A stretch of DNA of 64,000 nucleotides from assembly GCA_963920635.1 (NCBI GenBank), contig OY987307.1:2294001-2358000 (forward strand). Reading direction: 5' to 3'. Source of the DNA: Pseudeuparius sepicola. Lineage: Eukaryota > Arthropoda > Insecta > Coleoptera > Anthribidae. The position numbers and the translations under genes are program-made. Below, piece after piece: positions 1 through 64,000 of this stretch. Position 1 is the first letter of the stretch. Each line of letters opens with the position of its first letter. Below the pieces are notes generated by a model, which saw only the letters and a list, made by a program, of their open reading frames with translations, was not told the origin of the DNA and did no database searches.

Positions 1-297
1 ATCTTTTTTGTCTCACTATAGAACGATCTTTTTTAAAAAAATATAAATTGCATAAATAATCGGTCAATACGTTTTTACAAGAAAAGTCTAATTCTCCATA
101 GGTATATCAACTGATTAATTACGTAACCAGTTCAGTTAGAGTATTAACTTTACGTAACTAGTTACGTAAAATTTTACTTTACACAGCTAGTTACGTAAAA
201 CTGGACGTATCATCACTTGCTCAGGTTTTGAAAGATGTCACTTTATACTATGTTAATATTAGGAAAAGTATTTATAGACATCTATATCTATTAACTA
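1..297. other. AT-rich flank with repeated GTTACGTAA motif
   Basis: No gene is seen. The motif AGTTACGTAA and its inverse recur at about 116-200, making a small imperfect inverted cluster. The GATCTTTTTT runs at the start resemble those at 2030-2095, so the foldback at 298-1848 may have inserted into a pre-existing GATCTT-rich repeat. Confidence 0.5.
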
Positions 298-1848
298 TAC
301 AGGGGGGCCCACCACGAACTGCATCGATCTATATATGGAAAAATAAAAGTAGGAAAATTCTGAAAATTTGGCACCTTACCAATGCCGATAGGCGCTGCTC
401 AACTAAAATATTTTGGTGAATCTGGCACTTCCGGTTATACCGGAAGTCGATATCAACTTTCTTATATCAAATGGAACACCCTGTATATTATTGCATTTTT
501 GGATTCTAGGCATCATTTTGGAACAAAAACATGCAACATACCCTATGTCTAAATCCAACCGTTTTTGAGATATTTGCATTTTTCCGAAAAAAATTACAGG
601 TGCAGACCTAAAGTCAATTAGCAATTTATAGGAGGAAACCGCGAAATTTCAAAACGAATTTTTGGCATCGTGTAACAGAAGCCCTGGCCTAGTGATCTCT
701 GCTGAGAAATAAATCCGTTTTTATACAGGGTGTTCACAAAATATGAATAAAAATTACATTCAAAATGTGCTTAAATCTCGAAATTTTCAAATGGAAACCC
801 CCATTTTTTGTAATGCGATCTTATTCACCACAAAAAATGATGACAACTTTGTGTAAGGTTTCCTAATTTACGAAAAACCCACTTTTGGCCCACAAAATGC
901 GGGGTTTCCTTAACGCTTGGAAAATCATATTAGCCGTGGACGTTGAAAAGACAATCGCGGCTGAGGAAATGTCACTTGGTTTATAATAATGCCGGCGCGC
1001 TTAAATTACACAAACGAAGGTTATCTAAATTTGTTTATTATCTACGGAGAATGCAACAAAGTAATATCAAGAACGTGCGGTACATAATCTTCGTTTGGGT
1101 AATTTAAGCGCGCCAGCATTATTGTTGACAATAATTTATAAACCAAGTGACATTTCCTCAGCCACGATTGTCTTTTCAACGTCCACGGCTAATATAATTT
1201 TATATTATAAGCAAACTTCGCCTTTTATGGGTGAAAAGTGGGTTTTTCGTAAATTAATCGAAAATTACTGCATTTAGGTATAGGAAACCTTACACAAAGT
1301 TGTCATCATTTTTAGTGGTGAATAAGATCGCTTTAAAAAAATGGGGGTTTTCATTTGAAAATTTTGAGATTTAAGCACATTTTGAATGTAATAATTTTTA
1401 TTCATATTTTGTGAACACCCTATAAGAACGGATTTATTTCTCAGCAGAGATCACTAGGCCAGGGCTTCTGTTACACGATGCCAAAAATTCGTTTTGAAAT
1501 TTCGCGGTTTCCTCCTATAAATTGCTAATTGACTTTAGGTCTGCACCTGTAATTTTTTTCGGAAAAATGCAAATATCTCAAAAAAGGTTGGATTTAGATA
1601 TGGGATATGTTGCATGTTTTTGTTCCAAAATGATGCCTAGAATCCAAAAATGCAATAATATACAGGGTGTTCCATTTGATATAAGAAAGTTGATATCGAC
1701 TGCCGGTATAACCGGAAGTGCCAGATTCACCAAAATATTTCAGTTGAGCAGCGCCCATCGGCATTGGTGAGGTGCCAAATTTTCAGAATTTTCCTACTTT
1801 TATTTTTCCATATATAGATCGATGCAGTTCGTGGTGGACACCCCTGTA
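298..1848. mobile_element. 1.55-kb foldback (long-TIR) element, TA target site
   Basis: The left arm (298 to about 1035) reappears as its reverse complement at about 1090-1848. The outer ends are TACAGGGG and CCCCTGTA, flanked on both sides by TA, which is the Tc1/mariner target duplication. The segment ending at the 727 internal ACAGGGTGTTC motif is mirrored at about 1415-1425, so smaller palindromic ends are nested in the larger palindrome. The spacer holds no recognisable transposase, and peptides read from the arms are the same sequence on both strands. I infer a non-autonomous mariner-type element. Confidence 0.85.
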
Positions 1849-1865
1849 TAATATCATGAATTTTG

Positions 1866-2085
1866 TTCAAAGATCTTAGATCATTTAGAGGATCTTAGAT
1901 CGTTTAGAAGATCTTAGATTGTTTAGAAGATCTTAGATTGTTCAAAAGATATTAGATCGATTGATCTTTTTTAAATAGATCATGTTTAGACGATCTTTGA
2001 TCTAAAGATAGTTTTTGAATGAAAAGATGTATTTTTAAACGATGTTAAATCTTTTTTTGAAAAACGATCTTATCTATGATAGAGA
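1866..2085. repeat. Short tandem repeat, about 20-bp GATCTTAGATYGTTTAGA unit
   Basis: Four to five imperfect copies of a roughly 20-bp unit containing GATCTTAGAT follow each other at 1866-1960. They decay into AGATCGATTGATC and GATCTTTTTT-like sequence up to about 2085. GATC palindromes are frequent. No coding role is apparent. Confidence 0.65.
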
Positions 2086-2490
2086 TCTTTTTTGGCGCAA
2101 TCTTCCCCAGCTCTGACAACGGTAATACTTACCGATGGTAGTAAAGATTCTGTTGTCTGCCTTCCGGTTCGTACAAATGGTCTACGCTCTCCTGGCTCTG
2201 GCTCAGCCGTTTTGGTAACATGCTCCTGCTGCCGTCGTCCGGCTGGTTCAGCTTGTGGAGGAACGTCAACTGTCTGCTGATGTACCTGGGACTCAGGTGG
2301 TGTAGGTCCGAGTGAGAAGGACACATGTCCATCTGGGAAACAGAAAACGATTGGTTTTGACCAGGGACTCTTTAAAATAAGGGGACCCAGCATGTCACAG
2401 TCTATCACATAGGAAAAGTGAAGCCTTGAGGGGAAGTTTGTTTTCTGTATACTCCAAGGAGACCACATAAGTGGGCTGGTACAATTATAG
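2070..2490 (-). pseudogene. Open, Pro/Glu/Arg-rich reading frame, possibly a retroelement pol tail
   Basis: A 132-codon frame is open on the minus strand. It has a polar, Pro/Gln/Glu/Arg-rich segment near 2090-2300 (motifs AEPAGRRQQE, AEPEPGERRPFVRTGRQT). That composition recalls the basic C-terminal tail of Ty3/gypsy polyproteins. No protease, RT or integrase motif is present, and half of the segment is duplicated nearby (2359-2485 and 2769-2891). It could equally be a chance frame in a GC-richer repeat. The assignment is weak. Confidence 0.25.
2359..2485 (+). repeat. Direct repeat, copy 1 of 2 (about 125 bp)
   Basis: The block beginning GACCAGGGACTCTTTAAAAT recurs at 2769-2891 in the same orientation with only a few substitutions and small indels. 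The 280 bp between the copies includes an AATAAATAATAAATG stretch. The layout could be two LTR or UTR fragments, or a local duplication. No diagnostic TG..CA ends or primer-binding site were identified. Confidence 0.75.
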
Positions 2491-2768
2491 CCAGGTATTC
2501 CGAGAGTTGAAAATTGGGTCGGACAGGCGTGTGACTCAGCCGGTCCTCCGGCCTGACCTACCTACGAAGTATCGGCAGAATGTATGGGTGGGCGCCCATA
2601 ACGATTGATAAATGAATAAATAATAAATGATTCGAGAAAGCACCGGCAGGAATGTCGAGGAGACAAGGTTGGGAAGGCTCGGGCTCGGCCAGCGACACAC
2701 TTCCTTATGCAAAAAACGACGGTAATTGTTTGCTGGTTACCAAAAAAATTGCGACAATCGAGGGTGGA

Positions 2769-2891
2769 GACCAGGGACTCTTTAAAATAAGGGGACCCAG
2801 CATGTCACAGTCTATCACATAGGAAAAGTGAAGCCTTGAGGGGAAGTTTGCTTTCTGTCTACTCCAAGGAGACACAAGGGGGCTGGTACAA
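2769..2891 (+). repeat. Direct repeat, copy 2 of 2 (about 125 bp)
   Basis: Near-identical partner of 2359-2485 in the same orientation. It ends at GGGGGCTGGTACAA, where the two copies diverge. Confidence 0.75.
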
Positions 2892-4226
2892 GGTTATATT
2901 ATATGTCAGTGTCCAACGTCCAACTGCCATCAGGTTTTATGTGACATACCAGTGCCATAGATTCTAAAGGAGGCAAAATATTTCCCATCATAATTCACAA
3001 TTTTTAAGTTTTCTAACTTCCAGATACTCAGATGTGTCAATTAAAGGTAATGCGGCCACCTGTAGTAGTCCTAATAATTGCAACCACATTTTTCCTGTAT
3101 CACCTTTAGTAATCCTACAATTCCCATTACGTGGGCATTACGTATAAGTAGGTAGTTCAAAACAAAAATCGTATTTCGTAAATTTTAAATTATTAAGCAG
3201 GTAGCTTCAGTCAGGTCTTTTTTTAAAGAGTTTTTATCTGACTAATGACTACAAGTTTATTTTAAGTTTGTGAGGTACCTTGGGAGAGAAATAAAATTAC
3301 AAAAAGTTTATAATGAACACAGGGAATAACTACCATGAATAGAACTACTAGACCTAATCTTATTAGTCCATCCCGAAATCTGTGAAAGTTCTTTGGCTAG
3401 ATACATTCAACAAGGGAAGAAACTTCAAGTATACCTATTACAAATGGATTGAGGAACCTGGTAACAAGGTGCAATAGCGACAAATTCTTATATAAGCAAA
3501 ATCGGCACTACTGACTTACCATACTTGTTACTTAAATTCGTGGAAATAATTGCAGGAAATCAATTTAAACTATAAAATAAATTTGTTTCATTTGACAGTT
3601 GCCATATTCTGGACTTGGTAGACACAACATTGTCAAGTCTAATTTTTAGAAATCATGGAAACCATTATTAATTTTTACTAACAATCAAAGTACCTGTTAT
3701 ATGCATAGATTCTCCAATAGGAATGGCATACTTGGCATCAGTGATACCATTAGAATGAGGAAAGAATAGGCCTCACTTTGGAAAGTATAATGCTAGGTCC
3801 CCTAGGTCGGACATGACAAGTAAAAACCAGCTTAAATGTCTGTAAATTAAATTCGGTAGTTGCTAGGAAGAATGTCACACCTCACAATTTCCACAACTTT
3901 GATACTGTCTATCGTTGTCGGTGCTCTCTTGCCTGCTCAGGTGGGAAGAGTGTAAGGCTACATTCGACGATTGGTTTTCTTGGGTCATTTGTGGTTTAGG
4001 TCCTGGAATTATAAAATTAACAATATATTTATTAGTTTCAGAAATATTACAAAATGTCTTTATTTTTTTTTGTGAACTTTTAACACCCTGTATCTTCCTT
4101 AGAAAGCTCCAAAGGCAATAGGTTTATATGAGAAAGTATCATCATATTTTTCAAAGTTCTATTCTTTCGCAAAGTTTGTCAATTTAAAACGTAAACACCC
4201 TGTATAGCTAAAATCTTGATTTTTCT
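2892..4226. other. No gene seen; AT-rich with element ends
   Basis: No supported coding region. CACCCTGTAT-type element ends occur near 4084 and 4194. The sequence around 3970-4200 resembles that at 54790-54960, so this is probably a fragment of one foldback family. Confidence 0.5.
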
Positions 4227-4406
4227 CTAGTGCCCAGTAAGTAAGCTAAAATCTCTGCTCACCCGTTCTGATGCCATCCTTATTATTCCTCCGATAATTA
4301 TGGATGACGGGCAGCCGCCCATCGATACTTGTATACAGCGATCCGTTGGTAATCGGAAATCGGTGCTCGACCGCTTGAAGGCTTCTGCCGCGTTCCTGGG
4401 TCGCCT
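4227..4406 (-). pseudogene. Short minus-strand frame, possibly a LINE C-terminal fossil
   Basis: The minus strand is open across about 60 codons, with CIQVSMGGCPSSIIIGGIIR and MASERVSRDFSLL. This loosely recalls the C-terminal tail of I/jockey-clade LINE reverse transcriptases (a Gly/Pro-rich segment followed by an -ER- segment). The first satellite unit abuts it at 4407. There is no RT core, and the call is tentative. Confidence 0.2.
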
Positions 4407-7118
4407 CCAAACTTTGCGGGATGCTGGACAGACCAAACGGCCTGAATTTTCCATCGAGGCCAACTGGAATGAAATATGACCAACGAATTATTGGTTACAT
4501 CGGCAGAGTCCGATAATACAATGTTTGATTAATTCGACAACTCTAGCATCTCTATTTTTTATGTAGGCGAGACGAAGTGTTATAAAAATCGAGACAGCAA
4601 AGCATGAATGCTATATGTATAGCCTGAACCGACACTATTATTAAAGACCCGAGCATGACGTCATATTTCATTGTTGTTTACGGATTGGGGTGGTGCCACT
4701 CGACGAAAAAAATGGCGATTTATTATAGGATATTAGGATTCATTTATTCTGTGGTTATTGGCATGTCAGTTACTGACGTTTAAAATGTCCCAAACTTTGC
4801 GGGATGCTGGACAGACCAAACGGCCTGAATTTTCCATCGAGGCCAACTGGAATGAAATATGACCAACGAATTATTGGTTACATCGGCAGAGTCCGATAAT
4901 ACAATGTTTGATTAATTTGACAACTAGCATCTCTATTTTTTATGTAGGCGAGACGAAGTGTTATAAAAATCGAGACAGCAAAGTGTGAATGCTATATGTA
5001 TAGCCTGAACCGACACTATTATTAAAGACCCGAGCATGACGTCATATTTCATTGTTGTTGACGGATTGGGGTGGTGCCACTCGACGAAAAAAATGGCGAC
5101 TTATAGATTATAGGGGGGTATTCTGTGGTTATTGGTATGTCAGTTACTGACGTTTAAAATGTCCCAAACTTTGCGGGATGCTGGACAGGCCAAACGGCCT
5201 GAATTTTCCATCGAGGCCAACTGGAATGAAATGTGACCAACGAATTATTGGTTACATCGGCAGAGACCGATAATACAATGTTTGATTAATTTGACAACTC
5301 TAGCATCTCTATTTTTTATGTAGGCGAGACGAAGTGTTATAAAAATCGAGACAGCAAAGCGGGAATGCTATATGTATAGCCTGAACCGACACTATATTAA
5401 AGACCCGAGCATGACGTCATATTTCATTCTTGTTTACGGATTGGGGTGGTGCCACTCGACGAAAAAAATGGCGACTTATTATAGGTTATAGGGGGGTATT
5501 CTGTGGATATTGGTATGTCAGTTACTGACGTTTAAAATGTCCCAAACTTTGCGGGATGCTGGACAGACCAAACGGCCTGAATTTTCCATCGAGGCCAACT
5601 GGAATGAAATATGACCAACGAATTATTGGTTACATCGGCAGAGTCCGATAATACAATGTTTGATCAATTTGACAACTCTAGCATCTCTATTTTTTATGTA
5701 GGCGAGACGAAGTGTTATAAAAATCGAGACAGCAAAGCGGGAATGCTATATGTATAGCCTGAACCGACACTATTATTAAAGACCCGAGCATGACGTCATA
5801 TTTCATTGTTGTTTACGGATTGGGGTGGTGCCACTCGACGAAAAAAATGGCGACTTATTATAGGATATTAGGATTCATTTATTCTGTGGTTATTGGCATG
5901 TCAATGGCGACTTATTATAGATTATAGGGGGGTATTCTGTGGTTATTGGTATGTCAGTTACTGACGTTTAAAATGTCCCAAACTTTGCGGGATGCTGGAC
6001 AGACCAAACGGCCTGAATTTTCCATCGAGGCCAACTGGAATGAAATGTGACCAACGAATTATTGGTTACATCGGCAGAGTCCGATAATACAATGTTTGAT
6101 TAATTTGACAACTCTAGCATCTCTATTTTTTATGTAGGCGAGATGAAGTGTTATAAAAATCGAGACAGCAAAGCGTGAATGCTATATGTATAGCCTGAAC
6201 CGACACTATTATTAAAGACCCGAGCATGACGTCATATTTCATTGTTGTTTACGGATTGGGGTGGTGCCACTCGACGAAAAAAATGGCGACTTATTATAGA
6301 TTATAGGGGGGTATTCTGTGGTTATTGGTATGTCAGTTACCGACGTTTAAAATGTCCCAAACTTTGCGGGATGCTGGACAGGCCAAACGGTCTGAATTTT
6401 CCATCGAGGCCAACTGGAATGAAATGTGACCAACGAATTATTGGTTACATCGGCAGAGTCCGATAATACAATGTTTGATTAATTTGACAACTCTAGCATC
6501 TCTATTTTTTATGTAGGCGAGACGAAGTGTTATAAAAATCGAGACAGCAAAGCGTGAATGCTATATGTATAGCCTGAACCGACACTATTATTAAAGACCC
6601 GAGCATGACGTCATATTTCATTGTTGTTTACGGATTGGGGTGGTGCCACTCGACGAAAAAAATGGCGACTTATTATAGATTATAGGGGGGTATTCTGTGG
6701 TTATTGGTATGTCAGTTACTGACGTTTAAAATGTCCCAAACTTTGCGGGATGCTGGACAGGCCAAACGGCCTGAATTTTCCATCGAGGCCAACTGGAATG
6801 AAATGTGACCAACGAATTATTGGTTACATCGGCAGAGACCGATAATACAATGTTTGATTAATTTGACAACTCTAGCATCTCTATTTTTTATGTAGGCGAG
6901 ACGAAGTGTTATAAAAATCGAGACAGCAAAGCGGGAATGCTATATGTATAGCCTGAACCGACACTATTATTAAAGACCCGAGCATGACGTCATATTTCAT
7001 TGTTGTTTACAGATTGGGGTGGTGCCACTCGACGAAAAAAATGGCGACTTATTATAGGATATTAGCATTCATTTATTCTGTGGTTATTGGCATGTCAGTT
7101 TCTGACGTTTAAAATGTC
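4407..7118 (+). repeat. Tandem satellite array, seven units of about 379 bp
   Basis: The unit starting CCAAACTTTGCGGGATGCTG begins at 4407, 4790, 5164, 5542, 5978, 6357 and 6736. The spacings are 374-383 bp, except for one of 436 bp. Each unit carries a perfect TGACGTCA palindrome (CRE-like, 4656-4663 in the first unit), the palindrome GTGGTGCCAC, and the block GTAGGCGAGACGAAGTG. Two tail variants exist: type A reads GATATTAGGATTC (units 1 and 7, with GCATTC in 7) and type B reads GATTATAGGGGGG. The long fourth unit carries A followed by B, which explains its extra roughly 57 bp. Short frames inside the array are by-products of the repeat. Confidence 0.92.
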
Positions 7119-8129
7119 CCAAATTTTAAACGATTTGCCTTCTTTTTACGGTAACGAATTGTCTTTGCGTCCAGTATTTAGCAGCATAGAGAAATGAATC
7201 ATAGAGAAATTAATAAATAAATAAATAAATATTATAATAAATATTCAATTGTCTATGCCTTTGTCTATGTTTAGCAGTTTTATCCTTTTGACACAGCTTT
7301 TATAGGTAGATTTGTTTGTGATAACATGGAATTTCCATGCACATCAAGAAAATGTTATGCACACTGCACAAACCATTAGGTGAATTGCAGAAGAATAAAC
7401 ACTAAGTAGGTATTTTGGAATTATGGGATGATCTGATCAACCAGCTGAAGAAGCGAAAATTCTAGATATTATTTTGGAAGAGTATTTTGTAACGTATGCA
7501 AGAATGAAAATAGAAAATTTTGTTTATAGCTTCAAAGCGAACCAATAATAGTCCTCCATATAAAGAAGAAACTGAAAAATCTAATGCGTTTTATGCTTTC
7601 ACATACTACAACTAGCCATGGACTGCGTTTCAAACCAAACGGTACCAAATACTCTGCTTGCGACTCCGCTTTTCTTAAGAAAATGTAAGGAAATATGCCA
7701 TGTGAACTTGCCAAATTAGAGGGACATAACAAACACAGACACATTTGCATGTTTTTATTTTATAAAAGATTCTGCAACGATGGTATTTTAACTAAAATCA
7801 CCGTGTAAATTTGTTTCGTCGTGTGGTAGCCAGAGCGCTATGCACAGGTCTTTAATAGTGTTGGTCCAGGTATATCAGACAAGGTTGTCGAATATGTTAC
7901 GTTAAGTACCTTGGGGAAGTTTCTCGTCTTTATTCTTGGAAGCGCACATGTAGACCCTGGCGACCCAAGTGCAAAATCTGCTGTCCACTATCCCCAATCC
8001 TACGGGTACCAGGACGTCTTGTACGAGTCCCAACCAGAGCGCCACGCCGGCGACAGGCCATGGCGATACCAGACGAGGTTGGCAGCAGAACACCTGTAAC
8101 AATCAATCAATCAATCAATCAATTACTTT
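7119..8129. other. No gene; inverted copy of a 54-kb repeat and a microsatellite
   Basis: About 7535-7870 is the reverse complement, with substitutions and gaps, of about 54065-54345. Shared blocks include CATGTGAACTTGCCAAATTAGAGG and the CGTCGTGTGG segment. An (AATA)n run lies near 7205-7230 and a (TCAA)n run near 8100-8123. A GC-richer stretch at 7905-8100 has only short frames on both strands. Confidence 0.5.
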
Positions 8130-8137
8130 AATCATGC

Positions 8138-10761
8138 TAGGGTTCCTTTATTAGGAGAGTTGTTGCAATCAACTGTCATCATCAAATTTCCATTGGTTTT
8201 GCATGAAAGTAGTGACTCTGAGGTAAAGCAAAAACCACGTGGGATGTTGCCTCATAGGCTAGCAAGTACATTTTTGACAGCAATCAAAGCGGTATGAAAA
8301 TTTGACACTAGAACGCCATTGTCATTTTACCTACAAAATTATTCAAGAAAATTTGAGCATTATACTTGTATATCCGCTGCAGCTCACCAGAGAGTGCCTA
8401 TTGCAAAACTAGTATGTGGTGCAGTGCGCATTTAGGAAAAAAGTACCTCTGAGAATGATTGTTTAAAATGATTCCAGTATCACAAAATGTTCCGCAAAAT
8501 TTGTATTATAGAAAATGGCAATGAAGAGGCCCTATAGAATAAATGGAGACTAAATCAATAAAATAACATTTGCGGGAATGATATACATATATGGTAGGTA
8601 CATAACAAGTATAAGTAACTACATACTTATATACTTATAGATAATATTATTTTTAGACTAAAAAATTAACTTATATTCCTGGTGCACAGCCATCAGGGAC
8701 TATTTTGGATGATATAAAAAGCAAAACATTCCCTTACAGCAATTTACGAAGACCAGTAGTTAACGGGGAAAAAATTATTGGAATTGCACAGATTAAAACC
8801 AGAGTGGAGGTACATACATAGAAGACTTTGACTTTGCCATTGTTTGGATATATTTTCTAAATTAAAGAGCTCTTATAAACTATTGAAATAATGCGCTGCT
8901 GCTAAATGCAATTTGTATGTATCCTGAAAGAATTTACCGAAGTTATAGTTACCAAATTATGAAATAAAACGTGTGATCACCTAAGAGGTTTATTTTAGCA
9001 TTTATTTTATTTGTTACCTACACAAGCAAATAAATCATCATGGTTTAAAATAATAAGTGGTTGTTTAATTTGAAATGTTTTAATCGATATTTTAGACTTT
9101 TGGTGAAGGTGAAGAATAAAACTTGAATACCCACCATTCCCTTCCCACACCTCCAGCCATGTTCAGTTTTTGAAGTATCATGTTGCCAGCTGATGACTTT
9201 GACTCTCTTTATAACCTGAAATATGCTCTTGATTTACGTTGCTACAGAAATAATCCGAACATTTCTTCCCCAAAGGACAGAAGATATATATCTTATTCGT
9301 AAGTTACATAAATGTAATTTGCGAATAAGGTATATATCTTTCATCCTTTGGGGAAGAAATGTTTGGATTGTTTCTGTAGCAACGTAAATCAAGAGCATAT
9401 TTTAGGTTATAAAGATAGTCAAAGTCATCAGCTGGCATCACGATATATCAAAAAATGAACATGGGTGGAGGTGTGGGAAAGAATATAGGGTATTCAAGTT
9501 TTACAGATTAAAATGAATACCGGCGCCTTCCTCAAAAGTCTAATATATCGTTTTTTACTATTTTAAATCATGATTTTTGATTATGCCCATACCAAATAAA
9601 ATGGTAAAATAAACTAGGTAGGTGTAGGTAATACTTCTTTTGCTTAATTTCACACTCGAAAACTTTGTTTTTGCAGGCGTGTTTAACCATGTTAACATTG
9701 TCAGGAGATTATTAAGTCCAATTATTAGACTTCATTTTCATTAGATTTAATCATCTCCCGATGATGCTAACAGGGTTAGCGAAACGTGCATTGAGTGCAA
9801 AAACAAAGTTTTGGTGTGTGGAATTAAGCAAAAGAAGTATTTTCTAAGTGCCAAAGGTTCCTGATTCCCAATTTCGGTAGGAAATCACAATTTTATTTCA
9901 TAATTTGGTAAGTATCTTTGATAAGTTATTTCAAGAGAATATAGATAGAAAATGCAATCATTATTTCATCTTGATTTTAATTTGGAAAATATATCCGAAC
10001 AATGGCAAAGGCAAAATCTTCTATGTAGCTCTGCTTTCAATTTACATCTGTCCAATTCATCCAATAATTTCTTCACCATTAAGTGCTGCAACGGGAAGTT
10101 CTGCTTTTTATATATCATCCAAAATAGTTATTGGTGGCTGTGCACCAGGAAATTTGAGTTCATTTTGTAATCTAAAATATTAATATTATCTTACTAAGTA
10201 TATAAAGGTATGTAGTTACTTAGAGTGACCATTTATAGGTATCTACCTTATATTATGTGTTAAAAATATCTCGCTGTTGTTACTTTATATTGAGTTTAGT
10301 CTTCATTTATTCTATAAGACCTCTGCATTACCATCTCTTATAATAATAACTTTGTGGAACATTTTGTGATACTGAAATCATTTTAAATCATAATTCTTCA
10401 GAGTTACTTTTGCCGTTGATTGAGGCCTCCATCGACGCTTTTGCTCAAATGCGCACTGAACCTTGAACCACATATTAGTTTTGCAAAAGACACTCTTTGG
10501 TGAGCTGCAACGGATGCTTGCAAGTTTATGTGCATACTTTATAATCTTCTTGAATTATTTTGAACTTAAAATGACAATGTCGTTCTTAGTGTCAAATTTT
10601 CATACTGCTTTGATTACTCTCTCAACAATTTACTTGCAAGCCTATGAGGCAACATCCCACATGGTTTTTGCTTTACCTCAGAGTCACTACTTTCATGCAA
10701 AACCAATTGAAATTTGATGATGACAGTTGATTGCAACAACTCTCCTAATAAAGGAACCCTA
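8138..10761. mobile_element. 2.6-kb palindromic hAT-type element with 8-bp TSD
   Basis: The ends read TAGGGTTCCTTTATTAGG and its inverse. They are flanked by AATCATGC (8130-8137) and ATTCATGC (10762-10769), an 8-bp duplication with one mismatch. TAGGG-type ends with 8-bp duplications are typical of hAT transposons. The arms are more than 1 kb each and fold back around a centre near 9300-9315. The mirrored block CCATTCCCTTCCCACACCTC (about 9134) and its partner near 9460-9490 illustrate this. Symmetry is broken by a nested insertion at 9630-9842. No hAT dimerisation domain was found, so it is presumably non-autonomous. Confidence 0.85.
9630..9842. mobile_element. 213-bp MITE nested in the palindromic hAT element
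   Basis: The ends AATACTTCTTTTGCTTAAT and ATTAAGCAAAAGAAGTATT are inverse copies, followed inward by GTTTTTGCA/TGCAAAAAC blocks. The unit interrupts the right arm of the 8138-10761 palindrome and has no counterpart in the left arm. That makes it the later insertion. The superfamily is not resolved. Confidence 0.7.
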
Positions 10762-10914
10762 ATTCATGCTAAACACCATACAACATGGTTTACACATTAC
10801 ATAAAAATTTCTTACGAAATGTCATCAATGGATGAAGATTTACTAATTTCGTGGATTTTTCAAGACCTACTTTATTTTCGAAATTATATAGCATTATTTT
10901 TGTAAGTAATATAA

Positions 10915-11107
10915 GGGCACCTAATTTTTCCGAAAAAAAATCGAAAAAACACGTTGCTAAGTAATATTTTAACAAGAAGCATGAGTGCTGGTGGCAACAA
11001 AAATCCGAGTCGAAGACGAGAATTTTTGCACCTGCATTTTGTTAAAAAAATATTGCTTAGCATTGTTTTTTTTTTTGGATTTTTTTCACAGGAAAAATTA
11101 GATGCCC
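10915..11107. mobile_element. 193-bp MITE
   Basis: GGGCACCTAATTTTTCC at the left end is mirrored by GGAAAAATTAGATGCCC at the right. The arms of about 60 bp continue through TTGCTAAGTAATATTTTAAC and its inverse. No clear target duplication was found. Confidence 0.7.
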
Positions 11108-11197
11108 GAATGGTATTTGACAAGACTATTTCATAAGTAACAGATTATTATGCATACACACAGCTTACAAAACATACTACCTATTATACAATAGCTG

Positions 11198-11482
11198 TCA
11201 AGTTTTGCCGTGGGTAAACTCGAAAAAACTGCTGACAGGTGCTGTCATACAGTTTTTCCATCTAGAAACTATTTCTAATTCAAAATTGCGCGTTCGTGAT
11301 TGGTGGAAATTAAGACGAGGGAAATAGTCATTTTTAAATTTGTACACCCCACACCTGACACCATTTCGGGTAGGAGACACTACTTGTGATGTTTTTATAC
11401 AAGATGTTTCAGAAAAACGTAGCAATAATTGGAAGGCAGGTAGAATATCAAAAATTAATGAATTTTATTTATAACAAGCCCC
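11198..11482. other. No gene seen
   Basis: Only short open frames occur, lacking recognisable motifs, between the 193-bp MITE and the next palindrome. Confidence 0.4.
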
Positions 11483-11996
11483 TATACAGGATGTTTTTTT
11501 TAGGTCTACCACCGCGATTTTCTCGCTCATTTTGCGGCCTACAAAAAAAACGTAAGAAACAAAAATGTGGCAATTTTGGGCAGCTAAGTGGTGCTGCAAA
11601 AGAAATCGGCATCCATGGCCAACTTGTCGCGCAATATTAAAAAAACCTCAAATTGAGCAAAACTATTAATGGCCGTGGAATGTTTATTTTAAGAGACAGT
11701 TAAAAACTTTTATATTGATGGCACTAAGAAGCTTTATGCAAAAGTGTACTCAGATAGTTTCAGAGAGCCGAAGACCCTGCATAATTTGCTGAAACTATCT
11801 GAGCACCTGGGTGGATAAAGCTTCTCAGTGCCATTTTTTAATAATGCGCGACAAGTTGGCCATGGATGCCGATTTTTTTTTGCAGCGCCACTTAGCTGTC
11901 CAAAATTGCAACATTTTTGTTTCTTACGTTTTTTTGTAGGCCGCAAAATGAGCGAGAAAATCGCGGTGGTAGACCTAAAAAAATCATCCTGTATAT
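11483..11996. mobile_element. 0.5-kb foldback element, CAGGATGATTTTTTTAGG family, copy 1
   Basis: TATACAGGATG at the left and CATCCTGTATA at the right begin arms of about 200 bp that include AGGTCTACCACCGCGATTTT and GCGGCCTAC blocks and their inverses. The family recurs at 25554-26030 (full length, diverged) and as an arm fragment at about 43288-43375. The TA-containing ends fit the mariner-type foldbacks here. There is no coding content. Confidence 0.85.
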
Positions 11997-12127
11997 AGGT
12001 CCGGCAGAGCCGGTAGGCGTTTTTTAACAAGTGGTGTGCCTATTATCGATAATAATATCTTTCTTTGATTTTATAAATGGAGTATAATCCCAAAACTGAA
12101 AATACCACAACTGCCCAGCCCATTTCA

Positions 12128-12540
12128 GAGAAAAATGAAGATAGAAAATTGAGAGAAATCATAAATTTTAAATAATAATATAGTCTTCATCAGATTTATT
12201 GTTTCAAATTTAATTTTTATTGAAAACGACAATCACATTTAGAAAATTACAAATGCTCCACATGGCCTCCATCTTGCTCAATGGATTTATCGCTATATGC
12301 TACCAACTTTCTGTTTATTGAGTCAATGATAAAATTGCTGTGTTCAGTATTTAATATGTGGATAAATTTTGGTTTTTAAATAACCCCACAAAAAATATAT
12401 AAATATATATCCTTTTTTCTAAATGTTATTTTAGTTTTCAATAAAAATTAAATTTCAAACAATAAATCTGACGAACTATGTTATAGATATACTATTTAAA
12501 AATTCTCATTTCTCTCAATTTCCCTTCTTCATTTTCCATT
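12128..12540. repeat. Imperfect palindrome, about 0.4 kb
   Basis: Left arm 12128-12235 (AAATTGAGAGAAAT, CAGATTTATTGTTT, AAATTTAATTTTTATTGAAAA) is mirrored at about 12430-12538. The centre lies near 12335. The ends were not resolved and no coding content is present. Confidence 0.7.
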
Positions 12541-12954
12541 TTGTTTTATAAAACACGAATACAATTTGTAAACTGTCAATAATTATTACTATAATTTGGC
12601 ATTTGTCTTCGATGGCAACCAATGATCCAAGGAATAATCCCTCACAAAAAAGACTCAGTTCTAAACGAACGGTTGGAGCGAACATATAACATTTATACTT
12701 CGTTGGAATCGGAAAAATGCGTAGAATTCAATAATCCAAAAATATACAAGGTGTTTATATTAAAAAACATAATTTATGTCTGCCACGGCTTTGTAGAACA
12801 CACTGTATAAGGTCCAATAGCGTCACAAAAAACTTTGTATTAGTATCTAAAACTCTTGTAAAAAAACTTTTTTCTTACCTCAAAAACTAACAAGTTAAGG
12901 TGGGTGTCAATCTCAGAGAAATAATTGGTTATTTCTCTGAGGTGTCAATTTATA

Positions 12955-13995
12955 GCGAGCCACCCTGTACGTATACAGTGTGGATAGAAATTGTGGAATA
13001 TTGCTTATATTTCTTAAAATATTCCTCATATGAAAAACTTGTTTTAATAAAAGTGTTAGGGGAAATTATTTCCCGATTAGTAATATCAAGCAATCTTTTG
13101 TAGCACAAAAAAATGTGGTTGCCATGGTAACCGACTTGATTTTTTTTAAATGGCACCATACACGTTTTTTGGTAAAAATTGATACATTGGAACTTTCTGA
13201 ATACGATACAATACAATTTTAATGGGGTCACATAAGAAAAAAATACAAAAAAAAGTTTTCTATTATGCTATTGACAATGTTTATCAAAATAATTATTAAC
13301 ATCAAGTTAGTCATGCCAAAATCAGAACAATGGGAAACTGTCACTAGCTGTCAGTTGCTTGTAATTGTGTGCATTGTTACAGTAAACGTACTTTTTTTAC
13401 TCAATTTTCTGTGTACTTAAGTACTTAGTAAGTTATAATGGCGCTTGAATTAAGTGAAACGGAAAGAATACAGGTTAACGTACTATAAGTACTTAAGTAC
13501 ACAGAAAATTGAGTAAAAAAGTACGTTTAGTGTAACAATGTACACAGTTACACAGCTAGTGACAGTTTCGCATTGTTCTGATTTTGGCATGGCCAACTTG
13601 ATGTTAATAATTATTTTGATAAACATTGTCAATAGCATAATAGAAAAATTTTTTTTTTTGGTATTTTTTCTTATGCGACCCCATTAAAATTGTATTGTAT
13701 CGTATTCACAAAGTTCCAATGTATCGATTTTCACAAAAAAAAATATGGTGCCATTTAAAAAAATCAAATCGGTTACCACGGCAACCACATTTTTTTGTGC
13801 TACAAAAGATTGCTTGATATTACTAATCGGGAAATAATTTCCCCTAACACTTTTATTAAAACAAGTTTTTCATATGAGCACAGACATATATAGCTTCACT
13901 AAGCTATATATGTCTGTGATATGAGGAATATTTTAAGAAATATAAGCAATATTCCACAATTTCTATCCACACTGTATACGTACAGGGTGGCTCGC
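12955..13995. mobile_element. 1.04-kb foldback element with TA target site
   Basis: GCGAGCCACCCTGTACG and CGTACAGGGTGGCTCGC form the ends, each bordered by TA. The arms of about 450 bp match over long stretches, including the CTTAAAATATTCCTCATATG and GGGGAAATTATTTCCC blocks. The centre near 13440-13470 contains ATGGCGCTTGAATTAAGTG. A 40-bp hairpin insertion (13879-13918) interrupts only the right arm. Confidence 0.88.
13879..13918. mobile_element. 40-bp perfect hairpin insertion with 7-bp TSD
   Basis: CACAGACATATATAGCTT, a CACT spacer, and the exact 18-bp reverse complement make a perfect stem-loop. ATATGAG occurs immediately before (13872-13878) and after (13919-13925). The mirrored left arm of the host palindrome (near 13020-13035) shows the uninterrupted site with a single ATATGAG equivalent. 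The insertion of 40 bp plus a 7-bp duplication can therefore be read directly. Confidence 0.85.
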
Positions 13996-14263
13996 TAAGA
14001 TTGCTTGATATCACTAAACGGAAAATAATTTCCCCTAACACTTTTTTTAAAACATGTTTTTGATACTAGGAATATTTTAAGAAATATAAGCAATAAGTGG
14101 TTTTTGGTTATGTTCTTGTTTATTTTTGTCATTTTAAAGAATATTTATATTTATTTTTGTTATTTTTAACTACACATATTTTTATTTAACGGTACCTTTT
14201 AATTTATCTTTATCTTGTGCCTTGTGCCTTCCCTAATACAAAAGTGTGCGCACACTAGGGTAT
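13996..14263. other. Partial repeat of the preceding palindrome arm
   Basis: About 14000-14095 repeats, with changes, part of the right arm of 12955-13995 (the TTGCTTGATATCACTAAACGG and ATATTTTAAGAAATATAAGC segments). It is a truncated second copy that ends near 14095. Confidence 0.6.
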
Positions 14264-14611
14264 TTATATTACATCTAAATCCAATCGTGAGGTCGGGCGC
14301 AATCTAACGGATTTATTGAAGCGCCGAATGCCGAATTCCGACTGCATTTCTGTCGATCCGGAGATAAAATATAAATTATTCTCTGCGCGATGGGTGACGC
14401 AATAGCGGCGAACGTGAAAGATCAGCGATCGGCGGCATTTCGTTTTGAAAGGAAACGTGAGATCGCGGTCTTTTTTCATAACGGTCCGAGCCCGGCAGAT
14501 GATAAGCCTATAGCTTCGAAATGTTTCGTAAAACGCTCGAATTAATCTAATAAGGTTATTGCAGCAATGGAATGCAAGCGACAGATGGCGCCAAAAATTA
14601 AAGTGACCCAT
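14264..14611 (-). other. 115-codon unrecognised minus-strand open frame
   Basis: The frame is rich in Arg and Phe with no recognised domain, no coiled coil and no clear membrane segment. The stretch is GC-richer than its surroundings and appears single-copy in this window, so it may be a conserved non-coding or exonic block, or chance. An AGATGGCGC motif resembling the insect CTCF core lies at 14583-14591. I do not claim a gene. Confidence 0.15.
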
Positions 14612-15878
14612 GTAATGTAAAAGGGGGCATTTTTGTTTAGAAATTTAGATAAAATAAAATATGTAAAATTAGGTAGGTATAATGATAAAATTTAAAGTAT
14701 TTAATAACAAACGTGAACTGTCAGGTACCGAGGTGGATTGGTCGAGGAACTGTCCGGTAACTCGCATATAGTTGGTTTTGTCCTATAAATAAAAAAAAAT
14801 AAGTGTGAGTGTCAATTCTGATGATTTTGCCTAACATAGCTTATTTGTCTTATTAAATAATTCAACGAACTAATCCAATACGCGGTGCGCCTCACAATCA
14901 ACTAGTACTGAGGAGTGCAATGAATATGAAGGGATTTAACACGCGACATATTCCATCCAGTTACTAGCACTTTGACCCGAAAGTCCAAAGCTGAGTGGTG
15001 CAGTATTAACAACTATGTTCGTACGAGTTATTATCATCAACTTACATTATTTATTCTCAACTCATTAATAATTAAATCGTCAAATATTACATAAACCCGA
15101 TAATTCAAGAGATATAGGCAAGATACTCAAGAAAAGACACTCAGTGATCAAGCTCACCTGGATTACAAGATTTTAACAACACAAATTTAGTTCTGCATTT
15201 CCAACCACTGGAATACCACTTTCTTTCACCGACGTTGATACAATTATGCGTCTTATAATTTTTACGAAACCCAACAGTGCCTAGTGTTTATAATAAGTAT
15301 AACAGTTCGTGCCTCTTGTAGGGAATTCTGTATCGATAACGCCGAGTTAACATAAACTATCGACGGTCGGTTCTACCTACGCGTCCGCTTATAATATTTT
15401 CTTTCGGTCTCGATTTGGCTTAGAATAATTAAATAAAATATACAGGGACTTACAGTAAGAATTTATTTTTTTTTAACATCTTTTCGTAAAACTAGTAGGT
15501 ACCAAATTCTAAAGGTAAAAAGTGAAACGCATGATAAGCAAGACTAAAACGGTTCAATCCTTGGCGGTTGTTTATGTTAACACCATTAGGACGAGTGGGT
15601 GTCACATAAGCCCTTGCATTCAGAATTCAGACAGAATTTTACGTTCTCATTTATATGCAGTATCTTGTCGAGTGCGTGTGGTTTTATTTTATTTAAAATT
15701 TGAGACCTACAGCGATTTTACCCATTGTGATTGTATTGCTGTTCTTCAAATTAGGTGAGTCTAACTCAGGGGCAAACGAATTTTCCCTTTTATACCTGAA
15801 TTTTATTAACTGATGACTAATTATTTAATTACTGGTTATAATGTGGAAATATTGTTTAGGCCTTATTATCTGCCGATC
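14612..15878. other. Apparently unique, non-coding
   Basis: No palindrome, element end or supported coding frame is seen. Short frames such as that at 15522-15758 have no recognisable motif. This is one of the longest stretches without obvious repeats and leads up to the hairpin cluster. Confidence 0.4.
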
Positions 15879-16010
15879 AAATAATAGACACAGTCGTTCG
15901 TGTCACCCAGACGCTGTCGTACTTATATTCATATTCCTGTCGTTCGGAATATCGGGCATTGACGTTCATGCCAACATACTGTCGTTCAGTATTCAGGCCG
16001 CCTATTATTT
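15879..16010. other. Cluster of four hairpins sharing a GTCGTTC loop inside an outer stem
   Basis: Four stem-loops have different stems around nearly the same loop. They are GACAC/AGTCGTTC/GTGTC (15887-15904), ATATTCC/TGTCGTTC/GGAATAT (15931-15952), GGCAT/TGACGTTC/ATGCC (15955-15972) and ATACT/GTCGTTC/AGTAT (15976-15992). A degenerate TGTCGTAC sits between the first two (15915-15922). AAATAATA (15879-15886) pairs with TATTATTT (16003-16010), so the group could fold as a closed multi-arm structure. No known RNA family is recognised. It could be a structured RNA, a protein-binding array, or a remnant of an element with terminal hairpins. Confidence 0.75.
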
Positions 16011-16385
16011 ATAATCAGTAAAAGTAAAAATAAAAATATTAAAACCATAATCAATATTCCATAATTTTTAAGACGTATTTATTTACGTAAACAAATTCTT
16101 TTGCTCAGGTAAATTTTTTTTTCAGGTAAATAATTCAGCCACTCGACAAATGACAGCCAGCCTATTTATTTGATAAGACAATCAGACAATCAATCTTTTA
16201 GTTGTAGTAAGTAATTAATTTATTTTATTTAAGTATATAAATATTATCCTTTTGTTTATTTTATGGGATCGATAAAATTTAATTATCATTGATTATATTC
16301 ATTTAATTTTGTTTAAAAAAAAACAGACCTCTGAGTTTTGGGGTCTTACACCTTTATACTCAGTTTCTTATATTAAAATCTACCT

Positions 16386-16764
16386 AACTATACCAAAAAT
16401 CAAATAAATCTGACGCCTGATGGAAACAAGAGCACGTGGTGTTGAAGTATTCGCCAGATCCACACTCAGGCACAACCTTTATTTAATTTTACTTTTACAA
16501 TTGTTTACGTCAAAATATTTCGGAAAAAAATATTGGTTTCTTTAAAATAGTTCAAAACATCGATGAAATTATTTGTGGAGGTGTCTAAATAGCTTAGACG
16601 TAGACGCATGTGAAAACAACAAGATAAAACCGCATAAATACACTTGCGATCGAGTACATCCCTGTTGTCAAGCGCGCGTGATATTTTGTAGCCCTTAATA
16701 TAGTCCAAGAGTCCAAGCCGTTTTTCTGTGGCCAGGCGTAAGAATTGCTCGATTTTAGTATAGG
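16386..16764. mobile_element. 0.38-kb MITE, GCCAGGCGTA family, copy 1
   Basis: The inverted ends include GACGCCTG and CCAGGCGTAAGAATTGCTCG, bordered by TATAC and GTATA. The interior blocks AACAAGAGCACGTGG, GTTCAAAACATCGATGAAAT and GCGATCGAGTAC are shared with 22987-23345 in the same orientation. There is no coding content. Confidence 0.75.
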
Positions 16765-17519
16765 GGATCCATAAACAGGCCTTATACCAGTTATACAGGG
16801 TGGTCCAACTTTTATGGATAAAACTTCAAGAATCTATAGAAAAGGTCAAAATTCATTTTTTTCATGTTTTTAAGGCAAACATATTTGGTACAGTATAGAC
16901 ACACATTAATAAAAAATAGTACGCCACTGGAAAAGTACTCTTTTTTGCCTTCACTAAATTTCCCAATCAATTCTAATTCTTGATTGTTTTTGAAAAATGC
17001 ATGTACAGTTTTTGAAAAAATAATTTTTGTGCGTTTTAATTTTTTTGAGCAGAAGAAAATGAAAGTAGGTCTAGAAATTTTGCACACCTCAGTTTTTAAT
17101 TCGGGACAACTTTGCTTAATGACATTTTGTCCTAAAGCCTACAAAAAAAGTGGTCTTTATGCCTTAACTGTCGAATAAAATAAGTTTAAATTCCGGTTTT
17201 TGCTAATCGAAAAGCTGGTCGCGCTAAAAGTTGATAAAAGGAGGTATCAATTAATTTTTTTGGATAGTGATTGGTTCATAAGCAAGTACCTACTTGCTAA
17301 AGTATGTATTTTTTCTATACAACTCGCCAGGCAAGCTTTTAGATTTGCAAAAACTAGTTGCAATTTGGAATTGAATTATCTTAACGAAAATTTAAACTTA
17401 TTTTATTCGTTTTAGTACTTACATGGCTTAAATAAAAGCTTGTTTTTTATTTTTATTTGATTTTGTGCTTTTTATTACCTATTTGATCCCCATGTCAGAA
17501 GGGTGGTAAAGAAATTTAG
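16765..17519. other. No gene; one element end near 16794
   Basis: A TATACAGGGTGGTCC end occurs at about 16792, but its partner was not found. The remaining sequence is AT-rich, with only short frames. Confidence 0.4.
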
Positions 17520-17775
17520 GCCGCCATATTGGATTTAGTATGAAGTCATTCACCTTATTGTTTTCTACCCGTCGAGCCCTTTCATTCGATACCCATGTTG
17601 GGTATCACATAGGTAATCCGCCATCTTGGGGCGGCGGCCATATTGAATTTAGTGTGATGTCACTAACTTTATCGTTTTATACTCTTCAAACCCTTTCATT
17701 TGATACCCATATTATAGGGGTTGACAAAAAATACATCATCCGCCATCTTGTGGCGACGGCCATTTTGAAAGTATT
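17520..17775 (+). repeat. Imperfect tandem repeat, about 125-bp unit
   Basis: Two full units and part of a third share GCCGCCAT(A/C)TTG, CCCTTTCATT(C/T)GATACCC and GCGGCGGCCAT-type blocks. The period is roughly 125 bp. There is no coding potential. Confidence 0.7.
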
Positions 17776-17895
17776 ACAATATTGAGTATTGCATATTGTA
17801 TTGTCACCAGGTGATAATACTAAAGGTGTATGCAAAATTCCAGCTCAATGGGATGTAAAGAAGTGGCTCTTATTCAGCTTGAAAGATTCGACCAA

Positions 17896-17992
17896 CACAT
17901 ACATACAACATATATACATACAACATACATACATACATACATACATACATACATACATACATACATACACATACATATTGTACATACATACT
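17896..17992 (+). repeat. (ACAT)n microsatellite
   Basis: ACATACATACAT-type tetranucleotide repeats run for about 95 bp with small interruptions. Frames across it encode Tyr/Ile/His repeats and are not genes. Confidence 0.95.
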
Positions 17993-17999
17993 AACAGGG

Positions 18000-19891
18000 C
18001 AAATTAAATAAAAGCTGGTAATATCAACTGATCTCTGGGCTAATAAGTAGGTATAATAGCAACGCAAACACAGCATTTCCAATATGAAATGGCGTTCATC
18101 ACGTCCGATGGGAATTGGGTTACCGTTATTTATCTGAAAATGAAAATAATGCCCCGCTCACGAAGTTCGTTGCTTACACAGTTTAGAGTCAATTAGACCG
18201 GCCTGTTGTTTCTTAATAAGGAAAACAACTCGAATTAACGGTTTAAGGAGGATCAAGTATCTCGTTTAATAAAATTATGAAACACTACATTTCTCACACA
18301 AATTATTAGAGAGAGGTCGCTGGGGACTGAGGAGAGATAATATTTTTTAAAAATTCGAACAATCGCGGAACAAGGAACAAATTGGGATAATTAATTTTGT
18401 TTTGGATGTTTATGTTTCAAGAAAACCTCCTGGGTATCTACCACGTTTTAATGACAAGACATTTGAACTCCACAGTCCAATAAAGATGTACTTGGCTTAC
18501 ATAAGATCACACTCGAACTCTTGGTACGAATTGAGCTATAGGTGGTTTCCTAAATAATATGGGTGGTTTCCTAAACATTTTTTAGAGCAAATTGACCCTA
18601 ATAAACACAAAACTGCAATTCTTTCCCAATTTAACCTTCCTTCTATCTTAGCTAGTTTCCGAGATCCCCATCATACAGATATTAAAAAAAAAAACTCACC
18701 TTGTATATCCATCAGTTTAAAATAATTAAGAAATTAAGTTATAATAAACATGTGAAAGACTATTAGTTTTAATCTGTAACATTTCCAATACATTTTGTTT
18801 ACGAAAATCACTTTCCTTGCATAATATCTCAGCATTAAAAAAATCAAAATTATGATCGTTTTTAATTACATGTTTACAAAGTGCAGTAGAATTTTCGTTT
18901 TTATTTTTAATATCGTATTGGTGTTTGTATAATCTTTTATTTATGTAAATATTGCTTGGTTTGGCCTATATAAGATGACGGGCAATCTGAAGAATTCATT
19001 TTATAAACAAGATTTGTTTGAAATTCATTAGAGACTTTAGGTTTAAGGTTAGAATTTTTTTGTATTATTTTGTGTTTTGTAAGCTATTTGGATATTAAGC
19101 ATATTTTTTTAAAATTTTTGGAATTGATTCAGAGATACCTTTAATGTATGGCATAGAGAAAAACTTATTGAAGAAAGTGGGATATGATATTAATTTGTAT
19201 TATTAAAAATTTTATGAATTCGCTTTTTAATAATTGCGTTGAAAAATGTTTCATAATTGTTTTTTTACAAGCGTAATTTGAATTATATTAAAATTATCAG
19301 GTTGTGAGAAAAAGAATGATAGCACGGCCAGTAAGACTATCATTTTTTTGTAGGAACTTTGAAATTTACCTAAATATCTTTCAAATGATATTTTTTTACT
19401 GAACCAATTTGTAAAAATCTTAACGTTTTGGTAATATCTAGGAGTGTAAGAAATTTAGGGAAGTATTATATTATTTTTCTAATGTAAAATTTAAATTCAT
19501 TAAATGTTTTCTCCAGTTCTTCATCCACAAACCTTTTGTAAAAAAAAAAAATATGGTAGAAGAAATAGGGGATCCCAAGAATCTTTTATATGAAGTTGGC
19601 TATTGTCTACAATTAATTTAATTAATTATTTTTTTAATAATTTTTAATAAAATTATTTATTAATAAATTAATTAATATAGGTAACGATATATCCCAATTC
19701 TCACAATCGCAATAACTACCTACATCAAAAGTTAGAGGTGTTTTAGAAATGCAACATAAAAAAACCCTGTAATTTCCCACGTTATCTAACTCATCCTGCA
19801 TAAGTACGTTACCCGTTGCTCCCACGTGCTATAAATGTTATACAGGGTGACTCAGTCATGATGTAAAACATTTTTAACCATTAACTAACAT
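18000..19891. other. Gene-free, AT-rich, with one element fragment
   Basis: About 18600-18712 matches the right arm of the 19892-21424 foldback (AAAACTGCAATTCTTTCCC through TTTCCGAGATCCCCAT to a CACCTTGTATA end). It is a truncated relative. A TTAATTAATAAT-rich tract lies at 19610-19680, and a TACAGGGTGACTCAG end at about 19841. No coding region is supported. Confidence 0.5.
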
Positions 19892-21424
19892 ATACAGGGT
19901 GAGTTTTTTTCGATGACCACTACTGAAACTAGCAGAGCTAGAACAAACGTTAAATGGGGAAAGAATTGCAGTTTTGAATGCTCGATCTAATGCCCCTATT
20001 GGATTTTTTTAAAAAAGTGCATGGCGCTCACTAGATATTTTGAAGAGTGATTTTTTGCTAATTCATCGGATCTCTGTAGCTCCGTTATTTCTGATTATAC
20101 AGAAAAACTGTAGAGACAAAAATTGTAGATAATTTTGGGCTTAATAAGACAATCTAATCAAATTTTTTTATGTTGTTTGTGATTTTTGAGATATGACATA
20201 AACTTGTGTTTTTTTTTATGTAAATCATAGTTGGCTGTGGCCTTATCAAATCGGCCATTTTTTAAGCTTTCCAAAGATATAATACTAGGCATATTTATTA
20301 TAAAAAATAAAAGAGCTATGGCTAATTTTCTGTTTTTTTTTAATTTTCACAGTCAGCCATGGAATATTTTCATAATTTTACGTTCTATTTTATAATAAGA
20401 CATAGGTAGGTATTTCAAACTTTCAACTCTTTTATTTTTAGCTGGTAACAAAATGTAACAAAATAAAACAAAAATTATCATGATGGAGCTCCACCGCATA
20501 ATTATTTGCCCGTAAGCAATTACCTAGATCAGCTCTATTCAAATAGTTGGATAGGGAGAAATAGACCTATTTCCTGGCCGCCCCGATCCCCCGATTTGTC
20601 TGTTTTGGATTTCTTTTTGTGGGGAACAGTACAAAATACAGTATGAGACAATTGTTAAATTAAGAGCAGCTGTTTTAGAACCAATTGCCAGTATTGACAG
20701 GCGCTCTCTAAGAAAGGAGACAAATTCAGCTTTAAAAAGATGCAATATTTGCATAAATAATAATGGTGGATTGTTTGAACACCTTTTTTATTTTAAAAGG
20801 TGACCTTTTAAAATAGTAATAATTTGAATTTGAGTTTTTAATTTTTGTTTTATTTTGTTACATTTTGTTACCAGCTAAAAACAAAATATTATAAAGTTTG
20901 AAGTATGTCTAATTATAAAATAGAACGCAATTATGAAAATGTTCCATGGCTGACTAAGTGAAAATAAAAAAAAAAACAGAAAATTAGCCATAGCTCTTTT
21001 ATTTCTTATAATAACTATGCCGAGTATTATATCTTTGGAAAGCTAAAAAAAATGGCCGATTTGATAAGGCCACAACCAACTATATGATTTACATTAAAAA
21101 AACACAAGTTTATGTCATATCTCAAAAATCACAAACAACATAAAAAATTGGATTAGATTAACTCATTAACCCCAAAATTATCTACAATTTTTGTCTCTAC
21201 AGTTTTTCTGTATAATCAGAAATAACGGAGCTACAGAGATCTGATGAAATAGCAAAAAATCACTGTTCAAAATATCTAGTGAGCGCCATGCATTTTTTTT
21301 AAATCCAAAAGGGGCAGTAAATTGTGCATTCAAAACTGCAATTATTTCCCCATTTAACCTTTGTTCTAGCTTTGCTAATTTCCGAGATCTCCATAGTGGT
21401 CATCGAAAAAACTCACCCTGTATG
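19892..21424 (+). mobile_element. 1.5-kb long-TIR mariner-type (DD41D) element, internally deleted
   Basis: TATACAGGGTGAGTTTTTTT at the left and its inverse near 21424 start arms of about 570 bp. The arms converge on a spacer (about 20470-20840) that encodes the C-terminal part of a Tc1/mariner transposase (see 20476-20805). This links the ACAGGGTG foldback architecture in this window to a transposase family. The N-terminal HTH region and the first catalytic Asp are absent. Confidence 0.85.
20476..20805 (+). pseudogene. Mariner-type transposase C-terminal remnant, DD41D spacing
   Basis: The frame from 20476 reads YHDGAPPHNYLPVSNYLD, then SWIGRNRPISWPPRSPDL and LDFFLWG. These are the second and third catalytic blocks of an IS630/Tc1/mariner DDE/D transposase. 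There are 41 residues between the Asp of HDGAPPH (codon 20482-20484) and the Asp of LDFFLWG, the DD41D spacing I associate with the rosa-like group. A stop after GTVQNTV is followed in another frame by KLRAAVLEPIASIDRRSLRK and NNNGGLFEHLF, the usual C-terminal tail. This places one frameshift near 20640. The first catalytic Asp and the DNA-binding domain are missing, so the enzyme is dead. Confidence 0.82.
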
Positions 21425-21436
21425 TTTTTCGGGCTA

Positions 21437-21775
21437 GTGACGATATACGTTTTCATACTTTCGATGGGCTTGTGTGGAATAGTCGGTCAAAATCTCGATT
21501 TTTCCTTATATTAGATTACGCCCTTATTTCAACCCCACCTGCAACACTCAAGCCTTTGGTTTTCCGAAGGCAGGTTCTAATAATTAAAAATTTAATGAAC
21601 ACGACTTTTATTAATGTTAAGGAAAATCGAATTTTCCATATGTTATCCCCAGGGGCCACTCCACTCGTAAATTTCCCTTCATTCTACTCAGCATCGATGT
21701 ACTTTTCAACTCTCTTCGAGGTTTGTATGCGAAAATGGGACACCTATAAATTTGTCACTATCTGACGGTCTATCT
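21437..21775. repeat. Repeat fragment shared (inverted) with 54370-54620
   Basis: Blocks such as AAAATCGAATTTTCCATATG, CATCGATGTACTTTTCAACTCTC and GTCACTATCTGACGGTC have inverse counterparts at 54370-54620. No coding region. It probably represents a diverged transposon with undetermined ends. Confidence 0.5.
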
Positions 21776-22299
21776 GCATTCTGTAATTAATTACCCATAT
21801 GTATATAGTACACAATCGTGCAAAACCGTTGTTAATTTTTTAATCGAACATCAACAATCAATTAAATCGTGCATTCCTGCATTAAGTTGATTATTAAGTA
21901 TTTCGAATGCAGCGTCCAGCAACATTACCGACATTTTCAGGATTTGTAAAAATTAACTGTTGGTCTCACTTAACTTAGCAATGGGAACGGAACAACATTA
22001 TCGCAAAATAATTAATCGTTTATTAGAGGTGGGTGTTAGATTTAAAAAGGCAATCTAGAATTTAACGAAAGTTTAAAATTACTTGATATTCAAGCGTCGT
22101 TGTGCAGATTTTTTTAGTCTAATGAAAAATAGCCAACTCATCTTTTTTGTTTGAAATTCAATTGTTTTTTCTTGGTGGCAAAAAAGACACAAGTGTGCTG
22201 TGTCACCCATCAATTTTTCTTAAAAATTATCGCCAAAAAATTGTTTTTTTGCAAAATAATAAAATCTAATTTTTTACCTATATAACCGTTAGAGAAATA

Positions 22300-22560
22300 T
22301 ATTGTGATATATTTATCTCCAACCGTTTCAGAGATATTTACCAAAGAGCTCCATCACACTAGACAACATGGTCTCTTACGTGTCAGTGTCTGAAGTTCGA
22401 TCCTAGTAGGCCAAACATTTGAACCACATTTATGACAAATTGATAAGTCATCCATGGCATAATAAAATTGGCAATCGACATTTTTCAACATTTCCATTTA
22501 CCTGTCGGATTAATTTCACTTCCTGTCGATCTAAATCTTTCATATAGATTGAAAAATAGT
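22300..22560. repeat. Repeat family R, copy 1 (shared with 36680 and 37480)
   Basis: TTATCTCCAACCGTTTC, AGATATTTACCAAAGA, GTTCGATCCTAGTAGGCCAA and the following segment also occur at about 36690-37060 in the same order. A more diverged version lies at 37490-37650 and an inverted part at 37850-37980. This copy shows the empty site of the 190-bp MITE found at 36761-36950. There is no coding frame. Confidence 0.65.
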
Positions 22561-22986
22561 CCATTTTCTTTCATTGGAGCAAGAGGATAAAATTAAACAA
22601 AACTCCACAATCAGTTTTATCCGTGTCACCTAAACTTTCTGAGTTTTAACGCCCAGAGTTGTAAATGCATAACCTCCTTTCTTGAAAAGAACACTAATGC
22701 AATTTAAACTGAAATATTGCTATGTTTATATCATTATTAAACAAAAACCAAAAACTTACCAAAAATCTGTTTCTTTAAACAGTAAAAGACAAAGGCAAAG
22801 AGTTAAGCGGGAGAAATTTCAAATCGCATTTTAAAATACTTGTGATTTTTTTACAGTTAGGAGCTTTTTGCAGAATATGCGCAAGGCGCTGAAGATTCCA
22901 TAGGCACCAAAAAGTAATTTTCGCTAGAGATTGCAGATAGGAGATATTGCCACCCCACCCACTATATTTTCTGTATTTCAATATAC

Positions 22987-23345
22987 CTATACTAAAATCG
23001 AGAGCAACTCTTACGCCTGGAGTAAACAAGAGCACGTGGGTTGAAATATTCGCCAAAGCCGCACGGAGGTACTTAATTTTAGTCTAACAATTGTGTACAT
23101 CAAAATATTTCAGACAAGAATTATTGGCCTAATTAAAATGGTTCAAAACATCGATAAAATTATTTGTGGCAGTGTCTAAATAGCTGAAAACAACAAGATA
23201 AAACCTCATAACTACACTTTTGCGATCGAGTACGTCCCTGTTGCCGAGTCGGGTGAAATTTTATAGCCTACCGACCAATCGCGGATCGTCATTGAACACG
23301 TGGTTTTATTTACGCCAGGCGTACGGATTGCTCGATTTTACTATA
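22987..23345. mobile_element. 0.36-kb MITE, GCCAGGCGTA family, copy 2
   Basis: TATACTAAAATCGAGAGCAA at the left is mirrored by GCTCGATTTTACTATA at the right. The arms extend to TTACGCCTGG/CCAGGCGTA. It is the second copy of the family at 16386-16764. The right end abuts and shares TATA with the foldback that starts at 23342. Confidence 0.78.
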
Positions 23346-24633
23346 AGGTGATTCACTTTTAAATACCGAAAATTTAAGAATCGATAAAACATGAAAACAT
23401 AATGCGAGTTTCCTATATAAACTTAGTTCGTTTGGGCCTTTCAAGATACGGGGTGATCAAATTTTGAAAAAAACTTTTTAATTTTTTTTCTTCGTAGAGA
23501 TATCAAAACTAAATTTAGTACACAAGATACATGAATATAGGACCATAAAATTTACCAGTGGCGGAGATGTGGGTAATTGGTCGAGACTGGTATAAATAAT
23601 TCGACAAAAAAATAGTACGGCCCTGCTCAAAATAAAAAAGAAACGTATTTTTGCATAGACCATTCAATTATAAGCAAAAAATGTCTCGTGACATTTTTTC
23701 GTAAATTTGGTCGTTTCGGGGTAATTGTAATGTTTGTGATTTATTACACATAGGGGCAAACTAGTAAAAGTAATTAATTCAAATCAAAAATTTTTAATGC
23801 AAAACAATTTTTAATATTATAATATGTGTTCCAAGTGCCTTCCCCTCATTTCTAAACATTTTTGGCATCGATATAACAGATTAGCTACCGCAGAACGTAT
23901 GGTAGCTCGGTTTGTTTTGAGAGTTTCCACATTTTCTTCAATTTTGAGCCTTAGTTCACCCCTGGTGTCGGATACTGTGTTATAAATTTTCTGGTTGTCG
24001 AGGCCAATCCAGTAGTGCGGAAAATTCTCGTTTAACCAATTCCTCACTTTTCGCCCATAGTGAGGTGGTGCCCCATCTAATTGAAAATAGCCTCCCCTAA
24101 TATTTAGCGGCAGATCTTGATGTAGTTTTGCTTTAATTAAAAATGTTTGATTTGAATTAATTATTTTTACCAGTTTGCCCCAATAGTGTAATAAATCACA
24201 CACATCACAATATCACAATTACGCCGAAACGACCAGATCTACGAAAAAATACCAAGAGACATTTTTTGCTTAGAATTGAATGGCCTATTCGAAAATATGT
24301 TTCCTTCGTATTGTGTATAGGGCCGTACTATTTTTTTGTCGAATTATTAATAACAATTACCCATATCTCCGCCACTGGTAAATTTTAAAACGTGATATTT
24401 TGTACTTTTATAGTCTTATATTCGCATATCTTGTGTACTATATAAATTTGGTTTTAATATCTCTAATATTTACGTAGAAAAAAATTAAAACCATTTTATT
24501 TTATAATTTGACCACCCTGTATCTTGAAAACTAAGGCCCAAACGAACTCAGTTTATATAGGAAACTCACATTATATTTTCATGTTCTATCGATTCTTAAA
24601 TTTTCGGTATTTAAAAGTGAATCACCCTATATA
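23342..24633 (-). mobile_element. 1.3-kb long-TIR mariner-type element with transposase remnant
   Basis: The arms (about 23342-23750 and 24195-24633) mirror each other, starting with TATA(A/G)GGTGATTCACTTTT. They contain an internal second end, (T/C)ACAGGGTGGTCAAA-like, near 24515 and 23450. The spacer encodes a mariner-type transposase C-terminus on the minus strand (23817-24203). The element parallels 19892-21424 but has different arms. Confidence 0.82.
23817..24203 (-). pseudogene. Mariner-type transposase C-terminal remnant with internal deletion
   Basis: The 128-codon minus-strand frame includes FQLDGAPPHYGRKVRNWLNE and NFPHYWIG, the block around the second catalytic Asp. It then jumps to IYNTVSDTRGELRLKI and finishes with RCQKCLEMRGRHLEHIL, the conserved C-terminal tail. 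The segment expected between (WPPRSPDL...LDFFLWG, present in the relative at 20476) is missing without loss of frame. The third catalytic Asp is therefore deleted. It could be transcribed but cannot encode active transposase. Confidence 0.82.
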
Positions 24634-25155
24634 GGCGGTGTAAAACTGGGGATGATATTTGCTTCATTATATTTTGCATTTATTTTGCTAATACTTTTTG
24701 TGATTTTATAGTTATTAGTACTTATTAGTGACCCCCTATTTTATCCCAAAACTCTGAAAGCAACCAAGCTACAAAAAATTGTATCATGCATAAGTATTTC
24801 TATAAATTTCTATTACCTACAGCTGGTAGCAGGTAATCCATATGCAGTGAAAGTAATACAAATATTATAATTACCAGTTTCACAACGTTTATATTATAAT
24901 ATTATCACGAAATCTGGGGATTCCAGCATCAGACAATCTAATGTGTGTCTCTTGTCTCTTATAATATGAATGATGGCACTTTCTTCTCGAATCGTGGAAA
25001 ACAAAGATGTGGGAATAAGCGATAAACACCTTGTGTGAGACCACTTTAAAACCTGAAAGAATGCGTTTGTATAATTGCCCGCGTCACGTGTAAAAGCGTT
25101 TAAGTGGTTGCTTCAGAGAAAAAAAAATAAATAGCCGCCCATTTCAAATAGGTTT
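24634..25155. other. No gene seen
   Basis: AT-rich sequence with no recognised element end or supported frame. Confidence 0.4.
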
Positions 25156-25299
25156 ATGGCGCAGTTTGTTTGTGGTTATTGCGGGAATCTTGTTTCAGAC
25201 GAAATTAAATGGGTATGCACTGCCACAGCCGACTCTAGGAAAGCTGGCAACATGGCTTGCGGGTCTGCGCGGCGTGGCCTGTCACTCCCTGTCAGTTGA
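25156..25299 (+). other. 47-codon ORF with CxxC pair, unrecognised
   Basis: An ATG at 25156 opens a 47-codon frame beginning MAQFVCGYCGNLVSDEIKWV, with Cys-x2-Cys followed by another Cys. It lies at the left edge of a GC-richer block (25140-25430) that has competing open frames, including 96 codons in another frame at 25166-25456. The Cys pattern hints at a zinc-ribbon-like first exon, but no partner exon was identified. It is equally likely to be chance. Confidence 0.15.
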
Positions 25300-25553
25300 T
25301 TTTACAAGAAATTTACCAGAATTAATTTGTGTAGTGCGGGTAGTGCTATCGTCGCCAGATTGCTACGACGAGGCGGTGTGTCTCTGGGTGGAAACAGACA
25401 GCCCGAAGTGCTGGCGACAGCTTTTTTATCAATTTGTTTTGTTTGTGCAAAAATGAAACATTTCTGTAAAAGTTCGAAGTGAAGAATCGTTCCTTTACAA
25501 TTTGAAGCCTCAAGATGCCTAGAACCATCGAGGGAAGCTAGAACTTAGTTAAA

Positions 25554-26030
25554 CAGGATGATTTTTTTAGGTCTACCACCGCAATTTTCTCGCTTATTTT
25601 GCGCCCTACAAAAAAAGCGTAGGAAACAAAAATGTTGCAATTTTAGACAGCTAAGTGGTGCTGCAAAAGAAATCGGCATCCATGGCTAACTTGTCGCGCA
25701 ATATTAAAAAAACCTCAAATTGAGCAAAACTATTAATAGCCGTGGAATGTTTATTTTAAGAGACAGAGGAAAACTTTTATATTGAAAATTGATGGCACTG
25801 AGAAGCTTTATACATCCACGTAGTCAGATAGTTTCAGCAAATTACACAGGGTCTTCGGCTCTCTTGACACCATGAAAATTTTTGTCGATTTGAAGTTTTT
25901 TTAGTACAGCGCGTAAAGTTGGGCATGGAGGCCCATTCCTTTTTTCAAGTCGCCTAGCTGACCAAAATTGCCATATTTTAGTTTCTTACGTATTTTCTGT
26001 GCGGCCTAAAATAAGCGGGAAAATCGCTTA
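25554..26030. mobile_element. Foldback element, CAGGATGATTTTTTTAGG family, copy 2
   Basis: It shares arms and spacer with 11483-11996, including the AGAAATCGGCATCCATGGC and AATAGCCGTGGAATGTTTAT blocks. The right arm is more eroded and the terminal TA signal is unclear. Confidence 0.78.
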
Positions 26031-26429
26031 ATAAGAAATAAACAAAAAAATTTTCAGCGAACCGTCATGATCAGCTGGTAAATTTAAAAATCTTAAATAG
26101 ATAGAAAGTAATGTCGGCGTTTATACAGCGTTTTTATCTATCTTCATATTTTACTTTAATTCAATACTTCCTAATAACTTTCGTTTTTCTTTACCTTTAA
26201 GAAATTTAAGGGGTATGCGCATGCTCCTGATATCATGATAGCAACTGTTGAAAGCAAAATGTAACTAGGAGATAGGTATACTTACCGCACTTACAAAAAT
26301 ATCTACTCGAACAAAATGAAACGCCCAAAAAATCGTCAACAAAATCAAACTCCGCACCGCAAGTCGCAAGAAAACAAAATACCCAGGATAACATTAGTTT
26401 TAACTAGGGCTGTTCGATCTCCGAATTTC

Positions 26430-27003
26430 AGTATCGGAAATCGATACTGAAAAAATATCGATAAAATCGATAAATCGATCTTATCGATAAAATCGATCTT
26501 ATCGATAAAATCGATCTTATCGATATAATCGATCCTATCGATAAAATCGATCTTATCGATATAATCGATCCTATCGATAAAATCGATCTTATCGATATAA
26601 TTAATCATATTGATAAAATCGATATAATCAATTTTATTTAAGAAGCTAGACAAAAAAGGCCGAGCGGCTTTCTGCGGGCGCGGTCTAGACGCAATGGGTG
26701 CAGCAATTTCCTTTATTCCTATCAAAAGATAGATATAATTGGAAAGATCGGTAATATCAAAAATATCGATAAAATCGAAAAGATCGATAAAATCGAAAAG
26801 ATCGATAAAATCGAAAAGATCGATAAAATCGAAAAGATCGATAAAATCGAAAAGATCGATAAAATCGAAAAGATCGATAAAATCGGAAAGATCGAAAATA
26901 TCGATAAAATCGATAATATCGATATTTCGATTTATCGAAATTGAATATCGAGTATCGATAAAATCGATAGTATCGATACTTTCGATTTTATCGATATTTT
27001 GTC
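26430..27003. repeat. GATAAAATCGA simple-sequence array in two blocks
   Basis: The left block (about 26430-26640) repeats 18-bp phrases such as AAAATCGATCTTATCGAT. The right block (about 26745-27003) repeats AAAATCGAAAAGATCGAT. A unique insert of about 100 bp (26640-26745) separates them. TATCGATA, the DRE/BEAF-type site, recurs many times. Frames across the array encode Ile/Asp/Phe or Ser/Ile/Lys repeats and are not genes. Confidence 0.9.
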
Positions 27004-27139
27004 TCAGGCCTAGTTTTAACAAGTGTTTTGAGCTTTAAACATAAAAAATGCGCCGCGAATTTTTCTCTATCGGAAGGCATAAATGGATAATTGACGACTT
27101 GCACAGTAATTGGTTTTTTTCGTTAAATTCTTCCTTCTT

Positions 27140-27440
27140 GACCGGGAGAGAATGACAGATTTTTGGACGTGATTTTACTCAATAGGTATGCCTTTCAAAG
27201 GGCATTATGTTGCGTATATTCTCACAATAATAAGGTATGAATCAGAGAGTCATCCTGGGTTTTTCATATGGAAAACTGGGTTTTCATTTATTCGAAAAAT
27301 ATGCGTTTTGATATGATTTTAGTCTGGCTGCCATGTGTTTTATAATGAAGTTCAAAATAGAAAATTCCTCGGAAAACCATAGGCGTGGGCCCAAAGGGCT
27401 ACTATTATTGTCACGTGAACTTGTATTTTAAAATAATAAT
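27140..27440. mobile_element. Truncated copy of the 45069-45887 foldback (left arm)
   Basis: It begins GACCGGGAGAGAATGACAGA and runs through TTTTTGGACGTGATTTTACTC, AAATATGCGTTTTGATATGA and GGGCCCAAAGGGCTA-like blocks that match the left arm of 45069-45887. Similarity stops near 27440. Confidence 0.75.
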
Positions 27441-27992
27441 AAACCGCCATATTTACCACAAAAAGATTTAAATTATTCAGGAACGCACATTTAAAATGGT
27501 TTATTGAAATTAATTTAAAAAACTCAAACAACGGTAAATATTGCTGCAGTGCGGTAGAAAGTGAACAGCTATTATAATACAGGTACGGTATGCGCACAAT
27601 TTCATCTATATTCCAGTAACCGTACCTACATCATCGGGTTAAAAAATAAATTATGGATTAAAAAATAGACTATTAGTTATTAATAATAAAATATTTACAG
27701 TAACAACCTTCGTAGGTCAGATAAAAATTAGGAATAATTTTTGATGTCTGAAATATTAATTGGTTGGTAAACGCAACATTTTTCAAATTTTTTTTTCGTA
27801 AACCTTCTAGCATAGCCGTACCAAACTTGAAGTATGCTCCTAGTTTTCAAGATAAATATTTTTAAAATTGTTAAGATACATAATAAGATAAATATTTTTC
27901 TAAAGATAAATATTAAGATACATATTTTTAATATAATATTGTTACCCGCCAGTGGTGCATAACTCCAAACTCTTGGTTGATTAAGTAATAAC
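27441..27992. other. No gene seen
   Basis: AT-rich, with ATAAATATT(A/T)AGATA-type low-complexity sequence around 27850-27940. No supported feature. Confidence 0.4.
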
Positions 27993-29171
27993 ATACAGGG
28001 TGTCTACTTTTAAACTTATACAAATCCATAAAATCTTTATTTTTGGGGATAATCGCCTGAACTCTTTTTTGTTTGAAAGGCCGTCCAAAAACGGCTTCTT
28101 GTGACCGTCCTACTATTTTCAAAATGCAAATCCACGGTCCGCTACAATTTTGTTATAACCCAGATTTTCACGAAAACCATTTAGCGATTTTTTATTTGAA
28201 AACCGCTTCTTTTGACCTTCCTACCATTTTCAAAATGCAAATCCAGGGCGGGCTACGATTTTTTTGTTTAAAATCTGACACCACAGCGTTAATTATTAAT
28301 CATGACGTCCCAAAATCCCCACATACTAAATTTGAACAAAAAATATACAGGCAGTTCCATTCAGCAGAGTGTCAAAGTTGAGCAAAATAGGAATTTTAAA
28401 GGCATCTGGTCAGTCAAGTGTGTCATGGAATCCCCTCAAAGCAGTTGAATGGTCAATAGGGCCACTCAAAGTGTTGGTGTGCAAAGATTCGATACAAAAG
28501 TATATTTCTGTGGGAAATCTCAAAATGCTGAATTCATATGAAACTTTACAGGGGCCAAGAGTACTCTGGAATTATTGAAAAAATATTAATAAACACAAAA
28601 GTAATTTGTTTTGTTTTTACAAAATGCCAACCAACAAATAAAAAATAATTTAATTTATTGGACCTTTCTCAACAAAGTCACTGTCATACATTTTCTGTGC
28701 GTTTCATATCGTTTTGATATAGGTACTCGATTTTTGACACCCTGTATATTTTGCTCACCAAAACGAGTGCTCCTGTTGACCATTCAACTGTTTTGAGGGG
28801 ATTCCATGACACACTTGACTCGCCAGATGCCTTTAAAATTGCTATTTTGACTTTTGGCGATGTGTAGAATGAAACTCCCTGTATATTTTTTGTTCAAATT
28901 TGATATGTGAGGGTTTTGGGGTATCCTGATTAACGCTGTGGGGTAAGATTTTAAATAAAAAATCGCTAAATGGTTTTCGTGAAAATCTGGGTTATAACAA
29001 AATTGTAGCGGACCGTGGATTTGCATTTTGAAAATAGTAGGACGGTCACAAGAAGCCGTTTTTGGACGGCCTTTCAAACAAAAAAGAGTTCAGGCGATTA
29101 TCTCCAAAAATAAAGATTTTATGGATTTGTATAGGTACCTATAGGTACACTTAAAAGTAGACACCCTGTAT
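27993..29171. mobile_element. Modular palindrome family, member 1 (complete)
   Basis: ATACAGGGTGTCTACTTTTAA and its inverse end near 29171 start arms of about 200 bp or more. These include CGCCTGAACTCTTTTTTGTT and GGCCGTCCAAAAACGG. The same peptide can be read from both arms on opposite strands. Inside lies a second palindrome (about 28270-28960) with its own (A)CAGGCAG/CTCCCTGTATATTTTT ends. That core is shared with the members at 34684, 41722, 50243 and 56401. A 50-bp extra stretch in the left arm (28200-28245) is a local duplication. Confidence 0.85.
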
Positions 29172-29341
29172 ATATAATAAAAACGTACAAAGAATGGAAA
29201 CGAATTAGGTTGAATTCCCTATTTACTATTTGAAAGTAATAACAATATGTGATAAACTAAGTAAAAAAGGATCAACATTATTAAAACTTCTACACAAAAA
29301 TATTATTTTTCCACTATAAACTGTCGTAGTTTTTGCAAAAT

Positions 29342-29765
29342 CAGTGGCGGCTCGTGGGGCTACAGCCCCAGTAGAAAATAGACCTGCAAATAACCGACAA
29401 CATACAGTTCGAGTTTGGTCAATCCTACGATCTGTGAAATTATGGCACGACTATCCACCGCATTTCGCTGCACAAGTGGCCAGCCGTCGAACAGCGCAAC
29501 TCATGCAAGTATTGGTGATAATATATTAGGCGAGCATACAGTCACTTGTTTTTACTACAATATCTATCTTCTCTGTCTCCTTCACCTCTTTTTACCACTA
29601 ATACCAGCTTCGGTTTAATATGGTTAAAAAAGTGTTTTGTCTCGTATTTTATCGCCGAGGCGCCTGTTCTCGAGCTGCCCCGCTAAAATATAAATGAACT
29701 CACTTGGAACACATTGATATACGGGGCGCGATCTACTTCATAGCATTCACCACGCCCTGCTACTG
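29342..29765. mobile_element. hAT-like non-autonomous element, copy 1
   Basis: The left end CAGTGGCGGCTCGTGGGGC is a typical insect hAT terminus. CACGCCCTGCTACTG at 29751-29765 is its imperfect inverse (11 of 15). The flanking 8-mers TGCAAAAT and GTAAAAAT agree only in part, so the right boundary is uncertain. The interior recurs at about 49117-49480 (GTGAAATTATGGCAC, ACAAGTGGCCAGCCGTCG). No transposase frame is present. Confidence 0.6.
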
Positions 29766-29819
29766 GTAAAAATACCAGACTTATCAGTAGAAATCACTCT
29801 TATAAAATTCAAAGGTTTT

Positions 29820-30060
29820 TATGCGGTCGACGTCGACCTGGTCAAGGAGGCAGCCAATAAGAAAGCGAGCGTAGCGATTTGATTGGTCGGCGTTTCGGAG
29901 ATCCACGGAGCAGGTGTCGACGTGGGCCAGTTAGGCTAGTATAACCAGTGCCGTGCACGCAAATAAGGATTGCGCTTTATTTTACGGATTTTGGTTTCGT
30001 GTATAGATTTTTGTGTGGTGTTGTTTTTTTGTGCGATTGTGGGGCGAAAACAGCGGCGGG
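29820..30060 (+). promoter_or_regulatory. CpG-rich, CCAAT-containing promoter-like block
   Basis: This stretch is markedly GC- and CpG-richer than its surroundings. It contains the perfect 14-bp palindrome GGTCGACGTCGACC (29825-29838) and opposed CCAAT (near 29856) and ATTGG (near 29882) boxes. The downstream region to about 30250 has short frames but no recognised coding exon. It may be a promoter and 5' exon, or the 5' region of an element. Confidence 0.3.
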
Positions 30061-31182
30061 GCCGGACGTAAACATGGCACAAATCTTTCCAAATTTCGGA
30101 TTTTCCGCGGGTTTCTGCGAAGTTTCGATGTTGCAAAAGGTGCAAAATAATGCGGTGATCAGTTTGAGCTGCATATAGTAAAAATTCATCCGGATTATAA
30201 CCACAAATATCGACGTGAAAAGTGAGGTGTCAATGGAAATTTGAAAATTCATTTTCTCGGAAACTACGCCCGAGCACCAAAAACTAAGGTCAGATTCGTG
30301 TTCAGGGACCCCGAAAATAGGGGGGAAGCCAAAATTTCAAAAAAATCGGGGCAGACATACACCGCGGGAAACTGTACTTGCCGGTTATTATAAAGTTTAA
30401 ACATTATTGTTTACGATTTATGTAATTGCAAAGGCAACAGGCAACTAAAAATGAACTAAAAGTAGAATTCGAAATAGAGAACTTTGTTGGTTAAATTAAA
30501 TTGATTCGAAACTTGTTCCATCTCGAAAATGTTTTCAGGAACAAACGAACAAAAAATGTTCAGGTTAGGACCTCGGCGATCGAATCAAGACGGTTTTTCG
30601 TCCGAATCTCGCACTAAAACTTCGTAATTACACCGCATAACACTTTAGCATGTTCAAATTCCACTTCTGATAACTGTGGGAGGCCTTTTGGGCGTGGTAA
30701 TCATAATAAAAATCACGTTTTACTTGCTTTATTTCATTTTCTAACAACTCTTCTTTAACTCTTCTGTCTTTTTTGGCACAAGTGTGGCGGGAGTATTTAA
30801 ACATTTGAATTCAACTGCTGTCATTTACCACATTATTATAATAGTCAACTTTAGAAAATAAAGCTTTTTTGACTGATTTTGAACAAAACAGAAAACATAA
30901 TATACGGATCAACAAAATGGCATGGCCCATAGACTTAGTTTAGCATTGAGCCTACAGGGGGCGTATTTTTTATATTCAATCGCGTTTAGTTTCGACTCTA
31001 CACAAAACAATAACGGCCCGCAGCCGGTTGTTTTTTTCGCAGTTTTCAAGGCGACACCGCAACACTGCAATCGGCTTAGAAATTAGAATGTGCTCTTAAA
31101 AGTTTAAGGTTGCTGTCGGCGGGTCGACTCCATGGGCGCAGAGCTGTGGCGGAATTATTACAAGAAAGTGTTTTAATGGATT
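30061..31182. other. No recognised gene; apparently unique
   Basis: No element ends or palindromes were recognised. Short frames at 29936-30252 overlap on both strands and lack motifs. Confidence 0.35.
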
Positions 31183-32700
31183 GCATTAGAAAAAAAATGA
31201 ACGGAAAAAAGGAATTTTCAGTATAATTGTCAATTGTCTCAAACCATTTTAAAAATATTTAGTATCATACATCATGGTATTTGCAATGAAAAGTGATTTC
31301 AAAATCTGCAAAAAATCCAGGCCCGTATTTAAAAAAATAAAGTTGAAGATGGTTTCTCAAAAACGAAACGTTGTAGAACAATTCTAAAAACTAACTAACT
31401 TAGTTTATTTTTACTTCGAAAACTTAATTTTTTTAAATACGACCCTGTCCGGTTAGTGTTTTCCTCTGTTGTTGTATATAGCAAACAGTGTCGCATTGTG
31501 TTTTGGAGTAAATTCTTCGCTTTTTCTAATTGTGAGAAGAAAGCTTTAAGCCAATGCAACCAATAACTTTTGCCATTTATTAATTGCAACAATACATTCG
31601 TCATTTGAAAAATCACCCTCCATTTCTAATAATACAAATTGCAGTGGGAGTGATGGCAAATAATGATAAGGGGTTGGTTTCGTTGTTTCAAAGCCTTCTA
31701 GATGGAGGATTATTATTTTCGTATGTGACTGTTATTAGTCATTGCCGTCTTTTTTTTGGTTTTCCGATTTAAAGATAAGTTGTAAGTTAAATCGTTGACA
31801 ATACTGATTAATATTTAGACTTCTTATTATTAATTACAAGGCCGCATTAGAAAAAAATGAGTGGAAAAAAGGAATTTTCAGTATAATTGTCAATTGTCTC
31901 AAACCATTTTAAAAATATTTAGTATCATACATCATGGTATTTGCAATGAAAAGTGATTTCAAAATCTGCAAAAAATCCAGGCCCGTATTTAAAAAAATAA
32001 AGTTGAAGATGGTTTCTCAAAAACGAAACGTTGTAGAACAATTCTAAAAACTAACTAACTTAGTTTATTTTTACTTCGAAAACTCAATTTTTTTAAATAC
32101 GACCCTGTCCGGTTAGTGTTTTCCTCTGTTGTTGTATATAGCAAACAGTGTCGCATTGTGTTTTGGAGTAAATTCTTCGCTTTTTCTAATTGTGAGAAGA
32201 AAGCTTTAAGCCAATGCAACCAATAACTTTTGCCATTTATTAATTGCAACAATACATTCGTCATTTGAAAAATCACCCTCCATTTCTAATAATACAAATT
32301 GCAGTGGGAGTGATGGCAAATAATGATAAGGGGTTGGTTTCGTTGTTTCAAAGCCTTCTAGATGGATTTTTATTTATTTTTTATTATCGTATGTGACTCT
32401 TATTAGTCATTGCCGTCTTTTTTTTGGTTTTCCGATTTAAAGATAAGTTGTAAGTTAAATCGTTGACAATACTGATTAATATTTAGACTTCTATTATTAA
32501 TTACAGGGCCGCATTAGAAAAAAATGAGTGGAAAAAAGGAATTTTCAGTATAATTGTCTCAAAACATTTTAAAAATATTTCGTGTCATACATAATGGTAT
32601 TTGTAATGAAAAGTGCTTTCAAAATCTGCAAAAAAAATTGAGGTCCGTATTTAAAAAAATAAAGTTGAAATGGTTTCTCAGAAACGAAATGTTGTAGAAC
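31183..32700 (+). repeat. Tandem duplication, 2.3 copies of a 661-667-bp unit
   Basis: GCATTAGAAAAAAA starts units at 31183, 31844 and 32511. Units 1 and 2 are nearly identical, giving the same 73-codon antisense frame at 31395-31616 and 32055-32276. They differ by a short insertion near 32367. The third unit is truncated after about 190 bp and more diverged. This indicates a recent second duplication, or concerted evolution. Confidence 0.9.
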
Positions 32701-33475
32701 AAATCTATAAACGCCATCTTAAAGCCCGTTAAAATGTGCCACAAGAAAGTGTTTTTCTTTTCTTCCTATCTGTGATAACAACTTCAGAAAAAAATAAAAT
32801 CGAAAACGCAAAAATTTACTTTTTTCAAAATAACTCAAAAACTAAAAAATATATTAGAAATCTGTTTGTGCCATTTTGTAGGCCTTAAAATTGCACAATT
32901 TTTTCCCCATTTAACCGTTGTTCTATCTCTCACCGTTTGCATGATCCCCATGCTGTTCATTCTTATCTGGGACACATTGTATAAATGGACAGTATTATAG
33001 TAGATCAATTCAGGCCGTCGAGAATAATAAACGATGCATTCACAAGGAAGACAACAATGAAAGACTGTTTAAAGTGAAGCTAGCAGGCTTTATTAATCAT
33101 GCAAATATTTTGTTGTTGTAAATAACAAATAACAGTATCTATGTCGTTATTTAACACCTTCCAGTTTTCAAAAGAACCATCATAGGTAAGCATTGCGAAT
33201 ACTGACGCAATCATAAATTTAACTTCCAATTAACAGAGGATCCTGAATGAGTTATTAAATATTGCTTGAAGGATACAAGCAGCAGGTATGTTTCTAAATT
33301 TTATAATATTATATTGCAATACAAAGTCGATTCCACAAAGCCGATTAAGTTTTAAGTGTGAATGGTCGATTCCACAAAGTACGTAATCTTAAGGTAGGTA
33401 CTTCTTTCATCAATATCCTCACCTTCAGTGGGAAAATGTTGTTCGCACGCCTAAAAACATGTTTCACTTTTCGCA
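32701..33475. other. No gene; one element end near 32970-32993
   Basis: About 32884-32993 (TTTCCCCATTTAACCGTTG to ACACATTGTATA) resembles the right arm of the 19892-21424 family. The rest is AT-rich without supported features. Confidence 0.4.
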
Positions 33476-34158
33476 TATAGTCCTCCTTACGGCAGAATGC
33501 GTGCGACGTAAGGGGGAAGAACTCGCAAATATTATAGAATTAGTCACAGTTCAGGGGCGTAGCTCAATTTTGTGTAACTCACTGACTTAATTTTCATATA
33601 ATTGTTATTTAATTTATTGTTAATATTATTCTTAACTGTGATGCCTTAGACTGTGGAGGAAGGCAACATTGGCAATTATTTGTTTACTCATTTTGCACAC
33701 GTTAACTCCCGAACATACGAAACGCCATTGAGCTCTCTGAGCCGGCGGAAAAAACTTGCCAGCGGCCTAAAAAATGAGGTCTGTATGGTAGCCCAAATAC
33801 GCAGTTAACTTTACGTACTATAGAAACAGGCACCAAACGCGTTGGCTAACTGGTTTTGTCAGCCGACTCCTTCGCAGAAGTGCTGTGTTGCCGTATTTCA
33901 AAGGCGATGGTAGACGCGACGATGTTGAAAAAAATGTAATAGGTGTTTTATCACACCGCGTTAAAAATAAATGATAAACAAAAATGGGTAAGTGGTCCCG
34001 CGATGCGAGCTTTATTTTTTCGGTATAACAGAGTTCAGAAATTCGGCTTCAATATGATAAAACTTGTATTCGCCAATAAATAACGACTACTCATATAGGA
34101 AATCTCGCAACGCTGCCCGCATTCTTTAGAAACGTTTTCTTTCTTGCTTTGGACTATA
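33476..34158. mobile_element. 0.7-kb repeat with TATAGTCC ends, copy 1
   Basis: TATAGTCC at the left and GGACTATA at the right bound a unit that recurs at 55084-55796 in the same orientation. Identity is high, with a few short indels. Internal blocks include CAGGGGCGTAGCTCAATTTT and CTTGCCAGCGGCCTAAA. The short terminal inverse and TA-like edges suggest a TA-targeting DNA element, but the superfamily is unproven. No coding frame. Confidence 0.7.
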
Positions 34159-34683
34159 CCTTTCAAAACGTAATTAATTATTAATAGGTAAGTAAGTATG
34201 TGGATGTGATTCCAAGTTTGCATAGAAAAAAGTAAGTAAGTAGGTATACCAAAACCATTCCGATACGTTTCAGCAAAAATGTGTTACATTTGATATTAGA
34301 TCTTACGGCGTGTTATTGTGTTTGCCGTGCAATTTTATAATAACTTAATAATGTTGTTCTCGTTGTTTTTGCTCCAATAATCGAGTTACGCTTGGCAAGT
34401 TGGGCGTATTATTACCCGAAGTGCAACACCCATAATTTCTTCTAGTTTTCGAGATCAAAGATTACAACTACCAGCGGCATAGTAATTTGATAATAATAAT
34501 TAACGTTGAGATATTTTAATTGTTTCAAATCGCCTAAGTAATAACGTGCAAAAAAGGTCCCGTTATTATTGCATTAGTAATAAGGATGTCCACAAAAATT
34601 AGCCTTTGTTCACGATCTGCGATTTTTGAAAAAATTGTTCATGTCTACATGGCTTTTGTTACCCCTAATAATATATACACAAG

Positions 34684-35444
34684 CTGGAGAATCAAGTGTA
34701 CCATGGAATCCCGTCAAAACAGATGAATGATCAACAGAACTAGTCAAAGTGTTGGTGTGCAAAGATTCAATACAAAAATGTACAGGGTCTTTTTCTTTGG
34801 GGCATCTCAAAATGCTGAATTTTTATTAAACTTTATACTGGTTAGGAGTGCACTGGAATCATTGAAAAAATATTAATAAACACAAAAGTCATTTATTTCT
34901 TTACAAAATGTCAACCAATAAAATCACTGTCTAAAGGTGACTCAACAAAGTCATTGTCTAAGATGATACATTTTCTGTGCGTTTCCTGTTGTGGCACACC
35001 ACTCACCTTAACTCTTATAGCTGACTCTCAGGCTTCTGTATTTTTAGACTTAGTTCGTTTATAGTGTCTGGGGCGGTTTTGATATACTCGATTTTTGCCC
35101 CAAAAAGTGCATTATTTTGCGATGGCACAGACAAAGACACCCTGTATATTTTCTATTGGATCTTTACACACCAACACTTTGAGTGGTCCTGTTGGTCATT
35201 CAACTGTTTTAAGAGGATTCCATGGCACGCACAATTGACTCGCCAGATGCCTTTAAAATTCCTATTTTGCTCAACTTTGACATCCTGCAGAATGGAACTC
35301 CCTATATATTTTTTGTTCAAATTTGGTAAGTATATGGGGGTTTTAGGGTGTCCTGATTAACACTGATGTGTCAGATTTTAAATAAAAAAATCGCTAAATG
35401 GTTTTCGAAATTTTTTACTGGAAAAAAATATTCCTAGTAGCATT
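34684..35444. mobile_element. Modular palindrome family, member 2 (truncated)
   Basis: It carries the shared core (TGTACCATGGAATCCCGTC, GGTGTGCAAAGATTCAATAC, CTGCAGAATGGAACTCCC and inverses) but lacks most of the outer arms. The right edge TTTTTTACTGGAAAAAAATA matches member 5 (56401), not members 1, 3 or 4. Confidence 0.75.
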
Positions 35445-36679
35445 GTTCGTAATGGCATTTCTTAATTTGGTACCTAATCCGAGTTTGGCAGCATTGTTTA
35501 CATGTCTAGTAGAAATGTCGAAATAGCCTTTTTCTGTGCTGTAAATTCTATCAATTTTTGTTTTGTAAAATTTTGGAAATTGTATTTTGGAAACCTAGTA
35601 TTGTGTCTCTATAAAAGTACTCTAGATAAGAACCTATCTGGCATAAAGTTGTAATTTCTGTGATATAGCCATTAAATGTGATTCGACAGGCCTATTACAT
35701 TAGATTAAAGCGATTTGTTTCTATTCCTTCGGTGACCAGACCATATTATTTCAAACTGTTATTGAACAATAGAGGATTGTCGACACTATACACTATACAC
35801 AATAAATAATAATGGCAAGTAAAAGTCTCCACGGCTCGAACGTGTAAAAATGGTGACATTAATAATTATTCCAATTGTTTTTGCGACATGCCAAGAAAGG
35901 CGTGCTTGAAAGTGAAATTGCGAGATTTTTTTGTGTGTACTTGACAACGTAATAGGCACGTTAGATATCAGCACGAAGTTTGAGAAAAAGCGTCACAAAT
36001 TTACGCTTGAAAAGTTTTACGATGGAAGAAAATTACAAACTATAAAAATATTCGGTTAATATTGTCACGAAGTTTCGATTAAACAAAAAAGTAGGGCAAT
36101 CTATAATTTTAGTTAAAAAATCGAAGAACAAGAGGAAAATTAGTAGGTATATTACGCAACGAGCATTTAACAGATACGAGTAAGTATGAGAATCTGTGGC
36201 TACCTATTTTATATCCACTATTCACTATTCTTTTCATATTATTTATTAATAAGATTTTTTGTTTATTTTAGGCATAGCATGTCTATAAAAAAACGCGTTT
36301 TATGAAATATCGAGCACAAATAATTTGGTATGAGTTTTCTACAAAATCAACTTGGTTTTACATTTTGTAAAATCTGTATCATTGAGTAAAATACATACGT
36401 AGGGAGGAACAACAACTGTCAAATTTGACAGTTTACTGTTTCTCTTTTGATATAATATTTTACTTCGTATAACTTTTTATCATTATTTCTTGCCTTGTTT
36501 GAAATTAAAGAGAATTCGAGAGTGTATTCGGATTTTGTATACGAGGATTGATAAAAAAGTTATCGCTATTTTTTGCAAAATATCAAATCTAATTTTTAAA
36601 GTGATTTTCTGTATTTTAGAACTTACACATTTCATGTAACCATTATAGGATTCCCTTTTTAATTCTAAATCCAACGATA
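35445..36679. other. No gene seen
   Basis: AT-rich sequence without recognised element ends. Only short frames. Confidence 0.4.
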
Positions 36680-37065
36680 TAAAATTTGACCTATTTATCT
36701 CCAACCGTTTCCGAGATATTTACCAAAGAAGTTCCATCAAACTAGATACGAGGTCTTATGGCGTTGACTGACGTATTTATAAAGACTTCTCACGGCTATG
36801 GCTTCATGTTCTGGAAAACAGACGGCGCTGGTAGCTAACAATGTATATTGTATTGTATTTTGTGTCCGGAAAGCGCATGGTGACTGGTGAGTCAAAAAAG
36901 TGTCAGACTTGACAACCGTGAGCAGTCTTTATTAATACGTCAGTCAACGCTTATGGTCAGTGTCTGATGTTCGATCCTAGTAGGCCAAACATTGCCAAAC
37001 AATGAAACTAAATTTATGACAAATCAAGTCAGCCATGACAATAAAACTGACAATCAAGTAGGCAC
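36680..37065. repeat. Repeat family R, copy 2, interrupted by a MITE
   Basis: Matches 22300-22560 (AACCGTTTCCGAGATATTTAC, GTTCGATCCTAGTAGGCCAA). The 190-bp MITE at 36761-36950 interrupts it. Confidence 0.7.
36761..36950. mobile_element. 190-bp MITE with 5-bp TTATG duplication
   Basis: GCGTTGACTGACGTATTTAT at the left and its inverse at the right form TIRs of about 34 bp with one insertion. TTATG lies immediately on both sides (36756-36760, 36951-36955). The related repeat at 22375-22390 lacks the insert and shows the empty site. A 5-bp duplication with these ends does not match a family I can name. Confidence 0.82.
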
Positions 37066-37479
37066 TCAATTCAACATTCTATCACAGAATTCGTAGTATA
37101 TTTTCTGCGATTCTATATACTATAGTAAATTGGCTATAGCCATTGAACTACATTTAACTTAACTAAAAATCTCCTGGAAATTATGAAACGTTTATTATTT
37201 TTATTACTGTCACCTGTCACACCTATTATAACAACAACAAACAATATTGTTAGTTATTAAAAATTAATTACCGGTTCAGTTACACTAAATGTTCAAATGG
37301 TTTTCATTATTATTTACACATAACCGAAAATTTGTGGGATGTTTTCAAAGATTAAGGGTCGATTGTTTAAACTATCGATTTCTGATTTTACTCTTCGTTT
37401 AACTTTCTCAACATTTTCTGGCTGGTTTTTATAAACTTTATTTTTTAAATGCTCCCACAAGAAAAAATCTAAGGAAGCT

Positions 37480-37985
37480 TCATGAAACTAGAAAAAATGG
37501 TCTCTTGTGTCAGTGTCTGATATTAAATCCAAGTAGGCAAAACATTAAAACCAGATTTATGAAAAATCAAGTCAGTCGTGTCAATAAAACTGAAAATCAA
37601 GTAGGCTGTCAATTCAAATTTCAAATTTAGACTTACCTGTCAGATTAATTTCAAATTTTGTTGCCGAAGCTATAGTTACTAGTTACAATTATAAAAATGG
37701 TTTTGAAAGAAGAATGCTGTGATATTTTATAGACCTTTATCAGGAATAATAAAAGATACATAGAAACTTTAAGGGGTATTCTCGTAAATATCCGAATAGA
37801 GATGTTCCCGACCTGCTTCATTTATAATATAATATGTAAGCTGAATGAAGATGTGAAATCAACCTGACAGGTAAGTAGAAATGTTGAATTGACAGTCTAC
37901 TTGATTCAGTTTTGTTATGTCATGGTTGTCTTAATTTGTCATATATTCGGTTTTAATTTTTGGCCTACTATCTCAAAGTTGTTTC
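37480..37985. repeat. Repeat family R, diverged copies in opposite orientation
   Basis: About 37490-37660 is a diverged forward copy (GTCTCTTGTGTCAGTGTCTG). About 37850-37985 is an inverted fragment (AACCTGACAGGTAAGTAGAAA). Together they look like the two arms of a palindromic element around 37750. Confidence 0.55.
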
Positions 37986-38251
37986 CCATGATGAAGTGGA
38001 AGTGGTAAAGTAAAAGTCAAAATTGTATAAAAATTCTATGACATAAAAATACCTACCTAAGTTTTCTGTCTCATTCCATACGATTTTACTATTCGAAGTA
38101 TTTCGTTTCATTCATAATTTTTTTGTATAATTTACAAATTAAAATTATTCAATACAATCAAACGTCTCACTGTATAACGAGCGATTCTTCATGCTTATCT
38201 GACCAAAATGATCAAATCTTACCGTGAAACCGCACAAGAAATACACAATAC

Positions 38252-38433
38252 AGGTTAAATTACAATAAATGGGCTGCTGAAAACGCTTTGAAAAAACTTG
38301 CCGATTCGTTACCCATGTCAGAGCAGGTCTATTTTAAAAAAAAATATGGAAAGAAAACGGATGTTAAGCCTTCAGGACTTTTTACTGCCTTTTTCGGAAA
38401 ACGAAAACGCTATTATCTCGGTAATTTTTAAGA
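38252..38433 (+). pseudogene. Fossil open frame, basic, possibly transposase-derived
   Basis: From about 38252 the plus strand reads RLNYNKWAAENALKKLADSL, then MSEQVYFKKKYGKKTD and AFFGKRKRYYLGNF before a stop. The Trp/Glu-Asn helix start loosely recalls the N-terminal DNA-binding segment of pogo/Tigger-like transposases. There is no catalytic domain and upstream stops isolate it. The assignment is weak. Confidence 0.25.
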
Positions 38434-41400
38434 TATATTGATGATTCAAACACCAAACTTATCTAATTTTTGTCAAAGAATAATTGGAAAGACAAAACAG
38501 TTTTATTCTAAGTATGAAGCAACAAGTAACAATAAGCCTTTAACATACTCGTATTATTATTGCTCATTGCCTGATATTTCAAAACCACCGTGAAACATTT
38601 TTATTTCCTCGCAACCTTCATTTGTTTGTATTCGCGTTCATAATATAATATATGTTTGTTTGATTCGGATAGCTGATCGCACCTATAGCAATCCATCAAA
38701 CAGTTTCACATAAAGAAATAAACTGGTTTCGTTTAAACACTTGTTTTTTATTGTGATTAACGCGCGATCGGTCGTGACCTTGACAACGGGATCCAGGCCT
38801 TGCCGGCCTCTCAATTGTTCTCATCCATGACTCGTTAAGGCAAATTGCTAATTAGGGACACTTTACGACAGGTACTTTGTTGTGGATGCTCCGGCATTAA
38901 TTAAGATTAATGCGGCTTAAGGCGCGGAAAGGCGTGTAATTCCCTGGCCAAATCAAAGTCTAGAGAATCAAATGCCAAAAAATATAACTAGACCGATGAT
39001 TACACGGTTTAAGGAATACCCAGTTGTTTATCTTGCTGCCTTTTGATCTGTAGTCACTTTCGCTTTTGTATGAAAGCGCGTTCTCCAATAGGATTTCACT
39101 TTGAAGTCACGTTACATCCACGTTTCCACCTTCGAAGAGTAAATCGATAAAATCCAGGTCCTAGAAAAAATATGTTCATTTTGGTCTGAGCGATAAAAAC
39201 ATTCTACCAGTAATGGCGTCGAGTTAATTTACTGGGTACTGATACTGCTGTGCCTATAATAACGTAAAGGACAGTGTAATCATTCAACATTACCAAGTCA
39301 AAACAAATATCTGTAATATTTTAATAAAAAAGGTGATTGAAATTAGCCATTTAAAAGCATTAAACCCTGAAACAAATAATTTATTATTTATTTCAGACAA
39401 ATAATTTATTATTTGGCGAGTAAGTACTTACGTTGTGAGTTAATTTCGTGAATTTGTGAATTAAAATTAATAGTGATTAAGGGGATTATTTCCCTCATAC
39501 TGCTTGCATCCAATAAGGTAGCTCCTTCCATAAAAATCCAACCAATCATATGCCTCTGCTAGCGATAATTGCACTTGTGCAAATTATCGCGGTAATTGCA
39601 CTTGTGCAAATTATACTTCGTTGCTTAGAAACCGCGAATCTGTTCGATACAAACACGTACCTACTTCTTAAAGTTTGTGTGTTTCACACTGTTCTAAATT
39701 ATGCAGCTTATAAATTATGTTGCGGTACTATTAAGCATTGTATCAATTAATTTATATAACTTTTACATTGCTAAATTTTTGTTATTGGGCCTCCGTCTCC
39801 GTTTAAATTTATGACACATTCAGAAAATAAACCAACGCTGACAGGATGTAGGTATAATCGCATTTGCCTTGGATATCCAAGCGTCATGTTTGTTTACTCG
39901 AACGCTACAGTCGAAGCTGTCAATAAACTCGTTCAAAATGAATCGTTTTGGAAATGTAAACATAGAAAAAATTAATACAGAAATTATTAAATCGTATTCG
40001 AGAAATAATCTCGACAAATACAACTCGTGCCGGAAATTTTTCTAGATAATTTTATTTCAAGCCCTATTTTGCCCATTAGCAAAACCACTTGTACAAATTG
40101 GGTTTTTATCAGAAAATAAAAGACCAATTTATACTCGTGATCTTTCTAGGCAAAATAGCGCTTTCGAAAAAATTATCGATAAAATTTCAGGCACTTGTGA
40201 TATTGCATACGAAAATATACTCTTACGATGGTGAATTGTTCAGCGTTTGGTTGCAAAAGCCATCAGGTAAATATTTAAAAAGCTACCTTTGAAAGATGCC
40301 CTAAAACTTTATTTTTTCTCAATATAACTTCTTCAAATTCATTCTACCTTTTAGTATGATAAAGTGTATTGTTTTGTTAATAAATAGGACCAATATAATT
40401 ATTTGTTACATCGTTTTTATTGAAATTTTCTTAATCGATTATGATAGTTTCATAAAATATGGGCTGGTTTCCATCGGGGTGCATTATTTATTTTATTTTG
40501 ATTGATTCGAAATCGCCAAAATAAATATGTTTCAGCACTTTCAGCACTCGACACTAGCGTTACAATGGGGAAATTATCTGCAAATAAATACCAATATTGC
40601 AAATTACATGAAAGTCAAAATTAACCACCTTTTCATTTTTAACATTATTGTGATATTGGCTAAGAACGCGTTTCATGCTACGCCACTGGCCTGTCGTGCG
40701 ATGTGGCAGTCCGTAACACGGCCGCGGGCGCTGTTAGGCGTCCTCTCCAGATACCAGATACTCAAAATATTACCGGTAGAATTATCGATTGTACTGGGGC
40801 TTCGTTTATTTGGGTTACCTAGTTAGATTATTATATCTGTATTTAATTGCTTATAATCAACTGGAAACTGATTTAATTTAAAGATTTTTCTGCTCAAAAT
40901 AATAATTACAAAAATATATTAACCGTCAATAATTACTCTGTATACAGTGTGGTCATCGTTTAGTGTGCACCATGTTGAATTTCGTTTGAAGTACCTACTA
41001 AGAAAATCATTTTTTTAATTAATTTATTAATTTGTCTATGCCCTTCAAATCTCTTCAATAAATTGTTTGCATCAAAAGAGTATAAAAGTACTTATACACG
41101 TAGACCCCAAAATGTGTCGCTTCCTAAATAGGTACCGAGTTGAAAACATTGTGCTGTGCAGCAACTTGGACCTGCTTTGTTTGCTCAAAATCCAGTAGTT
41201 TTAGGGAGAATTGACAAGAGACGGTTTTCATGTAAAGATGACTGGGCAATTAAAAAATGCTGTCGGATTTACCATGGGCGGAACCACGGCGTACCTAGAA
41301 ATTATTTTTGAAAAGTGGGCGTATATCCTAATTTCCCGTACGCCACTGGTTATGACAACAAAACGCTGGTAGCTTCAGTTCATTGCATTTTACGCCCGAA

Positions 41401-41721
41401 TAATGTGTAATGAATTTAAAGTTAATATCATTTGTCGTTTTTGAGATATTATTTAAAAACTGTTTTAAAAAATAAACTTTAACACCCTGTATCTATTTAT
41501 AAAGCATCTCCAGACCCATTTTCACACTTTTTTGTTCAAAATAAAATTTTCTATCGTTTATTTCGAAATTGTGGTTTACAACTGGGACACCCTGTATAAG
41601 TGCTGATTTTCATTTAACGGTTTTCTGTAGAAGCTTATATGTTTAAAGGGAGCTTAAAAAAATTTTGAAAAATAAACAGGTAGGTATATTTTTTTATATA
41701 TTTTTTATATTTTTTATATTT
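38434..41721. other. No gene recognised; mostly unique AT-rich DNA
   Basis: 38760-38970 is GC-richer and apparently single-copy. 39565-39612 holds two tandem copies of a near-palindrome, AATTGCACTTGTGCAAATTAT. Around 41270-41350 is a GGCGTACC/GTACGCCACTGG fragment typical of a hAT end. An ACACCCTGTAT-type end lies near 41480 and another near 41590. Nothing supports coding. Confidence 0.4.
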
Positions 41722-42770
41722 TCCAACTTTAAAACTGTACAAATCCGTAAATTCTTCATTTTTTGAGATAATCGCCTAAAATTTTTTTTGTTTGAAAGGC
41801 CGTCAAAAACCGCTTCTCTTTACCTCCCTGCCATTTTCAAGATGCAAATCTAGAAGCAACTACGATTTTTTTATTCCCCCAATTTTCACGAAAACCATTT
41901 AGCGATTTTTTTATTTAAAATCTGATCAGCGGTAATGAGAGCACCCCAAAATCCCCACATACCAAATTTGAACAAATAATATACAGGGAGTTCCATTTTG
42001 TAGGGTTTCAAAGTTGAGCAAAATAGGAATTTTAAAGATATCTGGCGAGTCAAGTGTGCCATGGAATTCCTTCAAAACAGTTCAATGGTCAACAGGACCA
42101 CTCAAAATGTTGGTGTGAAAAGATTTACTACAAAATTATACAGGGTATTTTTCTCTGAGCCATCTCAAAATTATGAAATTTTATGAAACTTATATGGATC
42201 AAGAGTGCTCTGGAATCATTGAAAAAATATTGATAAACACAAAAGTAATGTATTTCTTTACAAAATGCCGACTAAAAAATAAAAACAATTTAAATTATTG
42301 GACCTTTCTCAACAAAGTCACTGTCTAAGATGTTACATTTTCTGTGCGTTTCCTGTTGTGGCACACCAGCCACCTAAACTGATATGGACTTACTGATTGG
42401 CAGGCTTCTGTATCTTTTAGATTTAGTTTTGATAAACTCGATTTTTGACCCGCATAAAGTTTCAAAAATTCAGTAATTTGAGATGGCACATATAAGAACA
42501 CTCTGTATATTTTGTATTAGACCTTTGCACACCAATACCTTGAGTGGTCTTATTGACCATTCAACTGATTTGAGGGAATTCCATGGCACACTTGACTTGG
42601 CAGATGCCTTGAAAATTCCTATTTTGCTCAACTTTGACACCTGCAGAATGAAACTCCCTGTATATTTTTTATTCAAATTCGGTATATAGGGGTTTTGGGG
42701 TATTCTGATTAACGATGTGGAGTCAGATTTTAAATAAAAAAATCGCTAAATGGTTTTCGTGAAAATTTTA
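41722..42770. mobile_element. Modular palindrome family, member 3 (right arm truncated)
   Basis: The left outer arm (41722-41910) matches member 1 (ACAAATCCGTAAATTCTTC, GATAATCGCCTAAA, GGCCGTCAAAAACCGC). The core palindrome follows. The right arm stops near 42770, shortly after CGCTAAATGGTTTTCGTG. It has no coding content. Confidence 0.78.
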
Positions 42771-43501
42771 ATTTCTCTTATTAAAATATTTCGGGGACAA
42801 TAATTTAAAGAAATACTTACTACTTCTACGACACTGCTTAGACCATAAGCAACATTAAAATTGCATTTTCTGCCAGCCAATATGTTTATTGAGGACCTTA
42901 CGCAATATAATAACCGTATGGGTAATTTTATAGTAGTTAGGCTACTTATAAGACATTTAGGAGCATTCATGACATTTGCATACCTACATCAATAAAACTA
43001 GCACTAGCTGATCTTATAGTCCGAAATATGCATAATTTGATTAATCAATGCAGATGGTGTGCGTTTATTTTATTCAAAAACGTTATATTTTTGGAATGCG
43101 TACGGTACCTACACGCCTATAATTTTTAGAACGTATACTATACTAATGGCTGATTTATTTTAATATCCAGTTTCCATTTATACAAAATGTCATTTGATTA
43201 TGTAAAAAAATTGTCCCGTACAGCAGAATGAGCACATTCGATGAAAAATTGTGCCAACCTGTCACAAGGCAACAGGTGGGTTATATACAGGATGATTTTT
43301 TTAGGTCTACCTCATTTTGCGGCCTACATAAAAAAACGTAAGAAACAAAAATGTGGCAATGGCCAAAAGTGTAGATAAATAGGACACTGTCGATAATTGG
43401 TACCATCACCTTACCTATACTGTTGTAGGTGTATTATAAGTGTACCTGCACATCTTCACAAATAAGTAAGTAGTCCGCCAAACAACAACGACCATCTCTT
43501 C
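42771..43501. other. No gene; fragment of the CAGGATG foldback family
   Basis: TATACAGGATGATTTTTTT (about 43286) through about 43375 is one arm of the family at 11483-11996, with an internal deletion. The rest is AT-rich. Confidence 0.5.
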
Positions 43502-43623
43502 CACGGGCGTAGCCAGGATTTAGTTTTGGGGGGGGGGTTTAGTTTGAGAAGTAAATAAAACAACAAAAATATACTTACATGAAATGTAATATCTATATAT
43601 TCATCAGAAAAACTACGACATAG

Positions 43624-43917
43624 TTATAAAGTTCTTAAGTTTAAATGAAATGGATAAATTACTTCATCTGCATGAATTTCTGTTCCATAGTGAATGTTCA
43701 TTAGAGCCAAACCATTAAGTCTGTTTTCACTTGTAGTGTTTCGTAAATAGTTTTTCAGTCTCCTTAAGCTCGAGAAAGACCTTTCTGGGGTAGCAGTGGA
43801 TACAGGAATGGTAGCCAAGATTTGTAGCAATGTGTAAATATTAGGATAAAGGTTTTTATCGCACATATCTAGGCATTCCAAACTAGATTTCGGGGTAGGC
43901 AGTCTTCTTATCAGCAT
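43624..43917 (-). pseudogene. hAT transposase C-terminal dimerisation domain remnant
   Basis: The frame reads LYPNIYTLLQILATIPVSTA then TPERSFSSLRRLKNYLRNTT and ENRLNGLALMNIHY. This is the canonical hATC motif (P-V-S-[ST]-A-x-x-E-R-x-F-S-x-L), in the form seen in zinc-finger MYM-type 1-like hAT proteins. The domain itself is intact. It is joined upstream, out of frame (+1), to the short N-terminal piece at 43883-44125. Everything between, including the RNase-H-like DDE core, was lost in an internal deletion. Confidence 0.9.
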
Positions 43918-44125
43918 GCAAGGTAGCTGAAGCTTTGATAGCTAAATCCAAATTTGTTTCTTTATTAGAAACCCGTTGACCTTGACTACACCACTTTTTC
44001 CAGTAGTCCATACCTTTAGGTTTATCACCCTTCCTTTTTTTCCCCTCCATTTTTCGACAGTAATAATGATTCACGTATCTATCCTTAACAAGGTCATCGA
44101 ATAACAGCGCACTAAAATTACTCAC
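43883..44125 (-). pseudogene. hAT transposase N-terminal remnant
   Basis: The likely start is the internal Met giving MEGKKRKGDKPKGMDYWKKW (ATG near 44051), with a further 25 open codons upstream. The peptide is Lys/Trp-rich and ends at TAYPEI, where the frame shifts relative to the C-terminal piece. It sits about 190 bp downstream of a TATA box at 44239-44247. Reading it as the hAT N-terminus is inference from position. Confidence 0.65.
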
Positions 44126-44238
44126 TTACACGGTACACTTAATTCTCTTCACTATTCGTTCACCACTTTTCACTTTTATTCGCTTCGAGTTCGCATGGAA
44201 CAATACTGCCGTAAGCGCGGTCACGCGCCGCGGCGCCG

Positions 44239-44247
44239 CTTATATAG
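44239..44247 (-). promoter_or_regulatory. TATA box of the hAT element
   Basis: CTATATAAG on the minus strand sits in a GC-rich block about 190 bp upstream of the N-terminal remnant's ATG and points into it. It has the expected form for the element's own promoter. There is no initiator evidence. Confidence 0.45.
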
Positions 44248-44569
44248 CAGCCCAGTAGCCGTCCAGAAACTTCCACGAACTTCCACAAAGTTCCGCTCAT
44301 TTCGACCGAGGGGCGTGGCGAATAATCGAGAAACAACGCAAAGTGTCCCTACAATACAAAATAGTTCGGCTGCAACTGCGTCTGCCTCTCGTCAAAAGAT
44401 GGCGCTAGGCGCTACTATTACTACATATATTCAAACGTAATAATAATTTAACTCTTCACTCCTCGTATTTTTTCGGTATAATATTAGGTAATATTTTGCT
44501 TATTTCGGGGGGGGGGGGGGGGTTTGAACCCCCGAAACCCCCCCCCTTGGCTACGCCCGTGATCTCTTC

Positions 44570-44680
44570 TATCTAATAAAATATCTATTTCGGGTCGGGA
44601 CACTAGGTGAGAGTAGTTATACGATCTTGGTTTCGATTTACCGCGGTACTAAAACATCGCGTCGTTGGTATTAGGCGCTT
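44570..44680. other. Short unique spacer
   Basis: Nothing recognised between the hAT duplication and the next element end. Confidence 0.4.
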
Positions 44681-44913
44681 ATACAGGGTCCAACAGTGAA
44701 ATGTCCCATATCACAGGACTATTATCTAGCTACTCGCTTCACAATTTTTTTGAAATGGGTATTTTTTGAAATAACAACACCCCGCATATTAACTTTGACG
44801 CCATATTCGATTTCCTCGGAAAATTCTACACGAGTTTAATTTTCGAACCAACAATTTATATATGAAACTACCAATAAGTCGGATTTATTCACATTATCTG
44901 GGACATCCTGTAT
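44681..44913. mobile_element. 0.23-kb element with ATACAGG ends
   Basis: ATACAGGGTCCAACAGTG at the left and GGGACATCCTGTAT at the right form short inverse ends. Parts (AATAACAACACCCCG, TTTCGAACCAACAATTTAT, TATCTGGGACATCC) recur near 60090-60120 and 61390-61460. These are scattered fragments of one family. Confidence 0.55.
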
Positions 44914-45068
44914 ACCGCAGTTTTTTTGGGAGTTAATTAATTTAAGCCAAAAATAAAAAACAGAAATTAGTTTCTTACTTTTAGGAGACAGTTAAAACAT
45001 TATTACAAAGAATAATCTATGCATACTTTAAATCCTTTAGTAAAACCTATTAAGTAAATATTGGTAAC

Positions 45069-45887
45069 AGACCGGGACATAGTGACAGATTTTTGGACGT
45101 GATTTTACTCAGTATGCCTTGAGGGCATTATGTTGCATTATGAGAGTCATCCTAGGTTCTTCATATATGGAAAAGTGAGGTTTTTATTTATTCGAAAAAT
45201 ATGCGTTTTGATATATATGATTTTAGTCAGGCTCAGGCTGCCATGTGTTTTATAATGAAGTTCAAAATAGAAAATTGCTCGGAAAACCGTAGACATTACC
45301 TTTAGCGTGGACCCAAAGGGCTATTATTGTCACACGAACTTCTATTTTAATAATTAATTTTTCCACGTTTCTGAACAGACTGTATGCAAGTTCTTGTTAT
45401 GAAACTGCCGAAAAAAGGATGGCACACCGTTTGCACAATATGTCCAAGTACAGTTTAAAATGAAATTTATTCGATGTAAAATGTACTTGGACATGCGCAA
45501 ACGGTATGTAATTTTTTCTTCAGCAGTTTTATGACAAGAGCTTACAAGGAACTTATCACTGGCAGCCTGTTCACAAACGTGGAAAAATTAATTATTAAAA
45601 TACAAGTTCACATGGCAATAATAGCCCTTTGGACCCACCCTAACGGTATGCCTATGGTTTTCCGAGGAATTTTCTATTTGAACTTCATTATAAAACACAA
45701 GGCAGCCTGACTAAAATCATATCAAAACGCATATTTTGCGAATAAATGAAAACTCATATGAAGAACCCAGGATGACTCTCTGATTCATACCTTATTATTG
45801 TGAGAATATACGCAACATAATGCTTTATGAAAAGCATACTGAGTAAAATTACGTCCAAAAATCTGTCACTATCAATCTCTCGGTCTA
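45069..45887. mobile_element. 0.8-kb foldback element, AGACCGGGA family
   Basis: AGACCGGGACATAGTGACAG and its inverse (CTGTCACTATCAATCTCTCGG near 45868-45885) begin arms of about 380 bp. They mirror through TTTTTGGACGTGATTTTACTC and AAATATGCGTTTTGATAT. The centre lies near 45460-45480 and contains inverted ATGTCCAAGTACA blocks. A truncated left-arm copy lies at 27140-27440. No coding content. Confidence 0.85.
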
Positions 45888-46580
45888 TAAAGATAATTCT
45901 CATTCAAACTGAAACGTTGAATTTTTTCAAACTTTGAGGACCACGCTGATAAATGTTTATAAATAAAAATTGGAATCACATCAATGTAAAAGTTATAACG
46001 TGGAGAAAACTAAAAGCTGAGCTTTATTATTGAAAAAAAAAACAATAGTATAAAAGTGGTAGAAGTGTTTGTCACATCAAAATGAATAATAAAATTTTTT
46101 AAAAAGCACAATACCTAGCACAAAAAGCTTTTTTACTTCTAAAAAGATATTTAATTGAATGTATTATGAAATTGACCCTATAAACTGCCATTTCAATCAG
46201 AAGAGATTATTCTCCTTCGCAACATATGATGTTCTCTGTTCGCATGTTTGTATCTTTATGAAAATTTAACCATAAAGGAAGATAATCATCATTTGCCTGA
46301 TGGCGTACTTATTATCACAGAAATTCGACTTACAACAAAATGTAGTCCCCTCTATTTGCCATATTATTTGTTGAAAATGTACCTATCCACACCAGGAATC
46401 GCACTTATAAATACTTATACTTCTGTGTATATTTTGTTACTTGTTACTACTTTTATTGTCTGTTAAACAAACGTACCTACTTACTAAGGTACCCACTTAT
46501 TGAAACAAAGTTCACAAATGTCTCTAATTATAATTAAAAAGGGGGTTGAACATTTATTAGAAAAGATAAACTAAGCCAAA
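45888..46580. other. No gene seen
   Basis: AT-rich, with short frames only. Confidence 0.4.
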
Positions 46581-47036
46581 GTGCAGACTGCTCTAGACTG
46601 CATAGACCTGTTGAACCGTTCCGCTGCGGCGTTGCCACATGTTTGCACAGGGCTTGTAAGCAGAGGATATACAATATCCAGCAGTAAAATTCTCCATGGC
46701 GGGAAAATTCTGCGCACCTGTTCGCGCAGCCGCCATGTAGGAATAGATTTTGTCAAATGGATGCAGTGTCGGGGCGATTGGGCAGTTCTTTTTTGGCTGT
46801 ATGAGAGATATTACAGTGCCGTGGAGTGTGTTTTTTTTTGTAAATTGTGCTTTGTGCTAGTATCTTTAAATAGAGAATCCCAGGAAGGAGTCAAAGCTGC
46901 TTGTGCTTACCACACACTATATACTTTACTAATACTACTCTGTATTTCTGAATTGATTTTCTTGACTACACCCCCGACTTCTATTCCCCCAATATGGCTC
47001 AAAGTCATTGAATTTGCGGATGATCAAAAAGAGTAA
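46581..47036 (+). other. 151-codon unrecognised open frame
   Basis: An ATG-started frame of 151 codons, the longest non-repetitive one on the plus strand here. It is Cys/Leu-rich, with a hydrophobic stretch late in the frame (LYTLLILLCISELIFLTT) that could span a membrane. No domain or splice context was recognised. The antisense strand is also partly open. In AT-rich DNA a frame this long is unusual but not decisive. Confidence 0.2.
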
Positions 47037-47774
47037 GTTATACTGCTGGTTGTTTTATATGCTCTGTTGTAAGCTTGAGAAGGTTGTGGCTTGGCTTTTG
47101 ACAGCGGCGAAGAAGGAGCTAATGCGCGTGCGCACAAAATTCTTGCGGCAGGAATACGACAAGCGTTGCCACATGTTTCTCTTGACATTAACGGAAAGTA
47201 TACAAACATTTTGAAAAAAAAATTGGTGTATTAGCCGATTATCCGTCATCCAGAAAATTATTTTCAAAGATTAGGCGATCGGAAGAGTTCTACATGACGG
47301 ATGGCGGACACCGTAGACAGAAATGTGGCCATTTGCCCCGAGGCAATAGGTCACCAGTTTCCTCCGATTCGTTGGGACTGTTGTGCCGTACGCCGTACTA
47401 CCAAAGTTTACAGATTAAAATAGTACTCTATAAACTTTCGTACTACATATTACAGTGTTTGTTGACTGAAATCCGAATATTTCAGTCGACGATCACGCAA
47501 AGGGCGTAAATAACGGGAACTGGTTTCGGACACTTAAATGCTTAAAATAACAACAAAAACTAATTTTGCTGAATGTGTTCGTGTTTTATCTCGAAACGAG
47601 CCGAAAGGAGCAAAATAATTATTTAGGAATTCCGTGTTTTTTTACGATAATTGACGCTTTGAAATAGCCAGATGTATTTTATACAAGTTTGTGGACTCCT
47701 ACATAATACACACGTTTGCATCATGGTGGAAGTAGAGTATTTCTGAAGCCACTTGAAACAGCATAAAAAAACTC
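47037..47774. other. No gene recognised
   Basis: The 16-bp phrase GCGTTGCCACATGTTT occurs here (near 47163) and at about 46630 in the same orientation. ATCCGTCATCC and GACGGATGGCGG near 47242 and 47296 form a short inverted pair. No coding support. Confidence 0.35.
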
Positions 47775-48821
47775 CGAGGCCTACGATAAAGACAGGCCAT
47801 GGCGCACAAAAATCACGTGACCATCTTAGTCCGACGTTACGTCATTTGTCACATAACTGAAAGCGGCAGCTTGGGTTTTGAGAAGTTTTAAATGTTTAAA
47901 GTGTTTTTAAACGTCTTAGTTTATATTTTAGAAACAAGAAGCAAATAGGTGTTATTATGGCCTCTGGGTGGGAGCCGTGCCGTCCAGGAGTATTGGTGCC
48001 GCTCGCGCCGACGCGTGAGCGCTGTAAGGGGAATTCTCCCCCCGGAATGGACAGTGGAGCCTGAGACACAGACGGGTGAACTGCTTACCGGAGATCCGCG
48101 AGTTCAGACGGTCCGGGTGGCTGGAAGCCGTTCCCGTTGACCACGTTCGGGTTTGTGTATTTTGTATTCACCATTCACCTTGTGCGAAATAAATCAGTAT
48201 TGTAACGTACTCGAGGATTTTCGTTGTCGCAGCCGATCAACTGGGACCTTGTCAATATTTACATTTACAGTATACTGAGGTGAGTTTTCATTTTCATTTC
48301 GTAAAAATAACCTAAATACCAAATATTGGGACTGTTTATATTATATTTATAAATATTACAAAAGCCAGGAAGAAAATGTCACCATAACAACATTTGCTTT
48401 GCCTCGGGATGAAAATTAGCGCCAAAAATGGATTCGTCAAATTCCAACTCAGATTTAATTTCTAAAAAAAACTAAAAAGTATGTGTGGCTAACACATTTT
48501 CAAGAAATAAGTGAAACAATTAAAGTGGACAAATGTGTTGTGGGAAGAAAATACCTATAGAGAATATCACCTAAGCTAAAGGAAGGTGCTGTCCCAACAA
48601 TTTTTGAGAATGTGCCAAAATATTTAAGTGCAGTGCCGTTTAACTTTCAGCCCAAAACATCTGAGGCAGGTTGAAAATTTTGAAAAAACAATTAGAGAAA
48701 GCCTGGATGCACAAAACCAATAATGTAATAGATGAAAGAAAACTCGCCAAATTGTTAGGAAATTTGTTTTTTCTACTTATCTACAAAAATGACTAAGTTG
48801 GTCCCGTGACTACGCGATTAT
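47775..48821 (+). mobile_element. P-superfamily-like family B, copy 1 (right end lost)
   Basis: CGAGGCC then ATAAAGACAGGCCATGG mark the left end. The sequence is collinear with the copy at 60141-61357 until GACTACGCGATTAT, after which it diverges, so the right TIR is missing. A decayed THAP domain is visible on the plus strand: FALPRDEN, stop, RQKWIRQIPTQ near 48400-48450, and LKEGAVPTIFENVPKY near 48580-48630. The THAP domain is the DNA-binding module of P-element transposases. No catalytic core remains. Confidence 0.6.
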
Positions 48822-49116
48822 ATTAAGTGTCACGCAGTTTTCAAAAATATATGCCTACAGGGTAAATTAGAAAAAAAATTCGGCGATAGGAAAAAATTTA
48901 TTAAGAAAAGTTGTTCAAAATGACCATCTCTTTTACCCAAAAAAAGGATGCCAGTTATTTCAGACTCACCCTGTATGTTGTACAAACAACATAATATTTC
49001 ACTTTGAAGGTTTTTTTGAGGTTGTCGTCAAATACCGTTACGTAACGGTTAACGCACCATATAATATTGTCAAAAGGTCTCTAAAAAGCCATATCCATTA
49101 TAACTATTTACCCAAG
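48822..49116. other. Spacer with an element end near 48975
   Basis: A CTCACCCTGTATG end lies near 48966-48978. Nothing else recognised. Confidence 0.4.
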
Positions 49117-49480
49117 TATATCCTAAGATCTGTGAAATTATGGCACGGCTATCCACTGCATTTCGCTGCACAAGTGGCCAGCCGTCGAACAGTGTAACCC
49201 ATGCAAGTATTGGTGATATCATATTAGGCGAGCATGCAGTCACTTGTTTTTACTACAATATCTATCTTCTCTGTCTCCTTCATCTCTTTTTACTGCTAAT
49301 ACCAGGTGCGGTTTAATATGGTTAAAAAAGTGTCTCGTATTTTATTGCGGAGGCGCCTGTTCTCGAGCTACCCTGGTAAAATATAAATGAACTCACTTGG
49401 AACACAGTGATATACTGGGCGCATAGTAAAAACACCAGACTTATATCAACATAAATCACCCGTATAAAATTAAAAGGTTT
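49117..49480. mobile_element. hAT-like non-autonomous element, copy 2 (fragment)
   Basis: GATCTGTGAAATTATGGCAC through CACTTGGAACACA(T/G)TGATATA matches 29425-29725 with few changes. The left terminal CAGTGGCGG segment is missing. No coding content. Confidence 0.65.
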
Positions 49481-50242
49481 TTATGCTGTTCCAAGTGACT
49501 TCATTTATACCATACCTACCTAATGATTTATCTTGAAATGTGACTTTGGAATTATCTTTTGCTTGAAAATAAAAAAAATAGGTATAGGTATACTACCTGT
49601 ACAGGGTGTCTCAGATAAACCTGATTTTCTCTATAATTTTAAAGATAAATTGAGGGTTCGAAAACTAAACTTTTTAATATAATTTAAAAGTTACTTATTT
49701 CAAAAATAGGTACCCTTTTCGGCAGAACTTCAAACTGGTTGAAATCAGTTTGAAATTGTCAGGGGCAAGCGCTGTTTCGTTTTCGGAACATCAAAATGAA
49801 ACTGCGCATGCTCCTGAGAGTTTAAAACTGATTTGAAATTCTGCCGAAACAGACCTATTAGTTCATAGTTACTGTTTACTTAGTAAACAAAGAAAATCGG
49901 TTAAAAAACCGTTGGTCAGTGGTCCAACTTTTTTATTATTGCTAAGAACATTTTATTGAATTAAAGTAGTAAGTACCTACACTCTATTCAAAGTAAATGC
50001 AAGTGGCGCGTAAACATTTACACGATGGAAGCACGTGAACAATTCTGAGGGCTAATACGAGGCAGGACCGCATTAAGGATGATCTCTATGAGAACTTTGA
50101 AAACAAACTTTTATGGCACACCTAGTCATTCACTTACCTGCAAATTTCTACTATTAACACAAATCGTAGCTCCAACAATTAATAAACAGCGAAAGAATTA
50201 TATCGGAAAAAAAATAAAGGTCCTCTTGCAACTCAATGCACC
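49481..50242. other. No gene; element fragment near 49600-49860
   Basis: A TACAGGGTGTCTCAGATAAAC end at about 49600 and inverted CAGAACTTCAAACTG/CAGTTTGAAAT-type blocks at 49728-49850 point to a small palindromic element. Its far end was not resolved. Confidence 0.4.
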
Positions 50243-50851
50243 TACAGGGTGTCTACTTTTAAGTGTATACAAATCGATAAAAAATGTATTTTGTGAGATA
50301 TTTTCAAAAACCTTTTTTTGTTCAAAAGGTCTTCAAAAAACGCTTCTTTTGACGTTTTTACTTTTGTCAAAATGCAAATCCAGGGACCGCTACGATTTTT
50401 TTATACCCCGATTTTCACACCCCATTTAGCGATTTTTTTATTTAAAATCTGACCTCACAGCGTTAATCAGAACACCCAAAAACCCCTATATAGCAAATTT
50501 GAATAGAAAATATACAGGGAGTTCTATTCTGCAGGGTGTCAAAGTTGAGCAAAATAGGAATCTTAAAGGCACCTGCAAAGTCAAGTGTGCCATGGAATCC
50601 CCTCAAAACAGTTAAATGGTTAATAGGACCACTCAAGGTGTTGGTGTCCAATTCAAAATATACAGAATGTTCTTATCTGTGCCATCTCAAAATGCTGAAT
50701 TTTTATGAAACTTTATACGGGTCATGAGTGCTGTGGAATCATTGAAAAAATATTGATAAACACAAAAGTAATGTATTTCTTTACAAAATGACAACTAACA
50801 AATAAAAACAATTTAAATTATTGGACCTTACTCAACAAAGTCACTGTCTAA

Positions 50852-51661
50852 AGCCTGTTTTACATTGACAATTTCTTCATGAATTAATTCATGAATAAGT
50901 TTATGAATAAATTCATGAATTAATTCACGACAAGTTCTATTTTACACTGATGAAGAAATTGATGAATTTTTTTGTCACCTTATGTCAGATTCTAGCGAAT
51001 ACCAACACAAGAGAATAAATAACAAAATTTTTTTTGTGCTGCATTTCCCCTATCAGAACATATTTTCTAACCATATCCATCTTCATCCAAAGCATCTTTA
51101 ACTACAGATTAAGTCTGGCTAGAAGAGTAGTTGAAAATGCATTTGGCATTTTAGCCAAACGATTGAGTTTTTTGACTAAAATTAATTTGAATGTGGAAAA
51201 AGTGCAAACCATAACATGTTGCACATTACATAATTTTTGAGACCCGAATGTCCTACTTCCATCCTAGAAAGAGCTTGATAAAGACTATATATTTCAATTT
51301 GGACTTTCTTACCAAACATGCTCACCAATACATGCTTGCGTTGCTGCCCAAGAGGAGTTTTGTGATTATTTCGTGAATGAGGGAGCTGTGCCTTTTTCAG
51401 CGGAATAATAAATAAAACATATTGTAACATTTCACACACTTTTTATCTAAGTATATTATCTCTAAAACTATGTACTCTCCTCTTCCTCATCTAATGCCTC
51501 AAACAAAAGCAGTATCCAAATATAACCTTCCTTGTGTTCAAATTTTCAATGTTAGTACTCCTGAAGTTCACGCAAAGCTTGACGGAAAATAGAACATGCT
51601 CTAATTCGTGAAGTAACTTCATGAATTAATTCATGAAGAAATTGTCAATGTAAAACAGGCA
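50852..51661 (+). mobile_element. 810-bp PIF/Harbinger element with TAA duplication
   Basis: AGCCTGTTTTACATTGACAA and its inverse at 51661 continue into TTCATGAATTAATTCATGAA arms. TAA lies on both sides (50849-50851 and 51662-51664), the TWA target duplication of PIF/Harbinger. The uninterrupted site CTGTCTAAGATG is visible in related palindromes. Inside is the C-terminal part of a Harbinger nuclease with two in-frame stops (51092-51408). Confidence 0.9.
51092..51408 (+). pseudogene. Harbinger transposase C-terminal remnant
   Basis: In one frame the plus strand reads FNYRLSLARRVVENAFGILA, then KVQTITCCTLHNF, stop, DPNVLLPS, stop, and finally AAQEEFCDYFVNEGAVPF. These are the conserved C-terminal blocks of PIF/Harbinger DDE nucleases (R-x-x-x-[SA]-R-R-x-V-E-N-A-F-G, C-x-L-H-N-F, EGA[VP]P). 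Two stops (near 51238 and 51265) interrupt the frame. The catalytic Asps upstream are lost by deletion. Confidence 0.9.
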
Positions 51662-52284
51662 TAAGATGATTCATTTTCTGTGAGTTTCCTGTTGTGGCAC
51701 ACCAGCCACCTTAACTGATATGGACTTATGACTGGCAGACTTCTGTATTTTTTAGATTTAGTTCGTTTATAGTGTGTGTAGCGGTTTTGATATACTCGAT
51801 TTTTGACCAGTATAAAGTTCCAAAAATTCAGTAATTTGAGATGGCACAGATAAGAACACTCTGTATATTTTGTATTGGATCTTTGCACACCAACACCTTG
51901 AGTGGCCCTATTAACCATTCAACTGTTTTGAGGGGATTCCATAGCACTCTTGACTTGGCAGATGCCTTTAAAATTCCTATTTTGCTCAACTTTTGACACC
52001 CTGCAGAATGGAACTCCCTGTATATTTTTTATTCAAATTTGGTATATAGGGGTTTCGGGGTGTTCTGATTAACGCTGTGGGGTCAGATTTTAAATAAAAA
52101 AATCGCTAAATGGTTTTTGTGAAAATCGGGGTATAAAAAAATCGTAGCGGTCCCTGGATTTGCATTTTGACAAAAGTAAAAACGTCAAAAGAAGCGTTTT
52201 TTGAAGACCTTTTGAACAAAAAAAGGTTTTTGAAAATATCTCACAAAATACATTTTTTATCGATTTGTATACACTTAAAAGTAA

Positions 52285-52519
52285 GAAACATAGACTCGCT
52301 CACTCGCCCGCCAGTACAGACTTTATTGCCGGCTGGCCAATAGCAAGCCGATCGCGTGCGTGTCACGCTCTAGCCATGCGACAACTTGTGTTTAGTTTGA
52401 ATAGAGTATACTTATTTTTATTATTATCACTGGTTATCCTCACACTGTAGGTACTCGCGCTTTAGGTCTTTGAGAGAGTCGCGCTACTGTATAATATGTA
52501 ACTCCAAACATGTACTCAC
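52285..52519. other. Intronic spacer 3' of the last detected receptor exon
   Basis: GC-richer DNA between the truncated palindrome and the receptor exon donor. GTGAGTACATG, the donor of 52520-52739 on the minus strand, lies at 52509-52519. No further exon was recognised downstream in gene sense. Confidence 0.5.
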
Positions 52520-52739
52520 AATGACCGGCAGATGGTAGAACATGTAGCAGACGATGAGCACCGGGTGGATGGTCTCCAGTCCGGTCCTGCGCATCTCCTC
52601 TTCGTCCTCCTCCTCCTTCTTGGTCTTGACGATGCACGGCCGCCTCGAATTGGTCGAGCTGACCGTCGTCGACACGTTGGACAACGCCTCGCTGTTCGGC
52701 GGCCACGAGTCCTTCGTGAAGTAGTTGTTGTTCTCGTTT
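52520..52739 (-). CDS. Rhodopsin-like GPCR (orphan), exon with ICL3 and TM6 (partial gene)
   Basis: Third exon in gene order (minus strand). The acceptor CCAG is at 52740 and the donor GTGAGT directly follows 52520. It enters with two bases of a split Arg codon and leaves in phase 0, covering joined residues 157-230. The first part is polar and acidic/basic (YFTKDSWPPNSEALSN, TKKEEEDEEEMRRTG), fitting a long intracellular loop 3. It ends with HPVLIVCYMFYHLPVI, which resembles TM6, with Cys, aromatic residues and Pro as in the C-W-x-P region of class A receptors. TM7 with an NPxxY-like motif should lie in the next exon, which was not found. Codons are GC-rich compared with the flanks. The subfamily is not recognised. 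Confidence 0.75.
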
Positions 52740-52832
52740 CTGGAAAAGGAAAAATTGACGTGGAGAATGTTTCCTAAGCGCGCGCCTAAAATTTCAGGGT
52801 GCTCAAACACCAGAGATACGGAGGGGTAAGAT

Positions 52833-54006
52833 CATTGAAATGACAAGTAGATGGAAGGAGTGTAGAGAGAGAAACTGGCAGCCAAACTTGAGTAAGTGAA
52901 ATAGTAAATAAATCAGCTGATTCCGGCAAAAACCACATAACACAAAATAGGTGTTTGTCCTAACTTTCTATTTTTGTGTCCTGTGCTTCAAACGAGTTCC
53001 GTTGTCAAACGTCATTTTAATTTTCCTTCTGTCCCAAGTCCCAATACGAATAGGAGTAATTATTATTGTTATTTATATTTGATTTGAGTTCGTGTCGTGG
53101 TGGCAGCTTCGTATAAAACGGCGTTGAGTTTTCTTAGTTGGTGTTTGGTTTAATATTATATTTTTAGATCGGAGAGAAAATTTAATTTAGCTATGTGGTT
53201 ATATTCTTTCTGTTTAAGTTGTAAATTACAAAAAAGAGGGTCAACTCCTGTTGTCTATTTGGATGTACCAAACGGGGCGGAAAGAATAAGAATAGTGGGG
53301 TTTATTTTCATCCGTAAGTCTTAAAAATCTTTGCTAATAACTTTGCAATTTTCCAAGAGATAAGGTGATATTAGAGACAAGTGAATTGCAGCAATAAAAA
53401 GGAAAAATTTTGTAATGTCTACAAGTATTTACTTGCATTTGTAGTCAACAATTTATTGAGAGCAATTTCATAGAGAATTTTGGGCAGCGCAAACTTAAAA
53501 AGTATGTATTTATTACAGTTTTTTATTTTCCAAGTCATGATAGAAACTATCAAGGGAAAAACTGGCAAAATATTGTGCTAATGAACCTAGCTCTTCGTAG
53601 TCAAAGATTCTGGTCCCTTTAATAAGGTAATTATTTGTAATTCTTTTTGTTAGATGGTACATAAAATTGCCATGTAGGTAATTTTTTTTAATCCATTCAC
53701 TACTTTTTTCTGTGCAATATTTACATAATTGTGGTTATATAGAAAAATTGTCATTCCTACAAACAAGCCCCGAATTTCGGAATACAGATCATACAATAAA
53801 GATAATTACGGAACATGCCCATTAAATTCGCCCATTAATATGCAACATCCCTATATACCTCCTTTGCCTGAATCAGCTGACACGTTCATTAGGCGTCCTT
53901 GTCTTACTTATTCCCATTTGAAACCTATCTCTCTCTAGAGTTGGCTGCCCCAAACAACAATGAAAATGGTACCTGTGCGACTTCCATTGTACTTATCAAT
54001 TCGATG
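52833..54006 (+). mobile_element. P-superfamily-like family A, copy 1, intronic
   Basis: CATTGAAATGACAAGTAG at the left and its imperfect inverse ending ATTCGATG form TIRs of about 25 bp. GGTAAGAT flanks both sides (52825-52832, 54007-54014), a perfect 8-bp duplication. The TIR resembles the P-element TIR as I remember it (CAT..TGAAAT.AC). The plus strand has decayed THAP-domain pieces (CCLFGCTKRGGKNKN near 53247-53290 and CICSQQF-like further on, near 53440). The intron acceptor seen intact in copy 2 is mutated here (GCAA, 53345-53348). It lies 92 bp upstream, in gene sense, of the acceptor of the 52520-52739 exon. Confidence 0.85.
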
Positions 54007-54014
54007 GGTAAGAT

Positions 54015-54966
54015 TATATCTCTGTCAAACAAACGTTGCTGTCGCTAAGTGACATTGCAAACGCGTTAGACTTGGACCAGCACTATATTAAAGCGCATAG
54101 CGCTGTTTCAAGCGATCGCCACTGGCGCCACACGACGAAACAAATTTACACGGTGGTTTAATGTTAAAACACCATTGTTGCAGAATCTTTTATAAAATAA
54201 AAACATGCAAATGTGCCTGTTACAACGAAGTTAATATTCAAAATAAATTAAAATATTTGTTTGTTAAGTCCCTCTAATTTGACAAGTTCACATGGCATAT
54301 TTCCATACATTTTCTTAAGAAAAGCGAGTCTAAAAAGCAAGCAAGAGTATTTGGTACCTTTTAGACCGTCAGACAGTGACAGATTTTCCTTACTGATTTT
54401 CTCATTTATACCTTGGAGAGGGTTGAAAGGTAAATCGATGCTGAGTCGGAAAATAGTAATTTTAAGTTTGGCCCCCGGGGAAAACATATGAAAAATTCGA
54501 TTTTTCAAAACAGAAAAAAGGTACTAATTCTCACGTATGCCATGTTCACCGTATGATTTATTATACTATTCCGACCTCGAAAACCCAAAGGCATAAGTGT
54601 AGTGTGTGGAAAAAGGGTTGAATTAAGGGTTTGGCAGATCACACAAAAAATGATTTGGTTTACTGACTATTGATTGGCAGAAGTGACGCGTGGGGAAAAT
54701 GCACTTTTGGGTCGGAAAATAAATCGGAAATTTTTTTTCGCCAACTGATTTTGTCAGGGATAAAATGAATTGCAATAAAACGTTCTATAGTTTCAGAGGC
54801 ATAAGTGCAGAATAAGTTGCTATCCGCATATTTTTTCCAACTTTAACACCCTGTAACTTTTTTCTAAGGAGATATAGTTTATACGAGAAAGTGTCCTTAT
54901 TTTTTGAAGATCTATGACCTGTTAAAGTCCTGCTACAAAAAACTGATTCACCCTGTATTTGGAAAT
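54015..54966. other. Intronic repeat fragments
   Basis: 54065-54345 is the inverse of 7535-7870. 54370-54620 is the inverse of parts of 21437-21775. 54790-54960 resembles 3970-4200 and ends in CACCCTGTATTTGG. No exon was recognised. Confidence 0.55.
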
Positions 54967-55083
54967 TAAGTCAGTGAGTTACACAAAATTGAGCTACGCC
55001 CCTGAACTGTGACTAATTCTATAATATTTACGAGTTCTTCCCCCTTACATCGCACGCATTCTGCCGTAAGGAGGACTTAATAG
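54967..55083 (-). repeat. Inverted 110-bp copy of the adjacent element's left end
   Basis: AAGTCAGTGAGTTACACAAAA through GCCGTAAGGAGGACT is the reverse complement of about 55088-55200. The inverted pair meets at TTAATAGTATAG. The orthologous left end at 33476 has no such inverted copy. Confidence 0.85.
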
Positions 55084-55796
55084 TATAGTCCTCTTTACGG
55101 CAGAATGCGTGCGACGTAAGGGGGAAGAACTCGCAAATATTACAGAATTAATCACAGTTCAGGGGCGTAGCTCAATTTTGTGTAACACAATGACTTAATT
55201 TTCATATAATTGTTGTTTAATTTATTGTTAATATTATTCTTAACGGTGATGCCTTAGACTATGGAGGAAGGCAAACCCTTATAACATTGGCAATTATTTC
55301 TCGTGCTTGAGAATGCAACGTTCTTCCCTGTTTACTCATTTTGCACACGTTAACTCCCGAACATACGAAACGCCACTGAGCTCTCTGAACCGGCGGAAAA
55401 AACTTGCCAGCGGCCTAAATAATGAGGTCTGTATGGTAGCCCAAATACGCAGTTAACTTTACGTACTATAGAAACAGGCACAAAACGCCCTGGCTAACTG
55501 ATTTTGTCAGCCGACTCCTTCGCAGAAGTGCTGTGTTGCCGTATTTCAAAGGCGATAGTAGACGCGACGATGTTGAAAAAATATAATAGGTGTTTTATCA
55601 CACCGCGTTAAAAATAAATGATAAACAAAAATGGGTAAGTGGTCCCGTGATGCGAGCTTTATTTTTTCGGTATAACAGAGTTCAGAAATTCGGCTTCAAT
55701 ATGATATTCGCCAATAAATAACGACTACTCGTATAGGAAATCTCGCAACGCTGCCCGCATTCTTTAGAAACGTTTTCTTTCGTGCTTTGGACTATA
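55084..55796. mobile_element. 0.7-kb repeat with TATAGTCC ends, copy 2, intronic
   Basis: Direct-orientation partner of 33476-34158. Two extra short segments are present (near 55276 and 55300-55325), and ACTTGT-like bases are missing near 55703. It lies in the intron between the 55950 and 52739 exons. Confidence 0.78.
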
Positions 55797-55949
55797 AACA
55801 TAGAAATGTTGTCAATAAAAGTTTCTACTAAAAACGAAAAACAGCGTTTCCCATAACAAAATCACTGTTTACACATACATTCATTCAAATTATAACTCTT
55901 TTAAAAGTTTTCTGCAGTGTTCCAATAAAAATTAAACAGCATCCCTCAC

Positions 55950-56225
55950 CTGTGTATTGTGTAGGTGTCGTAATAGTTCCTGTTGTTGTCGTGGACGTTC
56001 GTGTTGATCCCGTGGTAGTTGTTGCTGATCTCGCTCAGATCCGAACTGCTCTTCTTCATGTAGGTGAACCCGTGCTTCTTGGTCTTGTAGTAGTTGACGC
56101 AGATCATTATGAAACATACGAAGGACACCGTGGCCAAGAACACGTGTAGAACTATTATGAACACGTTGAATTTGATGTCTAACTCGAACGGGAGGAAGGC
56201 GCAAGGGTTGAAGTCGAAGTTATCA
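55950..56225 (-). CDS. Rhodopsin-like GPCR (orphan), exon with ECL2, TM5 and start of ICL3
   Basis: Second exon in gene order. The acceptor TTTTTTTTCAG precedes 56225 and the donor GTGAGG follows 55950. It enters completing a split Ser codon and leaves with two bases of the next, for joined residues 65-156. It reads DNFDFNPCAFLPFELDIKF, then a strongly hydrophobic NVFIIVLHVFLATVSFVCFI and MICVNYYKTKKHG. This fits extracellular loop 2 with its conserved Cys, TM5, and the basic start of intracellular loop 3. A polar Asn/Ser/Tyr-rich stretch follows (SNNYHGINTNVHDNNRNYY). Frame and phase match both neighbouring exons, the best evidence that these belong to one gene. The ligand is unknown. Confidence 0.8.
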
Positions 56226-56400
56226 CTGAAAAAAAATTATTCTAATATTATTATGACCTAATCTCAAATTTAAATAGGCTAATACACGACTTTTCCGTTT
56301 TTAGTAGCTATTTAATAAGTTGTATTGATTTAGGTATTTAAAATATACGCAAATTATTCTTTGTAATAATAAGTTTTAGTTGCTTCCTATGAGTACAAAT

Positions 56401-57593
56401 TATACAGGGCGACCCATTTGCAATGGAAGCACCCCGTAAATTTTTATTTTTCATCCGATTTTAGCCGGTTTTTTTTTCCTGAAAATAGGTCGCAAAAAAC
56501 AATACTTTGGTGCAAAATCTCAATTTTCAAGGCCTAATACGATTTTTTTTCCAATAATAAATGACGAAAACCATTAAGCGATTTGTTTATATAAAATCTG
56601 ACTCCACAGCGTTAATCAGGACACCCTAAAACCCCGGTATACCAAATTTGAACAAAAAATTTACAGGGAGTTCCATTCTGCAGGGTATGAAAGTTGAGCA
56701 AAATAGGAATTTTAAAGGCATCCGGAGAGTCAAGTGTGCCATGGAATCCCGTCAAAACAGATGAATTATCGCCAGGACTACTCAAACTGTTGTTGTGCAA
56801 ATATTCAATACAAAAATGTACAGGGTCTTTTTCTCCCGGCCATCTCAAAATGCTGAATTTTTATTAAACTTTATACTGGTCACTGGGAAGGAGTTCTCTG
56901 GAATCATTGAAAAATTAATAAACACAAAAGTAATTTATTTCTTTACAAAATGCGAACCAATAAATAAAAACAATTTAAATTGTTGGACCTTTATCCATAA
57001 AGTCACTGTCTAAGATGACACATTTTCTGTGCGTTTTCTGTTATATGGACTTACTGACTCAGGCTTTTGTATTTTTAGACTTACCTAGTTCGTTTATAGC
57101 GCCTGTAGCGGTTTTGATATACTCGATTGTTTTACTCCAAAAATTCAGTATTTTGAGATGGCACAGAGATAAAGACACCCTTTATATTTTCTATTGGATC
57201 TTTACACATCAACGCTTTAAGTGGCAAGTGGTCGTGTTGTTTTAAGGGGATTTCATGGCACACTTGACTTGCAGATGCCTTTAAAATTCCTGTTTTGCTC
57301 AACATTGACACCCTGCAGAATGGAACTCCCTGTATATTTTTTGTTCATTGGGGTTTTAGGGTGTCCTGATTAACACTGAAGTATCAGATTTTAAATAAAA
57401 AAAAACGCTAAATGGTTTTCGTCATTTTTTACTGGAACAAAAATTCGTAGTAGACCTTGAAAATTGATATTAAGGCCTGAAATTTATTACCAAAGTAGAG
57501 TTTTTTGTGACCTATCTTTAAAAAAAAACTGCTAAAATACTATGAAAAAAATTTTACGGAAGTACTTTCATTTGAAATGGGTCACCCTGTATA
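56401..57593. mobile_element. Modular palindrome family, member 5 (complete, different outer arms)
   Basis: TATACAGGGCGACCCATTTG and its inverse GAAATGGGTCACCCTGTATA are the ends. The outer arms (56401-56545 and 57440-57593, with GACCTATTTTCAGG-like and TACTTTGG blocks) are unrelated to those of members 1, 3 and 4. The core palindrome (about 56575-57410) is the shared one (TCTGCAGGGTATGAAAGTTG, TGTGCCATGGAATCCCGTC). It lies inside the 6-kb receptor intron. Confidence 0.85.
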
Positions 57594-59304
57594 ATAATTA
57601 TTCCATGTCCATGTTATCTCATGTTTTTTTATCTCTTTAATATATTTGCCTATCTACAGAAAGAGCAGATACCAAATCCCAATATTTAAGTTGTAATAAA
57701 TACAGAATTAGAGAAGGGGGCATAAAAAAGTCTAAATTTAACAAGCACTTATTTAACTGAATGGTGAGGCCACGGGACTATAATTCGTTTATTTATTAGT
57801 TTTTATTATCACTGCATTCTACCTCTTAAATTTATCACTGATTATCACTTTTAGTAATAATTCAACAATCTACGCCATAGTGTATTTAAATTCAAAGTAA
57901 CCTTCCTAATATGAAATTGTCGGTAGCAGGAAAATGTAATACATTGCTCGATGCGTAAGCTCTTTTTGGTCTCGGAGAGAGTTTTAAGACCCGAGGCAAC
58001 ACGGGCGTTAAACAACCTCCGCGGCCGAAAAAGTGTGCTTATGTGTCTCGCAATGTAAATAACTATTTAATACAGCACGCTCTTTTCAAACGTTATCAAC
58101 AATATCAAGACTGAGATAGACTATAATAAGACGGATAGACAAGGATGGGACGTTTTCGTTGTTTTTTCTAAACAAAGCGTGCGTGCTGCTGTAGTTTTTA
58201 TACATGTGCTGCCCATATTAGTTTATACATGGTGCTGCCGACCACCAGAGGCACCACCACCAACGAACTGATTGACGTCACAACCAAGTGAGTAATAGTT
58301 TTCAAATTAAATTTTTGTGCAAGTTCCCCATCAATTTCTATTTTAATTTTTGCGAAAAAAGTGAAAAATCAAGAATTTTTCGTTAACTTACTAGCTCATT
58401 GTTAGCTGGCAAGTTATTATTTTTTATTTACTAAATTATTATTGTTACAAAAGAGAGAAGGAATGCCTAAGCCTTTGTAGGCCACAAAACAGTAGAAATT
58501 CATTACTAAACTACTGATGCTATGGAGCTGGTTCAGGGCATAATTTAAATTCCTAATTTAATGGGTATTTTAGCATTTAACCGAGGTAATAACATTGTAA
58601 AATGAATTTCAGATGTAATTAATTTTAATCACAGAAAAAATGCAAATAAAACGATGCTCTCTGCTCTCAGAGACGAAGGCGTTGGGGCTATTCGTGACGT
58701 CATTTCGGAGATTTTAAGTTTACGAAAATATCCAAAAAAAATCTTGAAATAATCAATATTAATTATCTAGGATACCCTGTACAATACAACGATTAAAGTC
58801 CGTATAGCTGGGTTTGTAAAGTGGAGAACCAGACTCTGTTCTTACTTTTTTAAAAAGAAATCCGCAGTTGTAGACGTATCCATAAAAAAAAATTCAAGAA
58901 AATCGATTCACAAAATAACAATTTGATGAAGGTGGTAAGTAGTATGTCTATGAGGGTTGCACTGTATATAAAAAAATAAGCTGTACCATGTTTTTTTGGG
59001 AACGTCCACAAAGATAGACTTTTGTGGTTCAAGACACATTTTTCGTATTCCTTTTCTATCTTGGATTGTAACAAAAGTAGGTCACACGTTAAAATACTTC
59101 TCCTATTATACCACAAATGTTATAATCCGCTCGGCTAGTTATAATTTTAATAATTCAATAGTCGTAAACCTAAAAAATATGAAATATTACTGGTCTGTCG
59201 GAAATGTGTTCATTTCGCAGTTTAATTGAGGTGTTGCGCCATCCACAAATTTTATATTAAAAACTACAAACTAGCAACACTCCCAGAGATTAAGAACTAT
59301 AATA
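57594..59304. other. Intronic, no exon recognised; small inverted repeat
   Basis: About 57945-58072 is an imperfect inverted repeat (ACATTGCTCGATGCGTAAGC with GCTTATGTGTCTCGCAATGT). A GC-richer patch at 58195-58290 contains CCGACCACCAGAGGCACC. An element end CACTGTATATAAAA lies near 58965. No exon with flanking splice sites could be supported. Confidence 0.45.
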
Positions 59305-59635
59305 AGTATATTTACGCCTGAAGACTCAATGTACAGCACGTGCGTGGTGATTCAACATGTTGACCCATAAAATGGCTTTTTTCGATCTGTAGCGAGTAAT
59401 TAACACGCACAATTTTAAACTTTTGGTCAATACAAATTTTGAGACAAAAATATTTTTAAATAATTTGTGTCTCAAAATGTGAGTAATTACTTAGATTAAA
59501 ATTTGTATTGACCAAAAGTTTAAAATTATGCGTGGTACTCGCTACAGATCGAAAAAAGCCATTTTATGGATCAAAATGTTGAATCACCACATACGAGCTG
59601 TACATTGAGCCTGAAGGTAAAAATAAATACTTGAG
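59305..59635. mobile_element. 0.33-kb palindromic MITE, intronic
   Basis: AAGTATATTTACGCCTGAAG is mirrored by CTGAAGGTAAAAATAAATACTT-type sequence. The arms continue through CTCAATGTACAGC, AAAATGGCTTTTTTCGATCT and AACTTTTGGTCAATACAAAT and their inverses, nearly to the centre at 59460. No target duplication was resolved. Confidence 0.82.
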
Positions 59636-60140
59636 TATGTACAGGGTACATACGCCGTAATTTTAAAGATAAATTGGCGGTTCAAAAACCATTGCATAGA
59701 AGTTTCCGAGAAAGTTGAATACGGCATCGAACTTAATACACAAGGTGTTGTTAAAAAGTTATTTAAAAAAATAAGTATCTACTTACCTTTTTCTAAAAAA
59801 AATGAAGTTGGATTTTAACACGAAATACTTATATTAGTAACGAGTACACGGGTTATTTTTAGAGCTAACTATATAAAGCTATAATATATGGTTGGAATTG
59901 AGAGAACAAAAGGAACATAAAAAACAAAATATAGAGGGTGTCTCAAAAATCTTACAAAATGATGTTCACTTCCGGTCAAACCGGAAATAAAAATGAGAAC
60001 CGACAATTTGTTTATTACTCCCTGTACACTCATTGCTAATATTTCGTGTTAAAATCCAATTTCATAATTTTTGGGAAAAGGGTACTTTTTGAAATAACCA
60101 ACACCCTGTATATTAAGTTTGACGTCATATCCGGATTAAT
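59636..60140. other. Intronic element fragments
   Basis: ACAGGGTACATACGCC near 59640, TTAAAGATAAATTGGCGGTTC (shared with 49635-49665) and AACACCCTGTATA near 60100 are remnants of the family seen at 44681-44913. No exon. Confidence 0.45.
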
Positions 60141-61357
60141 CAAGGCCTACTATAAAGACAGGCCCTGGCGCACAAAAATCACGTGTGCATCTTAGTCAGA
60201 CGTTACATGTCATTTGTCACATAACTGAAAGCGGCAGCTTGGGTTTTGAGAAGTGTTCAATGTTTAAAGTGTTTTTAAACGTCTTAGTTTATATTTTAGA
60301 AACAAGTTTGTGTCTAGTGCGCGTGTGTCCTGGCGGAGGGGAACCGCCCAGGTGTTATTATGGCCTCTGGGTGTCTGGGTGGGAGTCGTGCCGTCCAAGA
60401 GTATTGGTGCCGCTCGCACCGACGCGACGCGTAAGCGCTGTAATAAGGGGAATTCTCCCCCGAACCACAAAATAGGGAACCCGGAATGGACTATTATGGA
60501 CATGGGACAATATCAGTATTGGACAGTGGAGCCTGAGACAGAGGGGTAAACTGCTCACGGGAGATCCGCGAGTTCAGACGGTCCGGGTGGCTGGAAGCCG
60601 TTCCCGTTGACCACGTTCGGGTTTGTGTATATTTATTGTATTCACCATTCACCTTGTGCGAAATAAATCAGTGTTGTAACGTACTCGAGGATTTTCGTTG
60701 TCGACCTACGCCCTGATATGGTCTTTCACGCTGCCGATCAACTGAGACCTCGTCAATATTTACAGTATACCTATGAGGTTAGTTTTCATTTTTATTTCGT
60801 AAAAAATAACCTAAATACCAAATATTGGGTCTGTTTATATTATATTTATACATATTACAAAAGCCAGGAAGAAAGTGTCGCCATAACAAACATTTGTTTT
60901 GCCTCGGGATGAAAATTTCCGCCAAAAATGGATTCGTAAAATCCCAACTGAGATTTAATTTCTAACATTGGCTAACATTTTCAAGAAAGTGAAACAATAA
61001 TTAAAGTGGACAAATGTGTTGTGGGAGGAAAATACCTATAGAGAATATCACCTAAGCTAAAGGAAGGTGCTGTCCCAACAATTTTTGAGAATGTGCCAAA
61101 ATATTGTGAGTGCAGTGCCGTTTAACTCTCAGCCTAAAACAGCTGAGGCAGGTTGAAAATTTTGAAAAAACAATTAGAGAAAGCTTGGATGCACAAAACC
61201 AATAATGTAATAGATGAAAGAAAACTTGCCAAATTGTTACGAAATTTGTTTTTTCTACTTGTCTCCAAAAATGCCTTTCATTATATAGAACTAAGTTGGT
61301 CACGTGACTACGCGATTATGCGTTAGCGCCGTGGCCTGTCTTTATCGTTGGCCCTCG
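60141..61357 (+). mobile_element. P-superfamily-like family B, copy 2 (complete), intronic
   Basis: Left end CAAGGCC with ATAAAGACAGGCC, and right end GGCCTGTCTTTAT with GGCCCTCG, are inverse copies. Flanks CGGATTAAT (60132-60140) and CGGACTAAT (61358-61366) form an 8- to 9-bp duplication with one mismatch. The plus strand carries THAP-domain pieces: FVLPRDENFRQKWIRKIPTE (60893-60952), then LKEGAVPTIFENVPKY (about 61056-61103), separated by frame breaks. AATAAA lies at 60662-60667. The THAP domain and target size fit the P superfamily, though a 9-bp duplication would also suit Mutator-like elements. No catalytic domain remains. Confidence 0.65.
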
Positions 61358-61555
61358 CGGACTAATTGGAAACATTTACAAAAGGTTAGTTTTTGAACCA
61401 TCAATTTATCTTCAAAATTACCGAGAAAATCTGGCTTATTACGTTATCTGGGATACCCTGTCACTTATCAATTTTTTTTTAAATAATGATAAATATGAAT
61501 AACCCTGGATATTTTAAATGTAGCTACGTAAAATAGCATGTTTAATTATATAGCG

Positions 61556-61831
61556 CAGTTGTTTGCATCCCTCTAAAAAATAAAATGAAACACTATTTCT
61601 AAGTTTTAATTATTATAATAATATAACTTGTAATTAAATAGTATTTGTAATTTGTAATTTTTTTTTTTTTATAAAATATGTTAATAATAATACACCCCCA
61701 TTTCGTTCATGTTTCTTAGTTCACCATTTTCATTTTTTATTAAATGTATTATTATTTATTTATTTTGGTCGGTCCATAATAATAATAATAAATAATGTCT
61801 GATTTTTCTTTTAGAGGGATGCAAACAACTG
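61556..61831. mobile_element. 0.28-kb MITE with perfect CAGTTGTTTGC ends, intronic
   Basis: CAGTTGTTTGCATCCCTC plus five more bases at the left is exactly mirrored at the right, giving a 23-bp perfect TIR. The interior is extremely AT-rich (AATAATAAT runs). CAG-type ends suggest hAT, but the flanking 8-mers do not match, so a target duplication is not confirmed. Confidence 0.75.
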
Positions 61832-62021
61832 ATCTTTAATGCTTTACATGGCAATCATGATTTAAAAAATGGTAAATATGACTGTAAACTGACAAACGAT
61901 TCATGATCAAGTATATTTTTACACCCCCTTATTTTATACATTTTTGAGGTTAGGAAAAAAGTTTCAGATAAAAGTTGTAGAAGCCAAAGCAAGCTTTTTT
62001 CAGCGTTTATTTAGTTGTATA

Positions 62022-62211
62022 CAGGGCGTTCAGAAAAGCGGTGCCAAACCAAACTTATGTGTTTTTAAATTGAACATCCCGTATATTTTTCGATATTTGA
62101 AAACTATTAATAAAATTCGTTTTTTTAAATCCAAATTTAACACCTTGTATTTTGGTTCAAAGAATCTGTGGTCAATGGATCGACCTCCTTTTTTATCACC
62201 CTGTATAAACA
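62022..62211. mobile_element. 0.19-kb element with TACAGGGCG/CACCCTGTATA ends
   Basis: Short inverse ends (TATACAGGGCGTTCAG and TATCACCCTGTATA) bound AT-rich DNA with further internal CCCGTATA and CACCTTGTA motifs. It is intronic, about 60 bp from the 62271 exon donor. Boundaries are approximate. Confidence 0.45.
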
Positions 62212-62270
62212 ATAATCCAGAATTTTACCGCTCAAAATCGAAAATCCCACAACTTCTCCTACATCCCTAC

Positions 62271-62464
62271 CTGAAAACACTCTGCAACTTGGGTTCCTTC
62301 TGCGCCAAAATGGCCGCCACCCCCACGCACGCGCACAGCGTCGTCAGACAGAAGAGGTGGTAGACCACGTGCGTCGGTGTGAGGAACGTCCGTAAATTTT
62401 GGTTCTTCCTGTGGAGCTTGGCCGAAAATAGCCCGATAACTGCTATGGTGGTCAGACTGGATGC
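62271..62464 (-). CDS. Rhodopsin-like GPCR (orphan), exon with TM3 end, ICL2 and TM4
   Basis: First detected exon in gene order (minus strand). The acceptor TTTTAG ends at 62465 and the donor GTAGGG follows 62271. It is open in phase 0 from its first base, for joined residues 1-64 plus two bases of a split Ser codon. It reads ASSLTTIAVIGLFSAKLHRK, resembling the end of TM3 although the usual DRY is absent. A basic loop (NQNLRTFLTPTH) and a second hydrophobic segment (VVYHLFCLTTLCACVGVAAI), consistent with TM4, follow. TM1-TM3 exons should lie upstream, probably beyond the window. Codons are GC-rich. It could instead be a different multi-pass protein. Confidence 0.75.
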
Positions 62465-62486
62465 CTAAAACAAATGGGGTTTAATC

Positions 62487-63888
62487 CATTGAAATGACAA
62501 GTAGATGGAAGGAGTGTAGAGAGAGAAACTGGCAGCCAAACTTGAGTAAGTGAAATAGTAAATAAATCAGCTGATTCCGGCAAAAACCACATAACACAAA
62601 AGAGGTGTTTGTATTAACTTTCTATTTTTGTGTCCTGTGCTTCAAACGAGTTCCGTTGTCAAACGTCATTTTAATTTTCCTTCTGTCCCAAGTCCCAATA
62701 CGAATAGGTGTAATTATTGTATTATTTATATTTAATTTGAGTTCGTGTCGTGGTGGCAGTTTCGTATAAAACGGCGATGAGTTTTCTTAGTTAGTGTTTG
62801 GTTTAATATTATATTTTTAGATCGGAGAGAAAATTTAATTTAGCTATGTGGCTATATTCTTTCTGTTTAAGTTGTATATTACAAAAAAGAGGGTCAACTC
62901 CTGTTGTGTATTTGGATGTACCAAATGGGGCGGAAAGAATAAGAATAGTGGGGTTTCTTTTCATTCGTAAGTCTAAAAAATCTTTGCTAATAACTTTGCA
63001 GTTTTCCAAGAGATAAGGTGATATTAGAGACAAGTGGATTGCAGCAATAAAAAGGAAAAATTTTGTACTATCTACAAGTATTTACTTGCATTTGTAGTCA
63101 ACAATTTATTGAGAGCAATTTCATAGAGAATTTTGGGCAGCGCAAACTTAAAAAGTATGTAATGACTACAGTTTTTTATTTTCCAAGTCATGATAGAAAC
63201 TATCAAGGGAAAAACTGGCAAAATATTGTGCTTATGAACCTAGCTTTTCGTAGTCAAAGATGGAATTAATCTTGAGGTTCTGGTCCCTTTAATAAGGTAA
63301 TTATTTGTAATTCTTTTTGTTAGATGACTAAACATATAAAATGCATATAAAAATATGTAAAAGCTACCTGTCTTACATGCTTTTCCTATTAAATTGAGAT
63401 TTAAAATTAATAAATCAATTAAGATAAGTAATTAAAGTTGAAAATGTATACCTTATCCTAGATATTTTGTCGTTTTGTTATTTTAAAATAAACTTTTATT
63501 TTGTAATTTGTATTTTATTTGTCTCGGTTTACTTCCAGGTACATAAAATTGCCATGTAGGTATTTTTTTTAATCAAACCACTACTTTTTTCTGTGCAATA
63601 TTTACATAATTGTGGTTATATAGAAAAATTCTCATTCCTACAAACAAGCCCCGAATTTCGGAATACAGATCATACAATAAAGAGAATTACGGAACATGCC
63701 CATTAAATTCGCCCATTAATATGCAACATCCCTATATACCTCCTTTGCCTGAATCAGCTGACACGTTCATTAGGCGTTCCTTGTCTTACTTATTACAATT
63801 TGAAACCTATCTCTCTCTAGAGTTGGCTGCCCCAAACAACAATGAAAATGGTACCTGTGCGACTTCCATTGTACTTATCAATTCGATG
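62487..63888 (+). mobile_element. P-superfamily-like family A, copy 2, intronic
   Basis: It has the same CATTGAAATGACAAGTAG/ATTCGATG ends as copy 1. GTTTAATC flanks both sides (62479-62486, 63889-63896), a perfect 8-bp duplication. The plus strand carries NSCCVFGCTKWGGKNKNSGV, a 35-nt intron-like gap, and then FPRDK. One frameshift later comes RDKWIAAIKRKNFV, and then CICSQQFIESNF. These are the ordered pieces of a THAP zinc finger with the zinc-ligand His changed to Gln (63102-63104). It has about 215 bp (63325-63540) that copy 1 lacks. Its left end lies 21 bp upstream, in gene sense, of the acceptor of the 62271-62464 exon. Confidence 0.87.
62896..63150 (+). pseudogene. Decayed THAP zinc-finger domain of a P-like transposase
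   Basis: Cys-Cys-x3-Cys (CCVFGC) opens the domain. A GTAAGT...GCAG intron-like gap at 62967-63001 with a CTAAT branch-like motif leads to TTTTCCAAGAGATAAG, giving the characteristic F-x-x-F-P-x-D after splicing. The Trp block (RDKWIAAIKRK) is one frame off, and the C-terminal C-S-x-[H to Q]-F block follows. The order and spacing are those of THAP domains. There is at least one frameshift, so it is non-functional. Confidence 0.7.
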
Positions 63889-63896
63889 GTTTAATC

Positions 63897-64000
63897 AGAA
63901 TGCATCAGATTTTGACCCGGATTTATACAGGGTATTTACGGTCCTCGTTACAAAACGTGATTAACGTTAAAACACCTTAAACCACGATTCAACGAATTTA
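63897..64000. other. Window end, element end near 63926
   Basis: TATACAGGGTATTTACGG starts at about 63926 and probably begins another foldback that continues past the window. Confidence 0.4.

Follow-up and report, generated by a model that had tools for sequence, protein, structure and literature searches.

Consecutive hairpins with nearly the same loop but unrelated stems occupy a short segment of the window (the whole stretch of DNA analyzed, 64,000 nucleotides). Such a cluster raises the questions of whether it could arise by chance and, if it could not, what keeps the loops alike while the stems differ.

Hairpin units in the window

The four perfect hairpins of the preliminary description, with the loops AGTCGTTC, TGTCGTTC, TGACGTTC, and GTCGTTC, are all present, as units 1, 3, 4, and 5, respectively (Table 1). 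The loop heptamers of units 0–5, which start at 15872, 15893, 15916, 15939, 15961, and 15981, form a series of six units with a core repeat spacing of 20–27 bp. Unit 0, the remnant of unit 2, and the outer stem GGCCT/AGGCC were absent from that description. The loop of unit 0 is diverged (GCCGATC). The complete forms of the two imperfect units are observed in other copies of the sequence, which are described below. Unit 0 is a perfect palindrome with nine standard pairs in the L225, L229, and L236 copies, and unit 2 reads GACGCT-GTCGTTC-AGTGTC with one G·U pair in the L225, L227, L228, and L229 copies. The window copy is a damaged array, in which unit 2 is shortened and unit 0 is mismatched.

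Table 1 Features of the hairpin array and its carrier in the window
Feature	Positions	Strand	Remark
Solo LTR of a Ty3/gypsy-type retrotransposon, about 897 bp	15454–16350	+ (coding direction of RT in the C1 copy)	Based on copies, ends, duplications, and the C1 pair
Outer stem, 5′ half, GGCCT	15859–15863	+	Found in the window sequence; closing stem of the six hairpins in the C1 fold
Unit 0, TATTATCTG-CCGAT-CAAATAATA	15864–15886	+	Single C·A mismatch on the plus strand
Unit 1, GACAC-AGTCGTTC-GTGTC	15887–15904	+	Perfect hairpin
Unit 2 remnant, GACGC-T-GTCGTAC	15910–15922	+	3′ arm lost; read against other copies
Unit 3, ATATTCC-TGTCGTTC-GGAATAT	15931–15952	+	Perfect hairpin
Unit 4, GGCAT-TGACGTTC-ATGCC	15955–15972	+	Perfect hairpin
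Unit 5, ATACT-GTCGTTC-AGTAT	15976–15992	+	Perfect hairpin
Outer stem, 3′ half, AGGCC	15995–15999	+	Letters present in the window; pairs with GGCCT in the C1 fold

The loop heptamers of units 1, 3, 4, and 5 are 93% alike, whereas the five loop-proximal letters of their 5′ arms are 27% alike. When all six units are compared, the values are 82% for the loops and 32% for the arms (23% for shuffled arms).

The preliminary description enclosed the hairpins in a different outer stem of 8 bp, AAATAATA/TATTATTT, which did not withstand comparison with controls or copies. On the plus strand, 22% of shuffles and 1226 of 3192 window controls have a stem of at least this length. The 5′ side of the stem coincides with the 3′ arm of unit 0, and its perfect form needs A at 15880, where the seven other copies keeping the site have G (a G·U pair is possible). 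This stem was noticed because the window copy is damaged.

Comparison of the cluster with chance expectation

A chance cluster is the default reading for an array that was chosen by eye from 64 kb. In 2245 dinucleotide-shuffled windows, the best cluster contained one hairpin 1202 times, two hairpins 1041 times, three hairpins twice, and never four. The top cluster of the same scan in the real window is not the array but five ATCGAT satellite hairpins at 26473–26580, which have stems in common. A strict scan, requiring an exact 6-mer common to the loops and unlike stems, found three of the array's four hairpins, a number equalled in 3 of 815 shuffles, as the chance reading would have it. In a looser scan, which accepted loops up to two mismatches apart and one G·U pair, again with unlike stems, four hairpins occurred in 3 of 2044 shuffles, and the five hairpins found on the minus strand of the window were never matched. 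Finally, the five heptamers were kept in place and the rest of the local letters were permuted 300,000 times. No stem was formed 293,651 times, one stem 6,292 times, two stems 57 times, and three stems never, while the real array has four. It should be noted that the loop motif and the units were taken from the array itself, and to that extent the counts were made with hindsight; the test of the stems is independent of the loop motif.

In an alignment of the four stems anchored at the loop, pairing holds in 20 of 20 cells, ten cells are doubly changed, and each of the five pair columns has changes on its two sides. One row was given an N to keep the register; without the N, a gap was misplaced by MAFFT and 78.9% of the cells were paired. 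The real alignment was reached by none of 500 shuffles in cells paired, cells doubly changed, or covariation score, and by 65 and 120 of 500 in measures counting pairs and pair types. The improbability that the preliminary description ascribed to a constant loop on independent stems is thus borne out by the shuffles and the fixed-loop permutations. Since the dinucleotide shuffles, the permutations, the looser scan, the additional units in register, and the fold of the C1 copy (see below) all contradict chance, that explanation is scarcely credible. The array is not a chance cluster.

The array lies in an LTR of a Ty3/gypsy-type retrotransposon

The array was originally placed in otherwise unique DNA, which is wrong. 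The carrier is a dispersed repeat with at least 11 copies, including that in the window, in the 769-Mb host genome, a number that is a lower bound from pattern searches. When at most two mismatches are allowed, a 20-letter part of unit 4 occurs at 12 places in this genome, and ten of them (window included) belong to one element. The eleventh copy (C10:20453775), which is near full, came from a three-loop pattern and was found after the alignment of the seven near-full copies, which are 92–96% alike. Homologous multi-hairpin loci, which the preliminary description asked for in related species, are present in the host genome itself. The three-loop pattern occurs at three places, all in this LTR family (seven for the reversed control). 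The two-loop pattern by itself is not enriched, with 174 matches and 161 for the reversed control. Fifteen loci outside the family (L213–L220 and L248–L254) comprise 13 two-loop places from among the matches listed and two unit 4 matches outside the element. They never have more than two hairpins with a common loop, whereas family copies give two to four, and their matches to the LTR are short (best E, 0.002).

Most copies have the termini TGTAAGA and TCTTACA, with the TG and CA of an LTR at the extremities. The window copy, L233, and L257 have a changed left end, L227 has a changed right end, and L232 lacks the left end. The window copy has A in place of the first T, and no target duplication is visible there. 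Perfect 4-bp target duplications, the length for a Ty3/gypsy LTR, flank 6 of the 11 insertions (L226, L228, L229, L233, L236, and L257) and read GTAA, AACT, ATAA, CTTT, GTAT, and CTAA. In three insertions, L227, L231, and the C1 pair (CACG/CATG), three of the four letters match.

On contig C1, two right LTR ends lie on the same strand, separated by 6139 bp. The upstream LTR is internally deleted with most of its middle gone, and the array-bearing LTR (L225) is the 3′ LTR. The region between them matches RVT_1 (5.7e-37) and RT_RNaseH_2 (2.5e-18) in the + direction of the window, and this is the one LTR pair found around a same-strand RT–RNaseH. The RT is in two frames split by a stop. The frame before it, which we take to be gag-like from its position, has no Pfam match. 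Integrase_H2C2 and DUF5641 pieces also lie before the RT (L246:868-2358, minus strand) and are presumably a nested BEL/Pao fragment; after the RT, the pieces scanned have no integrase match. The LTR pair around the RT indicates that the window element is a solo LTR of a Ty3/gypsy-type retrotransposon.

It is highly improbable that the carrier is instead a non-autonomous Ginger-like DNA transposon, although TGTNR ends and 4-bp duplications are common to Ginger and gypsy elements (PMC2836005). The inverted ends here are 7 bp, in contrast to the TIRs of about 40–270 bp in Ginger1 and 50–180 bp in Ginger2 given in the available part of that paper, and none of the six perfect duplications is CCGG or CCGT or lies within RTATAY, as described there. 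The pair of LTR ends with the RT between them on C1 largely refutes this carrier.

Fold of the intact copy

In the C1 LTR, six hairpins lie within the GGCCT/AGGCC stem, unit 0 having nine pairs and unit 2 being intact. Five of the loops are GTCGTTC or GACGTTC, and one is GCCGATC. On the plus strand, the MFE structure and the centroid agree on six hairpins enclosed by the outer stem (z −4.72, 0 of 200 shuffles). The minus strand gives z −5.41 (0 of 200 shuffles), with some units re-paired. The sliding-window z values at the array (plus/minus) are −4.6/−5.8 in L225, −5.7/−3.5 in L236, and −3.4/−4.0 in L229. The lowest z of all six profiles (three LTR copies on two strands) is located at the array, while windows off the array or partly on it range from about −3.2 to +2.2.

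The window copy folds moderately in the comparison with shuffles proposed in the preliminary description (z −1.43, −1.80, −1.74, and −2.90), because this copy is damaged. Its folding energy ranks 17th (minus) and 35th (plus) among 320 window/strand samples, behind long inverted repeats, so that energy alone is insufficient to single out the window array.

A reading of the RNA from the minus strand seemed to be favored by the window copy alone. The minus strand there forms a 15-bp outer stem with G·U pairs (0.19% of shuffles, 20 of 3192 window controls), unit 0 has a z of −4.67 on the minus strand versus −0.08 on the plus strand, and the array has a minus-strand z of −2.90. This reading was dropped on the evidence of the other copies. 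The letter at 15880 is found in the window copy alone, unit 0 is palindromic in the three copies given above, and the G·U pair of unit 2 reads on the plus strand, being C·A on the minus strand, though the C1 minus strand still folds as described. The plus strand is also the sense direction of the carrier according to the RT of C1.

Both strands of the array fold, as expected of strand-symmetric palindromes, and a role at the DNA level is therefore permitted. The array could be a row of spaced sites in the LTR for a host DNA-binding protein, acting as an enhancer, silencer, or insulator. The recurrence of the core at its 20–27-bp spacing would suit such sites, as would the TCAGT downstream at 16015–16019, which we take to be initiator-like. 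Repeated protein sites in a gypsy-type retroelement are familiar from the Su(Hw) insulator of Drosophila gypsy, whose layout as a site array is similar; the Su(Hw) DNA sites, however, are without self-complementary flanks and have another core. DNA sites leave unexplained why each of the unlike flanks is self-complementary, and we consider this role unlikely, though it is a serious alternative.

Variation among the copies

In the ten copies that were mapped, six units are observed only in L225 and L229, and in the latter one loop is altered and unit 5 is weakened. Five units are found in L236, and three or four in the other seven. In L257, outside the ten-copy map, unit 4 is one letter shorter. 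Among the seven near-full copies, 11 of 487 stem letters vary, compared with 160 of 5360 in the rest of the LTR (Fisher p 0.48); the numbers are 9 of 290 for loop letters and 8 of 104 for spacers. Since the stems are as variable as the remainder of the LTR, the case for selection rests on the comparison of unit with unit in the array, and selection, if any, is confined to the active lineage.

The preliminary description offered two explanations. Selection on structure with a loop-specific ligand is supported by the contrast between like loops and unlike arms, by the pairing of the stems, and by the intact copy folding exactly as the array, but not by the comparison among copies. Snap-back copying is still conceivable, but the 11 copies give it no direct support. 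A related possibility is that the array is a functionless mutational product, namely a tandem repeat whose arms were homogenized by template switching during replication. Such switching can create and perfect stems (PMC8794818), and the stem variation among copies agrees with it. However, a neutral process should let the loops drift as much as the arms, which are far less alike. Template switching could have made or polished the stems but alone would not hold the loops constant, and a purely mutational origin appears rather improbable.

Comparison with known structured elements

The statement that the array matches no structured RNA holds for Rfam 15, with which the window copy was scanned. 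There were no matches at the gathering threshold, and five and three rows far below it (E ≥1.5) around the array. The Rem-responsive element (RmRE) of MMTV and the constitutive transport element (CTE) of MPMV are structured cis-acting export RNAs that overlap the 3′ LTR, and the RmRE is predicted to have multiple stem-loops (PMC12789967). The array resembles them in its predicted structured fold in the 3′ LTR of C1, and a role in export here would be by analogy. It differs from them in that the available text of that paper describes no structure in which one loop recurs six times on different stems, and in that its host is an insect gypsy-type element.

Several hairpins with a constant loop on differing stems are bound by capsid in satellite tobacco necrosis virus (AXXA loops) and HBV (RGAG loops) (PMC3593212, PMC7612645). 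As far as the available parts of these papers describe them, the viral packaging signals are dispersed along the genomes, whereas the array has six hairpins in about 140 nt and another loop. In the Smaug recognition element, a protein reads a short loop, CNGGN0-3, on a non-specific stem (PMC4053848). The GTCGTTC and GACGTTC loops of the array lack the CNGG of this element as given in the available text.

GTCGTTC as a whole word was not found in the open-licence PMC literature. The search for the loop array gave 89 stretches in viral contigs, 28 in a second viral scan, and at least 119 in genome contigs; phage records had no match. The hairpin filter left two single hairpins and no array among the 89 viral stretches, and a single tandem repeat (L112), in which two or more four-pair stems occur, among the at least 119 genome-contig stretches. 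Four loci new in the second viral scan lie outside the hairpin filter. In L095, L103, and L118, from a Coriobacteriales bin (Jx357_bin18), CTGTCGTTCCCGC is repeated, in some cases as CTGTCGTTCCCGCGAAGGCGGGAACCC palindromes; this bacterial repeat is unlike the array.

Other features of the window

Several other repeats were observed in the window. A near-perfect palindrome at 54956–55208, with 122-nt arms that are 93% complementary and 9 nt apart, has the strongest fold among the samples (z about −26). Large fold-back elements with nested inverted repeats are located at 12953–14095, 19925–21394, and 11483–11995. A satellite-like array at 4407–7127 has seven copies with a period of about 379 bp, and the region 26457–27000 consists of strongly palindromic, ATCGAT-rich 9/18-bp satellite arrays. 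A tandem duplication with 660–668-bp spacing lies at 31191–32492, its two stretches being 99% and 97% identical. The window has the character of insect nuclear DNA. A fragment of a hAT transposase at 43624–43941 has its best relative in the firefly Pyrocoelia pectoralis, with 94% identity over 80% of the query, which is suggestive of a beetle.

The minus-strand frames 52484–52831 and 55946–56236 are probable exons of an unnamed protein. The former matches the unnamed protein P0042 (71% over 63 aa), and the latter resembles the start of P0042 by eye only, its own search giving no match. These frames were considered as a gene context of the array and set aside as unrelated to it, because the array is in a mobile element.

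Proposed role of the array

We propose, with a probability of about 0.5, that the array is a cis-acting structured element of an insect Ty3/gypsy-type LTR retrotransposon that serves as a multivalent RNA docking site. Like loops on differing but paired stems are the expected mark of a structure that is read through its loop. The array-bearing part of the LTR would be transcribed, and the RNA would fold into the six-hairpin array. Retroviral-type RNA carries the U3 and R regions of an LTR at its 3′ end, which would place the array in the 3′ portion of the transcript. The repeated loop may be bound by a protein, either Gag of the element or a host RNA-binding or export factor, though we know of no binder of this loop. 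Several copies of the loop would provide avidity for export, packaging, or translation control, with the loops as the binding face and the stems free to vary. The array probably originated from one hairpin that was tandemly duplicated, after which binding kept the loop constant and the stems changed in a pair-preserving way. Dissimilar stems may in addition make deletion between the repeats less likely.

Structured control elements are familiar in or near vertebrate retroviral LTRs. No element of the array's form is known to us from insect gypsy-type LTRs. We tentatively suggest, with some doubt, that six hairpins with one loop on unlike stems and a loop-specific protein reader represent a novel class of cis-element in insect LTR retrotransposons.

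The locus illustrates that an apparently single-copy RNA structure can be a decayed mobile element, better copies of which show the real fold. Hairpin arrays with a constant loop and variable stems are built by engineers. If its loops bind protein, the array of this retrotransposon family would be a natural counterpart of the engineered arrays and a compact test of repeat stability and of the reader.
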